Below are positions 1 through 60,014 of a DNA stretch of 60,014 nucleotides, piece after piece. A program made the position numbers and the translations under genes. The DNA lies in contig CAIWTJ010000222.1 of NCBI GenBank assembly GCA_903915535.1, positions 1 to 60,014 of the forward strand, read 5' to 3'. How positions within the stretch are numbered: position 1 is the first letter of the stretch; every line of letters starts with the position of its first letter. This DNA comes from Enhydrobacter aerosaccus (GTDB lineage: Bacteria; Pseudomonadota; Alphaproteobacteria; Reyranellales; Reyranellaceae). The notes under the pieces were generated by a model. That model was given only the letters and a program-made list of their open reading frames with translations. It made no database searches and was not told the DNA's origin.

Positions 1-894
1 AACGAGATGGGCGGCCTGCGCTTCGAGGACAATGGCGACGTCACCATCATCACCGGCACGCTCGACTACGGCCAGGGCCACTGGTCGGCCTTCGCGCAGG
101 TGCTGACCACCAAGCTCGGCATCCCCTTCCACAAGATCAAGCTGAAGCAGGGCGACAGCGACTTGCTGATCGCGGGCGGCGGCACCGGCGGCTCCAAGTC
201 GATCATGGCCTCGGGAGCGGCGATCATGGAGGCGTCCGACAAGGTGATCGAGAAGGGCAAGGAGATCGCGGGCGTGGCGCTCGAGGCCTCGGCATCCGAC
301 ATCGAGTTCCAGCGCGGCCGCTTCAACATCGTGGGCACCGACCGCGGCATCGGCATCATGGAACTGGCCGAAAAGCTGCGCGGCGGCATGAAGCTGCCCG
401 AGGGCGTGCCCAACACGCTGAACGTCAGCCATGTCCACAAGGAAGCGCCGTCGGCCTTCCCCAACGGCACGCATGTGGCCGAAGTCGAGGTCGATCCCGA
501 CACCGGCACGGTGCAGGTCGTGAAGTACACGATGGTCGGCGACTTCGGCACCGTCATCAATCCGTTGCTGGTCGAGGGGCAGAGCCATGGCGGCGTCGTG
601 CAGGGCATCGGCCAGGCGATGTTCGAGCGTGTGGTCTATAGCGAAGACGGCCAGCCGCTGACCGGCAGCTTCACCGACTACGCCCTGCCGCGCGCGGCCG
701 ACACGCCGTTCTTCACCATGGGCTACCACTCGGTGCCCGCGAAGACGAACGTGCTGGGCGCCAAGGGCTGCGGCGAGGCGGGTTGCGCGGGATCGCTGCC
801 GTCGGTGATGAACGCCATCGTCGATGCGCTGGGCGGCAAGGCGATCGATATGCCGGCCACACCCGAGCGCGTCTGGGAAGCGCTGAACTCCTAA
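1..894 (+). CDS. Molybdenum hydroxylase large subunit (xanthine dehydrogenase/CoxL family), 3' part
   Basis: The reading frame is open from the first base, so the gene starts outside the window; about 297 C-terminal residues of a protein usually near 750 are present. This is the molybdopterin-binding subunit of a xanthine dehydrogenase/aldehyde oxidase/CO dehydrogenase-type enzyme, which hydroxylates an unknown substrate together with FAD and 2Fe-2S subunits. The late motif KGCGEAGCAGS carries the glutamate that acts as catalytic base in this family, and GGGTGGSKS is a cofactor-contact loop. It ends 12 bp before the TctC-type gene. The substrate cannot be told from this fragment. Confidence 0.9.
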   Translation, partial: NEMGGLRFEDNGDVTIITGTLDYGQGHWSAFAQVLTTKLGIPFHKIKLKQGDSDLLIAGGGTGGSKSIMASGAAIMEASDKVIEKGKEIAGVALEASASDIEFQRGRFNIVGTDRGIGIMELAEKLRGGMKLPEGVPNTLNVSHVHKEAPSAFPNGTHVAEVEVDPDTGTVQVVKYTMVGDFGTVINPLLVEGQSHGGVVQGIGQAMFERVVYSEDGQPLTGSFTDYALPRAADTPFFTMGYHSVPAKTNVLGAKGCGEAGCAGSLPSVMNAIVDALGGKAIDMPATPERVWEALNS

Positions 895-906
895 AGCGAG
901 TCGACA

Positions 907-1881
907 ATGGACCGGCTTCGCCGCGCGCTTTTGCTCTCGCCGCTGGCTCTCGCCCTTCCGGCGGGAGCCGTGCGGGCGGAGACCTATCCTGCCAAGCCGA
1001 TCCGGTTCGTCGTGCCGTGGCCGGCGGGCGGCGTCGCCGACACCGTGGCCCGCGTGGTGGCCGACAAGCTCTCGGAGCGGCTGGGCCAACGGCTGGTCGT
1101 CGAGAACAAGCCTGGCGCGGCGGGCAACATCGGCATGGCCCAGGTCGCCGCGGCTCCCGCCGACGGCTACACGCTGGTGCTGACGCCGACCGGCAACCTC
1201 ACGGTGAACCAGAGCCTTTTCAAGAACCTGCAGTTCGACACGGCGCGCGACTTCCTGCCGCTCACCCTGCTGGCGACGGTGCCCAACGTGCTGGTGGTCG
1301 GCAAATCGTTGCCGGTGAAGAACGTCACCGAACTCGTGGCCTACGCCAAGGCCAACCCCGGCAAGCTCAGCTTCGCCTCGCCCGGCGCCGGCAGCGGCGC
1401 GCATCTCGCGGGCGAGCTGCTGAAGGCGGAAGCGGGCATCGACATGCTGCACGTGCCCTACACCGGCATCGCGCCCGCCATGAACGACGTCGTGGGCGAG
1501 CGCGTGTCGATGATGTTCCTCGGCATCTCGTCCGCCCTGCCGCAGATCACTGCCGGCGCCCTGAAGCCGCTCGCCATCGCGGCCCTTCAGCGCTCGCCGC
1601 AACTGCCCGACGTTCCGCTCGTGGCCGACTCGGGCTTCCCGGGCTTCGACGTGACCTCGTGGTACGGCATCGCCGTGCGCTCCGGCACGCCGCCGGAGAT
1701 CGTCGACCTCCTGTACCGCGAGATCGTCGAGGTCCTGAAGCTCCCCGACGTGAAGGAACGCTTCACCGGCATGGGCGTCGAGCCCGGCGCCCTCTCGCCC
1801 GCCGCCTTCGGCGACCTCGTCCGCAGCGAGAGCAAAAAATGGGGCGACATCATCAAGCGCGCCGACATCAAGATCGAATAG
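907..1881 (+). CDS. TctC/Bug-family periplasmic solute-binding protein
   Basis: 324 residues. An N-terminal signal peptide (basic MDRLRR, hydrophobic stretch, cleavage near AVRAET) precedes the family hallmark YPAKPIRFVVPWPAGG. These proteins bind organic acids for tripartite tricarboxylate transporters, but many Bug proteins are orphans, and no TctA/TctB membrane gene is visible here. It sits between the Mo-hydroxylase subunit and a flavin monooxygenase, 12 bp from each, so it probably belongs to an aromatic or organic-acid catabolic operon and delivers or senses its substrate. Family assignment is firm; the ligand is unknown. Confidence 0.92.
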   Translation: MDRLRRALLLSPLALALPAGAVRAETYPAKPIRFVVPWPAGGVADTVARVVADKLSERLGQRLVVENKPGAAGNIGMAQVAAAPADGYTLVLTPTGNLTVNQSLFKNLQFDTARDFLPLTLLATVPNVLVVGKSLPVKNVTELVAYAKANPGKLSFASPGAGSGAHLAGELLKAEAGIDMLHVPYTGIAPAMNDVVGERVSMMFLGISSALPQITAGALKPLAIAALQRSPQLPDVPLVADSGFPGFDVTSWYGIAVRSGTPPEIVDLLYREIVEVLKLPDVKERFTGMGVEPGALSPAAFGDLVRSESKKWGDIIKRADIKIE

Positions 1882-1893
1882 GCGCGGCGCGCG

Positions 1894-3243
1894 GTGGGCA
1901 AGGCTGACGTCGCCATCCTGGGCTGCGGCCCGGTCGGCGCCTTGCTCGGCAACCTGCTGGGGCAGGTCGGCCTCCGGGTCGACATCTTCGAACGTGAGCG
2001 CGAGATCCATGCCCTGCCGCGGGCGGTCCATTTCGACGGCGAGGTGATGCGCATCTTCCAGTCGGTCGGGCTGGCCGAGCGGGTCGCGCAGGTCACACGC
2101 TCTTCCTCGCAGGGCATGCATTTCATCAATGCCGATGGCCAGACCCTGATGGTCCGGCGCGGCATCGACGGACCCGGACCGCACGGCTGGGCCGGCAACT
2201 GGTATTTCCACCAACCCGACCTCGAGGCGATCCTGCGGGACGGGCTCGCGCGCTTTCCCGATGTGACGGTCCATCTCGGTCGCGAGATCGCCGACGTAGA
2301 CGAACTCGATGCGCGCTACGTCGTGGGCTGCGACGGCGCGCGCTCGCTGGTGCGCCGCGCCATCGGCAGCCGGCAACGCGATCTCGGCCTGCATCAACCG
2401 TGGCTGGTGGTCGATCTCCTGTGCGATCCGGCCTCGCCGCGCGTGCGCGCCCTGCCCGACTACACGATCCAGCTCTGCGATCCCGGGCGGCCAATGACGG
2501 TCGTGAACGTCGGCGGCCCGCGCCGGCGCTGGGAAATCATGCTGATGCCGGGCGACGACAGTGCGCGCCTCACCGAGCCCGAGGTATTCTGGCCGATGAT
2601 GTCGCGCTGGCTCGAACCGGAAGATGCCGTGCTCGAACGCGCCGCGGTCTACACGTTCCACTCCGTCGTCCAGGAAGGCTGGCGCACGGGACGGCTGCTG
2701 CTGGCGGGCGATGCCTGTCACCAGACGCCGCCGTTCCTGGGCCAGGGCATGTGCGCCGGCATGCGCGACGCCAGCAACCTCGCCTGGAAGCTCGCCGCCG
2801 TGCTGCGCGGCAGCGCGCCCGACGCATTGCTCGACACCTACGAGAGCGAGCGTCTGCCGCATGTGCGGACCTTCATCGATCTTGCGGTCAAGCTGGGCGC
2901 TGTATTGCAGGAGACCGATCCCGCCGCCGCCGCCCAACGCGACAGGCGCTTCGCCGCGGGCGCGACCCTGTTCGACTTCCCCCAGCCGCAAATCGGCCCC
3001 GGAGAACGCGACGACGCGCCACCGCCGGTCGGCACGATCTTCCCGCAGCCTCGCCTGGCCGATGGACGGCTGATGGACGAGGCGATCGGCCAGCGCTTCG
3101 CGATCGTCGGCGAGACGGCGCTGCTGGCATCCCGGCAGGCGGAGGCCGTGCTCCTGCCCGGCGTCGGCGCGGATTGGCTCGCCCGACACGGCCTGCGCGC
3201 GGCCCTCCTGCGTCCCGATCGCTACATCGCCGCCGTCGCGTGA
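1894..3243 (+). CDS. FAD-dependent aromatic monooxygenase, MhpA-like
   Basis: 449 residues from a GTG start. The N-terminal dinucleotide-binding motif GCGPVG (about residues 10-15), a central YVVGCDGARSLVR (DG motif) and the second FAD motif LLLAGDACHQTPPFLGQG define a class A flavoprotein hydroxylase; the last motif is nearly that of 3-(3-hydroxyphenyl)propionate hydroxylase MhpA. It would hydroxylate a phenolic substrate using NAD(P)H and O2. It is shorter than MhpA (about 550), missing part of the C-terminal thioredoxin-like region. No meta-cleavage genes follow, so the substrate is open. It ends the first plus-strand run. Confidence 0.85.
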   Translation: MGKADVAILGCGPVGALLGNLLGQVGLRVDIFEREREIHALPRAVHFDGEVMRIFQSVGLAERVAQVTRSSSQGMHFINADGQTLMVRRGIDGPGPHGWAGNWYFHQPDLEAILRDGLARFPDVTVHLGREIADVDELDARYVVGCDGARSLVRRAIGSRQRDLGLHQPWLVVDLLCDPASPRVRALPDYTIQLCDPGRPMTVVNVGGPRRRWEIMLMPGDDSARLTEPEVFWPMMSRWLEPEDAVLERAAVYTFHSVVQEGWRTGRLLLAGDACHQTPPFLGQGMCAGMRDASNLAWKLAAVLRGSAPDALLDTYESERLPHVRTFIDLAVKLGAVLQETDPAAAAQRDRRFAAGATLFDFPQPQIGPGERDDAPPPVGTIFPQPRLADGRLMDEAIGQRFAIVGETALLASRQAEAVLLPGVGADWLARHGLRAALLRPDRYIAAVA

Positions 3244-3305
3244 CGAAGGGTAGTTACCCGGCGGTAACGTTTTTAAATAAGGAAATAAATAGGGAGGCCG
3301 GGATT

Positions 3306-3319
3306 CCGTGCATGCACGG
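3306..3319. repeat. Perfect 14-bp palindrome
   Basis: CCGTGCATGCACGG is a perfect self-complementary 14-mer, followed closely by the related AATGCACATGCACC. It sits just 5' of the REP-like hairpin in a gene-free stretch. It could be a protein-binding site; no gene start is nearby. Confidence 0.4.
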
Positions 3320-3338
3320 GAATGCACATGCACCCAAT

Positions 3339-3444
3339 CCTCATCCTGAGGTGCGCGAAGCGCGTCTCGAAGGATGGGCAACGGACGTGGTGCGCGTTCC
3401 CATCCTTCGAGACGCGCTGCTTCGCAGCGCTCCTCAGGATGAGG
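3339..3444. repeat. REP-like long inverted repeat between convergent genes
   Basis: The left arm (3339-3378, starting CCTCATCCTGAGG and running to GAAGGATGGG) is complementary, with small interruptions, to the right arm (3399-3444, CCCATCCTTCGAGACGCG to CCTCAGGATGAGG). Such CATCCTGAGG/CGAAGCGCG/GAAGGATGG palindromes are a common dispersed intergenic repeat type in alphaproteobacteria. Placed between convergent transcription units, it may also act as a bidirectional terminator or mRNA stabiliser. Confidence 0.75.
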
Positions 3445-3540
3445 TGGTGCGCTTGCGCTCCCAGCGGCAGTTACCTGACGGTAAGCGCTAAAATAACGAG
3501 GAAATAGCGGGACGCTCCCGCGCATTGTGAGCGACATAGC

Positions 3541-3610
3541 GCGAGCCTAAGCGTGCTCGCACCAATCACCTATTACGGTCGTTATATCGACCGAAATGCA
3601 CGCTGGCTGG
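3541..3610. repeat. 70-bp dispersed repeat, copy A
   Basis: Aligns without gaps to 30251-30320, about 57 of 70 positions identical by eye, with the block CACCTATTACGGTCGTTAT (3568-3586) identical in both. Copy A also contains CGGTCG-TTATAT-CGACCG, a perfect 6-bp inverted repeat that copy B has lost. Both copies lie beside REP-like palindromes in the two longest gene-free stretches of the window. It ends just before the stop codon of the minus-strand DUF35 gene. Confidence 0.65.
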
Positions 3611-3612
3611 AA

Positions 3613-4008
3613 TCAGGCCGGCGTGAACATCGGCAGCGGCGGTCCGCCCTCGGTGGGCTTGAACACGACCTTCACCGCCTGCTCGCACTTCAGTTTGTCG
3701 AAGTCGCAGTCGACGATGTTGGTCACCATGCGCGGGCCCTCGGACAGGGTCACGTAGGCCATCGCATAAGGCACCGGTGCGCGGCGCATCACACTGTAGG
3801 AATAGATCGTGCCCGTGCCCTTGGACTCGACCCATTCGGTCTTGTCGCTGAAGCAGAACGGACAGATCGTGCGCGGATAGTGATGCGCCTGGCCGCAGGC
3901 GGTGCACTTGCGCACCAGCAACTTGCCCTTGGCGGCGGCATCCCAATAAGCCTGCGTCTCCTGGCTGGTGGCCGGCGCCGGCAGCTTGCGTTCCTTGGTG
4001 TCGGCCAT
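3613..4008 (-). CDS. DUF35 OB-fold zinc-ribbon protein (acyl-CoA-binding partner of thiolase-like protein)
   Basis: 131 residues. The N-terminal rubredoxin-like zinc ribbon has the cysteine pairs CTACG and CPFC at about residues 35-52, followed by the OB-fold part (TGTIYSYSVM, PYAMAYVTL). In archaea and bacteria such DUF35 proteins form complexes with thiolase-like proteins and bridge them to acyl-CoA partners. The gene begins 3 bp after the end of the thiolase-like gene upstream, so co-transcription and a joint complex are very likely. The actual acyl-CoA chemistry is unknown. Confidence 0.88.
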   Translation of the reverse strand: MADTKERKLPAPATSQETQAYWDAAAKGKLLVRKCTACGQAHHYPRTICPFCFSDKTEWVESKGTGTIYSYSVMRRAPVPYAMAYVTLSEGPRMVTNIVDCDFDKLKCEQAVKVVFKPTEGGPPLPMFTPA

Positions 4009-4011
4009 GAC

Positions 4012-5184
4012 CTACTCCCTCTCCAGAATGACAGTGGCGCTGCCGTGGCGCAGGCCGAGCGACCCGCCCGTTCCGTGCGCGATCGCGAGATTGCAGTTCT
4101 TCACCTGGACCTTGGGATGCGCCTCGCCGCGCAACTGGCGCACGGCTTCGAGGACCTTGGTGAGGCCGCCGCGGTTGCCGGGATGATTGCTGCACAGGCC
4201 GCCGCCGTCGGTGTTGAACGGCAGCTTGCCCGTGCCCGCAATCAGGTTGCCGTCGGCCACGAAGGGGCCGCCCTTGCCCTTCTCGCAGAAACCGAGGTCC
4301 TCGAGCTGCATCAGCACGGTGATGGTGAAGCTGTCGTAGATCGAGGCGTACTTGATGTCGGCGGGCTTCACGCCCGCCTCGCCGAAGGCGGCCGCGCCGC
4401 TGAAGCGCGCGCCCGAATAGGTGAGATCGACCTTGCCGCCCATCTGTGTCTTCACGAATTCGCCCGCGCCCAGCAGCTTGACCTTGGGACGCTTGAGCTT
4501 GGCTGCGATCTCGGGCGCCACGACAACGATGGCGCCACCGCCGTCGGTGATGACGCAGCAGTCGAGACGATGCAGCGGATCGGAGATCATCGGCGAGTTC
4601 ACGACCTCCTCGACCGTGACCACGTCTTTCAGCAGCGCGTGCGGATTGTATTGCGCGTGATGCGAGGCCGCGACCTTGATCCAGGCCAGCTGCTCGGACG
4701 TCGTGCCGAACTCGTGCATGTGCCGCATCGCGCACATCGCATACATGTTCACGACGGTGGGGCCGTAGGGAAACTCGAACGGTTCGTCCGGCGTCGGCGT
4801 GCCGCCACGGCTGCGCGGCACGGTTCCGGTCGCCATGCCTTCGGCGCGCGGCCGGCCCGCGAGCGTGATCAGCGCCACCTTGCACTTGCCGGCGGCGATC
4901 GCTTCGGCGGCGTGGCCGACGTGCAGCACGTACGACGAGCCGCCGGTGTCGGTCGAATCGACGTGGCGCGGCCTGAGGCCCATGTACTCGACCATCGACA
5001 TCGGGCCGAGGCCGGGCGCGTCGCCCGCGCAGAAGTAGCCGTCGACATCGTCCTTGGTGAGGCCCGCATCTTCCAGCGCGCCCTTGGCGCACTGGGCGTG
5101 GATCTGGGCCAGCGAGATGTCCTTGGCGAGCCGCGTCGGATGCTCGTAGATGCCGGCGATATAGGCCTTGCCCTTGATGCTCAT
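4012..5184 (-). CDS. Thiolase-like (SCP-x/acetyl-CoA acetyltransferase family) protein without the usual catalytic cysteine
   Basis: 390 residues from ATG at 5184 (GGACAGG upstream); a longer in-frame start at 5253 is less likely. The thiolase fold is recognisable: an N-domain with the segment STDTGGSSYV where the nucleophilic cysteine loop is expected, AIAAGKCKVALI after it, and a C-terminal HGTGGSLGLRHGS loop. The nucleophile position carries Gly/Ser and no cysteine, as in the non-condensing thiolase homologues that pair with DUF35 proteins. It therefore probably acts as an acyl-CoA-binding or retro-reaction partner rather than as a classical thiolase. The downstream DUF35 gene is 3 bp away. 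Confidence 0.82.
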   Translation of the reverse strand: MSIKGKAYIAGIYEHPTRLAKDISLAQIHAQCAKGALEDAGLTKDDVDGYFCAGDAPGLGPMSMVEYMGLRPRHVDSTDTGGSSYVLHVGHAAEAIAAGKCKVALITLAGRPRAEGMATGTVPRSRGGTPTPDEPFEFPYGPTVVNMYAMCAMRHMHEFGTTSEQLAWIKVAASHHAQYNPHALLKDVVTVEEVVNSPMISDPLHRLDCCVITDGGGAIVVVAPEIAAKLKRPKVKLLGAGEFVKTQMGGKVDLTYSGARFSGAAAFGEAGVKPADIKYASIYDSFTITVLMQLEDLGFCEKGKGGPFVADGNLIAGTGKLPFNTDGGGLCSNHPGNRGGLTKVLEAVRQLRGEAHPKVQVKNCNLAIAHGTGGSLGLRHGSATVILERE

Positions 5185-5306
5185 CGGCCGCCTGTCCTTT
5201 GGTTCATGTTGCGCCTTATCGTGGGCGATAAGCGCCTCACGGAAAAGCGACATCTTTCGCCACGAAAAACCGTGTTAGCTTTCGTCCCGCCAACAGGGAG
5301 ACAAGA

Positions 5307-6116
5307 ATGCGTTTCAGGATATTGACGACGATTGCGGCGGCGGCCCTCGCGTTCACCTCGACCGCCTACGCCCAGGGCAAGGTCGAGCTGCAATGGTTCG
5401 CCCAGTCCGCCTTCAAGCTCACCACGCCCGAGGGCAAGGTGGTGATGATCGATCCCTGGATCCTGCAGAATCCGAAGAATCCGCCGGAGCTCAAGGATCT
5501 CGATAAGCTCGGCAAGATCGACTACATCGTCGTCACCCACGCGCACGGCGATCATCTCGGCGACTCCGTCGAACTCGCCAAGAAGAACAACGTGCCGGTG
5601 CTCGGCCCCGCCGGCATGGACCAGAAGCTCGCCAATCTCGGCATCCTGCCCGCCAACCTGGCGCCGCGCATGAACAAGGGCGGCACGTTCGAGCCGATCC
5701 CCGGCCTCAAGATCACGCAGGTCCATGCCGAGCATTCGTCCGAGATGATCGTGAAGAATGCCGAGGGCAAGGACGAGAGCCACGAGGCCGGCGAGCCGGT
5801 CGGCGTGATCATCACGCTCTCGAACGGCTTCAAGATCTACCACATGGGCGACACCGGCCTGTTCGGCGACATGAAGTTCATCGGCGAGAAGTACAAGCCC
5901 GACCTGCTGTTGATCCCGATCGGCGGTCACTTCGTGATGGATCCGATCGACGCTGCCTTCGCCACGAAAGAATGGATCAAGCCCAAGATGGTGCTGCCGA
6001 TGCACTACGGCACCAACCCCTTCCTCAAGGGCACGCCTGCCGAATTCAAGGCGGCGCTGGGCACGACCACGATCCAGATCCTCGACATGCAGCCGGGCGA
6101 CAAGAAGACCTTCTAG
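5307..6116 (+). CDS. Exported metallo-beta-lactamase-fold metal-dependent hydrolase (UPF0173-like)
   Basis: 269 residues with a clear Sec signal peptide (MRFRILTTIAAAALAF, cleavage near TAYAQ). The MBL zinc motif THAHGDHLGD lies at about residues 78-87, with further ligand regions VHAEHSS, YHMGDTG and LPMHYGT. The layout matches the UPF0173/UlaG-like group of MBL hydrolases. It is presumably periplasmic; the substrate is unknown. A likely -10 element TTAGCT lies at about 5275-5280 and a GGGAGA ribosome site just before the ATG. Its stop overlaps the stop of the convergent methyltransferase by 4 bp (CTAG). Confidence 0.85.
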   Translation: MRFRILTTIAAAALAFTSTAYAQGKVELQWFAQSAFKLTTPEGKVVMIDPWILQNPKNPPELKDLDKLGKIDYIVVTHAHGDHLGDSVELAKKNNVPVLGPAGMDQKLANLGILPANLAPRMNKGGTFEPIPGLKITQVHAEHSSEMIVKNAEGKDESHEAGEPVGVIITLSNGFKIYHMGDTGLFGDMKFIGEKYKPDLLLIPIGGHFVMDPIDAAFATKEWIKPKMVLPMHYGTNPFLKGTPAEFKAALGTTTIQILDMQPGDKKTF

Positions 6117-6715
6117 TCTTCTGTCTGGAGGACCGCTTCCCACGCGACTTTGGGGCGATCGTATCGGTCGATCGTCCACTCGCCGCAGTCGATCATCCGC
6201 CAGCCATCGGCGAACAAGCGATCGACCGATGCGCGATCGAAGAAGCGTTTCGGTTCACCGTCGACATTGTAGTAGTGCTCCTCGATCGCTGGATGGCCGG
6301 TCGCGCCGAAGTGACGGTCGTTGGTCGAGTTGAGCCGGCACAGCAGCAGGCCGCCGGGCATCAGCGTCCGGCGCACGCGCCGCACCAGTTCCTCGGTCTC
6401 CGTCCAGGGGAAATAGTGCAGCGACAGGCTGGCGACCACGACGCCCGCCGCTGCTTCACCGACGGGAAACGGCGCACGCAGGTCCTGACAATGAAAGCTT
6501 CCTGCCGGCACGCGCTGTCGTGCCGTGTCGATCGCGCGGGAAGATCCATCGATGCCGATCACCCGATGACCTGCCGCCACAAGCGTCGCACTGTCGCGTC
6601 CGCCGCCGCATCCCAGGTCCAGGATCGGCAGGCCCGCCACATGGCGTTCGATCAGCGGCAGCCAGCGGTCGAGCCAGGGATCGCCGGAAGGCCCCTCAGT
6701 CGCCGGCGACGTCAC
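6113..6715 (-). CDS. Class I SAM-dependent methyltransferase
   Basis: 200 residues. Motif I LDLGCGGGRDSATL (about residues 37-50) and the following acidic GIDGSS bind S-adenosylmethionine; VVVASLSLHYF is motif IV. Size and layout fit the small Methyltransf_11/25-type enzymes, whose substrates cannot be predicted. Its start overlaps the 3' end of the upstream flavoenzyme gene by 20 bp, which suggests translational coupling. Its 3' end shares the CTAG with the convergent gene. Confidence 0.88.
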   Translation of the reverse strand: MTSPATEGPSGDPWLDRWLPLIERHVAGLPILDLGCGGGRDSATLVAAGHRVIGIDGSSRAIDTARQRVPAGSFHCQDLRAPFPVGEAAAGVVVASLSLHYFPWTETEELVRRVRRTLMPGGLLLCRLNSTNDRHFGATGHPAIEEHYYNVDGEPKRFFDRASVDRLFADGWRMIDCGEWTIDRYDRPKVAWEAVLQTED

Positions 6716-7910
6716 GGGCGCCCGGCGTGCGCGCGCGGAATTCCTCGGGCGCCACGCGGCCGGCGTCGGTGAAGGCCTTCTGCACGGCGGCGACGTTGGG
6801 CCCGAAGATGCCCCTGCGGTTCGACATCGCCCATTGCTGCGACGACACGACCGTGTCGAGCGAACCCTGGAAGCGCGGCATCACGTAGCGCGCGAAAAGC
6901 TCGTAGGAGCGCAGGATCTGTTCGCGCGTCGCCCATTCGTTGGCGCGGAACAGCACGCCGCCGAAGCCGCCGTTGGAGAAGCCCAGCAGCCGCTCGATGC
7001 CCTTCGCCACCGTGTCGGGCGAGCCGACCAGGGTCGTGCCCTGCTTGACGCCCTCGCGCAGCGGATCGTCGGCGCGGCCCGGCGGACGGCCGAGCGTGTC
7101 CTCGAAGTAAGTGATGGTCTCGTGGCGCTCGCCCTTGTTGACCTGGCGCAGCGCTTCCTCGTCGTCGTCGGCCACGTGGCAGTTCACGACCACGCGCCAC
7201 TTGCCGCGATCGACCGTCTTGCCGTGCTTGGCCGCGGTCTCCTCGTAGATGCCCCACTGCTTGCCCAGCATCTCCGGGCCGCCCGGAATGCCCGCGCCGA
7301 TCGACAGCACGCCCAGGCCGTGCTTGCCGGCCGCGATCATGCCCGAGGGCGTGATGGTGCTGGCGCAGGCGATCGGGAAATGCGGATAGGTGTAGGGCGC
7401 CAGATGCAGGCGCGCTTCCTTGAGCTCGAACCAGTCGGTCTTCATCGTGACCGGTTCCTTGCATTCGAGCAGGCGCATGATCGCCTCCAGCGCCTGCTCC
7501 ATGCGCGGCCGCTGGGTCGAGGGATCGATGCCCATCATGTAGGCGTCGGACGGCAGCGCGCCCGGGCCGCAGCCCAGCATCGTGCGCCCGCGCGACATGT
7601 GGTCGAGCTGCACGAAGCGGTTCGCGACCATCAGCGGATGATGATACGGCAGGCTGGTGACGCCCGAGCCCAGGCGGATATAGCGCGTACGCTCGATCGC
7701 GGCGCCGATGAACACCTCGGGCGAAGCGATGGTCTCCCAGCCTGCGGAATGGTGCTCGCCGATCCAGGCCTCGTCGTAGCCCAGCCCGTCGATCCACTCG
7801 ATCAGCTCCATGTCGCGGGCCATGGAGAGCGTCGGATTCTCGCCCACGCGATGAAAGGGCGCGAGAAAGATCCCGAACGTCAGCCCCTTGTGGTTGCCGG
7901 TCTGTGCCAT
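6696..7910 (-). CDS. LLM-class (luciferase-like) F420/FMN-dependent monooxygenase
   Basis: 404 residues from ATG at 7910, preceded by GGAGG; an in-frame start 10 codons upstream is less likely. The TIM-barrel family is evident from WIGEHHSAGWE, the RLGSGVTSLPYHHPL strand and GRTMLGCGPGALPSDAYMMG, resembling limonene-monooxygenase and alkanal-monooxygenase homologues. Such enzymes oxidise small organics with reduced flavin supplied by a reductase. No reductase lies beside it. It is divergent from the CoA-transferase run starting at 7992, so the 81 bp between them must hold both promoters. Confidence 0.88.
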   Translation of the reverse strand: MAQTGNHKGLTFGIFLAPFHRVGENPTLSMARDMELIEWIDGLGYDEAWIGEHHSAGWETIASPEVFIGAAIERTRYIRLGSGVTSLPYHHPLMVANRFVQLDHMSRGRTMLGCGPGALPSDAYMMGIDPSTQRPRMEQALEAIMRLLECKEPVTMKTDWFELKEARLHLAPYTYPHFPIACASTITPSGMIAAGKHGLGVLSIGAGIPGGPEMLGKQWGIYEETAAKHGKTVDRGKWRVVVNCHVADDDEEALRQVNKGERHETITYFEDTLGRPPGRADDPLREGVKQGTTLVGSPDTVAKGIERLLGFSNGGFGGVLFRANEWATREQILRSYELFARYVMPRFQGSLDTVVSSQQWAMSNRRGIFGPNVAAVQKAFTDAGRVAPEEFRARTPGARDVAGD

Positions 7911-7991
7911 ATGAACCTCCGTAGGCTGCAACGGTAGCATACGCGCCGACGTTGACCGAAGCTTTCTGCCGCGATACGCGAATGACCTGCC

Positions 7992-9071
7992 ATGACCAGT
8001 TCCGATGCCCTGCCGCTGCAGCGCTTCACCATCGTCGAAGTGAACGACCGGGACGTGCCGCTCTGCCTCCGGCTCGCGTCGTCGCTAGCGGGAAAGATCA
8101 CGGCCGACCTCGGCGCCACCGTGCTCAAGATCGAGCCGCCCGGCGGCGATCCGGTGCGACGTGCGCCGCCGCTGCTACCGCAGGGCGAGAGTGCGCTGTT
8201 TCAGTTCCTGAACACGTCCAAGCGCTCGCTGGTGCTCGACCTCGCTGGCGCCGACGGCCGCGCGGCACTCGCCCGGCTCCTCGAAACGGCCGACGCGGTC
8301 CTGTTCGAGGAGCCCGCGTCGGTGGCAGTGCTGGCGCGCGGCGGCAAGGCGACAGCAATCGAGATCGCGGCCTTCCCGGTCGAGATGGATGCGGCCTCCC
8401 GGCCGGTGAGCGAGTTCACCATCCTGGCGCTGGGCGGCCTGCTGCACATGGTGGGCGAGCCCGAGCGCAAGCCCCTGCGGCTGGGCGGCCATCAGGCGTC
8501 CTACGCCGCGGGCCTCACCGCTTTCACCGGCCTCGCCGCCGCTCTCGCCGCGCGCGATGCGGGCCACGCCGCGCCGGCCGTGCGCGTGTCGCTGGCCGAA
8601 GTCATGCAGTGGGTGAACTGGAAGGCGGCCTCCGGTGCCGAAGCGTCGGGCACCTCGCCCGGGCGCGAGGGCAAGGCGTCGGAATTCCAGATCGTTCCCT
8701 GCAGGGATGGCCATGTCGCCGTCGTCTACACCGCCACGCAATGGCCGCAGACGCGCGCGCTGATCGGCGATCCGCGTCTCGCCGACCCGAAGTACAACAC
8801 GCGCGCCGGCCGCCGCCAGCACGTGGCCGAGATCTACACGATCATGACGCCGTGGTTCGCGGACAAGACGCGCGCCGAGATCCAGAAGACCGCGCAGGCC
8901 AAGGGTGTGCCGTTCGGGCCGATCTTCTCGCCGGTCGAACTGCTCGATACCGAGCAGTACGTCGCGCGCGGCTTCCTGGCGACCCTGGGCAAGTACCGTG
9001 TGCCGCAACTTCCCGTGCAATGGAACGGCCGCTCGTTCGCTCCGCGCCCGGCGCCGGAGCTGGCGACATGA
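7992..9071 (+). CDS. CaiB/BaiF class III CoA-transferase-like protein, probably lacking the catalytic Asp
   Basis: 359 residues. Typical N-terminal family blocks are present: ITADLGATVLKIEPPGGDPV and FLNTSKRSLVLDL. In this family the Asp that forms the acyl anhydride sits in a D-x-x-x-G context after the GEP...P segment; here the stretch is GGHQASYAAG and no Asp is seen. It overlaps by ATGA with a second CoA-transferase that does keep an Asp there. I infer that the two form a heteromeric enzyme with one catalytic subunit; the organic-acid substrate is unknown. Confidence 0.85.
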   Translation: MTSSDALPLQRFTIVEVNDRDVPLCLRLASSLAGKITADLGATVLKIEPPGGDPVRRAPPLLPQGESALFQFLNTSKRSLVLDLAGADGRAALARLLETADAVLFEEPASVAVLARGGKATAIEIAAFPVEMDAASRPVSEFTILALGGLLHMVGEPERKPLRLGGHQASYAAGLTAFTGLAAALAARDAGHAAPAVRVSLAEVMQWVNWKAASGAEASGTSPGREGKASEFQIVPCRDGHVAVVYTATQWPQTRALIGDPRLADPKYNTRAGRRQHVAEIYTIMTPWFADKTRAEIQKTAQAKGVPFGPIFSPVELLDTEQYVARGFLATLGKYRVPQLPVQWNGRSFAPRPAPELAT

Positions 9072-10210
9072 GCGGCACCAGAAAGGGAACGAGGCCCCTC
9101 ACCGGCGTGCGCGTCCTCGATTTCGGACTGCTGACGGCGGGCGCCAACACCTCGGCCATGCTGGCCGACCTGGGCGCCGACGTGATCAAGATCGAGTCGG
9201 GCGCCTACCTCGATCCCTTCCGCGTCGTCGGCAAGCCCGACGACAACGACGGCTGGTGGAACCGCTCGCCGCAGTTCCGCTTCACCAACCGCAACAAGCG
9301 CGGCCTAGCCCTCAACCTCAAGGACAAGGACGGCCAGCGCGTCATCCGCGAGCTGGCGGCCAAGTGCGACGTGGTGGTCGAGAACTTCCGCCGCGGCGTG
9401 CTCGATCGCGCGGGCCTGGGCTACCAGGACCTGAAGGCGATCAACCCGCGTATCGTCTTCGCCGCCATCTCGAGCCAGGGCGACACCGGTCCGGAGCGCA
9501 TGAACGTCTCGTTTGGCTCCACGCTCGACGCCACCTCCGGCATCGCCGCCCTCACCGGCTACGAGGGCGAGGAACCGCGCATCTCGGGCATGGACGTGAA
9601 CTATCCCGACCAGATCGTCTCGCTGTTCGCGACCGGCATGGTGATCACCGCCGTCATGGAGGCGCGCCGCACCGGCCAGGGCTGCTTCCTCGATTTCTCG
9701 CAGCGCGAGGTCGCCTCCTTCACCCTCGGCGAGGAAATCCTGGCCGCGTCCGCCCATCCGACCCGCACGCTGGCGCGGCAAGGCAACCGGCAGGAGGGCG
9801 TGGCGCAGCAGGATACATATAGGTGTCGTGACGGACGCTGGATCGCCGTTACGCTTGCGATGCCCGACGCCACGCTGCCCGATTTCTGCGCGGGCCGTGA
9901 CAGCAACGCCGCCGTTGCGGCCCTGCTCGAAAAGGGCATCGCCGCCGCGCCCTGCAACGAGGGGCTCGACCTGCTGCGCGACAGGAGTCTCGCCGGTGTC
10001 ACCGTCGTGCGCGACGAGAAGGGTGGCCTGGTGAAGGGACTGCCCTATCGTCTGGACGGAAAGGGCATCGCGATCGACCGTGCCGCACCCGATCTCGGAC
10101 AGCATACCGAAGAGGTGCTGCGCGAGTTGCTGGGCTACGATGACGCTGCGGTCGCCAAGCTGGCCGAAAAGGGCGTCACCTCGACGGTGCCCAACGTGGG
10201 AGAGGTCTGA
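9068..10210 (+). CDS. CaiB/BaiF class III CoA-transferase
   Basis: 380 residues from ATG at 9068, which overlaps the stop of the preceding paralogue. Family blocks are GVRVLDFG, LADLGADVIKIES, NRNKRGLALNL and VVENFRRGVLDRAGLGY. The putative catalytic Asp is in NYPDQIVS at about residue 181. Class III transferases move CoA between carboxylic acids through an enzyme-bound aspartyl anhydride. The C-terminal third is compact. It is followed after 2 bp by nitronate monooxygenase, so the pair and the next genes look like one operon. Confidence 0.9.
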   Translation: MSGTRKGTRPLTGVRVLDFGLLTAGANTSAMLADLGADVIKIESGAYLDPFRVVGKPDDNDGWWNRSPQFRFTNRNKRGLALNLKDKDGQRVIRELAAKCDVVVENFRRGVLDRAGLGYQDLKAINPRIVFAAISSQGDTGPERMNVSFGSTLDATSGIAALTGYEGEEPRISGMDVNYPDQIVSLFATGMVITAVMEARRTGQGCFLDFSQREVASFTLGEEILAASAHPTRTLARQGNRQEGVAQQDTYRCRDGRWIAVTLAMPDATLPDFCAGRDSNAAVAALLEKGIAAAPCNEGLDLLRDRSLAGVTVVRDEKGGLVKGLPYRLDGKGIAIDRAAPDLGQHTEEVLRELLGYDDAAVAKLAEKGVTSTVPNVGEV

Positions 10211-10212
10211 TC

Positions 10213-11169
10213 ATGGCGCGCGCCGAAGTCCAGAAGCTGATCGATCGCATGGCGATTCCCGTGATCGCCGCGCCGATGTTCCTCGTTTCCAATCCCGCGC
10301 TGACGCTCGCCTGCTGCGGCGAAGGCATCATGGGCAGCTTCCCCGCGCACGGCACGCGCAGCCGCGAGGAATTCCAGGCCTGGCTCGACGAAATGGAAGT
10401 CGGCATCAAGCGCCTCGAGGATGCCGGCAAGAAGCCCGCGCCCTGGGCCGTGAACCTCGTCGTGCACGCGTCCAACCCGCGCTACCAGGGCGACCTCGAA
10501 CTGGTCGAGAAATACAAGGTGCCCGTGGTGCTGACGTCGAAGGGCGCGCCCGGCGACGCGATCAAGCGCATTCACGGCTGGGGCGCGGTCGCCCTGCACG
10601 ACATCGCCAATTATCGCCACGCAGAGAAGGCGCTGGAAGCGGAGGTCGATGGCGTGATCGCCGTGGCCGGCGGCGCGGGCGGCCATACGGGCACAATCAA
10701 TCCCTTCGCGCTGATGAACGAGGTGCGCCAGTTGGGCGATCACTTCGCCGTCATCCTGGCGGGCAGCATCACCACCGGCCGCGACGTGCTGGCCGCGCAG
10801 GCGATGGGTGCGGATGCGGCCTACATCGGCACCCGCTTCATCGCCACGCGCGAGGCGATGGCGGTCGACGCGCACAAGAAGATGATCCTGGACACACGGG
10901 CGACCGACGTCTTCCTCACCTCCTCGATCGACGGCGCGCCGGCCAACTGGCTGACACCCAGTCTCACCGCGGCCGGCATCGATCTCGATGTGCTGCGCAC
11001 GACGCTGCCCAGCAAGGTCGTGGCGGCGCAGGAAAACAAGAAGAAGTGGAAGGACATCTACACGGCGGGCCACGGCGTCGGGAACATCGGCGACATTCCC
11101 ACGGCGGCAGAGCTCTGCCGCCGCCTGATCGATCAATACAGGGAAGCGAAGGCGAAAGTCGCCGCGTGA
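10213..11169 (+). CDS. Nitronate monooxygenase / 2-nitropropane dioxygenase-like FMN enzyme
   Basis: 318 residues. TIM-barrel FMN motifs include IAVAGGAGGHTG and ILAGSITTGRDVLAAQAMGA, with the conserved end-of-barrel GADAAYIGTRF. In the family the enzyme oxidises nitronates to carbonyl compounds and nitrite; several relatives reduce enoyl-CoA or quinones instead. It lies 2 bp after a CoA-transferase and overlaps by GTGA with the ABC transporter ATPase, a context equally compatible with nitro-compound detoxification or with an acyl-CoA role. Confidence 0.87.
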   Translation: MARAEVQKLIDRMAIPVIAAPMFLVSNPALTLACCGEGIMGSFPAHGTRSREEFQAWLDEMEVGIKRLEDAGKKPAPWAVNLVVHASNPRYQGDLELVEKYKVPVVLTSKGAPGDAIKRIHGWGAVALHDIANYRHAEKALEAEVDGVIAVAGGAGGHTGTINPFALMNEVRQLGDHFAVILAGSITTGRDVLAAQAMGADAAYIGTRFIATREAMAVDAHKKMILDTRATDVFLTSSIDGAPANWLTPSLTAAGIDLDVLRTTLPSKVVAAQENKKKWKDIYTAGHGVGNIGDIPTAAELCRRLIDQYREAKAKVAA

Positions 11170-11957
11170 TCAAAATCGCCATCGACAAGCTCGCGAAATC
11201 CTTCGGCGACGATGACCGGCGCACGGTCGCGCTGCACGATTTCGATCTGTCGATCGACGACGGCGAATTCGTCTGCATCGTGGGTCCGAGCGGCTGCGGC
11301 AAGACCACCGTTCTGCGCATCGTGGCCGGCCTCGAGACACCGACGTCCGGCACCGTCACGATCGCGCCCGGGAGCGCCACCGGCCATCCGCAGAATGCCA
11401 TGGTTTTCCAGGAGCACGGGCTCTTCCCGTGGATGACGGTCGTCGACAACGTGGCCTACAGCCTCGAGATGCGCGGCATCGGCAAGCGCGAGCGCCGCGA
11501 ACAAGTGATGCCGTTCCTGGAGAAAATCGGCCTCTCCCGCTTCCACAAGCACTACCCGCGCGATCTGTCGGGCGGCATGCGCCAGAGGGTGAGCCTTGCG
11601 CGGGCCTTCGTGGCCGATCCCGAAATCCTGCTGATGGACGAGCCGTTCGCCGCCCTCGATGCGCAGAACAAGCTGATCCTGCAGGAAGAGCTGCTCCGGA
11701 TCTGGGAGGGCTCGGCCAAGACGGTGCTGTTCATCACCCATGGCATCGACGAGGCGATCGCGCTCGGCGACCGCATCGTGGTCATGACGGCGCAGCCCGG
11801 CCGCATCAAGGAGATCGTGCCGATCGACTTCCCGCGGCCGCGCTCGGTGGCGGAGCTGCGCGCCGATCCGCGATTCGGTGCGCTGGAACTCTCGATCTGG
11901 CGCATGCTGGAGGACGAAGTGCGCACGGCGCGCCGGCAGGAAGAGGCCGCATCATGA
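11166..11957 (+). CDS. NitT/TauT-family ABC transporter ATP-binding protein
   Basis: 263 residues from GTG at 11166, overlapping the previous stop. Walker A GPSGCGKTT, Q-loop MVFQEHGLFPW, signature LSGGMRQRVSLA, Walker B ILLMDEPFAALD and the switch histidine in FITHGIDEA are all intact. The LFPWMTVVDNV segment is typical of SsuB/TauB/NrtD-type ATPases importing nitrate, sulfonates, cyanate or thiamine precursors. The ATPase, permease and binding protein are consecutive, so the importer is complete. Confidence 0.93.
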   Translation: MIKIAIDKLAKSFGDDDRRTVALHDFDLSIDDGEFVCIVGPSGCGKTTVLRIVAGLETPTSGTVTIAPGSATGHPQNAMVFQEHGLFPWMTVVDNVAYSLEMRGIGKRERREQVMPFLEKIGLSRFHKHYPRDLSGGMRQRVSLARAFVADPEILLMDEPFAALDAQNKLILQEELLRIWEGSAKTVLFITHGIDEAIALGDRIVVMTAQPGRIKEIVPIDFPRPRSVAELRADPRFGALELSIWRMLEDEVRTARRQEEAAS

Positions 11958-12712
11958 AGCGCGTCAACCAGGAACGCGCACTCACGATCCTGTCGCCCGT
12001 GGCGGCATTGATCGTCTGGCAGCTTGCGTCGAATGCCGGCCTGGTCAACCAGCGCTACGTGCCCTCGCCGCTTTCCATCGCGGTGGCCGGCTGGGACCTG
12101 GCCCTCTCGGGAGAGCTCGCGCAGCATATCGGCGCCAGCCTGCGCCGGCTGGTCGTCGGCTTCGTGCTGGGCGCCGTGCCGGGCGTGTTCATCGGCATGG
12201 TGATGGGCCTCAACCGCTGGGTCCGCGCCGCCCTCGACCCGCTGGTGGCCGCCCTCTATCCGATCCCCAAGATCGCCCTCCTGCCCCTGCTGATGCTGGT
12301 GTTCGGCCTGGGCGACGGCTCCAAGGTAGTCGTGGTGGCGATGTCGGTGCTGTTCCTGACCATTATCAACATCACGGTGGGTGTGCTTCAGCTCGACAAG
12401 ATCTACTTCGATGTGGCGCGCAATTACGGCACGCCCTGGCCCAAGCTCTTCCGGCGGGTGATCCTGCCCGGCGCGCTCCCCACCATCCTGGCAGGCCTGC
12501 GCATCAGCCTCGGCGTCTCCTTGGTGGTGCTGGTGGGCGCCGAGTTCGTCGCCTCCCAGTCCGGCATCGGCTACCTGATCTGGTCGTCGTGGCAAACGCT
12601 GATGGTCGAGCAGATGTTCGTTGGCATCATTGTGATCACCATCCTCGGCGTCCTTTCGACGCTTTTCCTCCACGAATGCGAGCGGCTTCTGGTACCGTGG
12701 CGCCGTGATTAG
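11954..12712 (+). CDS. NitT/TauT-family ABC transporter permease
   Basis: 252 residues from ATG at 11954 (ATGA overlap with the ATPase gene). About six membrane segments are visible, and the EAA-like cytoplasmic loop (NYGTPWPKLFRRVILPGALP) that docks the ATPase is clear. It belongs to the SsuC/TauC/NrtB group. It forms the inner-membrane channel with the ATPase upstream and the periplasmic binding protein 10 bp downstream. Confidence 0.93.
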   Translation: MKRVNQERALTILSPVAALIVWQLASNAGLVNQRYVPSPLSIAVAGWDLALSGELAQHIGASLRRLVVGFVLGAVPGVFIGMVMGLNRWVRAALDPLVAALYPIPKIALLPLLMLVFGLGDGSKVVVVAMSVLFLTIINITVGVLQLDKIYFDVARNYGTPWPKLFRRVILPGALPTILAGLRISLGVSLVVLVGAEFVASQSGIGYLIWSSWQTLMVEQMFVGIIVITILGVLSTLFLHECERLLVPWRRD

Positions 12713-12722
12713 GAGGTGTCCG

Positions 12723-13721
12723 ATGCGGAAGTCGATACTCGTCGCGCTATGCGGCCTGTGGAGTGCGACGGCCGCCGCCGAGCCGGTCAGGATCGGCGAT
12801 CTCGGCATCCTGGCCGATGCGCCCTTCTATATCGCGATCGAGAAGGGCTACTTCGCCGCCGAAGGCGTCGAGGTGAAGCTCGAACGTTTCCAATCGGCGG
12901 CGCAGGCCACCGCACCGCTGTCGCAGAACCAGGTGCAGGTCGTGGGCGGCGGCGTCAGCGCCGGACTCTACAATGCCTTCGCCCGCGACTGGCCGGTCCG
13001 CATCGTCATGGCGCGCACCCGCGACATGCCGGGCTTCTCCAGCGACACGCTGGTGATGCGCAACGACCTCAAGGGCAAGATCAAGTCGGCCAAGGACCTC
13101 AAGGGCCGCGTCATCGCGGTCAACGCCCCGTCGTCGGTCCTGCACTACATGCTGGGCAAGCTCATGGAGTCCGAGGGCCTCACCATCGAGGACGTGCAAA
13201 CCGTCAGCATGGCCTGGCCCAGCATGGGGCCCGGCATGGAATCCCACGCGATCGACGGCGGCACCGTGGTCGAGCCGTTCGCCGAGCTGTTCAGCCAGAA
13301 GAACTATTCCTTCCCGTTCCGCCGCGCCGCCGACTTCATGAAGCCGCCGCTCGAAGTCTCGGTGATGCTCTACAGCAAGGAATGGACGGACAAGAGTCCG
13401 GACCAGGCCAAGGCCTTCAGCGTGGCCTTCATGAAGGGCGTGCGCGACTACTACGACGCCATGAAGGGCGGCCCCAAGCGCGCCGAAGTCATCCAGATCT
13501 GCATCAAGTACACCAGCCTCAAGGACAAGGCCCTGTACGACAAGATGCAGTGGAGCTACATGGACCCCAATGGCGAGATTTCGCTGGAAGGCCTCGCCGA
13601 CCAGCAAGAGTGGTATGCCAAGCAGGGGGTGGTGGCCAAGAAGGCCAGCCTGCAAGGTATGGTCGATCGCCGCTTCCTCGACTACGCCCTGCAGAAGCTG
13701 GGCAAGGTCGACGTCAAATAG
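12723..13721 (+). CDS. NMT1/THI5-like ABC transporter substrate-binding protein
   Basis: 332 residues. I choose ATG at 12723 because GGAGGTG precedes it by 6 bp and it gives a proper signal peptide (MRKSILVALCGLWSATAAAEP); a start at 12705 would add a polar extension. APFYIAIEKGYFAAEGVEV is the hallmark of the NMT1/SsuA/NrtA group, which binds pyrimidines, sulfonates, nitrate or related small molecules. It is the ligand-binding part of the importer encoded just upstream; the Rieske oxygenase 15 bp downstream suggests that the ligand may be the substrate it oxidises. Confidence 0.9.
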   Translation: MRKSILVALCGLWSATAAAEPVRIGDLGILADAPFYIAIEKGYFAAEGVEVKLERFQSAAQATAPLSQNQVQVVGGGVSAGLYNAFARDWPVRIVMARTRDMPGFSSDTLVMRNDLKGKIKSAKDLKGRVIAVNAPSSVLHYMLGKLMESEGLTIEDVQTVSMAWPSMGPGMESHAIDGGTVVEPFAELFSQKNYSFPFRRAADFMKPPLEVSVMLYSKEWTDKSPDQAKAFSVAFMKGVRDYYDAMKGGPKRAEVIQICIKYTSLKDKALYDKMQWSYMDPNGEISLEGLADQQEWYAKQGVVAKKASLQGMVDRRFLDYALQKLGKVDVK

Positions 13722-13736
13722 CCGTCGGAGAAGTCC

Positions 13737-15023
13737 ATGGCCGAACCATCATCCGTCGTTCGTCTTTCCGCCCGGGCCGAGGATTGCCTGCGCACAGGAC
13801 CGGGCACGCCAGCCGGCCGCTACCTGCGCCAGTTCTGGCAGCCGATCTATCACTCGGTCGACCTGAAGGCCGGCAGCGCCGTCACGATCCGCATCATGAG
13901 CGAGGACTTCACGCTCTATCGCGGCGAGACCGGAACGCCGCACCTGGTCGATGCCAAATGCCCCCATCGTGGCACGCGCCTGTCGTCGGGCTGGATCGAG
14001 GGCGATGCGCTGCGCTGCTTCTATCACGGCTGGAAGTTCGATAGCGCCGGCGCCTGTGTCGAGCAGCCGGCCGAAGAGGACGCCTTCTGCCACAAGGTCT
14101 CGATCGCTTCCTATCCGTTGCGTGAATATCTCGGACTGGTCTTCGCCTTCCTCGGCACCGGCCAGCCGCCCGAGTTTCCGCTGCAGCCCGAGTTCGAGCA
14201 TTTCGACGGCATGGTCGAGATCGATTCCTACAGCCGCGATTGCAACTACTTCCAGAACCTCGAGAACGCGCTCGACATGAGCCACATCGGCTTCGTGCAC
14301 GGCGACAATGTCGCGATCTTCAAGGGCATCGGTCTCGGCCGCGCGCTCGACGCCGAGGAATCGGCGTGGGGCGTGACCTACGGCTTTACGCGACCCGACG
14401 GCCAGAAGCGCGTGCAGCAGTTCGGCATGCCCAATATCTTTTACCTGACGGCGCTGCCGACCGATCCCGAAGTGGGCTGGCAGGAATCGATGTTCTGGTG
14501 GGTGCCCATCGACGACGTGAGCCACATGCAGTTCAGCGTCCATCGCGTCCCCGCGCAGGGCGACGTGGCCGCGCGCATCCACGCCCGCCGCCAGGCCCGG
14601 CGCACCGACATCACCATCCGTCACCAGGATCTCGCGCGCGACGTGCTCGAGGGCCGAGTGTCGATGCGCGACATCGACAAGAGCAAGGTCGATCTCGTGC
14701 GCCTTCAGGATGACGTGGCGCAGGTCGGCCAGGGCTTGATCACCGACCGCGACGGCGAGCGGCTGGGCCGTGCCGACGTGGGCGTGATCGCCATCCGTCG
14801 CCTGTGGGAGCGCGAGCTCAACGCCTTCGCCGAAGGTCGCCCGCTCAAGCAGTGGAAGCGCGATGCCACGCTCGTGCCGCGTGCCTGGGGCCTCGCCGGC
14901 AATCCCGCGCAGATCGGCGGCAGCGGCACCGGCGGCACGAAGGTCGCCGAGGTGATCGACGTGCGCCCGCATGTCGAGATCGCGGTCCAGCTCAAGGCGC
15001 TGCACGCACCTCTGGATAAATGA
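13737..15023 (+). CDS. Rieske non-heme iron oxygenase, phthalate-dioxygenase-like alpha subunit
   Basis: 428 residues. The Rieske cluster ligands are in CPHRGT and CFYHGW (about residues 80 and 100), and the mononuclear iron site is NALDMSHIGFVHG (His, His) near residue 180. The order and size match the homotrimeric group that includes phthalate 4,5-dioxygenase and several N- or O-demethylases (for example vanillate and dicamba demethylase). No dedicated reductase or ferredoxin is adjacent. Its stop overlaps the M24 gene start by ATGA, and a class III (formaldehyde-type) alcohol dehydrogenase follows, which favours a demethylase role. That is an inference. Confidence 0.9.
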   Translation: MAEPSSVVRLSARAEDCLRTGPGTPAGRYLRQFWQPIYHSVDLKAGSAVTIRIMSEDFTLYRGETGTPHLVDAKCPHRGTRLSSGWIEGDALRCFYHGWKFDSAGACVEQPAEEDAFCHKVSIASYPLREYLGLVFAFLGTGQPPEFPLQPEFEHFDGMVEIDSYSRDCNYFQNLENALDMSHIGFVHGDNVAIFKGIGLGRALDAEESAWGVTYGFTRPDGQKRVQQFGMPNIFYLTALPTDPEVGWQESMFWWVPIDDVSHMQFSVHRVPAQGDVAARIHARRQARRTDITIRHQDLARDVLEGRVSMRDIDKSKVDLVRLQDDVAQVGQGLITDRDGERLGRADVGVIAIRRLWERELNAFAEGRPLKQWKRDATLVPRAWGLAGNPAQIGGSGTGGTKVAEVIDVRPHVEIAVQLKALHAPLDK

Positions 15024-16276
15024 GACCCGGCGGGAAGACACCGGAGGCCGGGCCGCAACTGACCCTGGCCGAACGCGACCGCCGTTACGCCGGCCTGCGC
15101 GCGCTGATGGAGACGCAGGGCTTCGACGCCATTGTCGTCGGCAGCTTCCAGGGCCGCGAGCGGCTCGAGTCCTACCTGATCGACGACTTCCTCGACTCAG
15201 TCGTCGTCCTGCCGCGCACAAGCGACCCCGTTCTGCTGGCCTTCGGCGGCTCGCGCATCAGCCGCATCTTCGAGAGCCAGCGCCGTGGCCACGATGTCTG
15301 GGTGCCCGACGTGCGCATGAGCGCCGGCGGCGCCAAGGTCGCCGAGGTGCTGAAAGAGCGCGGCCTTGCTCGCGGACGCATCGGGCTGGTCGGCTTCGGC
15401 CCCACCGCCCCTGGAGAGGCTGAGGGGCTGCTGCCGCTGGGCTTCCACACCAACTTCGTGAAGGCGCTCCCCGACGCCACGATCGGCGACTTCACCCTCG
15501 CCTTCACCGACTTCATGCTGGTGAAGAGCGCGCAGGAGATCGCGCTGCTGCGCTTTGCCGCGAAGGTGAGCGAAGAGGCCTGCAAGGTGATGATGGAGGT
15601 CTCGCGGCCCGGCGTCAGCGAGGCCTCGGTCTATGCCGACACGGTGCGCGAAATCCATCGCTGGGGCTGCGACCTGCGTTACCCCTTCTTCAGCCTTCAA
15701 TCGGGCAAGGATAATATCGGCTGGGGCGTGCCCCGCTGGAGCCTGCGCGCCGAGCCGCCCCGCATCCTGGAAGCGGGCGACCTGGTGCAGGCGGAGATCC
15801 ACACGATCTATGGCGGCGTCGAAGGTCAGGTGAACATGTCGGTCTGCCTCGATCCGGCGGACGACGTGGTGCATCGGCTCGAAGCGGTCGCGCGCCAATC
15901 CTATGAAGCCGGCCTCGCCGCGTTGAAGCCCGGCGTCACCTTCGCGTCGGTCGTCCACGCCATGGAGAAGCCGCTGGCAGAGGCCGGCTGCTGGAGCAAG
16001 ACACCGCTCCTCCACACCCTGACGTTCGGCTCGACCGGCTTCACGCCAGTCAACCGCGAGCAACTGAAAGGCACGCGCGACGAAGCGGTCGAGGGCGATG
16101 CAAAACCCGGCATCCGCCGCGGCGATCTTGTCCTGAAGGAAGGCATGAGCCTGGAGCTCGAGCCCAACGCCTGTCTCGGCATGGTGCGGGTGAATATCGG
16201 CGCCGGCGTGCTGGTGACGTCGCGCGGTGCGGAAGAGCTCAATTCACTCGCGACTCGGGTCCAGCACGTGCGCTAG
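15020..16276 (+). CDS. M24 pita-bread-fold protein (creatinase/Xaa-Pro aminopeptidase family) lacking canonical metal ligands
   Basis: 418 residues, ATGA overlap with the Rieske gene. An N-terminal creatinase-type domain (about 1-150) is followed by the pita-bread catalytic domain. The expected metal-binding Asp in GDLV-x-x-D-x-G reads GDLVQAEIH, the second Asp region reads GGVEGQVN, and the last Glu (RxE) reads VNIGAG; only LELEPN keeps a Glu. A dinuclear metal site is therefore unlikely. That resembles creatinase, which is metal-free and hydrolyses creatine to sarcosine and urea, but other non-peptidase members exist. Activity on a C-N bond is the best guess. Confidence 0.8.
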
Positions 16277-16302
16277 GCTCCCGCCATCAGGGAGACGCCA
16301 CA

Positions 16303-17415
16303 GTGAAGACAAAGGCAGCGGTCTGTTTCGAGGCCGGCAAGAACCTCGAGATCGAGATGGTCGACCTCGAAGGCCCCAAGTTCGGCGAAGTGCTGGTCGA
16401 GATCAAGGCGTCCGGCGTCTGCCACACCGACGAGTTCACCCGCTCGGGCGGCGATCCCGAAGGCCTCTTCCCCGTGATTTTTGGCCATGAGGGCGCGGGC
16501 GTCGTGGTCGATGTCGGCCCGGGCATCGTGTCGCTCAAGAAGGGCGACCACGTGATCCCGCTCTACACGCCCGAATGCCGCCAGTGCAAATCCTGCCTCT
16601 CGGGCAAGACCAACCTCTGCACGGCGATTCGCGGCACACAGGGCCAGGGCGTGATGCCCGACGGCACCTCGCGCTTCTCGCTGAAGGGCAGGAAGATCCA
16701 TCACTACATGGGCTGCTCGACCTTCTCGAACTACACGGTGCTGCCGGAGATTGCGCTCGCGAAGATCCGTCCCGACGCGCCGTTCGACAAGGTCTGCTAC
16801 ATCGGCTGCGGCGTGACCACCGGCATCGGCGCGGTGATCAACACTGCCAAGGTCCAGGCCGGCGACAACGTCGTGGTGTTCGGGCTCGGCGGCATCGGCC
16901 TCAACGTCCTGCAAGGGGCGCGCATGGTCGGCGCCAACATGATCGTGGGCGTCGACCTCAATCCCGATCGCGAGGCGCTCGGCCGCAAGTTCGGCATGAC
17001 GCATTTCGTCAATCCCAGGACTCTGGGCGACAAGGATCTCGTGGCCCATCTGGTCGAGCTGACCGATGGCGGCGCGGACTATTCCTTCGAATGCGTCGGC
17101 AGCACAAAGCTGATGCGCCAGGCGCTGGAGTGCTGCCATCGCGGCTGGGGCAAGTCGATCATTATCGGCGTCGCGGGCGCGGGACAGGAAATCTCGACAC
17201 GTCCGTTCCAGCTCGTCACCGGCCGCTCGTGGATGGGCACGGCCTTCGGCGGCGCCAAGGGCCGGCGCGACGTGCCGAAGATCGTCGACTGGTACATGGA
17301 CAAGAAGATCGACATCGATTCGCTGATCACCCACGTGATGCCGGTCGAGAAGATCAACGACGCGTTTCACCTGATGCACGAGGGCAAGTCGATCCGTTCG
17401 GTCGTCACCTTCTAG
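16303..17415 (+). CDS. frmA: Class III zinc alcohol dehydrogenase (S-(hydroxymethyl)glutathione dehydrogenase type)
   Basis: 370 residues from GTG at 16303. Catalytic zinc ligands are Cys in GVCHTDE and His-Glu in GHEGAG; the structural zinc lobe is [23 protein letters not shown] binds NAD. The segment [17 protein letters not shown] is characteristic of class III enzymes, which oxidise the glutathione adduct of formaldehyde (and reduce S-nitrosoglutathione). No S-formylglutathione hydrolase is adjacent; an MBL-fold hydrolase follows after 8 bp. A formaldehyde-releasing step upstream, such as Rieske demethylation, would explain its position. A -10-like GCTAGGCT lies about 25 bp upstream of the start. 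Confidence 0.9.
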
Positions 17416-17423
17416 GAGGCAGC

Positions 17424-18299
17424 ATGCGCGCCATCGGCAACGCCACCATCGAGAAAGTCGAGGAGATCTGCGGCGCAGGCTTCAAGCCCGGACGCATGTT
17501 CCCGAAGTTCAACCAGGAAGCCTTCGACGCGCAGAAGCACTGGATGGTGCCCGAGCATGTCGAGGCCGGCAGCGATCGGCTGGTCGGCTCCGTGCACACC
17601 TGGATCGTGCGCACGCCCAGGCACACCATCCTGATCGACACCTGCCTCGGCAATCACAAGGACCGGCACAATCCGGGCTGGAACAAGCTCAACACGCCCT
17701 TCATGGAGCGGCTGAACGCCTGCGGCTGTAGCCCTGAGTCGGTCGACTTCGTCATGTGCACGCACCTGCACGTCGACCACGTGGGCTGGAACACCAAGCT
17801 CGAGAACGGCCGCTGGGTGCCGACCTTTCCCAATGCCAAGTACCTCTTTGCCAAGCGCGAGTACGCGCACTGGGAGAAAGAGCACAAAACGCTAGGCGCG
17901 GAGACCAACGGCGGCTCGTTCGACGATTCGGTACTGCCCGTGGTCGAAGCGGGCAAGGCGGTCATGATCGACACCGACTACCAGGCCGATCCGCTGCTCA
18001 CCATCAAGGACTATCCCGGTCACACACCGGGCTCGATCGCGATCAACCTGAAGGACGGCGGCAAGAGCGCCTGCTTCTCGGGCGACATCATGCATCATCC
18101 CATCCAGGTCTATCATCCCGACTGGTCGAGCCAGTTCTGCTCGGACCAGGATCTATCGGCCAAGTCGCGCCGCAAGCTCCTCGAGGATTGCGTCGAGAGC
18201 AACGCGCTGCTCTGCCCCGCCCACTTCCCGGGTGCGAACGCGGGCTACATCAAGCGACGGGGCGAGTCCTTTGCCATCGACTGGGATGTCCGGAAATGA
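17424..18299 (+). CDS. MBL-fold metallo-hydrolase (AHL-lactonase-like group)
   Basis: 291 residues from ATG at 17424, with AGGAGG just upstream. No signal peptide. The zinc motif is THLHVDHVGWN (about residues 111-121), with GHTPGS, FSGDIMHHP and CPAHF supplying the other ligands, an arrangement typical of the lactonase/quorum-quenching-like MBL group. Following the class III dehydrogenase it could hydrolyse a thioester or lactone of the same pathway, in place of an FghA-type esterase. This role is inferred from position only. Confidence 0.87.
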   Translation: MRAIGNATIEKVEEICGAGFKPGRMFPKFNQEAFDAQKHWMVPEHVEAGSDRLVGSVHTWIVRTPRHTILIDTCLGNHKDRHNPGWNKLNTPFMERLNACGCSPESVDFVMCTHLHVDHVGWNTKLENGRWVPTFPNAKYLFAKREYAHWEKEHKTLGAETNGGSFDDSVLPVVEAGKAVMIDTDYQADPLLTIKDYPGHTPGSIAINLKDGGKSACFSGDIMHHPIQVYHPDWSSQFCSDQDLSAKSRRKLLEDCVESNALLCPAHFPGANAGYIKRRGESFAIDWDVRK

Positions 18300-18306
18300 A
18301 TAGCCC

Positions 18307-18411
18307 CGTCACCCTGAGCGTAGCGAAGCGGAGCCGAAGGGCCTGTGTTCGGCGGCCCCAAAAGGTCCCTCCGCTGCGCCGCGCTTCGCACGGCTTCGGT
18401 CGGGATGACGG
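18307..18411. repeat. REP-like inverted repeat
   Basis: The left arm begins CGTCACCCTGAGCG (18307) and runs through TAGCGAAGCGGAGCCGAAGG; the right arm, read on the minus strand from 18411, begins CGTCATCCCGACCGAAG and continues with GCGAAGCGCGG. Both belong to the same family and can fold into one imperfect hairpin of about 100 bp. It fills the 118 bp between the MBL-fold gene and the lactonase gene, where it may attenuate read-through. Confidence 0.7.
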
Positions 18412-18417
18412 TTCGTC

Positions 18418-19257
18418 ATGAAGCTCGAACCCTTCGTCGACGGCCTCTCCTTCGGCGAGGGCCCACGCTGGCACCAGGGCAAGCTCTGGTATTCGGACTT
18501 CTACGTCCATCAGGTCCGCACCGCCGACGAGAGCGGCAAGACGGAGACGATCGTGGAGGTGCCCGGCCGGCCGTCCGGCCTGGGCTGGCGCCCCGACGGC
18601 ACGATGCTGATCGTCAGCATGACCGACAAGCGGCTTATGCGTTTTGCCGACGGCAGGCTTTCGGTCGAGGCCGAGTTGGGCTCCATCGCCACCGGTCTCT
18701 GCAACGACATGATCGTCGACGCGAAGGGTCGTGCCTATGTCGGAAATTTCGGCTTCGACCGCCATGCCGGCGAGAAGCAGAGGCCCGCGGTGCTGGCCCG
18801 CGTCAATCCGGACGGCTCGGTGCATCGCGCGGCCGACGATCTGGCCTTCCCCAACGGCACGGTGATCACGCCCGATGGCAAGACGATGATCATCGGCGAG
18901 ACCATGGCCAAGCGCCTCACCGCCTTCGACATCGCGGTGGACGGCACTCTGTCCAACCGCCGCGTCTGGGCCGAGACAGCGAACTGCAATCCCGACGGCA
19001 TCTGCCTCGACGCCGAGGGCGGCATCTGGGTAACTGGCGCCTTCACGCACCACATGGTGCGCGTGCTCGAAGGCGGAAGGGTCACGCACGATCTAGATCT
19101 CGGCGAGCGAGCGGCCTACGCCTGCATGCTGGGCGGCAGGGATCGCCGCACGCTCTACGTCATCACCAATACCGGCAGCGGGCCGGACATGGCCAAGAAG
19201 CGCGACGGCCGCATCGAGACGATGCGGGTAGACGTGCCGGGCGCCGGACTGCCGTAA
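18418..19257 (+). CDS. SMP-30/gluconolactonase/LRE family lactonase
   Basis: 279 residues. The six-bladed propeller family is shown by LSFGEGPRWHQGKLWYSDF at the N-terminus (with the metal-binding Glu), a central CNDMIVDAKGRAYVGNFGF (Asn/Asp ligands) and CNPDGICLDAEGGIWV. Members hydrolyse sugar lactones or related esters with a divalent metal. It begins directly after the REP-like repeat and is followed after 10 bp by an SDR dehydrogenase, a natural pairing for a dehydrogenase-lactonase sequence of steps. Confidence 0.9.
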   Translation: MKLEPFVDGLSFGEGPRWHQGKLWYSDFYVHQVRTADESGKTETIVEVPGRPSGLGWRPDGTMLIVSMTDKRLMRFADGRLSVEAELGSIATGLCNDMIVDAKGRAYVGNFGFDRHAGEKQRPAVLARVNPDGSVHRAADDLAFPNGTVITPDGKTMIIGETMAKRLTAFDIAVDGTLSNRRVWAETANCNPDGICLDAEGGIWVTGAFTHHMVRVLEGGRVTHDLDLGERAAYACMLGGRDRRTLYVITNTGSGPDMAKKRDGRIETMRVDVPGAGLP

Positions 19258-19267
19258 GGGGGAAGCG

Positions 19268-20083
19268 ATGAAGGGACCTGAGGACGATCTTGGCCTTGCC
19301 GACAAGGTCGCCATCATTTCGGGTGGCGGCGCCAGGGACGACGGCATCGGCAATGGCCGCGCTGCCGCAATCCTGCTGGCGCGGGCCGGAACGAAGGTCG
19401 TGGTCTCTGACCTCGACGTGAAGCTCGCCGAGCGCACGGTCGAGATGATCAAGGCCGAGGGTGGCACCGCGATCGCCCAGGCCTGCGACGCCACGAAGGA
19501 AAGCGACTGCAAGCGGCTGGTCGATGCCGCGGTCGATCACTGGGGACGGCTCGACTTCCTCGACAACAACGTCGGCATCGGCAGCCGCGGGAGCGTGGTC
19601 GACGAGATGCCGGAGGAATACCGCCGTGTCATGCAGGTCAACGTCGAGACGATGTTCCTGCTCTCCAAGCATGCGATCCCGGCGATGATCAAGACGGCCA
19701 AGGGCGGCGCCATCGTGAACATCTCGTCGATCTCGGCGCTACGGCCGCGCGGCCTCACGACCTACACCGTCTCGAAGGCGGCCGTCATCGGCCTCACCCA
19801 GGCGATGGCGGTCGACCATGGCAAGGACAAGATCCGGGTCAACTGCATCTGCCCCGGCCCGATGTTCACGCCGATGGTCAATCGCGGCAACGGCATGAGC
19901 GAGGCCAACCGCGCCCAACGCGCCAAGGCCTCGGTTCTGAAGATCGAGGGTACCGGCTGGGACATCGGCCAGGGCGTGCGCTTCCTATTGAGCAACCACG
20001 CCCGCTACATCACCGGCCAGGTGCTGGTGATCGACGGCGGCGTGACCCTGCAGGGACCCGAACGCGACTCACAAGCTCAATAA
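19268..20083 (+). CDS. SDR-family oxidoreductase (paralogue 1)
   Basis: 271 residues. The cofactor loop is the extended GGGARDDGIGNGRA rather than the short TGxxxGxG; the catalytic Ser is in NISSIS and Tyr-Lys in YTVSK. The NAG motif reads NNVG. Asp after the second strand (VVSDLD) favours NAD(H). The same extended Gly loop and NNVG variant recur in the SDR at 20652, so the two are close relatives separated by the CMD gene. Likely a dehydrogenase or ketoreductase in the same pathway as the lactonase. Confidence 0.9.
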   Translation: MKGPEDDLGLADKVAIISGGGARDDGIGNGRAAAILLARAGTKVVVSDLDVKLAERTVEMIKAEGGTAIAQACDATKESDCKRLVDAAVDHWGRLDFLDNNVGIGSRGSVVDEMPEEYRRVMQVNVETMFLLSKHAIPAMIKTAKGGAIVNISSISALRPRGLTTYTVSKAAVIGLTQAMAVDHGKDKIRVNCICPGPMFTPMVNRGNGMSEANRAQRAKASVLKIEGTGWDIGQGVRFLLSNHARYITGQVLVIDGGVTLQGPERDSQAQ

Positions 20084-20095
20084 AGAGGAAACCCC

Positions 20096-20650
20096 ATGGC
20101 ACGCCTGCCCTACCTCAATCCCGAAGACCTGCCGCCCGAGCAGCGCGACCTGCTGAAGCGGCCGATCAACCTCACGCGCCTGTTGGTCAACTCTCCCGGC
20201 ATGGCGAAGGCCTTCCACACGGTCGGCGGCTACATTCGCAGCAAGAGCACGCTCAACCCCCGCCTGCGCGAACTGGCCATCCTCCAGGTCGGCTGGATGG
20301 AGAAGTCGGAGTACGAATTCACCCATCACGTGAAGATCGGCAAGGAATTCGGCGTCACCGACGAGGACATCCAGAACCTGTTCCTCGAGACCGAAGGCAA
20401 GCCCTCGACGCTCGAGCCGCTCGCCAAGGCGGTTCTGAAGGGCGCGCGCGAGATGGTGCGCGATCTGGCGATGTCCGACGCCACCTTCGCCGAAATCAAG
20501 ATGCAGCTGTCCAACGAGCACATGGTCGACCTCGTGGTCACAATCGCTTTCTATTGCGCCGTCGTGCGCGTGCTGGCGACGACCAAGATGGACAACGAGC
20601 CCCAGTACAAGGAAGTGCTGAAGCAATACCCCATTCCGGGAGTGACCTGA
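20096..20650 (+). CDS. Carboxymuconolactone decarboxylase/AhpD-like family protein
   Basis: 184 residues. The CMD fold segment RELAILQVGWMEKSEYEFTHHVKIGKE-like helix is seen at about residues 60-85, but without the CxxC of AhpD peroxidases, so it is the non-redox branch, with His-His near the expected active centre. Family members include gamma-carboxymuconolactone decarboxylase and many uncharacterised proteins. A GAGGAAA ribosome site precedes the ATG. Sandwiched between two related SDR genes (12 bp and 1 bp gaps), it is part of the same operon. Confidence 0.87.
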   Translation: MARLPYLNPEDLPPEQRDLLKRPINLTRLLVNSPGMAKAFHTVGGYIRSKSTLNPRLRELAILQVGWMEKSEYEFTHHVKIGKEFGVTDEDIQNLFLETEGKPSTLEPLAKAVLKGAREMVRDLAMSDATFAEIKMQLSNEHMVDLVVTIAFYCAVVRVLATTKMDNEPQYKEVLKQYPIPGVT

Positions 20651-20651
20651 C

Positions 20652-21452
20652 ATGCGCCTGAAAGACAAGGTGGCCATCGTCGTCGGTGCCGGCCAGAGCC
20701 CGGGCGAAGGCATGGGCAACGGCCGCGCTACCGCCCTCACCTTCGCGCGCGAGGGTGCCAAGGTAGTCTGCGTCGATCACAATCTTGCCTCCGCGCAGGA
20801 AACGGTCGACCTCATCGGCCAGAACCAGGGCACCGCCGTCGCCTTCAAGGCCGACGTGACGAAGAATGCCGAGCTCAAGGCCATGGTCGCCGACACCCAC
20901 GCTCGCTGGGGCCGTATCGACGTCCTGCACAACAACGTCGGCGTCTCGCTGTCCGGCGGCGATGCCGAACTGCTCGACATCACCGAGGAGGCCTTCGACC
21001 GTTGCGTGGCGATCAACCTCAAGAGCTGCATCTTCGCCGCCAAGCACGTGCTTCCGATCATGCGCGAACAGAACAGCGGCGTGATCATCAACATCTCGTC
21101 GATGGCCGTCATCACGACCTATCCCTACGTCGCCTACAAGGCGACCAAGTCCGCAATGATCTCCTTCACCGAGCAGCTCGCCTACCAGAACGCCAAGTAC
21201 GGCATCCGCGCCAACGTAATCCTGCCGGGCCTGATGAACACGCCGATGGCGGTCGACACCCGCGCGCGGACCTTCAAGAAGACCCGTGCCGAGGTCGAGG
21301 CCGAGCGCGATTCGCACGTGCCGCTGCGCAAGAAGATGGGCACCGGCTGGGATGTCGCGAATGCGGCACTTTTCCTCGCCTCGGACGAGGCAAACTTCAT
21401 CACCGGCGTCACGCTGCCCGTCGATGGCGGGGCGAGCGTGCGGCGGGGCTAA
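20652..21452 (+). CDS. SDR-family oxidoreductase (paralogue 2)
   Basis: 266 residues. Cofactor loop GAGQSPGEGMGNGRA, NNVG, catalytic Ser in NISSMA and YKATK triad, with VCVDHN suggesting NAD(H). It resembles the SDR at 19268 in its unusual long Gly loop and probably arose from it by duplication. Its stop codon overlaps the first bases of a sigma-54-type promoter for the following transporter, so it is probably the last gene of its own transcript. Confidence 0.9.
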   Translation: MRLKDKVAIVVGAGQSPGEGMGNGRATALTFAREGAKVVCVDHNLASAQETVDLIGQNQGTAVAFKADVTKNAELKAMVADTHARWGRIDVLHNNVGVSLSGGDAELLDITEEAFDRCVAINLKSCIFAAKHVLPIMREQNSGVIINISSMAVITTYPYVAYKATKSAMISFTEQLAYQNAKYGIRANVILPGLMNTPMAVDTRARTFKKTRAEVEAERDSHVPLRKKMGTGWDVANAALFLASDEANFITGVTLPVDGGASVRRG

Positions 21453-21467
21453 GGCACGGTCTTTGCG
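21452..21467 (+). promoter_or_regulatory. Sigma-54 (-24/-12) promoter for the amino-acid ABC transporter
   Basis: AGGCACG-GTCT-TTGCG matches the RpoN consensus TGGCACG-N4-TTGCW at 10 of 12 positions, with the invariant GG (21453-21454) and GC (21465-21466) exactly 10 bp apart. Predicted transcription start is near 21478, about 20 bp before the ATG at 21498. RpoN promoters need an enhancer-binding activator such as NtrC; I see no clear NtrC box. Confidence 0.65.
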
Positions 21468-21497
21468 TAGAAAAGCCGACTCACATTGGGGATTTGC

Positions 21498-22349
21498 ATG
21501 TTTTCAAGAAGCCTGATCGCGGCCGTCGCGGCCCTTTCCTTTACTGGCGTGGCCTTCGCCCAGGAGGCCGACCATCCGAAGGCCAAGACCATGGTCGTGG
21601 GCTCCGACTTCGGCGTTGCGCCCTGGATGGTGCGTGGCGCCAACGGGCCCGAGGGCTTCGGCGTCGACATGATCAAGGAAGTCGCCAAGCGAGTGGGCCG
21701 TCCCGGTGTCGAGATCGTCGACATCAACTTCTCCGGCCTGTTTGCGGCACTCTTTTCCAAGCGCATCGAATTCACCGTCAACCCGCTCAACATCACCGCC
21801 GAGCGCGCGGAGAAGATGCTCTACACCGAGCCGTTCTTCGCCACGGGCAACGGCTTCCTGGTCCGCGCCGCCGATACGATGTCGGGCTTCGGCGACCTGA
21901 AGGGCAAGCAGCTCGCCGTCAATCGCGGCACCATCTCGGACACCTGGGCCACCGCCAATGCCGAGAAGTACGGCTTCGAGGTCCAGCGCTACGACACCTT
22001 CCCCGATTCGGTGCAGGCGGTGATCACCAAACGCGCCTTCACCGCGCTGAACGAGATCCCGACCACGGTATACGCCGCCAGCCAGAACAAGGCGATCAAG
22101 GTCGGCTTCAAGGACTTCAACGGCCGCAACTTCGGCTACGCCTTCCGGCTCGAGGACGCCGAATATCGCAACACCGTCGAGATGGCGATCGAGTGCATGA
22201 AGAAGGACGGCACATTGGTGAAGATGTACGAGAAGTGGTACGGCTCGAAACCCGACGCCGCCTCGTCGATCAACAATATCTACCCGGGCTACGGCGCACC
22301 CGACTTCAAGAACTACGATCCGAAGCCGCACGAGCTCAGCTGTAAGTAA
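21498..22349 (+). CDS. Amino-acid-type ABC transporter substrate-binding protein (SBP family 3)
   Basis: 283 residues. ATG at 21498 is preferred over the in-frame TTG at 21486 and gives a signal peptide (MFSRSLIAAVAALSFTGVAFAQ). The family 3 core is visible in GFGVDMIKEVAKRVG, NPLNITAERAEKMLYTEPF and LAVNRGTISDTWA. It should capture a polar amino acid or related compound for the two permeases that follow at 2-bp spacing. The sigma-54 promoter just upstream suggests induction under nitrogen limitation. Confidence 0.9.
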   Translation: MFSRSLIAAVAALSFTGVAFAQEADHPKAKTMVVGSDFGVAPWMVRGANGPEGFGVDMIKEVAKRVGRPGVEIVDINFSGLFAALFSKRIEFTVNPLNITAERAEKMLYTEPFFATGNGFLVRAADTMSGFGDLKGKQLAVNRGTISDTWATANAEKYGFEVQRYDTFPDSVQAVITKRAFTALNEIPTTVYAASQNKAIKVGFKDFNGRNFGYAFRLEDAEYRNTVEMAIECMKKDGTLVKMYEKWYGSKPDAASSINNIYPGYGAPDFKNYDPKPHELSCK

Positions 22350-22351
22350 CT

Positions 22352-23023
22352 GTGGGCCCGCTGGCCGACAATTTCTTCAATCGACAGATCCTCGTCCAGT
22401 ATGGCCCGTCCATCCTGGGCGGGTTCTGGGTCACCGTCGAAGTAGCGCTGCTCACCATCGTGGTGGGCGTCGCCACCGGCCTCGCGCTCGCGATCGTGCG
22501 GGCGATGAAGGTACGCGCGGCCGACATCGCCATCACGGTCTTCGTCGACATCTTCCGCACCCTGCCGCAGCTCGTCGTCATCGTGTTCATCTACTTCGGC
22601 CTGCCCTATGCCGACATCCAGCTGAGCCCGTTCGCCGCCACGGTCGTGGCGCTGGGCGCGGTGCTGGCGGCCTTCTCGGCCGAGATCTTCTGGGCCGCCA
22701 TCCAGGCCGTGCCGGTCGGCCAGTGGGACGCCGCGCGCTCGCTGGGCCTGGGCTTCTTCCGTATTCTGTTCATGGTGATCCTGCCGCAGGCGATCCGCAT
22801 CGCGGTGCCGCTGCTCACCAATCGCGCCATCGCCATCACCAAGGGCACGGCGCTCGGCACCGCCGTTGCGCTTCCGGAACTGCTGGGCCGGGCGCAGAGC
22901 GCCATGGCGATCGCCGCCAACCCCTCGCCTCTCACCTTGGCGGCCGCTCTCTATCTCCTTTTCTTCGTGCCGCTGGTCGTCGCCAGCCGCTGGCTCGAAG
23001 GCCTCGGGCCGAAGCGGCACTAG
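22352..23023 (+). CDS. Amino-acid ABC transporter permease (HisM/GlnP type)
   Basis: 223 residues from GTG at 22352. Typical features of the His/Glu/Gln/Arg/opine permease family: GFWVTVEVALLTIVVG, FVDIFRTLPQLVVIVF, and the ATPase-docking loop GQWDAARSLGLGFFRI...LPQAIRI. About five membrane helices. It follows the binding protein by 2 bp and precedes a second permease by 1 bp, forming the heterodimeric channel. Confidence 0.92.
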   Translation: MGPLADNFFNRQILVQYGPSILGGFWVTVEVALLTIVVGVATGLALAIVRAMKVRAADIAITVFVDIFRTLPQLVVIVFIYFGLPYADIQLSPFAATVVALGAVLAAFSAEIFWAAIQAVPVGQWDAARSLGLGFFRILFMVILPQAIRIAVPLLTNRAIAITKGTALGTAVALPELLGRAQSAMAIAANPSPLTLAAALYLLFFVPLVVASRWLEGLGPKRH

Positions 23024-23024
23024 C

Positions 23025-23708
23025 ATGGAAGCCCTGCAGCTCTTCCTCGACAATTTCGCGGACTGGGATTCGTTCGTGCGCATCTGGCCGCTGCTGTGGC
23101 AGGGCTTCCAGCTCACGGTCCTGCTGTCGGTCGTGACGCTCCCGATCGCCATTGTCGTCGGGCTCACAATCGCGGTGCTCTACAGCTTCCACAACAAGGT
23201 CGCGAAGGTCGTTCTGCTGATCTGGATCGACCTTTTCCGCTCCTTCCCGGTGCTGGTGCTGCTGATCCTGATCTTCTACGGGCTGCCCTTCCTCGGCCTC
23301 AAGCTGCCGTCGTTCGCGGCCTGCGTGCTGGCGATCGTGCTCAACAACTCGGGCTACTACGGCGAGATATTCCGCGCGGGCATCGAGTCGATCCCGCCCG
23401 GCCAGCGCGAGGCCGCCCGGGCGCTGGGCCTTCATCCGCTGCAGATCATCTTCCTCGTGATCCTGCCGCAGGCGATCGCCCGCGTGGCCGCGCCCTTGGC
23501 CTCCAACTCGCTCGAACTGGTGAAGACCACCTCGATCGCGGCACTCGTGGCGCTGCCCGAGCTGCTGCGCTCGGCCCGCGTGGCCCAGGAACAGACCTAC
23601 AATCCGACGCCGCTCACGGCGGCGGCGGTCATTTTCTTCGCGCTGCTCTGGCCCTTCGCGCGCTGGGTGGCGAGGCTCGAACGCGACATGCTGATGAGGC
23701 AGAGATGA
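23025..23708 (+). CDS. Amino-acid ABC transporter permease (HisQ/GlnP type)
   Basis: 227 residues from ATG at 23025. It carries the same family features as its neighbour: WIDLFRSFPVLVLLILIFYG and the docking loop GQREAARALGLHPLQIIFLVILPQA. About five helices. Its stop overlaps the ATG of the next SDR gene. No ATP-binding subunit is encoded anywhere in this cluster, so this importer must borrow an ATPase from elsewhere, or its ATPase gene has been lost. Confidence 0.92.
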   Translation: MEALQLFLDNFADWDSFVRIWPLLWQGFQLTVLLSVVTLPIAIVVGLTIAVLYSFHNKVAKVVLLIWIDLFRSFPVLVLLILIFYGLPFLGLKLPSFAACVLAIVLNNSGYYGEIFRAGIESIPPGQREAARALGLHPLQIIFLVILPQAIARVAAPLASNSLELVKTTSIAALVALPELLRSARVAQEQTYNPTPLTAAAVIFFALLWPFARWVARLERDMLMRQR

Positions 23709-24463
23709 AAAGGCTTTCAGGCAAGACCGCGCTGATCACCGGCGCTTCTTCCGGCATCGGGCGCGCCATCGCCAAGCGCTTCCACGACGAAGGCGCGACG
23801 CTGCTGCTGATGGACATCACCGAGCAGGTGGTCGAAGGCGGCGAGCCCACGCACAGGATCCTGAACGTCCCCTTCTTCCAGGGCGACGTCTCGAAGGAGG
23901 CCGACGTCGAGGAAGCCGTGCGCCGCGCCGCCCAGCCCACGGGGCGGCTCGATATCGTGGTCAACGACGCCGTGGTGCGGATCGGCAAGAAGTTGACCGA
24001 CACCAGCCTCGACGAGTGGAACCAGGTGATGGCGGTGAACCTGACCGGCGTGTTCCTGATGTGCCGCGCCGCCGTGCGCCGCATGCTGACGCAGGAGGTC
24101 CGCAACGAGGCGCGCGGCCGCATCGTCAACATCTCCTCGCAGCACGGCATGATCGCCTCGCCCGAGGACTGCTCCTACGGCGTCTCCAAGTCGGCGATCG
24201 TGTACCTCACCCGCCAGATCGCATCGGACTACGGCGCCGACCAGATCATCTGCAATGCCGTGGCGCCGGGGAAGATCCTGACCGGCAAGTCCGGCCGCGC
24301 CGTCGAGCCGCGCTGGATCGACTACAGCCACGCCCGCACGCCGCTGCCGCGCCTCGGCCGCTCGGAAGACGTCGCGAATGCCGCGCTTTTCCTCGCCTCT
24401 GACGAAGCCACCTTCATAACGGGTGAAAACCTGATGGTGGACGGCGGCTGGATGGCGAGATGA
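23705..24463 (+). CDS. SDR-family oxidoreductase
   Basis: 252 residues, ATGA overlap with the permease. Classical TGASSGIGRAIA cofactor loop, LLMDIT with Asp for NAD(H), Ser in NISSQHG and YGVSK triad. The usual NNAG motif reads NDAVV, a noticeable departure at a structural position. The C-terminal end LASDEATFITGENLMVDGG is standard. Translational coupling to an amino-acid importer suggests that it oxidises or reduces an imported compound or its product. Confidence 0.88.
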   Translation: MKRLSGKTALITGASSGIGRAIAKRFHDEGATLLLMDITEQVVEGGEPTHRILNVPFFQGDVSKEADVEEAVRRAAQPTGRLDIVVNDAVVRIGKKLTDTSLDEWNQVMAVNLTGVFLMCRAAVRRMLTQEVRNEARGRIVNISSQHGMIASPEDCSYGVSKSAIVYLTRQIASDYGADQIICNAVAPGKILTGKSGRAVEPRWIDYSHARTPLPRLGRSEDVANAALFLASDEATFITGENLMVDGGWMAR

Positions 24464-24557
24464 ACTCGTTCTCACGAATAGTTTTTGCCGCGTGATCGAC
24501 AAAACGCGATAGTCCATACAAGAGAACCGGGCCAGCAGGCCCTCGGGGGACTGGCGC

Positions 24558-25028
24558 ATGAATGGTTTCGTCACGATTTTCTACGACTGGTCGCGCGCGT
24601 TCGCGAGCTACTTCACCTGGGCCGCGCCGCTGGCGGTGCGCATCACGGTGGGCTGGGTGTTCATGGGCACCGGCTACAACAAGCTCACCCACCTGCCGGT
24701 GATTGTGAAGAATTTCGCCGGCATGGGCCTGCCCTCGCCCGAGATCCTGGCCCCCTTCGTCTCGGGCGTGGAGTTCTTCGGCGGCATGCTGCTGTTCGCG
24801 GGCCTGCTCACGCGCTTCGCCGCGGTGCCGCTGATGATCGTCATGGTGGTCGCCATCATCTCGGCCAAGCTGGGCGAGATCGATTCGATCGAAACCTTGC
24901 TGGGCTTCGAGGAAGTCTCCTACTTCGTGATGTTCGCCTGGCTCGCGATCGCGGGGCCGGGCCCGGTGTCGGTCGACCACTTCATCCTGAAGGCATCCGG
25001 CCGCGATCCGGCCGCGCACGGCTCCTAG
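24558..25028 (+). CDS. DoxX-family membrane protein
   Basis: 156 residues. Four membrane helices are seen, with the DoxX signature RITVGWVFMGTGYNKL near residue 35 and the LLTRFAAVPLMIVMVVAI helix. DoxX proteins are small integral membrane proteins of mostly unclear role, some tied to thiosulfate/quinone chemistry or oxidative stress. A GGGGGAC stretch precedes the ATG, and the 94 bp upstream has a short hairpin GGGCC-AGCA-GGCCC. The stop codon overlaps that of the convergent gene as CTAG. Confidence 0.82.
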   Translation: MNGFVTIFYDWSRAFASYFTWAAPLAVRITVGWVFMGTGYNKLTHLPVIVKNFAGMGLPSPEILAPFVSGVEFFGGMLLFAGLLTRFAAVPLMIVMVVAIISAKLGEIDSIETLLGFEEVSYFVMFAWLAIAGPGPVSVDHFILKASGRDPAAHGS

Positions 25029-25951
25029 ACCTTGCCGTCGCGCTTGCGCCGCGCCTCGTATGTCTTGAGGTGGGCGTAGGCGATAGCGAGCATCGGGTAG
25101 TCGCCGCCTTTGGCGCGCTTCAACAGGTCGCCGATCACGTGATCGGCCTCGACCCGGTGGCCGCCGTCCACGTCGCGCGCCATCGAGGAATTGAACGGCG
25201 AGCCCGCCGCCGTCAGCGTCGACTTCGCGCGCTCGACCGCCGGGGCGCGAAGCGCATGACCGTTGGCGGCGGCGATCAGGGCAATCTCGTCGTAGAGCGC
25301 CGTCACGAACGGCGCCCCGCCGCCCGCCACGATGTCGCCGACCGTGCCGCGCATCAGCGAGGTGATGCCGCCCGCGGTGGCGATGAACGCCCACTTCTCC
25401 CACATGTCCTGCATGATCGTCGGGCTCTGGCCCGCCTGGATGCCGGCGGCGGCGAACTCGGCCGCGAGTGCCGCCACGCGCGGCGACGTCGTGCCATCCG
25501 TCTCGCCGAAGCTGATGTTCAGCTGCTCGCCGAGGTGGAGAATGCGGCCCTCGGGATCGAGCGTGAGCGGCAGCGCCGCCTGCCCGCCCAGCACGTTCTT
25601 CTTCGAAAAGCGCTGCGCGAGCGCCTCGACATGCGCGAGCCCGTTCAACAGCGGCAGGATCGCGGTGTCTGGCCCGACCGCCGGCGCGAAGGCTGTCATG
25701 GCGCCCTCGAGATCGAACGCCTTGCAGGCGAGGAGGACCACGTCGTACGGCCCCGTCAGCGTCTCCGCCGACACCAGCGGCGGGGCCGGCAGGCTGACGT
25801 CGCCGAGCTTGCTCTTGATGACGAGTCCCGTCTTGGCGAGCTGGGCCGCGCGCCCCGGCCGCACAAGAAAGGTCACGTCGCGCTTGGCCGCCAGCAGGCG
25901 TCCGCCGAAGAAGCCGCCGATCGCGCCGGCGCCGACAACGAGAATCTTCAT
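25025..25951 (-). CDS. 2-dehydropantoate 2-reductase-like protein (ApbA/PanE family)
   Basis: 308 residues from ATG at 25951. The N-terminal Rossmann motif KILVVGAGAIGGFFGGRL and the C-terminal helical domain with FNSSMARDVDGGHRVEADHVIGDL, close to the conserved catalytic block of ketopantoate reductase (Lys/Asn/Glu region), identify the family. PanE makes pantoate for coenzyme A with NADPH, but paralogues in catabolic clusters often act on other 2-keto acids. It is separated by 133 bp from the upstream ABM gene and is probably a separate unit. Confidence 0.85.
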   Translation of the reverse strand: MKILVVGAGAIGGFFGGRLLAAKRDVTFLVRPGRAAQLAKTGLVIKSKLGDVSLPAPPLVSAETLTGPYDVVLLACKAFDLEGAMTAFAPAVGPDTAILPLLNGLAHVEALAQRFSKKNVLGGQAALPLTLDPEGRILHLGEQLNISFGETDGTTSPRVAALAAEFAAAGIQAGQSPTIMQDMWEKWAFIATAGGITSLMRGTVGDIVAGGGAPFVTALYDEIALIAAANGHALRAPAVERAKSTLTAAGSPFNSSMARDVDGGHRVEADHVIGDLLKRAKGGDYPMLAIAYAHLKTYEARRKRDGKV

Positions 25952-26084
25952 GACTGGACAGCCTCGCGATCCATGATTTCTTTCCGAAATTCCACGATCC
26001 GACGATCCCATGGCCTGCCGCCCGGCGCTCGCGGTTTTCGGACATCAATGATGAGCCGGAGCGGTCGCGCAAACATTCCTCGTC

Positions 26085-26429
26085 CTATCCGTTCTTTTTG
26101 CGCGAGTCGGCCGGCGCCTCGGCGCGCTCCGTCATGCCGTAGTCGCGCACGACGCTGGCCACACGCAGGCGATAGTCCCGCAGCACGCCGCCGCGGCCCG
26201 CCGCCTGTGCCTGGCGGTGATGCTCGACGTTACGCCACGCCTGCACGGCCTCCTCGTCACGCCAGAAGGAGAGCGAGAGCAGCTTCCTGTCGTCGACCAG
26301 GCTCTGGAAGCGCTCGATCGACAGGAAGCCGTCGATCTGCTCGAGCTCGGGCTTCAGGGAGGCGGCGATGTCGAGATAGGTCTGCTTGCGGCCGTCGGCG
26401 GGCCATACTTCGAAGATCACGGCGATCAT
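26085..26429 (-). CDS. Antibiotic biosynthesis monooxygenase (ABM) family protein
   Basis: 114 residues from ATG at 26429, preceded by GAGGAG; an in-frame start at 26462 would overlap the upstream gene. Dimeric ferredoxin-like fold: MIAVIFEVWPADGRKQTY, then GFLSIERFQSL, LLSLSFWRDEEAVQAWRNVEHH. Such proteins are small cofactor-free oxygenases, heme-degrading enzymes or simply stress proteins. It follows the FAD monooxygenase by 10 bp and probably works on, or protects from, a quinone-like product. Confidence 0.85.
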   Translation of the reverse strand: MIAVIFEVWPADGRKQTYLDIAASLKPELEQIDGFLSIERFQSLVDDRKLLSLSFWRDEEAVQAWRNVEHHRQAQAAGRGGVLRDYRLRVASVVRDYGMTERAEAPADSRKKNG

Positions 26430-26439
26430 GGGTTGCTCC

Positions 26440-27621
26440 TCAGTCGAGTCCGTTTCCCCCATACAGCCAATCGAGGGTCTCCAGCCATTGTGGCTGACTC
26501 TTCCTGCTCATCAGTTCGTTGCGCAACGAAGCATGCGGGCCGGCCGGGTGATAGACGTGATCGCCCATGGCGCGCGACATCAGCTGCACCCGCGCGGTGC
26601 GCAGCACGCGGCGGGCGCGGTAGTTCTCGAGGCCGGCCGCCAGCGTATCGTGCGTGGCGAGCGCGTCGGCCAGGCAGACGCCGTCCTCCATCGCCATGCA
26701 GGCGCCCTGCGCCATGTACTGCAGCATCGGATGGGCGGCGTCCCCCAGCAATGCCACGTGCCCGTCGACCCATTTGTCGACCGGGTCGCGGTCGCACAGC
26801 ACCCACATCTTCCAGTCGATGCCGTGGCGGATGATCGTCTGGGCGCGCTCGCAGACGTGGGCGAAGCCGCGCCGCACCTCCTCGACCGACACCGGCTTGC
26901 CGGCCACGGGCTCGGGCGCGTCGTTGTGATAGGTGACGACGAGGTTGAAGACCTTCCAGCCAGACAGTGGATAGTGGACGATGTGGCACTTCGGACCGGC
27001 CCACAGGGTTGCGGCGTTCCAGCGCAAATCCTGCGGCATCTGCTCGAGCGGGATCACCGAGCGATAGGTCGTGTGGCCCGAGACCCGCGGCGCGCCATCG
27101 CCCACCAGCTGGCGCCGCACGTTCGACCACAGGCCGTCCGCGCCGATCAGGGCGGCGCCCGTCACGGTCTTTCCGTTGCCGAGCTTCGCCGCAACTGTCG
27201 AGCCATCCTGTTCGTAGCCCGAGACCTCGCTGCTGACCTCGAGATCGATCAGCGCGTGCTCGCGGCACGCCTTCAGCAGCACGCCGTGCAAATCGCCACG
27301 ATGCACGACCGCATAGGGATTGCGGTAGCGCGCGCGAAAGGCCTCGCCCAGGTCGATGTGGCAGATCTCGCCGTCGGCCATCGAATCCATCAGGCGCAGG
27401 TGGTCGATGTAGACCGCCATGCCGCGCGCCGCCTCGCCGACGCCCAGGCGATCGAAGCAGTGGAAGGCGTTCGGCCCCAACTGGATGCCGGCCCCGATCT
27501 CGCCCAATTGGCTGGCCTTCTCCAGCACCAGCGAGGCGATGCCCTTCTGCGCCAGCGCCAGTGCGGCAGAGAGTCCGCCGATGCCGCCGCCCGCGATGAG
27601 GACCTTACCGGGGGCCGCCAA
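26440..27621 (-). CDS. FAD-dependent monooxygenase, salicylate/3-hydroxybenzoate hydroxylase-like
   Basis: About 393 residues if it starts at TTG 27621, inside the end of the upstream CoA-transferase gene (17-bp overlap) with GAGAAGG before it. No nearer ATG or GTG precedes the FAD motif VLIAGGGIGGLSAALALAQ. GADGLWSNVRRQLVG is the DG motif and VALLGDAAHPMLQYMAQGA the second FAD motif, nearly identical in style to 3-hydroxybenzoate 6-hydroxylase and salicylate hydroxylase. It should hydroxylate a small phenolic acid with NAD(P)H. The CoA-transferase, OYE and ABM neighbours suggest an aromatic or enoyl compound pathway. Confidence 0.85.
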   Translation of the reverse strand: MAAPGKVLIAGGGIGGLSAALALAQKGIASLVLEKASQLGEIGAGIQLGPNAFHCFDRLGVGEAARGMAVYIDHLRLMDSMADGEICHIDLGEAFRARYRNPYAVVHRGDLHGVLLKACREHALIDLEVSSEVSGYEQDGSTVAAKLGNGKTVTGAALIGADGLWSNVRRQLVGDGAPRVSGHTTYRSVIPLEQMPQDLRWNAATLWAGPKCHIVHYPLSGWKVFNLVVTYHNDAPEPVAGKPVSVEEVRRGFAHVCERAQTIIRHGIDWKMWVLCDRDPVDKWVDGHVALLGDAAHPMLQYMAQGACMAMEDGVCLADALATHDTLAAGLENYRARRVLRTARVQLMSRAMGDHVYHPAGPHASLRNELMSRKSQPQWLETLDWLYGGNGLD

Positions 27622-28819
27622 CGACCTTCTCGTCGTGCAGCTTGCCGATCTCGGCGCTGGAGAGCCCGAGGATGCCCGACAGGATCTCGTCGGTGTGCTG
27701 GCCCAGGATCGGCGCCGGCGCAGCCTTTTCGCGCGGCACGGCATCGAACTGCACCGGCGAGGCCGCGACCGGATAGCGTCCGATGCCGGGCTGGTCGAGC
27801 ACGGTGAACATCGGATTGTCCGTGACCGCATCCTTGTCGACGCTGAGCTCGCGGAAGGTCTTGTACGGCGCCGACAGCGCGCCCGCCTTCTGGAGCGCGG
27901 CGCCGACGTCGGCCGCACTGTGGCTCGCTACCCACGGCTCGATCACGGCGACGAGCTCCGCGCGCGCGTTCCAGCGGTCGGCCTCGAGCTTGAGGTCGAC
28001 GCCCTTCTCCTTCTCGATGCGCGCGAACGCATCGGCGAAGCTGCCAGCCTTGGCCAAAGCCTCGAGATGACGGTCGGAGAAGATGCAGATCATCACGTAT
28101 TTGCCGTCCTTGGTGCGGAAGTCCCGGCCGAAGGTGCCGAAGATCTCGTTGCCGAAGCGCGGCCGGTCGACGGCGTTGATCACTGCCTCGCCGATGTAGC
28201 CGGTGGCCGAAACGGCCGCGAGCGCCATGTCCTGCAGCGGCAGCACGATGCGCTGGCCCTTGCCCGTCAGGCGCCGGTGCCGTTCCGCCGCCAGGATCGC
28301 CATGGCGGCCGCGTAGGCCGTCGCGATGTCCCACGCCGGCAGCACGTTGTTGACCGGACCCTGATGCCCGACAGGCCCCGAAACCAGCGGAAAGCCGGTG
28401 ATCGAGTTCACCGTATAATCGACGTTCGCGGCACCATGGCGGTCGCCCACGATGTTGAGCGCGATCAGGTCGGCGCGCTTCTTGGCGAGCTCCTCGTAGG
28501 AGAGCCAGCCGCGCGCCGGCATGTTGGTCGAGAAGATCCCCGCGTTCTCGCCGGGCGCGGTGATCAGCGCCGTCAGCAGCTCACGCGCCTTGGGATTGCG
28601 CAGGTCGACGGCGATCGAGCGCTTGCCCTTGTTCAATCCAGCCCAATAGATCGAGACGCCGTCCCTGGTGACCGGCCAGCGGTCGCTGTCGAGTCCGCCC
28701 TTCAGGTCGTCGAAGCGGATCACATCGGCGCCCAGCTGCGCCAGCGTCATGCCGGCCATCGGTGCCGCGATGAAGGCCGAGCCTTCGACGATGCGCAGGC
28801 CCGCGAGAATGCCGGTCAT
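27605..28819 (-). CDS. Class III CoA-transferase resembling 2-methylfumaryl-CoA isomerase (Mct)
   Basis: 404 residues, ATG at 28819 overlapping the OYE stop. From memory the sequence follows Chloroflexus mesaconyl-CoA C1-C4 CoA transferase along its whole length: LRIVEGSAFIAAPMAGMTLA, DSDRWPVT, WAGLNKGKRSIAVDLRNP, ARGWLSYEELAKKRADLI, VDYTVN, VLPAWDI (with the catalytic Asp) and LGQHTDEIL. Mct moves CoA within one molecule in the 3-hydroxypropionate bicycle. No other bicycle gene is here, so the enzyme may serve C5 dicarboxylate (mesaconate, itaconate-type) metabolism. Family is sure; exact reaction is inferred. Confidence 0.85.
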   Translation of the reverse strand: MTGILAGLRIVEGSAFIAAPMAGMTLAQLGADVIRFDDLKGGLDSDRWPVTRDGVSIYWAGLNKGKRSIAVDLRNPKARELLTALITAPGENAGIFSTNMPARGWLSYEELAKKRADLIALNIVGDRHGAANVDYTVNSITGFPLVSGPVGHQGPVNNVLPAWDIATAYAAAMAILAAERHRRLTGKGQRIVLPLQDMALAAVSATGYIGEAVINAVDRPRFGNEIFGTFGRDFRTKDGKYVMICIFSDRHLEALAKAGSFADAFARIEKEKGVDLKLEADRWNARAELVAVIEPWVASHSAADVGAALQKAGALSAPYKTFRELSVDKDAVTDNPMFTVLDQPGIGRYPVAASPVQFDAVPREKAAPAPILGQHTDEILSGILGLSSAEIGKLHDEKVVGGPR

Positions 28820-29979
28820 TGCGCCTGACTTTCTTTGACTTGGCCCGTCGCGGAACGCTCGGGCGGGAGGTTGTTCTTGCGCTTGTCGAGCCACCAGCCG
28901 TATTCGCGGTTCCACAGCTCGAACTTGTCGTCGCACCCCAGTTCCTGCGCGGCATGCACCGGCCAGAAGGGGTTGAAGAGCGCCTGCCGGCCGATCGCGA
29001 TCAGGTCGGCCGCGCCGTCCTGCAGGATCTTCTCCGCCTGCGGCCCATCGAGGATCAGGCCCACTGCCATCGTGGGGATCTTGGCGCCCTCTCTCACCGC
29101 CGCCGCGAAGGGCACCTGGAAGCCCAGCGAGCGCTTGATCGGCGCCGCCGTCGACAGGCCCGCGAGCCCGCCCGACGAGGTGTCGATCACGTCGATGCCC
29201 AGCGCCTTCAGCTCCTGCGCATAGGCAACGGTGTCGTCGACATCCCAACCGCCGCCGCCGTCGACGGCCGAGACGCGGATGAACATCGGCTTGTGCTCGG
29301 GCCAGTTCTCGCGCGCCGCCTTGGCCGCCGCGAGGGGGAACTTCATGCGGCCGGCACGGTCGCCGCCATACTGGTCGTTGCGCTTGTTGCTGAGCGGCGA
29401 GAGGAACTGCGCCAGCAGGTAGCCGTGCGCGCCGTGAATTTCGATGATGTCGTACCCCGCGGCATCCGCGCGGCGCGCGGCCTCGCCGAACTTCTTCACG
29501 ATCGTGTCCATTTGCGCCACGTCGAGCGCGAGCGGCGTCGTCGAATAACGCTCCCCGGCCGACAGCGCCGACGGTCCGTAGACCTGCCAAGGCTGCCAGT
29601 TCGCCTCCTTGGGTCCGAACTCGTCCGGCCGGTCGAACTGGCGCGGCGAGGAGGCCTTGCGGCCGGCGTGGGTGATCTGGGTGGCGGCGAGCGAGCCCTC
29701 CTGCTGCAGGAAGCGGGTCAAACGCTTGTGACCCTCGATCTGGCTGTCATCCCACATGCCGAGATCGCCCTGGGTCACGCGGCCCTCGGGGACGACGGCG
29801 CAGTTTTCGGTGAAGACGATGCCGAACTTGCCGAGCGCAAACTTGCCGAGATGGACGATGTGATAGTCGTTCACCAGCCCGTTCGTGGCGCGATATTGCA
29901 CCATCGGGGAGACCACGGTGCGGTTGGCGGCGACGACGCCGCGCATCTTGAAGGGCGTGAAGAGCAGTGGCTTTTGCAA
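28816..29979 (-). CDS. Old yellow enzyme family NADH:flavin oxidoreductase (YqjM-like)
   Basis: 387 residues, probably from TTG at 29979 with GAGGAAC about 8 bp before; no ATG is better placed. FMN barrel landmarks are NRTVVSPMVQYRA, FTENCAVVPEGR, the substrate-binding IEIHGAHGYLLAQFLSPLSN and DLIAIGRQALFNP. YqjM-type enzymes reduce activated C=C bonds of enones or nitro-compounds with NAD(P)H. It heads an operon with a CoA-transferase, an FAD monooxygenase and an ABM protein. Confidence 0.9.
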   Translation of the reverse strand: MQKPLLFTPFKMRGVVAANRTVVSPMVQYRATNGLVNDYHIVHLGKFALGKFGIVFTENCAVVPEGRVTQGDLGMWDDSQIEGHKRLTRFLQQEGSLAATQITHAGRKASSPRQFDRPDEFGPKEANWQPWQVYGPSALSAGERYSTTPLALDVAQMDTIVKKFGEAARRADAAGYDIIEIHGAHGYLLAQFLSPLSNKRNDQYGGDRAGRMKFPLAAAKAARENWPEHKPMFIRVSAVDGGGGWDVDDTVAYAQELKALGIDVIDTSSGGLAGLSTAAPIKRSLGFQVPFAAAVREGAKIPTMAVGLILDGPQAEKILQDGAADLIAIGRQALFNPFWPVHAAQELGCDDKFELWNREYGWWLDKRKNNLPPERSATGQVKESQAQ

Positions 29980-30087
29980 AGGACAGGTTCCTCAAAGAGA
30001 TGACTTGTTCGGCCCGCAACATAGACCGTCGGCAGGTCCCAAGCCTATCTCCGGCCGGACCGGAAAGTTTCCCATCTTTCCCGACCT

Positions 30088-30150
30088 TTCCCGATCGGTC
30101 GGGAAGCCTCCGTTGCCGATTCCATAAGGCTTTGCCGGGATTCTTCCCGG
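30088..30150. repeat. Two short hairpins preceded by a 10-bp tandem repeat
   Basis: CTTTCCCGAC/CTTTCCCGAT is a tandem pair at 30076-30095. TTCCCGA-TCGG-TCGGGAA forms a 7-bp stem at 30088-30105, and CCGGGA-TTCT-TCCCGG a 6-bp stem at 30135-30150. They occupy the 449-bp gene-free stretch upstream of the OYE operon and may be part of its leader. I see no convincing gene in 29980-30428. Confidence 0.45.
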
Positions 30151-30250
30151 TTTCCATGACTCTGCCCCCCTGCGTCGTCGCACGTCGACGCATACGCGCC
30201 CATCGTCATCCCAGGCATAGCGAGGCGAAGCGGATGACAGCAAGCACCGC

Positions 30251-30320
30251 GCGACCCTAGGCGCGTCCGATCCAAGCACCTATTACGGTCGTTATTTCGC
30301 GCGAAATGCACGCCGGCTTG
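30251..30320. repeat. 70-bp dispersed repeat, copy B
   Basis: Gap-free match to 3541-3610 (offset 26,710), including the identical CACCTATTACGGTCGTTAT at 30278-30296 and CGAAATGCACGC at 30302-30313. The inverted repeat seen in copy A is broken here. A REP-like fragment (GTCATCCC...GCGAAGCGG, about 30204-30233) precedes it. Confidence 0.65.
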
Positions 30321-30325
30321 GATCT

Positions 30326-30427
30326 TTCCTTCCCCATTCAGATGGGGAAGTGCCCTCGTCATACGAGGGCGATGGGGTCATGCCCCCTCCGGCCCTCGGG
30401 ACACCTCTCCGGATGAATGGGGAGGAA
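30326..30427. repeat. Large palindromic unit at the 3' end of urtE
   Basis: Outer arms TTCCTTCCCCATTCA (30326-30340) and TGAATGGGGAGGAA (30414-30427) pair over 14 bp with one bulge. Inside are GCCCTCG-TCATA-CGAGGGC (30352-30370, perfect 7-bp stem) and GGGG-TCATG-CCCC (30374-30386). It lies immediately after the urtE stop on the minus strand, so it may end or protect the urt transcript; there is no U-tract, which is against a classical intrinsic terminator. Confidence 0.65.
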
Positions 30428-30428
30428 G

Positions 30429-31124
30429 CTAGACCGTCATGTGCTTGCGCACGGCCTCGGCATCGAAGGTCTCGCGCGTGCCCGACATCACGACTTCGCC
30501 GCGGTCCATCACCGCGAAATCATCGGCCAGCTCGTGCGCGAACTCGAGATACTGCTCGACCAGCAGGATCGCCATGTCGCCGCGGTTGCGCAGGTAGGTG
30601 ATGGCGCGGCCGATGTCCTTGATGACCGACGGCTGGATGCCTTCCGTCGGCTCGTCGAGCACGAGGAGCTTGGGCCGCATGGTCAGCGCCCGGCCGATCG
30701 CGAGCTGCTGCTGCTGGCCGCCCGACAGGTCGCCGCCGCGGCGGCGCAGCATCGACTTCAGCACCGGGAACAGCTCGAACACCTCGTCCGGCACCTTCTT
30801 GTGCTCGCTTCTCACCGGTGCGAAGCCGGTCTCCAGATTTTCCTTCACCGTCAGCAGCGAGAAGATCTCGCGGCCCTGCGGCACGATCGCGACCCCCAGC
30901 CGCGCCCGCTCGTAGGCCGGCAGCTTCGACACGTCCCTGCCGTCGAGCGCGATCGAGCCCGAGGCGATCGGCTGCAGGCCGCAGATGGCGCGCAGCAGGC
31001 TGGTCTTGCCGACGCCGTTGCGGCCCAGCAGGCAGGTCACGCGGCCGATGGAGGCGCCGAGCGACACGCCGCGCAGCGCCTGGGCCGCGCCGTAGAAGAG
31101 GTTGACGTTCTCGACCTTCAGCAT
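30429..31124 (-). CDS. urtE: Urea ABC transporter ATP-binding protein UrtE
   Basis: 231 residues. Walker A GRNGVGKTSLLRA, signature LSGGQQQQLAIGRAL, Walker B LLVLDEPTEGIQPSV. The sequence is of the LivF type, and its position as last gene of a five-gene run with urtA, urtB (HEAT-like N-terminus), urtC and urtD, next to urease, identifies it as UrtE. It powers high-affinity urea uptake. Spacing to urtD is 3 bp. Confidence 0.92.
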   Translation of the reverse strand: MLKVENVNLFYGAAQALRGVSLGASIGRVTCLLGRNGVGKTSLLRAICGLQPIASGSIALDGRDVSKLPAYERARLGVAIVPQGREIFSLLTVKENLETGFAPVRSEHKKVPDEVFELFPVLKSMLRRRGGDLSGGQQQQLAIGRALTMRPKLLVLDEPTEGIQPSVIKDIGRAITYLRNRGDMAILLVEQYLEFAHELADDFAVMDRGEVVMSGTRETFDAEAVRKHMTV

Positions 31125-31127
31125 CGC

Positions 31128-31925
31128 CTATCGTCCCAGATACACTTCGACGACGCGCGGATCGGCGCTGACCTGGTCGAGCGAACCCTCGGCCAGCATC
31201 GAGCCCTCGTGCAGCACCGTCACCTTGACGCCGAGCGCGCGCACGAAGCTCATGTCGTGCTCGACCACGACGACGGAATGCGACTTGTTCACCTCGCGCA
31301 GCACCTGCGCGGTGGTCTCGGTCTCGACGTCGGTCATGCCGGCCACCGGCTCGTCGACCAGCATCAGCTTGGGGTTTTGCGCGAGCAGCATGCCGATTTC
31401 GAGCCACTGCTTCTGACCGTGGCTGAGGCGAGCGCCCAGCATGTGCTGCTGCGCTTCCATGCGGATGATCGACAAGATCTCGGCGAGGCGATCGTTCTCG
31501 GCCTTGGTCGGCGCCGCGCCCAGCAGCTTGTACCAGGAGCGCATGCCCGCCAGCGCCAGCAGGAGATTGTCGCGCACCGTGTGGCTCTCGAACACCGTGG
31601 GCTTCTGGAACTTCCGGCCGATGCCCAGGGTGGCGATATGCGCCTCGTCGAGCTTGGTGAGATCGGCCTGGCCGTCGAACACGACCTGGCCCTCGTCCGG
31701 CCGCGTCTTGCCGGTGATGACGTCCATCATGGTGGTCTTGCCGGCCCCGTTGGGGCCGATGATGGCGCGCATCTCGCCCGGCTCGATCAACAGCGACAGA
31801 TTGTTCAGCGCCTTGAAGCCGTCGAACGAGACGGTGACACCGCTGAGGTAAAGCAGCGCCGAGGTGGTGCGATGGGCCGTGGTGTGGGCCGTCGGCTGAT
31901 GAGACACAGGCTGGGCCGTCGTCAT
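31128..31925 (-). CDS. urtD: Urea ABC transporter ATP-binding protein UrtD
   Basis: 265 residues from ATG at 31925 (ATGA overlap with urtC). Walker A GPNGAGKTTMMDVITGKTRP is the typical UrtD form; LSHGQKQWLEIGMLL replaces the usual LSGGQ signature, again usual in UrtD; Walker B is LMLVDEPVAGM. An N-terminal Thr/His-rich tail of about 25 residues is unconserved. It pairs with UrtE to drive the UrtB-UrtC channel. Confidence 0.93.
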   Translation of the reverse strand: MTTAQPVSHQPTAHTTAHRTTSALLYLSGVTVSFDGFKALNNLSLLIEPGEMRAIIGPNGAGKTTMMDVITGKTRPDEGQVVFDGQADLTKLDEAHIATLGIGRKFQKPTVFESHTVRDNLLLALAGMRSWYKLLGAAPTKAENDRLAEILSIIRMEAQQHMLGARLSHGQKQWLEIGMLLAQNPKLMLVDEPVAGMTDVETETTAQVLREVNKSHSVVVVEHDMSFVRALGVKVTVLHEGSMLAEGSLDQVSADPRVVEVYLGR

Positions 31926-33037
31926 GCCGCGGTCGCCTTCTTCGCGAGATTGCGGGCGCGGATCTGCGCCCAGAGGCCCACGATCCCCTTGGGCAGGAAC
32001 AGGGTGACGACGATGAACAGCGCGCCCAGCGCGAACAGCCAGACTTCGGGCAGCGCGCCGGTCAGGTAGGTCTTGGCGAAGTTCACGATGAAGGCGCCGA
32101 TCACCGGACCGATCAGCGTGCCGCGGCCGCCGACGGCCACCCACAGCACGGCCTCGATCGAGTTGCCGGGCGCGAATTCGCTGGGGTTGATGATGCCGAC
32201 CTGCGGCACGTAGAGCGCCCCCGCGATGCCCGCCATCGCCGCCGACAGCACGAAGACGAAGAGCTTGTAGGTCTCGGCGCGATATCCCAGGAAGCGCATG
32301 CGGCTTTCGGCGTCGCGCACGGCGATCAGCGCCGTGCCGAACCGCGAGCCGATGATGGCGCCGGAGATGATCAGGAAGATCGCCAGCGCAAGCGCCGAGG
32401 CGAAGCACAGCACCGCACGCGTGGTGTCGGCCTGGACCGAGTAGCCCAGGATGTCCTTGAAATCGGTCATGCCGTTGTTGCCGCCGAAGCCCATGTCGTT
32501 GCGGAAGAAGGCGAGCAGCAGGGCGAAGGTCATCGCCTGGGTGATGATCGACAGGTACACGCCGGTGACGCGGCTGCGGAAGGCGAACCAGCCCAGCGCC
32601 AGCGCCAGCACGCCCGGCACGATGACGACCATCGGTGCGGCGAACCAGAAGTGGTTGAAGCCGTGCCAGAACCACGGCAGTTCAGGATAGTTCAGGAACA
32701 CCATGAAGTCGGGCAGGATCGGATTGCCGTAGACGCCGCGCGCGCCGATCTGGCGCATCAGGTACATGCCCATGCAGTAGCCGCCCAGCGCGAAGAAGGC
32801 GGCATGGCCGAGCGTGAGGATGCCGCAGAAGCCCCAGACGAGATCGACCGCGAGCGCCAGCGACGCGTAGCAGAGATACTTGCCGATCAGCTGCAGCGCA
32901 TAGGCCGGCACGTAGAACGGGCTGGTCTTGGGCATCAGGAGGTTGAGCGCCGGCACGACGATGCCGACGGCCAGCACCAGCAGCACGAAGAGGCGCAGAT
33001 TGCGGCCCATGCCGGTCCAGAGGAAACGGGTCATCAT
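31922..33037 (-). CDS. urtC: Urea ABC transporter permease UrtC
   Basis: 371 residues, start at 33037 overlapping the urtB stop (ATGA); a second ATG follows at once. About nine to ten membrane segments of the LivM/UrtC type, with WGFCGILTLGHAAFFALGGY and the docking region SRFGTALIAVRDAESRMRFLGY. It forms the urea channel with UrtB. Confidence 0.93.
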   Translation of the reverse strand: MMTRFLWTGMGRNLRLFVLLVLAVGIVVPALNLLMPKTSPFYVPAYALQLIGKYLCYASLALAVDLVWGFCGILTLGHAAFFALGGYCMGMYLMRQIGARGVYGNPILPDFMVFLNYPELPWFWHGFNHFWFAAPMVVIVPGVLALALGWFAFRSRVTGVYLSIITQAMTFALLLAFFRNDMGFGGNNGMTDFKDILGYSVQADTTRAVLCFASALALAIFLIISGAIIGSRFGTALIAVRDAESRMRFLGYRAETYKLFVFVLSAAMAGIAGALYVPQVGIINPSEFAPGNSIEAVLWVAVGGRGTLIGPVIGAFIVNFAKTYLTGALPEVWLFALGALFIVVTLFLPKGIVGLWAQIRARNLAKKATAA

Positions 33038-34647
33038 TCGACAGAGCGCCCCTTCAGGGCAAAGAGTCCGCGCGGTCGGCGCTGGATGAACAGGATGATG
33101 AAGACCAGCACCAGGATCTTGCCCAGCACCGCGCCGGCATAGGGTTCGAGGAACTTGTTCACGATGCCGAGCGCTGTCGCGCCGACCAGCGTGCCGAAGA
33201 GATTGCCGACTCCGCCGAACACCACGACCATGAAGGAGTCGATGATGTAGCCCTGGCCGAGATTGGGACTGACGTTGTCGATCTGGCTGAGCGCCACGCC
33301 CGCGAGGCCCGCGATGCCGGACCCCAGGCCGAAGGTGAGTGCGTCGACCTGCGGCGTGCGGATGCCGACGGCGGCGGCCATCGGACGGTTCTGCGTGACC
33401 GCGCGCATGTAGAGGCCGAGCGGCGTGCGGCGCAGCAGCGCGAGAAGCGCCACGAACACCAGCAGCGCGAAGACGATGATCCAGAGCCGGCCATAGGTGA
33501 CGTCGAGCTGGCCGACCTTGAACGAACCCGACATCCAGGACGGCGAGGAGACCTCGCGGTTGGTCGGGCCGAAGATCGAGCGCACCCCCTGCTGCAGCAC
33601 CAGCGACAGGCCCCAGGTGGCGAGCAGCGTGTCGAGCGCGCGGCCGTAGAGGAAACGGATGATCGAGCGCTCGATCAGCACCCCGATCGCGCCCGAGACC
33701 AGGAAGGCGAGCGGCAGCGCGATGATCACCGAGAATTCGTTGAGGGCCGGCGCGGCGCTGCGCAGAACCTGCTGCACGACGAAGGTGGTGTAGGCGCCCA
33801 GCATCACCATCTCGCCATGCGCCATGTTGATGACGCCCATGGTGCCGAAGGTGATGGCAAGGCCGATCGCGGCCAGCAGCAGCACCGAGCCGAGCGAGAT
33901 GCCGTACCAGACGTTCTGCGCCATCGACCAGGCCGCAAGCGTATTGCGCACGGTTTCCGCGCCGGCGAGCGCGGCCGCCTTCACGTCGCCCTCGGTCGCC
34001 TGGGCCGCGATCTGCAGCACGGCCATGGCATCGCGGTCGCCGCGATCCCTGACCAGCGCGATCGCCGCGAGCTTCTGCGCCGGCGTCGTCTCGGGCGTGG
34101 TCAGCACGATGGCGGCGCGCGCCTCGGTCATGGCGCGCTTGATGGCGGAGTCCTTCTCGGCGGCGATCGCCGGATCGAGGGCCGCGAGCGCCGATGCGTC
34201 GCGCCGCGTGAACAGCGAATCGGCGGCCTGCCGGCGCACCTTGGGGTTCGGGCTCATCAGGGTGAGCGAGCCCACGGCCGCGTCGATGGTGCCGCGCAGG
34301 CGGTTGTTGACCTTGACCTTGTCGAGATCGTCTTCGGCCGCGGTGCCGGCATCCTTGCCGGTGATGGCGTCGATGAGCGCGACCTGCTTGCCGCTGCCCT
34401 TGCCGATCACCACGATCTTGTCGGCGGTGCGCACGTAGAGATCGCCGGCGCTCAGCGCCTGCAGGATCGGGGCGGCCCGTTCCTCGCCGGAGGCGGCCAA
34501 TGCGGTGATCGCGACATCACGCTCGCTGTAGCCGCCGGTAACGAGGTTGGTGACCAGGGTGGCGAGATCGGCCGACAGCGCCGAGCCCGCCATGAAGACG
34601 GTGGCGAGGAGCGGCAACAGCCACGCTAGAAAACGCTTTTGCGACAT
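33034..34647 (-). CDS. urtB: Urea ABC transporter permease UrtB
   Basis: 537 residues. A signal-like N-terminus (MSQKRFLAWLLPLLATVFMA) and a helical, HEAT-like exported domain to about residue 230 precede the LivH-type permease (GISLGSVLLLAAIGLAITFG, MGVINMAHGEMVMLGAYTTF). This long N-terminal extension distinguishes UrtB from branched-chain amino-acid permeases. A strong hairpin lies between urtA and this gene, so its expression may be lower than that of urtA. Confidence 0.93.
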   Translation of the reverse strand: MSQKRFLAWLLPLLATVFMAGSALSADLATLVTNLVTGGYSERDVAITALAASGEERAAPILQALSAGDLYVRTADKIVVIGKGSGKQVALIDAITGKDAGTAAEDDLDKVKVNNRLRGTIDAAVGSLTLMSPNPKVRRQAADSLFTRRDASALAALDPAIAAEKDSAIKRAMTEARAAIVLTTPETTPAQKLAAIALVRDRGDRDAMAVLQIAAQATEGDVKAAALAGAETVRNTLAAWSMAQNVWYGISLGSVLLLAAIGLAITFGTMGVINMAHGEMVMLGAYTTFVVQQVLRSAAPALNEFSVIIALPLAFLVSGAIGVLIERSIIRFLYGRALDTLLATWGLSLVLQQGVRSIFGPTNREVSSPSWMSGSFKVGQLDVTYGRLWIIVFALLVFVALLALLRRTPLGLYMRAVTQNRPMAAAVGIRTPQVDALTFGLGSGIAGLAGVALSQIDNVSPNLGQGYIIDSFMVVVFGGVGNLFGTLVGATALGIVNKFLEPYAGAVLGKILVLVFIILFIQRRPRGLFALKGRSVE

Positions 34648-34674
34648 ATCCGAGAATTAGCCCCTAGACGGAAA

Positions 34675-34698
34675 CGGGGCGACTCGAAAGTCGCCCCG
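34675..34698 (-). terminator. Strong hairpin in the urtA-urtB gap (attenuator or mRNA-stabilising stem)
   Basis: A 10-bp perfect stem (CGGGGCGACT with AGTCGCCCCG) closes a CGAA/TTCG tetraloop. On the transcribed minus strand it is followed by GTTTCCGTC, only weakly U-rich. Placed 25 bp after the urtA stop and 28 bp before urtB, it fits the frequent design in which binding-protein mRNA is kept in excess over the membrane subunits by partial termination or 3'-end protection. Confidence 0.75.
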
Positions 34699-34722
34699 CC
34701 CCTGTTAGTTGTCAGGCTTGGA

Positions 34723-36021
34723 CTACTTCGTCTTGCCGATGCACTTCTTGGCGACGTCGTCGTAGTTGCCGCAGTTGATCGGCGGCGTCCAGTTGGCGAT
34801 CAGGTTCTTGGAGTCGTCGAGGATCGGCGACCACGCGGCACCCGGGACCAGGCCCGGAGTCTTCCAGACCACGTCGAACTGGCCATTGGCCTCGATTTCA
34901 CCGATCAGCACCGGCTTGGTGATGTGGTGGTTGGCCAGCATCTCGGACGTGCCGCCCGTGAGGTTCGGCACCTTGATGCCGATGATGCCCGCGATCACCT
35001 TGTCAGGATCGGTCGTGCCGACCTTCTTGACCGCTTCGACCCACATGTTGAAGCCGATCACGTGGGCTTCCATCGGATCGTTGGTCACGGCCTTCGGGTT
35101 CTTCTTGAAGGCCTGCCACTCCTTGATGAACGCCTCGTTGGCCGGGTTCTTCACCGACTCGAAGTAGTTCCAGGCGGCGAGATGGCCGACCAGCGGCTTG
35201 GTGTCGATACCGGCCAGCTCTTCTTCGCCGACCGAGAACGCCACGACCGGGATGTCCTTGGCCTTGATGCCCTGGTTGCCGAGTTCCTTGTAGAACGGAA
35301 CGTTGGCATCGCCGTTGATGGTCGACACGACGGCGGTCTTCTTGCCGGCCGAGCCGAACTTCTTGATGTCGGCCACGATCGACTGCCAGTCGGAATGACC
35401 GAACGGCGTGTAGTTGATCATGATGTCGGCCTGCGCGACGCCCTTCTGCTTGAGGTAGGCCTCGAGGATCTTGTTGGTCGTGCGCGGATAGACGTAGTCG
35501 GTGCCCGCGAGGACCCAACGCTTCACGTCGCCGCCTTCCTTGCTCATCAGGTAGTCGACGGCCGGAATGGCCTGCTGGTTCGGAGCGGCGCCCGTGTAGA
35601 ACACGTTACGCTGGCTCTCCTGGCCCTCGTACTGGACCGGGTAGAACAGGATGCCGTTCAACTCTTCGAACACCGGCAGCACGGACTTGCGGCTCACCGA
35701 GGTCCAGCAGCCGAACACCGCGGCGACCTTGTCCTTCTGCAGCAGCTCGCGCGCCTTTTCGGCGAACAGCGGCCAGTTCGACGCCGGATCGACGACAACC
35801 GCCTCGAGCTTCTTGCCCAGGAGACCGCCCTTCTTGTTCTGCTGCTCGATGAGCATCAGCATGACGTCCTTCAGGGTCGTCTCCGAGATCGCCATCGTGC
35901 CCGACAGCGAATGGAGGATACCGACCTTGATGGTATCGCTCTGTGCGAACGCGCTGGTGGCAGCGCCGGCCAGCAGGCCCGCGGCCACGAGGCCCGTCCG
36001 AATCATTGAACCCAACTTCAT
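34723..36021 (-). CDS. urtA: Urea ABC transporter substrate-binding protein UrtA
   Basis: 432 residues with a Sec signal peptide (MKLGSMIRTGLVAAGLLAG, cleavage near SAFAQ). IKVGILHSLSGTMAISET, FGCWTSVSRKSVLPVFEEL and LFYPVQYEGQE are diagnostic for UrtA/AmiC-type urea- or short-amide-binding proteins. It is the first gene of urtABCDE; a sigma-54 promoter and a 5'-UTR hairpin lie directly upstream, pointing to induction by nitrogen limitation. GGAGAG precedes the ATG. Confidence 0.95.
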   Translation of the reverse strand: MKLGSMIRTGLVAAGLLAGAATSAFAQSDTIKVGILHSLSGTMAISETTLKDVMLMLIEQQNKKGGLLGKKLEAVVVDPASNWPLFAEKARELLQKDKVAAVFGCWTSVSRKSVLPVFEELNGILFYPVQYEGQESQRNVFYTGAAPNQQAIPAVDYLMSKEGGDVKRWVLAGTDYVYPRTTNKILEAYLKQKGVAQADIMINYTPFGHSDWQSIVADIKKFGSAGKKTAVVSTINGDANVPFYKELGNQGIKAKDIPVVAFSVGEEELAGIDTKPLVGHLAAWNYFESVKNPANEAFIKEWQAFKKNPKAVTNDPMEAHVIGFNMWVEAVKKVGTTDPDKVIAGIIGIKVPNLTGGTSEMLANHHITKPVLIGEIEANGQFDVVWKTPGLVPGAAWSPILDDSKNLIANWTPPINCGNYDDVAKKCIGKTK

Positions 36022-36039
36022 CCCGCTCTCCTTGTTCTT

Positions 36040-36060
36040 TTCGACGGAAGTGCCGTCGAA
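36040..36060 (-). promoter_or_regulatory. Hairpin in the urtA 5' leader
   Basis: TTCGACGG-AAGTG-CCGTCGAA is a perfect 8-bp stem with a 5-nt loop, located at the predicted transcript start and about 20 nt before the ribosome site. It could stabilise the mRNA or influence start selection. Confidence 0.5.
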
Positions 36061-36069
36061 GAGTGGGAA

Positions 36070-36085
36070 AGCGAAAGTCGTGCCA
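36070..36085 (-). promoter_or_regulatory. Sigma-54 (-24/-12) promoter of urtA
   Basis: On the minus strand TGGCACG-ACTT-TCGCT matches RpoN consensus TGGCACG-N4-TTGCW at 11 of 12 positions, with GG and GC 10 bp apart. Predicted start is near 36060, about 40 bp before the ATG. An overlapping 7-bp inverted repeat (AGTCGTG at 36076-36082 with CACGACT at 36090-36096) could be an operator. Confidence 0.75.
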
Positions 36086-36112
36086 ATTACACGACTCGGC
36101 TGTGACTTTACC

Positions 36113-36685
36113 CTACTGGGTTACGAGGATATAGGCGCCGCCGGCCAAAATGAGGCCTCCGAGGGCCCGCAAACCCAAGTCGCCGACAAGACGGCGTACA
36201 ACCCAGCCGAGTCCCGCCCCGATCCCCAGCAGAAGGGCCGTGGCCGCCAGAAAGCCCAGCATATACTCGCCAGTATCTGCAGTGGGTGCCTCGAGTGCGT
36301 GCACGTAGCCATGGAAGAAGGCGAACATGGCCACGACACCCATGGCTGTAGGGGCGGCCACACGGACTGCAACTAGAACAAGGCCGCCCAGCAAAAACAC
36401 GGAAGCCAGGATACCCGCCTCGGCAATAGGCAGTTTCATGCCCGCGAACCCGGCAGCTGCCCCGAAGGACATCATCACGACAAAGGCCACCGGCAGCAGG
36501 AAAATCACCGACGGCTTGCGCGACGCCAGCAGCGCCGCCCACAGGCCGACGCCCACCATGGCCAGCAGATGGTCGAGCCCCGTCAGGGGGTGGAGAAAGC
36601 CGGCATCGAGGTGGCCCGGATGCGCCAAGGCCGGAAAGGCCGCGGCCATCAGGAGCAACGAGAACGAAAGCGTGCGAAGCGTCAT
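36113..36685 (-). CDS. HupE/UreJ-family membrane protein (probable nickel permease)
   Basis: 190 residues: a signal-like first helix ending at the histidine-containing ALAHPGHLDAG, then HPLTGLDHLLAMVGVGLWAA (the family's His-rich hallmark) and about five further helices, one holding FFHGYVHALEAP. HupE/UreJ proteins lie in hydrogenase and urease operons and supply nickel. Here it follows ureG by 21 bp, so it belongs to the urease operon and provides Ni2+ for the active site. Confidence 0.9.
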   Translation of the reverse strand: MTLRTLSFSLLLMAAAFPALAHPGHLDAGFLHPLTGLDHLLAMVGVGLWAALLASRKPSVIFLLPVAFVVMMSFGAAAGFAGMKLPIAEAGILASVFLLGGLVLVAVRVAAPTAMGVVAMFAFFHGYVHALEAPTADTGEYMLGFLAATALLLGIGAGLGWVVRRLVGDLGLRALGGLILAGGAYILVTQ

Positions 36686-36706
36686 GGTCTGCGTCTTCCC
36701 AAATTC

Positions 36707-37324
36707 TCAGCGCGCGGGCAAGCCACCCTGGCGCACGATGAAGGAAGCGACCTCGTCGACGCCCTTGTTCTCCTTGAGGTTGGAGAACAGGAACGGCCGC
36801 GTGCCCCTCATCCTGCGGGCGTCGCGGTCCATCACTTCAAGATTCGCGCCAACCATCGGCGCGAGGTCGATCTTGTTGATCACCAGCAGATCCGAGCGCG
36901 TGATGCCCGGTCCGCCCTTGCGCGGGATCTTCTCGCCGGCCGCCACGTCGATCACGTAGATGGTGAGGTCGGCCAGTTCGGGCGAGAAGGTCGCCGCGAG
37001 ATTGTCGCCGCCGGATTCCACGAACACGATCTCGAGCTTGGGCCACTTGCGCACGATGTCGGACACGGCCGCGAGGTTGATCGAGGCGTCCTCGCGGATC
37101 GCCGTGTGCGGGCAACCGCCTGTCTCGACGCCCACGATGCGGTCGGGCTCGAGCGCGCCGGCGCGCGTCAGGAACTCGGCGTCTTCCTTGGTGTAGATGT
37201 CGTTGGTGACGACGGCGATGTCGTAGTCGTCGCGCATCTTCTTGCACAGGCGCTCGACCAGCGCCGTCTTGCCCGAGCCGACCGGCCCGCCCACGCCCAC
37301 TCGCAAGGGACCACGCAGCGTCAT
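36707..37324 (-). CDS. ureG: Urease accessory GTPase UreG
   Basis: 205 residues from ATG at 37324 (ATGA overlap with the upstream DUF3995 gene). P-loop [14 protein letters not shown], the nickel-binding CPH in [35 protein letters not shown] and the guanine-specificity NKIDLAP are intact. UreG hydrolyses GTP to power nickel delivery to urease with UreD, UreF and UreE. There is no His-rich N-terminus. Confidence 0.96.
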
Positions 37325-37749
37325 GTCACGAAATCTCCCGAAACGAAGGCCGCGAAGCCGAGGCCGAATACGATGCAGAGCGGCGAATAGTAGCGTCTGT
37401 CGAGCTTGGTGAAAGGCTCGTCGTAGAAGAACGCGCGCCAGCGCGGCGTGAAGCCGCCGACGCCGCGCGCCACGAAGAGCCCCGCGATCACGGCGCACAC
37501 CTGATTGACCCAGATTTCGTGAGGATGGCTGAGTATGACCAGCGGCCAGAACGCCATCACGAGCAGCAAGGCGGCGACGCCGAAGCAAGCGACCGGCGGC
37601 GGCATGCGCCGACGTCCGTCGCCCACTGCGGCACGCGCCAGCGCCTCCTCGCTGGCGGCCGGCCAGTGACTGCCGCGGCCCCACAGGAAGTGCAGCAGCG
37701 CCACGCCGGACAACACCACGCACAGCACGAGGGCGAGCATGAGCTTCAT
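37321..37749 (-). CDS. DUF3995-family membrane protein inside the urease operon
   Basis: 142 residues from ATG at 37749. It overlaps ureF upstream and ureG downstream, both by ATGA, so translation is coupled to both accessory genes. Four membrane helices are visible; the N-terminus has [14 protein letters not shown] and the C-terminal part the segment [18 protein letters not shown], which I recognise as DUF3995. No function is known for the family. Its place between two nickel-insertion proteins suggests a part in nickel or urea transport or in membrane docking of the activation complex, but nothing in the sequence proves that. Confidence 0.8.
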
Positions 37750-38426
37750 GAGCGGAACAGCCGTGTGTACTGCGTCTCGTGCTTCAGCGAGCACCAGTCG
37801 AGCAGCGGTGTTGCCGTGCCGACCTCGTCGAGATCGTCGACGGCCAGCGCCGCCTCGACCGTGCGCTGCACGGTGGCTTCGAGCGCCGCCAGCGCAAGCT
37901 GTCCGTCGGTCTGGCCGAGCGGCACGGTGCGCACCGCGGCCGAAATCAGGTTGGCCGTGAAGGCATGGAGATAGCCACTCAAGGCCATTTCCAGCGCAAT
38001 GCCATGGACCGCCGCCGCCAGTGCCACCGCGACCGGCAACGCGATCTCGCCGGACAGGCGCTGATGCGTCGCGTCGAGATCGGGATGGTTCCAGGCGTTG
38101 CGCGTGATCGACAGGAACGACCCGCCCTGCTGGCGCTGCTCCAGCGCCATCTCCGACGTCCCGCGCCATGCCGCGGCGCGCTCGGCGACGGTGTCGAATG
38201 TCTTCCAATCCTGCGCTTCCGCCGCACGCCAGGCTGCGGCAAACAACGCGCCGTCGACCCGCCCGGTGCCGTCGGTCAGCACGGTCCGAAGCCATGTCAC
38301 GAGCGAGGCACGGTCCTTCACGAAGCCTTCCTCGACCGCCGTCTCGACGCCATGGCTGTAGCTGAAGGCTCCGATCGGATAGGCGGGCGAGAGCCACGCC
38401 AGCAACCGGTACAGCGGATCAACCAT
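37746..38426 (-). CDS. ureF: Urease accessory protein UreF
   Basis: 226 residues from ATG at 38426; a GTG at 38447 would add 7 residues. [22 protein letters not shown] is the UreF signature, and the C-terminal [18 protein letters not shown] tail region is typical. All-helical UreF acts in the UreD-UreF-UreG activation complex and gates UreG GTPase. The start lies inside the 3' end of ureE (8-bp overlap), so coupling is likely. Confidence 0.93.
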
Positions 38427-38907
38427 GACGTTCGGCGTGGAGAGCACCGTGGCGATGGTCGGGATCGTGATTGTGCTGGCCGTAGGCGCCGCCCTCGGGG
38501 TCGAACGGCACGCGCACCTTCTTCACCTCGGCGCCCAGGCCCTTCAGCATGTCGATGATCACGTGATCGTCGCGGATCAGGATGCGGTCGGCGTCGATCT
38601 GCGCCGGCAGGTGGCGGTTGCCAAGATGCCAGGCGAGCCGCGCGAAGGAGGCGGCGTCGCGGCCGCGGATCTCGACCAGATCCTCGTCGGCCGCCTTCAC
38701 TTCGACATAACCGCCCTCTTCCAGTTTCAGCCCGTCGCCCGAGTGCAGCACCAGCGGTTCCACAAGATCGAGAAGGAAGTCGAGGCCGTTGTCCCCCAGC
38801 ATGCGCAGGCGGCGGCGATATCGGTCGTCGAACAGCAGGGTGACGCTGTCGGTCTTCTCCGCCGCGGGCCAGCGCCCGGCGCGGATCACGTCTGTCGCGC
38901 GCTTCAT
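38419..38907 (-). CDS. ureE: Urease accessory nickel chaperone UreE
   Basis: 162 residues from ATG at 38907. The N-terminal peptide-binding domain (VTLLFDDRYRRRLRML) and the metal domain with LAWHLGNRHLPAQI (the conserved nickel-site histidine in GNRH) are present. The C-terminus is moderately histidine-rich (HNHDPDHRHG, then ALHAERHG), so it can probably store extra nickel. It begins 2 bp after the urease catalytic gene. Confidence 0.94.
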   Translation of the reverse strand: MKRATDVIRAGRWPAAEKTDSVTLLFDDRYRRRLRMLGDNGLDFLLDLVEPLVLHSGDGLKLEEGGYVEVKAADEDLVEIRGRDAASFARLAWHLGNRHLPAQIDADRILIRDDHVIIDMLKGLGAEVKKVRVPFDPEGGAYGQHNHDPDHRHGALHAERHG

Positions 38908-38909
38908 GA

Positions 38910-40955
<2,046 letters not shown>

Positions 40956-40966
40956 CGGGGGCGGCC

Positions 40967-41269
40967 TCAGCGGATCGGATTGTGGACGGTGACGAGCTTG
41001 GTGCCGTCGGGGAAGGTCGCCTCGACCTGGATGTCGTGGATCATGTCGGCCACGCCTTCCATTACCTGCTCGCGCTTGATGACCGTGCCGCCGTCGCGCA
41101 TCAGCTCGGCCACCGAACGTCCGTCGCGCGCGCCCTCGACCACGAAGTCGGTGATCAGCGCGATCGCCTCGGGATGATTGAGCTTCACGCCGCGCTCCAG
41201 GCGGCGGCGCGCCACGTTCGCAGCCATGGCGACCAGCAACTTGTCTTTCTCTCGCGGCGTGAGATTCAT
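40967..41269 (-). CDS. ureA: Urease gamma subunit UreA
   Basis: 100 residues, the standard length. [54 protein letters not shown] and the end VTVHNPIR are diagnostic. It assembles with the fused UreBC chain into the urease core. Separate from ureBC by 11 bp. Confidence 0.97.
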
Positions 41270-41305
41270 GTGTCCCCCTGCTCCCTCAACTATAAGAGGG
41301 GAGCA

Positions 41306-42121
41306 TCAAATATGCCAAACGCGCGGCAGCCGCTGCCCGCGAAAACCCGTCAGGAAGGCGATGGTCGCGGCCCGCACCTCGGTGGCCTCGCCCAGCAGGC
41401 GCGCCACCATCACCCCGTTCACCAGGGTGACGCCCGCCCGCACCTTGTCTGCAGCTTCGAGCAGCCCGCGCGCCGTCTCGAAGCGCGGCTGCGGCGCGTC
41501 CCACACGCCGATCACCGTGGCGAGCGCGTTGGCCGTTCCGAAGCCCGCGCCCAGCGGCGTCTCGCCTTCGACCCGGAGCGTATCGGTCCACAGGAGTTTT
41601 CCTCCACGCCGCACCGACCAGGCATCGAGCAGCAGCCCGCCGGTGAAACGTTCACCCGACGCGGCGCGTCCCAGCACCACCATCTCGCAGGCCAGCAGCG
41701 ACCCGCCCGCGGCCACCTCCGCCACGGTACGGCGCTTCAGCCGGGAGCCCTCGAAGACAATGGTCTCCTGCGGCAACCAGTCCAGGATCGCGCCCTCGCC
41801 CACCGCCAGATCCACGGCGATGGTGCAGGGCTCGCTCGACAAGGCCGCACGATAGATCTTCTCCGCGGCTTGCGTGGCCACCACGGCGTGAGCCGACGGC
41901 CCGACCTCGACCGCCATCTTGAGCACGTCGCCGCCCGCAATGCCGCCGGACGTCGTCACCAGCACCGCCTGCGGCGGTTCGCCGGGCTCGGGATCGGGGA
42001 ACAAAATACGGCAGGGATCGCGTTGATAGAGATCGGTAAGGCGGGTTTCCCCGTCGCGCACGGCAAAAGCGACCCGGCTTTCGCCGGAGGCACGCTGCAT
42101 GCGGGGAGCGAGTGTGTTCAT
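41306..42121 (-). CDS. ureD: Urease accessory protein UreD (UreH)
   Basis: 271 residues. TTSGGIAGGDVLKMAVEVG, ATQAAEKIYRA and LDWLPQETIVFEGSRLKRRT are the conserved UreD blocks. UreD binds apo-urease and forms the tunnel through which nickel passes from UreG. It is the first gene of the urease operon; 36 bp separate it from ureA. A weak sigma-54-like element lies 30-50 bp upstream inside the divergent greB gene. Confidence 0.95.
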   Translation of the reverse strand: MNTLAPRMQRASGESRVAFAVRDGETRLTDLYQRDPCRILFPDPEPGEPPQAVLVTTSGGIAGGDVLKMAVEVGPSAHAVVATQAAEKIYRAALSSEPCTIAVDLAVGEGAILDWLPQETIVFEGSRLKRRTVAEVAAGGSLLACEMVVLGRAASGERFTGGLLLDAWSVRRGGKLLWTDTLRVEGETPLGAGFGTANALATVIGVWDAPQPRFETARGLLEAADKVRAGVTLVNGVMVARLLGEATEVRAATIAFLTGFRGQRLPRVWHI

Positions 42122-42150
42122 CGCCCCGCCTTGATAGATTAAGGACTGAA

Positions 42151-42702
42151 ATGAGCAAGGCCTTCACCAAGGAAAGCGACGACGGCGACGAGGACGACCT
42201 GCCCGAAGAAATGGGCGGGCTGCCGATCGGCGCCAAGAACTACATGACGCCCGAAGGCTTCGCGCGCCTGCGTGGCGAGCTGGACCAGCTTCTGCGCAAG
42301 GAGCGGCCTGACGTGGTCAAGGTGGTGAGCTGGGCCGCCGGCAACGGCGACCGTTCGGAGAACGGAGACTATATCTACGGCAAGAAGCGCCTGCGCGAGA
42401 TCGACCGCCGCGTGCGCTATCTCAGCAAGCGGCTGGCAAATGCCGAGGTTGTCGATCCGGCCCGGCGAGCGAAGATCGACCAGGTGTTCTTTGGCGCCAC
42501 GGTGACCACCGCGAACGCGAAAAACGAGGAGCGCACGCTCAAGATCGTGGGCGTCGACGAGGTCGACCTCGCCAAGGGCCACGTGAGCTGGATCTCGCCG
42601 ATCGCCAAGGCCCTCCTCAAGGCCGAGGAAGGCGACGTCGTGAAGCTCCGTACGCCCAATGGCGTCGAGGAGCTCGAGATCGTGAAGGTCGAGTACCTCT
42701 AG
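42151..42702 (+). CDS. greB: Transcription elongation factor GreB
   Basis: 183 residues from ATG at 42151 (AAGGA upstream); a start at 42112 would run into ureD. An acidic leader of about 20 residues (DDGDEDDLPEE) precedes the coiled-coil domain YMTPEGFARLRGELDQLL...AAGNGDRSENGDYIYGKKRL, with the acidic tip DRSENGDY that stimulates RNA cleavage by stalled RNA polymerase. The C-terminal FKBP-like domain is complete. GreB rescues backtracked polymerase. It is divergent from ureD; stop overlaps the convergent phosphatase stop as CTAG. Confidence 0.92.
   Translation: MSKAFTKESDDGDEDDLPEEMGGLPIGAKNYMTPEGFARLRGELDQLLRKERPDVVKVVSWAAGNGDRSENGDYIYGKKRLREIDRRVRYLSKRLANAEVVDPARRAKIDQVFFGATVTTANAKNEERTLKIVGVDEVDLAKGHVSWISPIAKALLKAEEGDVVKLRTPNGVEELEIVKVEYL
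42154..42170 (-). promoter_or_regulatory. Weak sigma-54-like element upstream of ureD
   Basis: On the minus strand TTGGTGA-AGGCC-TTGCT keeps the -24 GG and -12 GC at exact 10-bp spacing and a perfect TTGCT, but the CAC of the -24 box is lost. It lies in the first codons of greB and would start transcription near 42143, about 22 bp before ureD. Suggestive only because the neighbouring nitrogen genes carry better versions. Confidence 0.3.
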
Positions 42703-43334
42703 CCGAGGATTCCCATCTCGGTCGTCGACTGCACCCAGGCAAAGCGGCCATCGCGCAGGATCAGGATCTGGTTCTGCGGAACCCGGAGCATGGGCGTCTG
42801 CTCGGCCGCGAAGCCCGCGGCGAGCGCCAGCACCGTCCGGCAGATGCCGCCATGGGAGACGATCACCGTGTCACGGCGGATCGAGGCGAGACAATCGCGC
42901 ACCCGCTCGGCGACCTGGGCATAGCTCTCGCCGCCCGGCATGGGGAAGCCCCACGGATCGGCCTGGCGCCGCTCGAAGTTGGACGGATCGGTCTCGCGGA
43001 TCTGGGGCCAGGTGAGCCCTTCCCACTTGCCGAAGTTGAGTTCCTTGAGACGCTCGTCCTGGCGATAGGAAGCGGCGTCCAGGCCGAGCATCGTGCGCAC
43101 GATCTCTGCGGTCTGGCGCGTCCGCAGCAGCGGCCCCGCCACGAAATCCAGTTCTCCGGCCTTCTTATCCAGCCATCCGAGCAGCGTACCTGCCCCGGCC
43201 GCCTGCTGCCGCCCCAGCTCGTTGAGCGGCAGGTCGGTGAGACCGATCATGCGCTCCTGCGCATTCCAGTCGGTTTGCCCGTGCCGCACGTAATAGACAG
43301 TGCAGCCCGGCGGGATCGGGTTCTTCAGCAGCAT
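42699..43334 (-). CDS. Histidine phosphatase family protein (phosphoglycerate mutase-like)
   Basis: 211 residues from ATG at 43334. The phosphohistidine motif VYYVRHGQTDWNAQ is near residue 15, the acid/base region ELNFGKWEGLTW lies mid-protein and the second catalytic His is in VIVSHGGICR. Such enzymes are sugar-phosphate or alpha-ribazole phosphatases or broad-range phosphatases; the sequence does not separate these. It follows the peptide-binding-protein gene by 11 bp and may be co-transcribed. Confidence 0.9.
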   Translation of the reverse strand: MLLKNPIPPGCTVYYVRHGQTDWNAQERMIGLTDLPLNELGRQQAAGAGTLLGWLDKKAGELDFVAGPLLRTRQTAEIVRTMLGLDAASYRQDERLKELNFGKWEGLTWPQIRETDPSNFERRQADPWGFPMPGGESYAQVAERVRDCLASIRRDTVIVSHGGICRTVLALAAGFAAEQTPMLRVPQNQILILRDGRFAWVQSTTEMGILG

Positions 43335-43345
43335 CGGGCGGCATC

Positions 43346-44941
43346 TTACACACCCACCAATCCGATGTCCTGAAACCAGCTCTGGGCCTGCGTGTAGGAC
43401 TTGATCTTGGCCGAGAGCGCATGCGGCGTGGTGTCGTGATAGACCCAGATCATCGCCGCATCGTCGACCGCGAGCGCGTGGGCCTTGGCCGCGAGCTCGT
43501 CCTGCTTGACCGGATCGAAGGTGTTCTTCAGCTCCAGCACGATCTTGTCGACCTCGGCGTTCTTGTAGCCGCTCCAGTTGACGCCGACCGGCGCCATCTG
43601 GTCGGACGCAAAGAAGCGGTTCACCGCATAGAACGGATCGGACGTCACGTGGGTGACGTTGGTCGCCTGCACGTCCTTGTTCATGTCGGCCTTGGCGCCG
43701 CTGCGCCAGCCGGTCATCAGCGCCTCGAGGTCGAGCGGCACGATGCCGAGATCGATGTAGATCTCCTTGAACATCTCCTGGATCGCCTCGTTCACCGTCT
43801 GGTTGGTGCCGCCGGCCTGGATCGAGACCTTGGTCTTCATCGTGTTGGTCTTGCTGAAGCCCGCCTCGGTCATCAGCTTGCGCGCCTCGTCCGGCGCGTA
43901 CTTCAGGATGAAGGTGGGCTTGCCGAACCACGGGCTCGAGCGGTCGACCTCGCCGTAGGCGGGCTTCACCAGACCCTTGAGCAGGCCCACGATCGCGTCG
44001 CGATCGATGGCGAGATTGGCCGCCTTGCGCACCCTGATGTCGGCCCACGGCGAGCCGGGCAGCACCGACGGATGGTACTGGAACACGTGCGGCGTCACGT
44101 TGCCCACGATGCGTGCGCCGCTCTGCTTCAGGCGCTCGAGCACGTCGGGCTGCGGCGCATCGATCATGTCGACGCTGCCCGAGATCAGCGCCGCGCTGCG
44201 CGTCGAATCCTCCGGCGTGCAGACCAGAACCATACGGTCGACCTTGGGAATGCGCTTGGGATTCCAGTAGCTCTCGTTCTTCACCAGCTCCGCGCGCTCA
44301 CGCGGCACCAGGCGCGCGAGCTTGAACGGGCCGGTGCCCGACGGCTCCGAGGCGAACTTGTTCCAGTCCTTGCCGACCTTCTCCCACTGCGCCGGGCTCG
44401 ACACGAGGAACCACAGGAACTGGTACGGGAAGAGCGAGTCGACCTCCTTGGTCTTGATCTCGATTTCCATCGGACCGGTCTTCCTGTAGCTGCCCATGCC
44501 CGCCATGCCGGGAATGCGCGGGCGCACCTGCGCCGCCTGGCGCGTGTCGAACTGCGGCGCGTCCTTGTTGAAGATCTTCTCGAAGTTCCAGATCACCGCG
44601 TCGGCGTCGAAGGCCGAGCCGTCGTGGAACTTCACGCCCTCGCGCAGCTTGAACGTCCACAGCGTCTTGTCGCCGTCGTTCACCTTCCACTCGGTCGCGA
44701 GGCCCGGGATCATCTTGCCCGGCCGGTCGGTGACGTCGAGTTCCCAGGCGATCAGCGGGTCGTAGAGCGTGAGGCCGGTGTACTGATAGGCGCCGGCGCC
44801 ACGGTCCGGCTGGCCGGTCGTGAGCGGGATATCGGCCATGGAGATGCCATAGCGCACCACCTTTTCCTGCGCGAAAGCAGCCTGCGGCACGGCGAGAGCG
44901 GCGGTCGTCCCGGCGATGACCGAGCGGCGTGAAACCTTCAT
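43346..44941 (-). CDS. Peptide/opine-type ABC transporter substrate-binding protein (SBP family 5)
   Basis: 531 residues. The N-terminus MKVSRRSVIAGTTAALAV looks like a twin-arginine or Sec signal with cleavage near AAFAQ. Family 5 blocks: YTGLTLYDPLIAWE, LREGVKFHDGSAFDADAVIWNFEK and RKAANLAIDRDAIV. Ligands of this family range from peptides to nickel, glutathione and opines. No permease or ATPase gene is adjacent, so it is an orphan. A near-perfect sigma-54 promoter lies 39-54 bp upstream of the start codon. Confidence 0.9.
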   Translation of the reverse strand: MKVSRRSVIAGTTAALAVPQAAFAQEKVVRYGISMADIPLTTGQPDRGAGAYQYTGLTLYDPLIAWELDVTDRPGKMIPGLATEWKVNDGDKTLWTFKLREGVKFHDGSAFDADAVIWNFEKIFNKDAPQFDTRQAAQVRPRIPGMAGMGSYRKTGPMEIEIKTKEVDSLFPYQFLWFLVSSPAQWEKVGKDWNKFASEPSGTGPFKLARLVPRERAELVKNESYWNPKRIPKVDRMVLVCTPEDSTRSAALISGSVDMIDAPQPDVLERLKQSGARIVGNVTPHVFQYHPSVLPGSPWADIRVRKAANLAIDRDAIVGLLKGLVKPAYGEVDRSSPWFGKPTFILKYAPDEARKLMTEAGFSKTNTMKTKVSIQAGGTNQTVNEAIQEMFKEIYIDLGIVPLDLEALMTGWRSGAKADMNKDVQATNVTHVTSDPFYAVNRFFASDQMAPVGVNWSGYKNAEVDKIVLELKNTFDPVKQDELAAKAHALAVDDAAMIWVYHDTTPHALSAKIKSYTQAQSWFQDIGLVGV

Positions 44942-44964
44942 GGACTACTCCTGGCAAATCGACT

Positions 44965-44987
44965 GAGTCGCAAGTCTCATGCGACTC
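44965..44987. promoter_or_regulatory. Inverted repeat overlapping the -12 box of the peptide-binding-protein promoter
   Basis: GAGTCGC-N9-GCGACTC is a perfect 7-bp inverted repeat covering the -12 box and the predicted transcript start. A repressor here would block RpoN polymerase directly, or the stem could form in the mRNA leader. Confidence 0.45.
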
Positions 44988-44995
44988 TCGTGCCA
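44980..44995 (-). promoter_or_regulatory. Sigma-54 (-24/-12) promoter of the peptide-binding-protein gene
   Basis: On the minus strand TGGCACG-AGAG-TCGCA matches TGGCACG-N4-TTGCW at 11 of 12, with GG and GC 10 bp apart. Predicted start near 44970, about 29 bp before the ATG. It occupies the 66-bp gap after pcaB, showing that the binding-protein gene is not simply the tail of the pca operon. Confidence 0.72.
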
Positions 44996-45007
44996 GAAGG
45001 CGGCTCT

Positions 45008-46309
45008 TCACTTACGTTTGAGGTCAGCCAGCAAGCGATCGACGAATTGCGGCGAATAGCCCAGCAAAGTCGTCTGGTCGGACAGTTCCTTCTTGAGCTG
45101 GCCCAGCGCCTCGATGAACGATCCACCCTTGGCCAGCGCCTGCTCGACGAGGGCGTGCGCCTTCTCCTTGCCGATCTTCTCGGCCAGCAGGAAGGTCGCG
45201 CGCTCGGCAAAGACCGCCGCCTCGGTCGCATCCATGTTCGCCTGGATCGCGTCGGCGTCGATCACGAGGCCGGTCGCCACTTCCAACATCGCCTCGACCG
45301 CCGAGCCCAGCGTCTCGCACAATGCCGCGAGCGTCGGCCATTCCGACTGCCAGCCGCCCAGCGCGCGCTCGTGCTCCTGGACCATGCCCGACACGATCGT
45401 GGCCGCGAGATGCGGTGCGCGATTGGCGGCGGCCAGGGTCAGCGCCGCGCCCACGGGATTGCGCTTGTGCGGCATGGTCGAGGAGCCGCCGCGGCCGGGA
45501 CCGGAGGGTTCCGACGCCTCGCCGACCTCCACCTGCATCATCAGCGAGATGTCGCGCGCGGCCTTGCCCAGCGCACCACAGACCAGTGCGATATCCTGCG
45601 CCAATGCCGCGACACGAACGCGCTGCGTGAACCACGGTCCGGGCGGCAGGGCGAGTTCGAGGCGTTCGGCCAGCACCTTCATCACCGGCTCGGCTTTCTT
45701 GCCAAGCGCCGAGAGCGAGCCCGACGCACCGCCGAACTGCACGATCTGCGTCTCGGCAAAGCTCGCCGCCAGACGCCGCCTCGCGCGATCGATGTCCGAT
45801 GCCCAACCGGCAATTTTCTGCCCGAGCGCCAGCGGCGTTGCCGGCTGAAGAAGCGTGCGCCCCAGCATCGTGGTCGTGCGGTGCTTCTTCGCCAGCTTCG
45901 CCAGCGCGTCGACAATGAGTTGGAGATCCTTCAGCAGCGGCGGCAGCGCCTCACCCAGCTGCAGCACCATGGCGCAATCGAGCACGTCCTGGCTGGTCGC
46001 CCCCCAATGCACGTACGCCGCCGCGTCCGTGCTGCGCTTCTTCACCTCGGCCGTGAGCGCCTTGACCACCGGCACGGTGAGCGTCGCGGTGCGGCGCGCC
46101 GCCTCGGCAAGCGGCACGGGATCGTAGAGCTTTGCGTCACAGGCCTTCTCGATCACGGCGGCATGCTTCTTCGGCACGAGACCGGCGCTCGCCGTCGCAT
46201 GCGCAAGAGCCGCTTCGAAGCGCAGCATGTGGCGGAGCGTGGCAAGATCGGAAAAGGCTTCCGCCGTACGCGATGCCGCGCCCAGCGCATTCACCAGACG
46301 ACCGGCCAT
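45008..46309 (-). CDS. pcaB: 3-carboxy-cis,cis-muconate cycloisomerase
   Basis: 433 residues. The fumarase/aspartase superfamily signature GSSTMPHKRNPVGA is clear, with VHWGATSQDVLD near residue 100 and the PcaB-like end HALVEQALAKGGSFIEALGQ. It converts 3-carboxy-cis,cis-muconate, the product of protocatechuate 3,4-dioxygenase, into gamma-carboxymuconolactone. It follows pcaG by 3 bp. pcaC and pcaD, the next steps, are not in the window. Confidence 0.92.
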   Translation of the reverse strand: MAGRLVNALGAASRTAEAFSDLATLRHMLRFEAALAHATASAGLVPKKHAAVIEKACDAKLYDPVPLAEAARRTATLTVPVVKALTAEVKKRSTDAAAYVHWGATSQDVLDCAMVLQLGEALPPLLKDLQLIVDALAKLAKKHRTTTMLGRTLLQPATPLALGQKIAGWASDIDRARRRLAASFAETQIVQFGGASGSLSALGKKAEPVMKVLAERLELALPPGPWFTQRVRVAALAQDIALVCGALGKAARDISLMMQVEVGEASEPSGPGRGGSSTMPHKRNPVGAALTLAAANRAPHLAATIVSGMVQEHERALGGWQSEWPTLAALCETLGSAVEAMLEVATGLVIDADAIQANMDATEAAVFAERATFLLAEKIGKEKAHALVEQALAKGGSFIEALGQLKKELSDQTTLLGYSPQFVDRLLADLKRK

Positions 46310-46312
46310 GAA

Positions 46313-46876
46313 TCAGATGTCGAAGAAAACGGTTTCGTGTGCACCGCCGATATGAATCGGCAGGCGCCAGATGCCGGCGCCGTCGCGCTTGGCGATGAGA
46401 GTCCGCCGCCGCGCCGCATCGACCAGCTTCAGCACGGGATCTTCGGCCAGGCCGGGATCGCCCTCGAAATAGAGCCGCGTCGCGAGGCGATTGAGGACGC
46501 CGCGCGCGAACACGTTGATGTTGACGTGCGCCGCCTGCATGCCGCCCGCAGGCCACGGCACGCGGCCGGGCTTCACGGTCGCGAAGCGCGCCTCGCCGTT
46601 GGTATCCGTCGAGGCGCGGCCAAAGCCTTCGAACCCCGCGTCGAGCGGCAGGTTGCGCCGGTCGTCGGGATGGTTGTAGCGGCCGTGGCTGTTGGCCTGC
46701 CAGATCTCGAGCAAACCGTCGGGAATCAGCGCGCCCTCCGCGTCGAACAGCGAAAGCACGAGCTCGATGCGCTCGCCGGCGACACCCGGCGGCGCTAGGT
46801 CGGCGCGATAGGTGTTGACCAGAGTGCCCCAATAGAACGGGCCGATCGTCTGCGAAGGCGTCAATGCGTGCGACAT
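46313..46876 (-). CDS. pcaG: Protocatechuate 3,4-dioxygenase alpha subunit
   Basis: 187 residues from ATG at 46876, 4 bp after pcaH. LTPSQTIGPFYWGTLV opens the subunit; LLEIWQANSHGRYNHPDD and HVNINVFARGVLNRLATRLYF are the conserved core. Alpha subunits help shape the active site but do not bind the iron themselves. With PcaH it cleaves protocatechuate between the hydroxyls using O2. Confidence 0.93.
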   Translation of the reverse strand: MSHALTPSQTIGPFYWGTLVNTYRADLAPPGVAGERIELVLSLFDAEGALIPDGLLEIWQANSHGRYNHPDDRRNLPLDAGFEGFGRASTDTNGEARFATVKPGRVPWPAGGMQAAHVNINVFARGVLNRLATRLYFEGDPGLAEDPVLKLVDAARRRTLIAKRDGAGIWRLPIHIGGAHETVFFDI

Positions 46877-46880
46877 CGCC

Positions 46881-47576
46881 CTACTCCATCGGCGTGGCGT
46901 TGCGGCCACGCAGCACGACGTCGAATTTGTAGGCGAGGGCCCACTCGGGCCGCGTCGTCTCGATATCGAAGCTGGCCTGCAAACGCGTGCGCGCGCCTTC
47001 CGGCACGGAATTGTAGATCGGGTCGTAGGCCAGCAGCGGATCGCCGGGGAAATACATCTGCGTGATCAGGCGGGTGGCGAAGGCGGGCCCGAACAGCGAG
47101 AAGTGGATGTGCGCCGGCCGCCACGCGTTGTGATGGTTCTTCCACGGATAGGCGCCGGGCTTGATGGTGATGAACTCGTACTTGCCCTCGTCGTCGGTGC
47201 GAACGCGGCCGCCGCCGGTGAAGTTGGGATCGAGCGGCGCGTCGTGCTGGTCGCCGGGATGATGATAGCGGCCGGCCGCGTTGCACTGCCAGATCTCGAC
47301 CATCGCCTTGGGAACGGGCTTGCCGTTCTCGTCGAGCACGCGGCCATGAACCACGATGCGCTCGCCCAGAGGCTCGCCGATTCGCTGGCGCGTGAGGTCG
47401 TTCTCCAGCGCGTTCAGCCGTTCGGCGCCGAGCGACGGGCCAGTGATCTCCGACAGGCTTTGCGGCAACATAATCGCCGGCTGCTTCGGCGAGCGCGCGA
47501 CGGTCGACTTGTAGGCCGGCGACAGATTGAGGGGATGCTGGCCCGTGGCGGGGCGCTGGTAGATGTCCTTTTCCAT
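46881..47576 (-). CDS. pcaH: Protocatechuate 3,4-dioxygenase beta subunit
   Basis: 231 residues. The Fe(III)-binding subunit: one tyrosine ligand in AGRYHHPGDQHD, the second near GAYPWKN, and the two histidines in WRPAHIHFSLFG. IVVHGRVLDENGKPVP is the typical intradiol core. It precedes pcaG and pcaB with 3-4 bp spacing and follows the sulfatase-family gene by 20 bp. Confidence 0.95.
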   Translation of the reverse strand: MEKDIYQRPATGQHPLNLSPAYKSTVARSPKQPAIMLPQSLSEITGPSLGAERLNALENDLTRQRIGEPLGERIVVHGRVLDENGKPVPKAMVEIWQCNAAGRYHHPGDQHDAPLDPNFTGGGRVRTDDEGKYEFITIKPGAYPWKNHHNAWRPAHIHFSLFGPAFATRLITQMYFPGDPLLAYDPIYNSVPEGARTRLQASFDIETTRPEWALAYKFDVVLRGRNATPME

Positions 47577-47596
47577 GCCCAGACTCTACAACTCCG

Positions 47597-49129
47597 TCAC
47601 GCCGCGCGCACCTCCAGCCCCTTGGGAGTCGCGCGATATCCCGTCAGGGTACGCTCCGCGAAACCGAGCCGCCAGTTCAGCATCTTGGCGGCGTACTCGC
47701 CCATCCGCGTGGCGTAGGCGGGATCGGTCGCACGGTTCACGAACTGCCCCGGGTCCGCTTTGAGATCGAAAAACAGCGGCGGCAGGGCCGCGAAGTGCAC
47801 GTATTTGAAGTTTTCGTCCTGCACCACCGCGAGGCCGCATTTGTCCATCGGCACGCCCAGCGACGATTCAGGCTTGCTGTAGTGGACATCGCGGAAGTCG
47901 TACTCGTAGTGCACTTCCGTTCGCCAGTCGGACGGTGCTTCGCCTTCCACGAACGGCAGCAGCGAGCGGCCGTCGACCTGGCGCGGGATCGGAAGGCCGA
48001 GCCACTCCAGGATGGTCGGCGTCGTGTCGACCGTCTCGGTGAACTTCTCGACGATCGTGCCGCGCGTGCCGTTGGCCTCCTGGCGCGGATCGCGGATGAT
48101 CATCGGGATGCGATAGGACTCGTCGAAGTAACCGATCTTGCCCAGCAGGTGATGGTCGCCGGACTGCTCGCCATGATCGCAGGTGAAGACGATCAGCGTG
48201 TCGTCCCATTGACCGGTTTTCTCGAGATAGTCGAAGACGCGGCCGAGATGATCGTCGATCTCGCTCATCAGCCCGCAATAGGTGGCGCGCATTTGCGCCA
48301 CCTCTGCTTCCGTCATCGCCGAGCCCAGCGCATGACCGTCCTGGAAGAAGCTCGCCTGATTGATGTGATTGACGTAATAGGCGAGCAGCGCGTTCTGCCT
48401 GGCTTCCTCGGCGGGCGACGCCGCGCGCACCGGCTTCGGCATGTCCTCCGGCTTGTACATCGTGTTGTAGGGCTCCGACGCGATGAACGGTGGATGCGGG
48501 CGGTAGTAGCCCAGGTGCAGGAACCACGGCCTGCCGGCGCGCCCCTGCAGGTAGGACAGGCCGCGCTCGGTGAACCACGCCGTGTCGGACAGCTCTTTCG
48601 GGATCACGGCCGGCTGCGCCGTCGCGCCACCGATCGAGGCGCCCTGCGGCCGCCAGATGTCTTCACGGATGTCAGGCAGCTTGAATCCCTGGCTCGCCAC
48701 CCAGCCGAAGTAGGCATCGCGATTCTCGAACGCGCCCACCGAATGGAAGCCGTCCATGATGTCGCCCAGCACGAAGAAGCGCGGATCGTTGGGCGCGGTC
48801 TTGCGCGGATCGGGCGTCGTGGTCGTGTAGCCCACCAGCGCGGGATCGTAGCCGCCGCGGCGCAGCTCGTGTGCAAGGTTGGTGAAGCGCGAGTCGAGCG
48901 GGATCGTGTTCTGCACCGCGCGATGATTCATCATGTACATGCCGGTCATCAGGCTGGCCCGCGCCGGACCGCAGGGAACGCATTGCGTGAAATGATTACG
49001 GAAGGTGACGCCCTCGGCGCACAGCCGGTCGAGGTTGGGCAACTTCAGATAGTCCGCACCGAGCTTGGGCAGCATCAGGCCCCGCCACTGGTCAACCACG
49101 ATCAATAGGACGTTCTTGGCAGCTGGCAT
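47597..49129 (-). CDS. Phosphonate monoester hydrolase/arylsulfatase-family enzyme
   Basis: 510 residues from ATG at 49129 (GGGGGA upstream). Alkaline-phosphatase fold: metal-binding NVLLIVVDQWRG at the N-terminus and TQCVPCGPARASLMTG, whose CGPAR (C-x-P-x-R) cysteine would become formylglycine. From memory it follows the Rhizobium/Burkholderia phosphonate monoester hydrolases along nearly its whole length (MNHRAVQNTIPLD, GDIMDGF, LHYEYDFRDV), more than true arylsulfatases. These cleave phosphonate monoesters and phosphodiesters, often also sulfate esters. It may be co-transcribed with pcaHGB, though a functional link is unclear. Confidence 0.88.
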   Translation of the reverse strand: MPAAKNVLLIVVDQWRGLMLPKLGADYLKLPNLDRLCAEGVTFRNHFTQCVPCGPARASLMTGMYMMNHRAVQNTIPLDSRFTNLAHELRRGGYDPALVGYTTTTPDPRKTAPNDPRFFVLGDIMDGFHSVGAFENRDAYFGWVASQGFKLPDIREDIWRPQGASIGGATAQPAVIPKELSDTAWFTERGLSYLQGRAGRPWFLHLGYYRPHPPFIASEPYNTMYKPEDMPKPVRAASPAEEARQNALLAYYVNHINQASFFQDGHALGSAMTEAEVAQMRATYCGLMSEIDDHLGRVFDYLEKTGQWDDTLIVFTCDHGEQSGDHHLLGKIGYFDESYRIPMIIRDPRQEANGTRGTIVEKFTETVDTTPTILEWLGLPIPRQVDGRSLLPFVEGEAPSDWRTEVHYEYDFRDVHYSKPESSLGVPMDKCGLAVVQDENFKYVHFAALPPLFFDLKADPGQFVNRATDPAYATRMGEYAAKMLNWRLGFAERTLTGYRATPKGLEVRAA

Positions 49130-49154
49130 GCATTCCCCCACTGGCGCTCATCCC

Positions 49155-49182
49155 TTGGTCCGTTCCCATAATACGCTAGAGT
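49155..49182 (+). promoter_or_regulatory. Possible sigma-70-type promoter of the hydroxyacid dehydrogenase gene
   Basis: TTGGTC (49155-49160), 16 bp, TAGAGT (49177-49182). The -10 region GCTAGAGT resembles GCTAGGCT before the class III dehydrogenase (about 16269) and GCTAGGGT before the SDR at 58058, suggesting a shared housekeeping -10. Predicted start near 49189, just before the GGAGGAG ribosome site. Confidence 0.4.
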
Positions 49183-49210
49183 GCGGCCAAAGAAGCGGAG
49201 GAGACTACAG

Positions 49211-50242
49211 ATGGCGAAATTCAAAATTGTGACGACCGGGCCCGGCAAGACCGACCATTCGTTCGAAATGGAGACCTTGGCGAACATCGGCGCAGAGATC
49301 GTCGAGGTCACTGGGAGCGAGGACGATCTCATCAAGGCCGTGGCCGATGCCGATGCGATCTACGGTAAGGGCCGCCCCAGCATCTCCGCCAAGGTGATCC
49401 AGGCCGGCAAGAAACTGAAGGTCGTTTCGCTGGGCAGCGTCGGCGTCGATTCGGTCGATGTCGCGGCGGCGACGGAACTCGGCATCCCCGTCACCAACGT
49501 GCCCGACACCTTCATCGAGGAAGTGGCCGACCACGCCATGACCCTGATCCTCGCCTCGTGGCGCCGGCTGGTCGAACAGGACCGCATGGTGCGCAAGGGC
49601 GAGTGGGCAAAGGCGCGGCCGCATCTCTACCAATTCCCCCGCCTCATGGGCATGACCCTGGGCTTCATCTCCTTCGGCCACGTCGCGCGCGCGGTTGCCC
49701 GGCGCGCGGCGCCGTTCGGCTTCCAGATGCTGGCCTACGATCCCTACATCGAAGAACTGGTGATGAGCGACTACGGCGTGCAGCCGGTCGGCTATGACGA
49801 GCTGCTGCAGCGCTCCGACATCGTCTCGATGCACGCGCCCGGCACCAAGGACGCCTATCACATGATGGGCGAGGCGCAGTTCAAGAAAATGAAGAAGACG
49901 TCTCTCTTCGTGAACACGGGCCGCGGCTCGACGGTCGATGAGCCGGCGATGATCAAGGCACTGCAGGAAGGCTGGATCGCCGGCGCCGGCCTCGACGTGC
50001 TCGAGACCGAGCCGGTCGGTCACAACAATCCGCTGCTCGGCATGGACAACGTGATCCTGACCGCGCACGTGGCCTCCGCCTCCGACCGCTTCGACAAGGC
50101 CCGCAAGCGCCGCGTCGGCGCGGAACTGTCGCTGGTGCTGCAAGGCAAATGGCCGCGCGCCTGCGTCAACCCGATGGTGCTCGAGAAGTCGAAGCTGCTG
50201 CGCTGGCAGCCCTACTCGATGGAACGCGGCCCCGGTAACTAA
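49211..50242 (+). CDS. D-isomer-specific 2-hydroxyacid dehydrogenase (phosphoglycerate-dehydrogenase-like)
   Basis: 343 residues from ATG at 49211 (GGAGGAG before it). The catalytic Arg (VNTGRGSTVDE), Glu (VLETEPVG) and His (LTAHVASAS) are all present. The NAD loop reads LGFISFGHVAR, a G-x-I-x-x-G variant of the usual G-x-G-x-x-G. The enzyme should reduce a 2-keto acid or oxidise a D-2-hydroxyacid. It runs tail to tail into a second enzyme of the same family 17 bp away. Confidence 0.9.
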   Translation: MAKFKIVTTGPGKTDHSFEMETLANIGAEIVEVTGSEDDLIKAVADADAIYGKGRPSISAKVIQAGKKLKVVSLGSVGVDSVDVAAATELGIPVTNVPDTFIEEVADHAMTLILASWRRLVEQDRMVRKGEWAKARPHLYQFPRLMGMTLGFISFGHVARAVARRAAPFGFQMLAYDPYIEELVMSDYGVQPVGYDELLQRSDIVSMHAPGTKDAYHMMGEAQFKKMKKTSLFVNTGRGSTVDEPAMIKALQEGWIAGAGLDVLETEPVGHNNPLLGMDNVILTAHVASASDRFDKARKRRVGAELSLVLQGKWPRACVNPMVLEKSKLLRWQPYSMERGPGN

Positions 50243-50259
50243 AAGCCGGTAACCGAGGC

Positions 50260-51237
50260 TTACGCCCGGCGCGCCCAATCCTTCGCGTTGGCCGCGCCGG
50301 GCGGCATCTCGCCTTTCACCAGCGCTTCGACCTGCCGCACGGTGTCGAAGGCCTGGCTTTCGCTGGCAGGCGGTGTCAGGCCGCCGATGTGCGGCGTGGC
50401 GATCACGTTGGGCAGGCGCGCAAGCTCAGGGGACGGCATCTGGTCGGGGGCGCGGCCGACGTCCATCGCGGCACCGGCGATGCCGCCTTCTGTCAGCACC
50501 TTCGCGAGCGCCGACTCATCGACCAGGTTGCCGCGAGACATATTGATGAAGAAGGCATCGGGCTTCATGCGCGCGAAGGCCGCCGCGTCGAGCAGATTTT
50601 CGGTCTCTTCGTTGGCGATGGCGAGACAGACTACATAGTCGGCCTCGGCGAGCAATTCGGGCAGCTCGCGCTTGCCGAACCGGCGGTCGTCGATCTGCGC
50701 ATAGGGATCGCTGATCACGACCTTCATCCCCATCGCGGCAAGCACCGGCGCGAGCGCGCGCGAGATGCGGCCGTAGCCGATGATGCCCACTGTGCTGCCG
50801 GAAAGCTGCCGCCCGACCTTGATCTCGGGCTTGCGGCCCTCGTGGTAGGCAGCGATCGCAGGCCCCATTCCACGGGAAAGCTCGACCAGGAAGCCGATCG
50901 CGAGCTCGACCACCGACGGCACGAACCCAGCCTCGGCATGCGTCACCAGCACGCCCGCCTTCGAGGCGGCCGCCACGTCGATGTTACGAATATCGACGGC
51001 GCTCCTCATCACGACCTTCAGCTTCGGCAAGCTTTCGAAAACTTCGGCCGGCACCGGCGTCGAACGATCGGCGATGATGAAGTCGGCGTCCTTCGCCGCC
51101 GCGATCACGCCCCGCGGATCGAGCGGCGCCGCTCCTTCGTGCAGGACGACATCGACCAGTGCCTGCAATTGCGCGAGCGCGCGGGCGCCGTAGTACTGGG
51201 CACGGGCCTGCGGCACGTGCGTGAGCAGAAGTTTCAA
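50260..51237 (-). CDS. 2-hydroxyacid dehydrogenase family protein with altered catalytic Glu region
   Basis: 325 residues. NAD loop VGIIGYGRISRAL, catalytic Arg in FINMSRGNLVDE and His in IATPHIGGLTP are clear. The usual D-V-x-x-x-E-P block that supplies the catalytic Glu reads MDVGRAPDQMPSPE, so the Glu is displaced or replaced. It is the last gene of the atzG-atzE-atzH run, 9 bp behind atzH, which suggests a nitrogen-compound breakdown product as substrate. Confidence 0.87.
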   Translation of the reverse strand: MKLLLTHVPQARAQYYGARALAQLQALVDVVLHEGAAPLDPRGVIAAAKDADFIIADRSTPVPAEVFESLPKLKVVMRSAVDIRNIDVAAASKAGVLVTHAEAGFVPSVVELAIGFLVELSRGMGPAIAAYHEGRKPEIKVGRQLSGSTVGIIGYGRISRALAPVLAAMGMKVVISDPYAQIDDRRFGKRELPELLAEADYVVCLAIANEETENLLDAAAFARMKPDAFFINMSRGNLVDESALAKVLTEGGIAGAAMDVGRAPDQMPSPELARLPNVIATPHIGGLTPPASESQAFDTVRQVEALVKGEMPPGAANAKDWARRA

Positions 51238-51246
51238 TTCGTCCCT

Positions 51247-51657
51247 TCAGCGCGCCTTCATGGGCGTCGCGTCACCCAGCAGCGAAACATGGGCGGCGAC
51301 GATGCGCCAGCCCTCCGAGGTGCGCATCCAGGTGTGGCTCTGCCGGCCGGTCTTCGTCGCGCCCTGGCGCAGAAACTCGCAGTTCGCCGTGCCGAAATCG
51401 TGACCATAAGTCACGACCCACAGTTTCAGCAGCTCGCGCTTCACCGCGGCGCCACCTGCCCCCGGATCGCGCCCGGCCCGGAAAGCGGCAATCTGCTCAT
51501 AGCCGTAGAGATTCTCGCCCACGCCGTAGCGCAGCGTGTGGGGGCTCTGCCAGAACAGCTCGTCGAGCGTGGCGACATCGTTGGCGTTGAGCGCGGTCTC
51601 GTAGCGATGGAAGGCCGCCGTCACTTCGGCGACGACCGACGGGATGTTGATTTCCAT
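51247..51657 (-). CDS. atzH: AtzH/HpxZ-like protein (DUF3225, NTF2-like fold)
   Basis: 136 residues. The NTF2-like core is visible: [42 protein letters not shown] and [18 protein letters not shown]. Members accompany AtzE-type amidases: AtzH acts on the 1,3-dicarboxyurea-type intermediate in cyanurate breakdown, and HpxZ occurs in oxalurate catabolism. Linked to atzE by 10 bp. The cyanurate-type reading is favoured by atzG and atzF nearby, but oxalurate cannot be excluded. Confidence 0.85.
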
Positions 51658-51667
51658 TTCTGGCTCC

Positions 51668-53050
51668 TCAGGCGGGCGTCGAGACGCAGACGCCCTCTTT
51701 TTCGAGATAGGCCGAGACGCGCAACGCGGCGGCCTCGTCGAACGGCTTGGCGATCACCTGCACGCCGATCGGCATTGCGCCCGGTTTGCGCGTGGGCACC
51801 GCCACGACCGGCAGGCCGATGAAGGAGATCGGCTGAGTGAACACGCCAAGATTGGCCCGCACCGCGAGTTCGACCCCGTCGATGGTCATCATGGTCTGGC
51901 CGAGCTTGGGCGCCGAGCGCGGCGTCGCCGGCGCCAGCACGATGTCGACCTCCTCGAACAGCTTCAGCACCTGCGCGCGATAGTGGCGGCGGAAGCGCTG
52001 CGCCTTCACGTACCATGAGCCCGGCAGGAGATTGCCCGCCATGAGTCGCTCGCGCGTGTCGCCGTCGAAATCCTGCGGCCGGCTCTTGAGGCGCTCGAGA
52101 TGAAGCTGGCCGCCTTCCATCGCGGTGATGACATAGGCCGCCGCGCGCGCCGCCGCGGCCTGCGGCAGCACGACCGTCTTCGTGGCACCGAGCGCCTTGG
52201 CGACGGTGGCCACCGCCTCGAACGCCTCGGGCTCACCGCCCCTGGCGAAGTAGTCGCCGGCGATCGCGATGCGCAGGCCGCCGATGCCGTCGTTGAGCGT
52301 GGACAGGGTCGGCTCGGCGATCCGGTCGGTGCAGGCGCTGTCGTCGGGATCCCAGCCCTGCATGGCGTCGAACGAGAGGGCGAGATCTTCCGTCGAGCGC
52401 GCCAGCGGTCCCAGATGATCGAAAGCATCGACGAACGGAAACGAACCGGCGCGGCTCAGGCGTCCGTAGGTCGGCTTGAGGCCGAACAGGCCGCACAGCG
52501 AGGACGGCACGCGGATCGAGCCGTTGGTGTCGGAGCCCAGCGCCAGCGGTACTTCGCCCGCGGCAACGGCGGCGCCCGAGCCGCCGGACGAGCCGCCAGT
52601 CATGCGTGTCGGGTCGTGCGGATTGCGCGACGGCCCGTAGTGCGCGTTCTCGCCGGTGAAGTCGTAGGCGTACTCGCCCATGTTGAGCCCGCCGATCAGG
52701 ATGGCGCCCGCCGCCTCGAGCTTGCGCACCAGCGCGCCGTCCCGCTTGGCCGCCGGCCTGTCGGCGTTGATCTTGGAGCCCGCGCGCGTCGGCAGGCCCG
52801 CGATGTCGAACAGGCTCTTCACGGCGAACGGCACGCCGCTCATCGGTCCGATGTGCCGGCCGGCATCGATCTCGGCCGCGCGCTTCTTCGCGCGCTCGGC
52901 CACGATGTCGGTGAAGGCGTTGACGGTAGGCTCGGCCGCCTTGATGCGCGCGAGGGCGGCATCGACGACGGCAGTCGCCTTCACCTTGCCCGTGCTCACG
53001 GCGCGCGCGATTTCCGCCGCGGTCGCGGCCTTCGACAGCGGGTCGCTCAT
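51668..53050 (-). CDS. atzE: AtzE-type amidase (1-carboxybiuret hydrolase catalytic subunit)
   Basis: 460 residues of the amidase-signature family. Catalytic Lys in [11 protein letters not shown], cis-Ser in [15 protein letters not shown] and the nucleophile in [17 protein letters not shown]; the Asn after Thr and the SSLCG end are typical of AtzE. In the characterised pathway AtzE with the small subunit AtzG deaminates 1-carboxybiuret, the product of cyanuric acid hydrolase. atzG lies 10 bp upstream and atzH 10 bp downstream. No cyanuric acid hydrolase (AtzD) is in the window. Confidence 0.9.
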
Positions 53051-53060
53051 CGGGGATCGC

Positions 53061-53249
53061 TCATGGACGAAAGACCGGCGCGGGCGTGAGGTCGTCGTCG
53101 AGCTCCACGGCCAGCAGCGGCTGCGCGATGGCGAGCGAACGCTCGACGTTCAGGATGACGTTGGCGCGGTATTCCGGCGCGATCGGCAGGCCGATCGCCA
53201 GCGCCGCCTCGTCGACCCATTTACCGATATCGGGCTTCTTTTCGGTCAT
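53061..53249 (-). CDS. atzG: AtzG-like small subunit (DUF4089)
   Basis: 62 residues. A short helical protein (WVDEAALAIGLPIAPEYRANV then NVERSLAIAQPLLAV) of the size and pattern of AtzG, which clamps and stabilises AtzE. First gene of the run atzG-atzE-atzH-dehydrogenase. GGGGGAAA precedes the ATG, and a sigma-54 promoter lies 31-46 bp upstream. Confidence 0.87.
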   Translation of the reverse strand: MTEKKPDIGKWVDEAALAIGLPIAPEYRANVILNVERSLAIAQPLLAVELDDDLTPAPVFRP

Positions 53250-53279
53250 TGGTTTCCCCCGCGCTCAATATGGCCGAAA

Positions 53280-53295
53280 CGCAAGGAGCATGCCA
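53280..53295 (-). promoter_or_regulatory. Sigma-54 (-24/-12) promoter of atzGEH
   Basis: On the minus strand TGGCATG-CTCC-TTGCG matches the RpoN consensus at 10 of 12, with GG and GC 10 bp apart. Predicted start near 53270, about 21 bp before atzG. The 100-bp gap also has to hold the promoter of the divergent atzF; no sigma-54 match was found in that direction. Confidence 0.65.
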
Positions 53296-53349
53296 AGCAT
53301 TGCCAATCAGGGTGGCTGCAATCCCCGCGGCGCTTCGCTAGAAAGGAAC

Positions 53350-55119
53350 ATGACCAGCACGCTCGACCTCGGAGTCCACTCGCTGCGTGCCGCCTATCGC
53401 GGCGGCACACTCACCTGCCGCCAGGTGGTCGAGGAGGTGCTGGCGCGCATCGCCCAGGCCGGCGACGACAAGGTCTGGATCGCCCGCATGCCGGACGAGG
53501 CCCTGCGCGACATCGCAGCCGCCCTCGACGGCCGGCGCGCCGAGATCGAGTCGCTGCCGCTCTACGGCATACCCTTCGCGGTGAAGGACAATATCGACGT
53601 CGCAGGCCTTGCCACGACCGCGGCCTGCCCGGGCTTCGCCTACACGCCGGATCATTCCGCCGTCGTCGTGCAGAGCCTGATCTATGCGGGTGCGATCGTG
53701 ATCGGCAAGACCAATCTCGATCAGTTCGCGACCGGGCTGGTGGGCGTGCGCTCGCCGTACGGCGTGCCGCGCAATCCGTTCGATGCCGCCTATGTCCCCG
53801 GCGGTTCGAGCTCGGGCTCCGCCGTCTCCGTCTCGTCGGGTCTCGTCAGCTTCGCGCTCGGCAGCGACACGGCGGGTTCGGGCCGCATTCCGGCCGGCTT
53901 CAACAACATCGTGGGCCTGAAGCCGACACCGGGGCTGGTCAGCACCGAAGGCGCGGTGCCCGCCTGCGCGTCGCTCGACTGCATCTCGGTGTTTGCGCTG
54001 TCCTGCGCCGATGCCAACGCCGTCCTCGACGTCGTGGCGACTCCCAAGATCACTCCGGCGATCGGCAAGAGCTTCCGCTTTGGCGTGCCCAAGCCGCTCG
54101 AGTTCTTTGGCGACAGCGCCTATGCGCATCTCTATGCCGAGGCGGTCGAGAAGCTGAAGGCGATGGGAGGCACGGCCGTCGAGTTCGACTACACGGCCTT
54201 TCGTGACGCGGCCCAGCTTCTCTACAACGGCCCGTGGGTGGCGGAACGCACCGCCGCAGTCGGCGCCTTCCTCGAGGAAATCCACGAAGGGGCCGGCGTC
54301 TGGCCGGAGACCCGACAGATCATCCTGGGCGGCCGCGAATACAGCGCCGTCGATGCCTTCGAAGGCCAGTACGAGTTGGCCGAGCTGAAGGCTGCCGCCG
54401 CGGCGCAAATGGCCGGGCTCGATTTCCTGGCGCTGCCGACGGCGGGCACGATCTACACCGTGGGGCAGTTGCGGCAGGAGCCGATCCTCTACAACTCGCA
54501 TCTCGGCCACTACACCAACTTCGTGAACTTCTTCGGACTGTCGGCGCTCGCCCTCCCGGCCGGCTTCCGTGCCGATGGATTGCCGTTCGGCATCACGCTG
54601 GTGGCGAGCGCCAATACCGAACGCGCGTTGCTGGCCTTCGGCGCGAAATGGCAACGCGCGGTATCGCTGCCGCTCGGCAAGACCGCATCGACCTTGCCGC
54701 CCGCGGCACTCGACCCCGTCGTCGTCGAGGACCGGGTGTCGATCGCCGTCGTGGGCGCGCACATGAGCGGCCTGCCGCTCAATGGCCAGCTCACAGCGCT
54801 GGGCGGCCGCCTGGAGAGTGCCGCCGTGTCCGCGCCGATCTATCGCCTCTATGCCCTGCCCGGCGGACCGCCCTTCCGGCCGGGGATGGTGCGGACAGCC
54901 GACGGCGGGGGCGCGGTGGAACTCGAGATCTGGAGTTTGCCGAGCGCTGCGGTGGGCGCGTTCGTGAGCCAGATCCCGGCTCCGCTCGGCATCGGCACGG
55001 TGGTGCTCGGCAACGGCTCGACCGTACTGGGCTTTCTCTGCGAGAGCCACGCCACGGTGGGCGCGCACGACATCACCGGCATGGGCGGCTGGCGCGCCTA
55101 CCTGAAGAGCCTCGCCTAG
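53350..55119 (+). CDS. atzF: Allophanate hydrolase
   Basis: 589 residues from ATG at 53350 (GAAAGGAAC upstream). Amidase domain to about residue 440: Lys in GIPFAVKDNID, PGGSSSGSAVSVSSG and the nucleophile in GSDTAGSGRIPAGFNN, a form specific to allophanate hydrolases. The C-terminal domain (about 460-589; VVGAHMSGLPLNGQL, YRLYALPGG) decarboxylates the N-carboxycarbamate product. The overall result is allophanate to 2 NH3 and 2 CO2. It has no fused urea carboxylase, and the cell uses urease for urea, so its substrate is more likely to come from AtzE/AtzH. Confidence 0.94.
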   Translation: MTSTLDLGVHSLRAAYRGGTLTCRQVVEEVLARIAQAGDDKVWIARMPDEALRDIAAALDGRRAEIESLPLYGIPFAVKDNIDVAGLATTAACPGFAYTPDHSAVVVQSLIYAGAIVIGKTNLDQFATGLVGVRSPYGVPRNPFDAAYVPGGSSSGSAVSVSSGLVSFALGSDTAGSGRIPAGFNNIVGLKPTPGLVSTEGAVPACASLDCISVFALSCADANAVLDVVATPKITPAIGKSFRFGVPKPLEFFGDSAYAHLYAEAVEKLKAMGGTAVEFDYTAFRDAAQLLYNGPWVAERTAAVGAFLEEIHEGAGVWPETRQIILGGREYSAVDAFEGQYELAELKAAAAAQMAGLDFLALPTAGTIYTVGQLRQEPILYNSHLGHYTNFVNFFGLSALALPAGFRADGLPFGITLVASANTERALLAFGAKWQRAVSLPLGKTASTLPPAALDPVVVEDRVSIAVVGAHMSGLPLNGQLTALGGRLESAAVSAPIYRLYALPGGPPFRPGMVRTADGGGAVELEIWSLPSAAVGAFVSQIPAPLGIGTVVLGNGSTVLGFLCESHATVGAHDITGMGGWRAYLKSLA

Positions 55120-55148
55120 TAGGGACGGCTGACGGCAGGAGGGCGCGC

Positions 55149-55343
55149 GTGGACGGATATTCGGTTTGGCAGTGGGCGCTTGGTCTTCTGCTTGTTGGCC
55201 TCTGGATCCTCCTGATCGTTCGCTCCCGGCGCCTGGCCAGGACTGTCCCCGCAGCGGCCCATGCGACACAACCGCATGGCCCGGGTGGAGGGCTCATAGT
55301 TTGCGCTTGGCCAGTTGCTTGCCATTTTGCCTTGTGGTGGTAA
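55149..55343 (+). CDS. Small single-pass membrane protein
   Basis: 64 residues from GTG at 55149, preceded by GGAGG at good spacing. One clear membrane helix (WALGLLLVGLWILLIVR, about residues 9-25) is followed by a basic turn and a short Gly/His tail. I recognise no family. It lies 29 bp after atzF on the same strand and may be co-transcribed. Codon use in the second half is less biased, so the exact 3' end could be chance. Confidence 0.4.
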   Translation: MDGYSVWQWALGLLLVGLWILLIVRSRRLARTVPAAAHATQPHGPGGGLIVCAWPVACHFALWW

Positions 55344-55401
55344 GTGAACGTTCCAATACGCGTCAGGAATACCTTCGTGAAATTGACGGGGAGTGTACGC
55401 G

Positions 55402-55929
55402 ATGAGATCGGCGTTATTCGCGGCGGCTGCTGCGGCCGTATTTGCGTCTGCAGGAGCGACGCAGGCCCAGGAGCGTTACAGCTACGACATCTCGATGAAC
55501 GGTCGGTATGACCATTCGCTCGCGTTCGAGAGCGACAGGGTGTTGACGAAGGGCTGGGGCGAACCCGACTCGGCCTGCAAGAAAGAGGGCATAGAGGTGC
55601 CGCTCAACACCGCAGCGGTGCCCCATCCGCGCGGCCAGTTCTCCTTGCTGACCACTCACACCGAGACAGGCGGGCTGCACAAGTTCAAGATGGAGGGGAT
55701 CAATATCGAGCCGCGCAGGACGCTATCCGTCGACGAGTTCACCTTCCAGCCGGGAGCCGACTGCAAGATTCTGTCGTGGCGATACACCCGATTTCAGTTT
55801 CCAAGCGGTGAACTCTCGGGCTCGTGGGACATGACTCATAACTTTGTCTGCGAGCGGCTGCCGTTCGAGGCTTTCGCCAGACCGAAGTGGAACGCGGACG
55901 GGAGCCGCTGCCCGAACAGAACGCCTTAG
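55402..55929 (+). CDS. Exported protein of unknown function
   Basis: 175 residues from ATG at 55402, with a signal peptide (MRSALFAAAAAAVFASAG, cleavage near TQAQE). The mature part is beta-rich with three or four cysteines (DSACKKEG, GADCKIL, NFVCERL, SRCPNR) that could form two disulfides. I recognise no family. GC content and codon bias look lower than in neighbouring genes, which could mark recent acquisition. Confidence 0.7.
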   Translation: MRSALFAAAAAAVFASAGATQAQERYSYDISMNGRYDHSLAFESDRVLTKGWGEPDSACKKEGIEVPLNTAAVPHPRGQFSLLTTHTETGGLHKFKMEGINIEPRRTLSVDEFTFQPGADCKILSWRYTRFQFPSGELSGSWDMTHNFVCERLPFEAFARPKWNADGSRCPNRTP

Positions 55930-55957
55930 GCATGCGTCCAGACTGAACGAGAAATCG

Positions 55958-56446
55958 ATGGCTTCGATGGAACGCGTTGCAGAAGCGAGAGGGTTTGCCT
56001 TGCTGGTCGGCGCTCAATGCTTCGGCATTCTGGCACTTGCTGTTCGATGGGCGATGTCGGTTCCCACTTACGTCGCAATGTGGAGCAATCCCTATTGGCC
56101 TCGCCTTATCGTCGGGGAGTGCCTGCTCAACGCGACAATGCTCGCATTCGCGCTCTACACAACGGTCCAGCTGATGAAGAGACGGCAGTTCTTTCCGAAG
56201 CTCTTTGCCGTGGAGCTCGCTCTTGCTGCATTCCTGCCGCTGGTCACGACTCTCTGGATAGCGGAGGAAACCGGAGTCGGTCTCGTGGTCCTGTTCTATG
56301 AGCCCGGCCCTCTCGTGTGGCTTGCCCTGGGCGGTATCTGCTGCGTCCTGTGGACGCTGAATGCGGGCACGTCCGCCTGGGTGCAGGGCACTTTCGTTGG
56401 CTCCGTGGCCAACTCCTGGTCGAAAACGCCGGAGCAAGCACCCTAG
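55958..56446 (+). CDS. DUF2569-like four-helix membrane protein
   Basis: 162 residues from ATG at 55958 (a second ATG three codons on). Four membrane helices, with a WSNPYWPRLIVGE extramembrane loop and a C-terminal AWVQGTFVGS motif resembling the DUF2569 ending. The function of the family is unknown. 28 bp after the exported protein, so the two may be a unit. Its stop overlaps that of the convergent phoD-like gene as CTAG. Confidence 0.6.
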   Translation: MASMERVAEARGFALLVGAQCFGILALAVRWAMSVPTYVAMWSNPYWPRLIVGECLLNATMLAFALYTTVQLMKRRQFFPKLFAVELALAAFLPLVTTLWIAEETGVGLVVLFYEPGPLVWLALGGICCVLWTLNAGTSAWVQGTFVGSVANSWSKTPEQAP

Positions 56447-57972
56447 GCGGGCTTGGCGCCGGGTTGCCCGGCCTCGACCACGAAACGCTGGAGCGTGGAG
56501 ACCGGCGCGTTCTGCTCCTTCACCGACTTGACCGTGCGGAACGATATGGCCGCCTGCCGGGCGTCCAGCGAAACGATTCCATAGCCGTTCACCTCGCTGC
56601 GGGCGTAGCGCACGTGCGGATTGTTGCGCGCCACCTCTTGCGTCGCCGTGTCCTTGGCCGTCTGCGAGGTGATCGATCCGCCCACGAACTCCGTCGCCAC
56701 GACCGGCGCTTTTCGGTCGGCATAGTCGCGCTTGAGATCGGTGGCCCAGAACGAATGCACGTCGCCACCCAGCACCAGCGTGTCGCGCACCGGCGATGCC
56801 GCCACCGCGTCCAACAACTTCTGCCGCGCCATGGGATAGCCGTCCCAGCCGTCGGCCCAGTAGCGATGCTTGCCGTCCTTGCCGCTGTCGAGCTCGGTCA
56901 TCAGCGTTTGCTGCGCGATCAGGTTCCAGCGCGCCGACGCGCGCTTCATCCCCTCGGCGAACCACGCTTCCTGTTCGGCGCCCAACATCGAGCGCGCGGG
57001 ATCCAGCCGGTCGCGGCAGTCGACGAGGAAGCGATTCTTGTAGCTCTCCGGGAAGCAGGCGTTGGGCGAGCGGTATTGCCGGTCGTCGATGACGGTGATC
57101 TCCGCGAGGTCGCCGTAGCGATAGCGGTCGTAGAGCCTGAACGACGGTCCCGCAGGCTTGACCTTGTTGGAGAGCGGCATGTGCTCCCAGAAGGCCTGGT
57201 AGGCCGCCGCGCGCATCGGCAGCAGGCGCTTGGGATCGATGACGTCCGGCGCGGTGTCGTTGGCGTAATCGTTCGACACCTCGTGGTCGTCCCACGTCAC
57301 GATCCAGGGGTGCGCGGCATGGGCCGCCTGCAGGTCGGCATCGGACTTGTAGCGCGCGTAGCGGTTGCGATAGTCGTCGAGCGTGGTCGGCACGCCGGCC
57401 TCGTGCTTGCGCACGTGCTCGCGGCCCCACGATCTCTCGTAGATATAGTCGCCCAGGAACAGGACCGCGTTCAGCTCCTCGTTGGCGATGGCGCGTTGCG
57501 CGGAATAAAAACCCTGCTCGTACATCTGGCACGAGGCGAAGGAGAATCGCGCCGTCGCGAGTCGCTGCGTTGCGTCGGGCGCCGTCAGCGTGCGCCCGAT
57601 CGGGCTCGCTCTACTGCTTCCCTGGCCCTGCACCGTGAAGCGGTACCAATAGGGCCGGTTGGGCTTGAGCCCCTCGACATCGACATGCACCGAATGGCCC
57701 CAGCGCGGTTCGGCCAGGGCCTCGCCCGAGCGCACGAGCTTCTGCATCCGCTCGTCCTCGGCGATCGACCAGCCGACGGCGATCGCGCCGTCGAGACGAT
57801 CGGCTGGATCGGCGGCCATCAGACGGGTCCACAGCACCACGGACTGCGGCAAGGGGCGACCCGAGGCAATGCCAAGGCCAAAGGGATCGGAGGCCAGCGG
57901 CGCCGCGGCACGGGCCAGCGACGGGAGCCAGAAGGCGGATCCCAGACCCGCGACGAAGGAACGGCGCTGCAT
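56443..57972 (-). CDS. phoD: PhoD-family alkaline phosphatase/phosphodiesterase
   Basis: 509 residues from ATG at 57972; earlier in-frame ATGs would overlap the divergent promoter. The N-terminus MQRRSFVAGLGSAFWLPSLA is a twin-arginine type signal. PhoD blocks: GIASGRPLPQSVVLWTRL, FSFASCQMYEQG (Cys metal ligand), FLGDYIYER, TWDDHEVSNDYAND and LGGDVHSFW. The enzyme binds Fe/Ca and releases phosphate from mono- and diesters in the periplasm. No pho box is evident in the 85-bp upstream gap. Confidence 0.92.
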   Translation of the reverse strand: MQRRSFVAGLGSAFWLPSLARAAAPLASDPFGLGIASGRPLPQSVVLWTRLMAADPADRLDGAIAVGWSIAEDERMQKLVRSGEALAEPRWGHSVHVDVEGLKPNRPYWYRFTVQGQGSSRASPIGRTLTAPDATQRLATARFSFASCQMYEQGFYSAQRAIANEELNAVLFLGDYIYERSWGREHVRKHEAGVPTTLDDYRNRYARYKSDADLQAAHAAHPWIVTWDDHEVSNDYANDTAPDVIDPKRLLPMRAAAYQAFWEHMPLSNKVKPAGPSFRLYDRYRYGDLAEITVIDDRQYRSPNACFPESYKNRFLVDCRDRLDPARSMLGAEQEAWFAEGMKRASARWNLIAQQTLMTELDSGKDGKHRYWADGWDGYPMARQKLLDAVAASPVRDTLVLGGDVHSFWATDLKRDYADRKAPVVATEFVGGSITSQTAKDTATQEVARNNPHVRYARSEVNGYGIVSLDARQAAISFRTVKSVKEQNAPVSTLQRFVVEAGQPGAKPA

Positions 57973-58057
57973 GGCCTGAGTTTGAGCCGCAGAACGCGAC
58001 ACTTCAATGACAGCGCCCGGGTCTGCTAGGGTCCCCGCCTTCGAGGAGGAAACAATC

Positions 58058-58807
58058 ATGGCCAAGATCGCAATCATCACCGGCGCGGGCAGCGGCATCG
58101 GCCGCGCTTCGGCGCTCGCCCTGCTGAAGAACGGCTACAAGGTCGCTCTCGCTGGCCGCCGCCAGGACGCGCTCGACGAGACCGCGAAGATGGCCGGGAA
58201 CAATGCGCCAAACGCGATGGCCATCCCGTGCGACGTCACCAAGCGCGACGACATCCTGAACCTCTTCGCCAAGGTGAAGGCCGCTCACGGCCGCCTCGAC
58301 CTGATCTTCAACAACGCCGGCGGCGGCGCCCCGCCCGTGCCGCTGGAGGACCTGCCCTACGAGACCTGGCTCACCGTCGTGGCATCCAACCTCACCGGTC
58401 CGTTCCTGTGCACGCAGGAAGCGATCAAGATCATGAAGGACCAGAAGCCGCGCGGCGGCCGCATCATCAACAACGGCTCGATCTCGGCCCACGCGCCGCG
58501 TCCTTACTCGGTCGCCTACACCTCGACCAAGCACGCGATCACCGGCCTCACCAAGTCGACCTCGCTCGACTGCCGCCAGTACGACATCGCCTGCGGCCAG
58601 ATCGACATCGGCAATGCCGCCACGCCGATGACCGACCGCATGACCAAGGGCGTGCCCCAGCCCAACGGCACGACCATGATCGAGCCGCGCATGGACGTCG
58701 AAGCCGTCGCCCAGGCCATCGTCTATATGGACAGCCTGCCGCTCGACGCCAACGTGCAGTTCATGACCGTGATGGCCACGAAGATGCCGTTCGTTGGTAG
58801 AGGTTAG
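58058..58807 (+). CDS. SDR-family oxidoreductase
   Basis: 249 residues from ATG at 58058, with a strong GAGGAGG ribosome site. [11 protein letters not shown] cofactor loop, [15 protein letters not shown] and YTSTK triad, with LAGRRQ (Arg) suggesting NADP(H). A -10-like GCTAGGGT lies about 30 bp upstream. Its stop codon is embedded in a 12-bp hairpin. Substrate unknown. Confidence 0.9.
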
Positions 58808-58825
58808 CGCGGAGCGCTAACCTCT
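58799..58825 (+). terminator. Hairpin overlapping the SDR stop codon
   Basis: AGAGGTTAGCGC-GGA-GCGCTAACCTCT: a perfect 12-bp inverted repeat with a 3-nt loop. The TAG stop (58805-58807) sits inside the left arm. No T-tract follows, so it may stabilise the mRNA end or act with Rho rather than be a classical terminator. The remaining gap to the convergent gene (58826-58891) holds nothing I recognise. Confidence 0.65.
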
Positions 58826-58891
58826 GGCAGGCGGCAGCGCCTTCATAGGCGCGAGAGCCTGCGCGGCGCAGAAAGGGTCGAGGCGGCGCGC

Positions 58892-59986
58892 CTAGTACCC
58901 CGGGTCTTCGAGGTTCAGCAGCGGGAACGCCGAATGGACGTGCGGCATGTTCGTGGGCATCGCCGGGCTGATGTAGCTCTTGTCGAGCTGCTTCAGGCTG
59001 GTGACGCCCAGCAGGCCCATCACTTCCTTCATCTCTTCTTCGAGCAACTCGATCACACGCTCGATGCCCGCCGCACCCGCGGCGGCGAGGCCGTAGCAGT
59101 AGAGCCGGCCGATGCCCACCCAGTCGGCACCCATGCAGATCGCCTTCACGATGTCGGTGCCGCGGCTGAAGCTGCCGTCGACCATCACCTTGGCCTTGCC
59201 CTTCACGACGTCGACGATCTCCGGCAACACCGCCGCCGAGCCACGGCCGTGGTCGAGCTGGCGGCCGCCATGGTTGGAGCAGTAGACGCCCCAAACGCCT
59301 TCCTTGACGGCGATGTCGGCGTCCTCGGCGCAGCCGATGCCCTTGAGCACGAACTTCACGTCCGGGAACTGGTCCTTCACGCGCTTGAAATTGTCCCAGG
59401 CGAAGGCGGCCTGGTGGTCCTGGCCGACGGCGGCGGTGCGCCACGACTTCACGAAGCGCTTGGCGATGTCGCGCTCGCGGCGTGAATAGACGGCCGTGTC
59501 GACGGTGATGCAGAAGGCGTCGTAGCCGGCGCCGATCGCCTGCTTGACGCGCTCGGCCACCCATTTGTCGTCGCCGCGCACATAGAGCTGGTAGATCTTG
59601 GGGCCGTTGCCGCCCTTCACGATGTCCTCGAGCTTGAGCGTGGTCACCGAGCTGATCAGCATGCCGACGCTGCCCAGGCCCGCGCCCTTGGCGACGGTGA
59701 TCCCACCGCCCGGTTCGAAGGATTCGAGCGAGCCGACCGGCGCCAGCATTACCGGGATGCGCAGCTTCTTGCCCAGCAATTCCGACGACGGATCGATCTT
59801 CGCCACGTTGCGCAGCACGCGCGGCTTGAAGGCGATCGAGTCGAGCGCCATGCGGTTGCGCCGCATCGTCGTCTCGGTCTCGGTGGCGCCAATCAGGTAG
59901 TCCCAGATATTTGGCGTGAGCCGGATTTTTGCCGCTTTGACGATCTCGTGGAGCGTCGCGAATTCGTTTTCCAGCCCGCTTGCCAT
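58892..59986 (-). CDS. FMN-dependent alpha-hydroxy-acid oxidizing protein (lactate/glycolate oxidase family)
   Basis: 364 residues from ATG at 59986 (GGGAGA upstream). FMN barrel features: MLAPVGSLESFEPGG, the catalytic His-Arg block YCSNHGGRQLDHGRG and VMVDGSFSRGTDIVKAI. The family oxidises L-lactate, glycolate, mandelate or similar L-2-hydroxyacids to keto acids, passing electrons to O2 or a quinone. No membrane anchor is present. It complements the D-specific dehydrogenases at 49-51 kb, though not adjacent to them. Confidence 0.91.
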   Translation of the reverse strand: MASGLENEFATLHEIVKAAKIRLTPNIWDYLIGATETETTMRRNRMALDSIAFKPRVLRNVAKIDPSSELLGKKLRIPVMLAPVGSLESFEPGGGITVAKGAGLGSVGMLISSVTTLKLEDIVKGGNGPKIYQLYVRGDDKWVAERVKQAIGAGYDAFCITVDTAVYSRRERDIAKRFVKSWRTAAVGQDHQAAFAWDNFKRVKDQFPDVKFVLKGIGCAEDADIAVKEGVWGVYCSNHGGRQLDHGRGSAAVLPEIVDVVKGKAKVMVDGSFSRGTDIVKAICMGADWVGIGRLYCYGLAAAGAAGIERVIELLEEEMKEVMGLLGVTSLKQLDKSYISPAMPTNMPHVHSAFPLLNLEDPGY

Positions 59987-60014
59987 GGTTCGATCTCCCT
60001 AAGGGGGCTAGAAT

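Follow-up and report, generated by a model that had tools for sequence, protein, structure and literature searches.

Organization of the gene block

In the window, by which we mean the whole stretch of 60,014 nucleotides that was analysed, genes for a Rieske oxygenase, an M24-fold protein, a class III ADH and an MBL-fold hydrolase follow one another on the same strand (Table 1). A sequence-only reading had named these four genes and joined them into a possible demethylation pathway. Its gene names and positions stand, since the ORF listing confirmed all four reading frames and their products exceed Pfam or NCBIfam cut-offs, and the genes are not chance ORFs because homologues 61-98% identical occur in six relatives' loci (L021-L026). 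The Rieske and M24 genes overlap by ATGA. The proposed link to an importer was likewise upheld, with genes for a NitT/TauT ATPase, a permease and an NMT1-type binding protein lying directly upstream of the Rieske gene (about 11166-13721). The block extends further on both sides than had been noted, with CaiB and NMO genes upstream and SMP30, SDR, CMD and SDR genes downstream; the CaiB/BaiF-like CoA-transferases were named from sequence and the NMO-like protein (10213-11169) by Pfam NMO.

Table 1. Features of the gene block and the evidence for each
Feature	Coordinates	Strand	Evidence
Left part of genus-wide operon: two CaiB/BaiF-like CoA-transferases and NMO-like protein	7992..11169	+	ORFs, synteny
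NitT/TauT-type ABC ATPase (cassette)	11166..11957	+	ORF; name from sequence only, not family-scanned
ABC permease (cassette)	11954..12712	+	ORF, synteny; name as for the ATPase, not family-scanned
NMT1/SsuA-like substrate-binding protein	12723..13721	+	Pfam NMT1
Rieske oxygenase	13737..15023	+	Pfam Rieske, 74.7 bits (cut-off 20.3)
M24-fold protein, altered metal site	15020..16276	+	Pfam Peptidase_M24, 59 bits (cut-off 23)
Class III ADH (GSH-dependent formaldehyde dehydrogenase)	16303..17415	+	TIGR02818, 603.5 bits (cut-off 543.95)
MBL-fold hydrolase	17424..18299	+	Lactamase_B, 69.8 bits (cut-off 22.7)
Right part of genus-wide operon: SMP-30, SDR, CMD, SDR	18418..21452	+	Pfam SGL, adh_short_C2, CMD; synteny

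The binding protein, for which an alternative GTG start is possible at 12705, matched Pfam NMT1 with 75.3 bits (cut-off 20.5) and stayed below the cut-off of SsuA_fam (72.1 against 163.5). Only weak matches were found among solved proteins from which its substrate might be read, the nearest being a taurine-binding protein (E 1.8e-5).

The Rieske enzyme and the M24 protein

The solved protein nearest to the Rieske enzyme is a putative phthalate 4,5-dioxygenase (7fhr, E 4.2e-41). Examination of the aligned sequences showed that the Rieske Cys/His set and the residues Asp180, His183 and His188 are intact in 17 of the 18, window included; the sole exception, at L080, has an interrupted Rieske sequence. 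The VanA and LigXa C-terminal domains were both under their cut-offs (VanA_C 23.4 against 23.5, over 28 residues; LigXa_C 20.3 against 27), and the presence of NdmA and DdmC among the structure-database matches indicates a distant kinship to demethylases. No cognate reductase was found among the scanned neighbours, and the three NAD_binding_1 matches of the genome lie on other contigs. The structure model of this enzyme (mean pLDDT 49) was set aside.

The residues of the M24 protein, whose structure model has a mean pLDDT of 84.8, were aligned with those of prolidase, a creatinase and EutD-type proteins. M24 metallopeptidases bind their metals through Asp, Asp, His, Glu and Glu. In comparison with prolidase, the two Asp ligands correspond to E259 and Q270 and one Glu ligand to G394, while E381 is kept; E259, Q270, G394 and G236 are invariant in all 18 M24 sequences, that of the window included. 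With at least three metal ligands altered, a metallopeptidase identity was rejected. The histidine ligand could not be placed in the alignment, so loss of the metal is not proven, but this hydrolase probably works without a metal.

The Rieske-M24 pair across genomes

The coupling of the two enzymes, proposed by the sequence-only reading, was found again beyond the window: in all 17 other loci the Rieske gene lies directly upstream of the M24 gene, and the hosts are Alphaproteobacteria, Betaproteobacteria and Eremiobacterota MAGs. Among the carriers are the strains Pusillimonas caeni KCTC 42353 and Reyranella sp. CPCC 100927. A homologue of the cassette ATPase adjoins the pair in the window's genus and at L073, L078, L079 and L081, the four of the 12 more distant loci in which a NitT importer accompanies it. 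The importer gene order differs at L081. Other loci have a receptor of the TctC or Peripla_BP_6 family or a different NMT1 protein, and at least six of the 12 have a gene for a MarR regulator close to the pair.

Genes suggestive of ring catabolism occur near some loci and vary from one to another: UbiD at L076, a 4-hydroxy-2-oxovalerate aldolase with an acetaldehyde dehydrogenase at L071, and at L074 a class II aldolase whose nearest family, 3,4-dihydroxyphthalate decarboxylase, is matched under its cut-off (121.7 against 200). Such decarboxylase-like and meta-pathway neighbours, together with the kinship of the Rieske enzyme to 7fhr, favour a reading in which this enzyme acts on a (hetero)aromatic carboxylate by phthalate-like ring hydroxylation and the M24 protein acts later, on another bond or as a lyase like DddP, and not as a C-N hydrolase. 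M24 folds do include the lyase DddP, with a structural match of Z 27.3; this match is however poorer than that to EutD. DddP needs metal ligands that are changed in the M24 protein. Since, moreover, no one ring-catabolism gene is common to all the scanned loci, we regard this reading as rather doubtful. Nothing in these neighbourhoods ties the pair to a characterised pathway, and the titles and abstract openings of the open-access literature yielded no relevant report of the Rieske-M24 pairing.

The genus-wide operon and its insertion slot

The ADH and MBL genes are part of an operon found throughout the genus in the order CaiB-CaiB-NMO-ADH-MBL-SMP30-SDR-CMD-SDR. Of the 30 ADH loci listed from relatives, 28 show the operon free of the cassette and read NMO-ADH-MBL; the gap measures 82-180 bp at 25 of them. 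MBL adjoins ADH in all 30 genus loci. In all six genus carriers the cassette sits at the identical place, before ADH. At locus L030 (genome G045) its sole remnant is the start of the ATPase gene fused to the end of the M24 gene, ADH being intact, and in two relatives the slot between NMO and ADH is occupied by a VanY gene. The carriers split into two groups of the ADH nucleotide tree (in which no support values were read), a distribution that could mean that the cassette was kept before ADH; neither a single insertion into one clade nor any other history is claimed.

A class III ADH match was obtained in 54 of 61 genus genomes, in 51 of them over the cut-off. FghA was found in 14 of the 61 and had no match in the source genome; 30 of the 41 near-complete genus genomes have a class III ADH without FghA. 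It is also absent in eight of 10 genomes of other genera, where five of six ADH loci have no MBL or NMO gene alongside; FghA is thus missing from most family genomes examined, with or without MBL beside ADH. MBL may take the place of FghA next to ADH. Genome G071 gave no class III ADH match at E <= 1e-100, but its FghA lies ~70 bp from an apparent contig end (L130), beyond which an ADH gene might have continued, and we do not present it as a case of the cassette working in the absence of this dehydrogenase. The MBL protein resembles an AidB-type lactonase and an organophosphorus hydrolase, and did not reach the curated score of the AidB quorum-quenching lactonase (70.3 bits, cut-off 360). Its relatives occur in 42 of 385 genomes of the class (E <= 1e-80); among the 30 loci listed, only those of the genus have ADH within 1.5 kb.

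These data bear on the pathway of the sequence-only reading, in which the Rieske enzyme would N- or O-demethylate the imported substrate, ADH would oxidise the formaldehyde, MBL would hydrolyse S-formylglutathione and the M24 protein would remove a further C-N group. The order and spacing of the genes in the window and their identical placement in the six genus carriers speak for it, as do the distant kinship to NdmA and DdmC, the VanA_C score at the edge of its cut-off, and the frequency of class III ADH without FghA in the genus, the source genome being likewise without an FghA match. However, besides the cassette-free loci, ADH and MBL have persisted after cassette loss in L030, VanY has taken the same slot, and at 12 of the 17 Rieske-M24 loci both ADH and MBL are absent from the stretch covered; the supposed sink is found near the pair in the other five, all from the window's genus. 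Because the cassette is often missing beside ADH and MBL, and the pair is found with no ADH nearby, gene order alone does not make these two the sink of the Rieske enzyme. The formaldehyde arm is not supported, the four-step pathway is not backed by comparison with relatives, and we judge it unlikely, although demethylation as such may still occur. That reading had also raised the counter-case of a different dedicated role for the dehydrogenase, which our results approach, no second class III ADH having been found in the genome.

In the window, L021 and L022 some 30 bp separate M24 from ADH, so that co-transcription is possible there. That the insertion put the resident ADH under cassette transcription, with a functional link in this lineage only, is very unlikely: TAGAC (23/27) and TAGG.T (27/27) precede ADH in cassette-free relatives and only the latter is left in the window, L021 and L022 (overlapping the M24 stop codon, in our own reading of the sequences), but these motifs are promoter-like at best, a sigma-70 consensus scan found no site in the window, and the carrier L024 has a 678-bp gap with a TGGACT...TAGGCT pair.

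A two-module interpretation

Taking these results together, two modules abut at this locus, the Rieske and M24 genes belonging with the importer to one of them. We favour, with moderate confidence, the interpretation that a transferable five-gene cassette (importer, Rieske enzyme and M24 protein) for the catabolism of a small solute lies between NMO and ADH of the genus-wide operon. On this view ADH is the formaldehyde dehydrogenase resident in the genus, MBL is its neighbour in the operon, and neither serves the cassette in particular. The constant place of the cassette before ADH in carriers of both ADH-tree groups weighs against this interpretation, as do the possible co-transcription across the short M24-ADH gap and the variation of the ring-catabolism neighbours between loci. 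As we infer the steps, the importer would bring in the solute, the Rieske enzyme would hydroxylate it with electrons from an unlinked reductase, and the M24 protein would cleave a C-N bond, or open an N-containing ring, of the hydroxylated product, probably using Glu259 without a metal, in the way that EutD/DoeA uses Glu255. A more specific form of this scheme, a mobile two-enzyme route with exchangeable importers in which the phthalate-type Rieske enzyme hydroxylates an N-containing (hetero)cycle and a metal-free M24 protein with a Glu nucleophile opens the ring, is put forward only tentatively.

The boundary of the cassette crosses the middle of the proposed operon, which calls for caution in inferring pathways from gene order. 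The Rieske enzyme and the altered-site M24 protein form a small testable pair conserved from Alphaproteobacteria and Betaproteobacteria to Eremiobacterota MAGs, and the accompanying binding proteins may help to identify the ligand. If true, the more specific scheme would represent a new oxygenate-then-hydrolyse way to degrade N-containing rings.

Comparison with known systems

The Rieske enzyme shares intact Rieske and iron-site residues with phthalate 4,5-dioxygenase-like and LigXa-type enzymes and differs in that no reductase gene was seen in its cluster. The ADH passes TIGR02818 and in this resembles the GSH-dependent formaldehyde dehydrogenase operon (frmAB or flhA-fghA), whereas its neighbour is the MBL protein and not FghA; in a genome of another genus (G069, L129) the end of an ADH gene lies directly before FghA.

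The M24 protein had been called creatinase-like and credited with a C-N cleavage possibly giving urea. The likeness holds for the fold (1chm, Z 30.1), and the aligned creatinase likewise has neither of the two Asp ligands. In contrast, its catalytic His232 aligns with Gly236, invariant in 18/18, and a creatinase releasing urea was rejected for absence of this histidine. The ectoine hydrolase EutD/DoeA gives the highest Z in the structural alignment (33.8 with 6yo9, 2.5 A over 355 residues). The weakness of the sequence similarity (TIGR02993 28 bits, cut-off 613) and the tie of this Z with prolidase (33.6) count against the interpretation that we favour, and the M24 protein differs from EutD/DoeA also in being paired with a Rieske enzyme. 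The two nevertheless agree at one position, the Glu at chain position 255 of EutD, the catalytic residue of ectoine hydrolase, being aligned with E259 of the M24 protein.

Gene organization of the region

Four consecutive genes had been taken in the sequence-only reading as a possible demethylation pathway, in which a class III alcohol dehydrogenase (ADH, a glutathione-dependent formaldehyde dehydrogenase) would serve as formaldehyde sink and an MBL protein could replace formylglutathione hydrolase (FghA). The genes themselves were verified, including their open reading frame positions and the ATGA overlap, and the preferred reading of the block is a movable importer-Rieske-M24 cassette lying ahead of a resident formaldehyde dehydrogenase. 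Genes for an ABC ATPase and a permease (both named from sequence) and an NMT1-type binding protein are located 5' of the Rieske gene, with an NMO-like gene and two CaiB-like genes (the latter named from sequence) further 5', while SMP-30, SDR, CMD and SDR genes follow 3' of MBL. By eye, the gap between MBL and SMP-30 (18300-18417) contains a stretch of the CTGAGCG.AGCGAAG type that recurs in the NMO-ADH gap of a locus in another genome (L027) and is possibly an interspersed repeat.

Coordinates and assignment of the four genes
Feature	Position	Strand	Basis
Rieske oxygenase	13737-15023	+	Pfam
M24 protein	15020-16276	+	Pfam; ATGA overlap with the Rieske gene
Class III ADH	16303-17415	+	Curated equivalog TIGR02818, 603.5 bits against a cut-off of 543.95
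MBL	17424-18299	+	Lactamase_B

The ADH-MBL pair within the genus

The class III ADH family was matched in 54 of the 61 genus genomes, including all 41 near-complete ones; 51 matches exceed the curated cut-off, and three score lower or are truncated where contigs stop. Only one class III ADH was found in the source genome, the next ADH-like proteins being 34-38% identical to it, and this gene is embedded in a conserved operon (7992-11169 and 16303-21452) together with two CaiB-like CoA-transferases, an NMO-like protein, MBL, SMP-30, two SDRs and CMD. The NMO-ADH-MBL-SMP30 part is shared by a further genus of the family (g4, L128).

Comparison of the ADH neighbourhoods at the 30 loci listed of the 54 matches showed MBL adjoining ADH in every case and the cassette absent from 28, in all of which NMO lies on the other side of ADH. 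The NMO-ADH gap, taken between matches, measures 82-180 bp in 25 of these 28 loci, the remaining ones being L030 (347 bp), L033 (1108 bp) and L053 (1048 bp). In L033 (535-1383) and L053 (2700-3524) the slot is filled by a gene for a VanY-type carboxypeptidase. In L030, from genome G045, the slot contains the N-terminal ~57 residues of the ABC ATPase and, after them, the end of M24, with ADH and MBL intact, which looks like the deletion scar of a whole cassette, seen in one draft genome where an assembly error is possible. Cassette-free loci, scar and VanY inserts thus indicate that ADH and MBL exist without the cassette and that the slot accepts unrelated inserts. In favour of the four-gene pathway, the cassette occupies this one place in all six genus carriers (the window and L021-L025), and these carriers split into two groups on the ADH nucleotide tree (branch support not read), which taken together could mean that the cassette has been kept there.

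Manual reading of the regions upstream of ADH revealed a TAGG.T motif in all 27 cassette-free ones (TAGGGT in L053) and TAGAC in 23 of them, and the seven carriers, the scarred L030 included, retain TAGG.T without TAGAC; in the window TAGG.T shares bases with the M24 stop codon. Because a consensus scan of the window for sigma-70 sites gave none (0.6 in shuffles), a possible capture of ADH by the cassette is only a lead.

A possible replacement of FghA by MBL has some support, as FghA had no match in the source genome nor in 30 of the 41 near-complete genus genomes, and MBL adjoins ADH at all 30 listed loci. However, the ADH-MBL pair is also kept in two FghA-bearing genomes (G030 and G042), FghA is missing from eight of ten genomes of other genera, where five of six ADH loci have neither MBL nor NMO within 1.5 kb, and in G066 the MBL gene has SMP30 and SDR as neighbours but lacks an ADH in the 1.5 kb around it. 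The MBL protein is closer to lactonases and organophosphorus hydrolases than to glyoxalase II. In G069, which belongs to another genus, FghA directly follows the terminal part of a class III ADH gene at a contig edge (L129, 1-1054).

The cassette outside the genus operon

Close relatives of the Rieske protein (E <= 1e-60) were found in seven of the 146 genomes searched, its own included, six of them in the genus and one in another genus of the family. A profile search of genome contigs with a six-sequence M24 alignment yielded 17 loci, five of which are taken to be the genus members; L073 is likewise taken to be the family member of another genus found by the Rieske search, and in the 12 loci beyond the genus M24 is 62-70% identical to that of the window. 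A Rieske gene lies directly upstream of M24 in all 17, L080 retaining its C-terminal part only. In this Polaromonas MAG (8625-9962) the front part of the interrupted gene is swapped for unrelated sequence, labelled by eye as transposase-like. Within neighbourhoods of up to 10 kb on each side, less at contig ends, ADH accompanies the pair in five of the 17 loci, all within the genus, and MBL in four, the contig of the fifth genus member breaking off within ADH.

The NitT ATPase, permease and binding protein adjoin the pair in four of the 12 loci (L073, L078, L079 and, in another order, L081), and a MarR regulator is encoded in the vicinity in at least six (L071, L074, L075, L076, L077, L081). 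Further uptake receptors are, among others, of the TctC (L071, L077), Peripla_BP_6 (L075) and NMT1 (L074, L075, L076) types. The Pfam scan of these surroundings covered 30 selected neighbour proteins. Carriers are labelled in their records as Reyranella, as Enhydrobacter, Asaia and Rhodospirillales MAGs, as Acetobacteraceae, Roseiarcaceae, Alcaligenaceae, Pusillimonas, Ramlibacter and Polaromonas, and as Eremiobacterota MAGs. The window itself probably comes from a bacterium resembling Reyranella.

The Rieske and M24 proteins compared with known enzymes

The nearest solved chain to the Rieske protein, whose metal-site residues are intact in the alignment, is a putative phthalate 4,5-dioxygenase (7fhr), followed by chains named only 'Rieske (2Fe-2S) domain protein', with the demethylases NdmA and DdmC ranking lower. 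No reductase gene was seen in the cluster, and NAD_binding_1 matched the genome three times, each time on another contig than this one. The Rieske step may be ring hydroxylation or demethylation, the data fitting both.

Foldseek and VIA-align assigned the M24 (pita-bread) fold to the structure model of the M24 protein (mean pLDDT 84.8). The best match was EutD (6yo9; Z 33.8, rmsd 2.5, 355 residues), described in a review as an ectoine hydrolase that opens the ring (PMC5924519). Prolidase (5cde, Z 33.6), creatinase (1chm, Z 30.1) and the lyase DddP (Z 27.3) also matched, so that for this predicted structure the scores do not single out a function and the residues are more telling. The metal ligands of M24 metallopeptidases are two Asp, one His and two Glu. 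In all 18 aligned sequences the Asp places are occupied by Glu259 and Gln270, and one Glu place by Gly394, the other Glu (E381) being kept; no position could be assigned to the histidine ligand.

On the Rhodococcus plasmid pRLCBG43, a relative of 39% identity retains the glutamate found at Glu259 and is surrounded by XdhC/CoxI, MoaE, MoaA, MoaD, CoA-transferase and cyclase genes, an arrangement resembling a molybdenum-hydroxylase cluster. More distant relatives have other surroundings, such as SHMT and an MFS transporter in Proteus. On plasmid Mpl of Novosphingobium sp. PP1Y (L084, 6544-9218) two M24-like proteins stand in tandem, the first judged by eye and the second distantly related (28%) to M24 of the window.

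Compared with creatinase, the catalytic histidine (His232; chain position 231) aligns with Gly236 of the M24 protein, which is invariant in the 18 sequences. Compared with EutD, the glutamate at chain position 255, which we take to be the catalytic nucleophile Glu255, aligns with Glu259 through the relatives L119 and L120.
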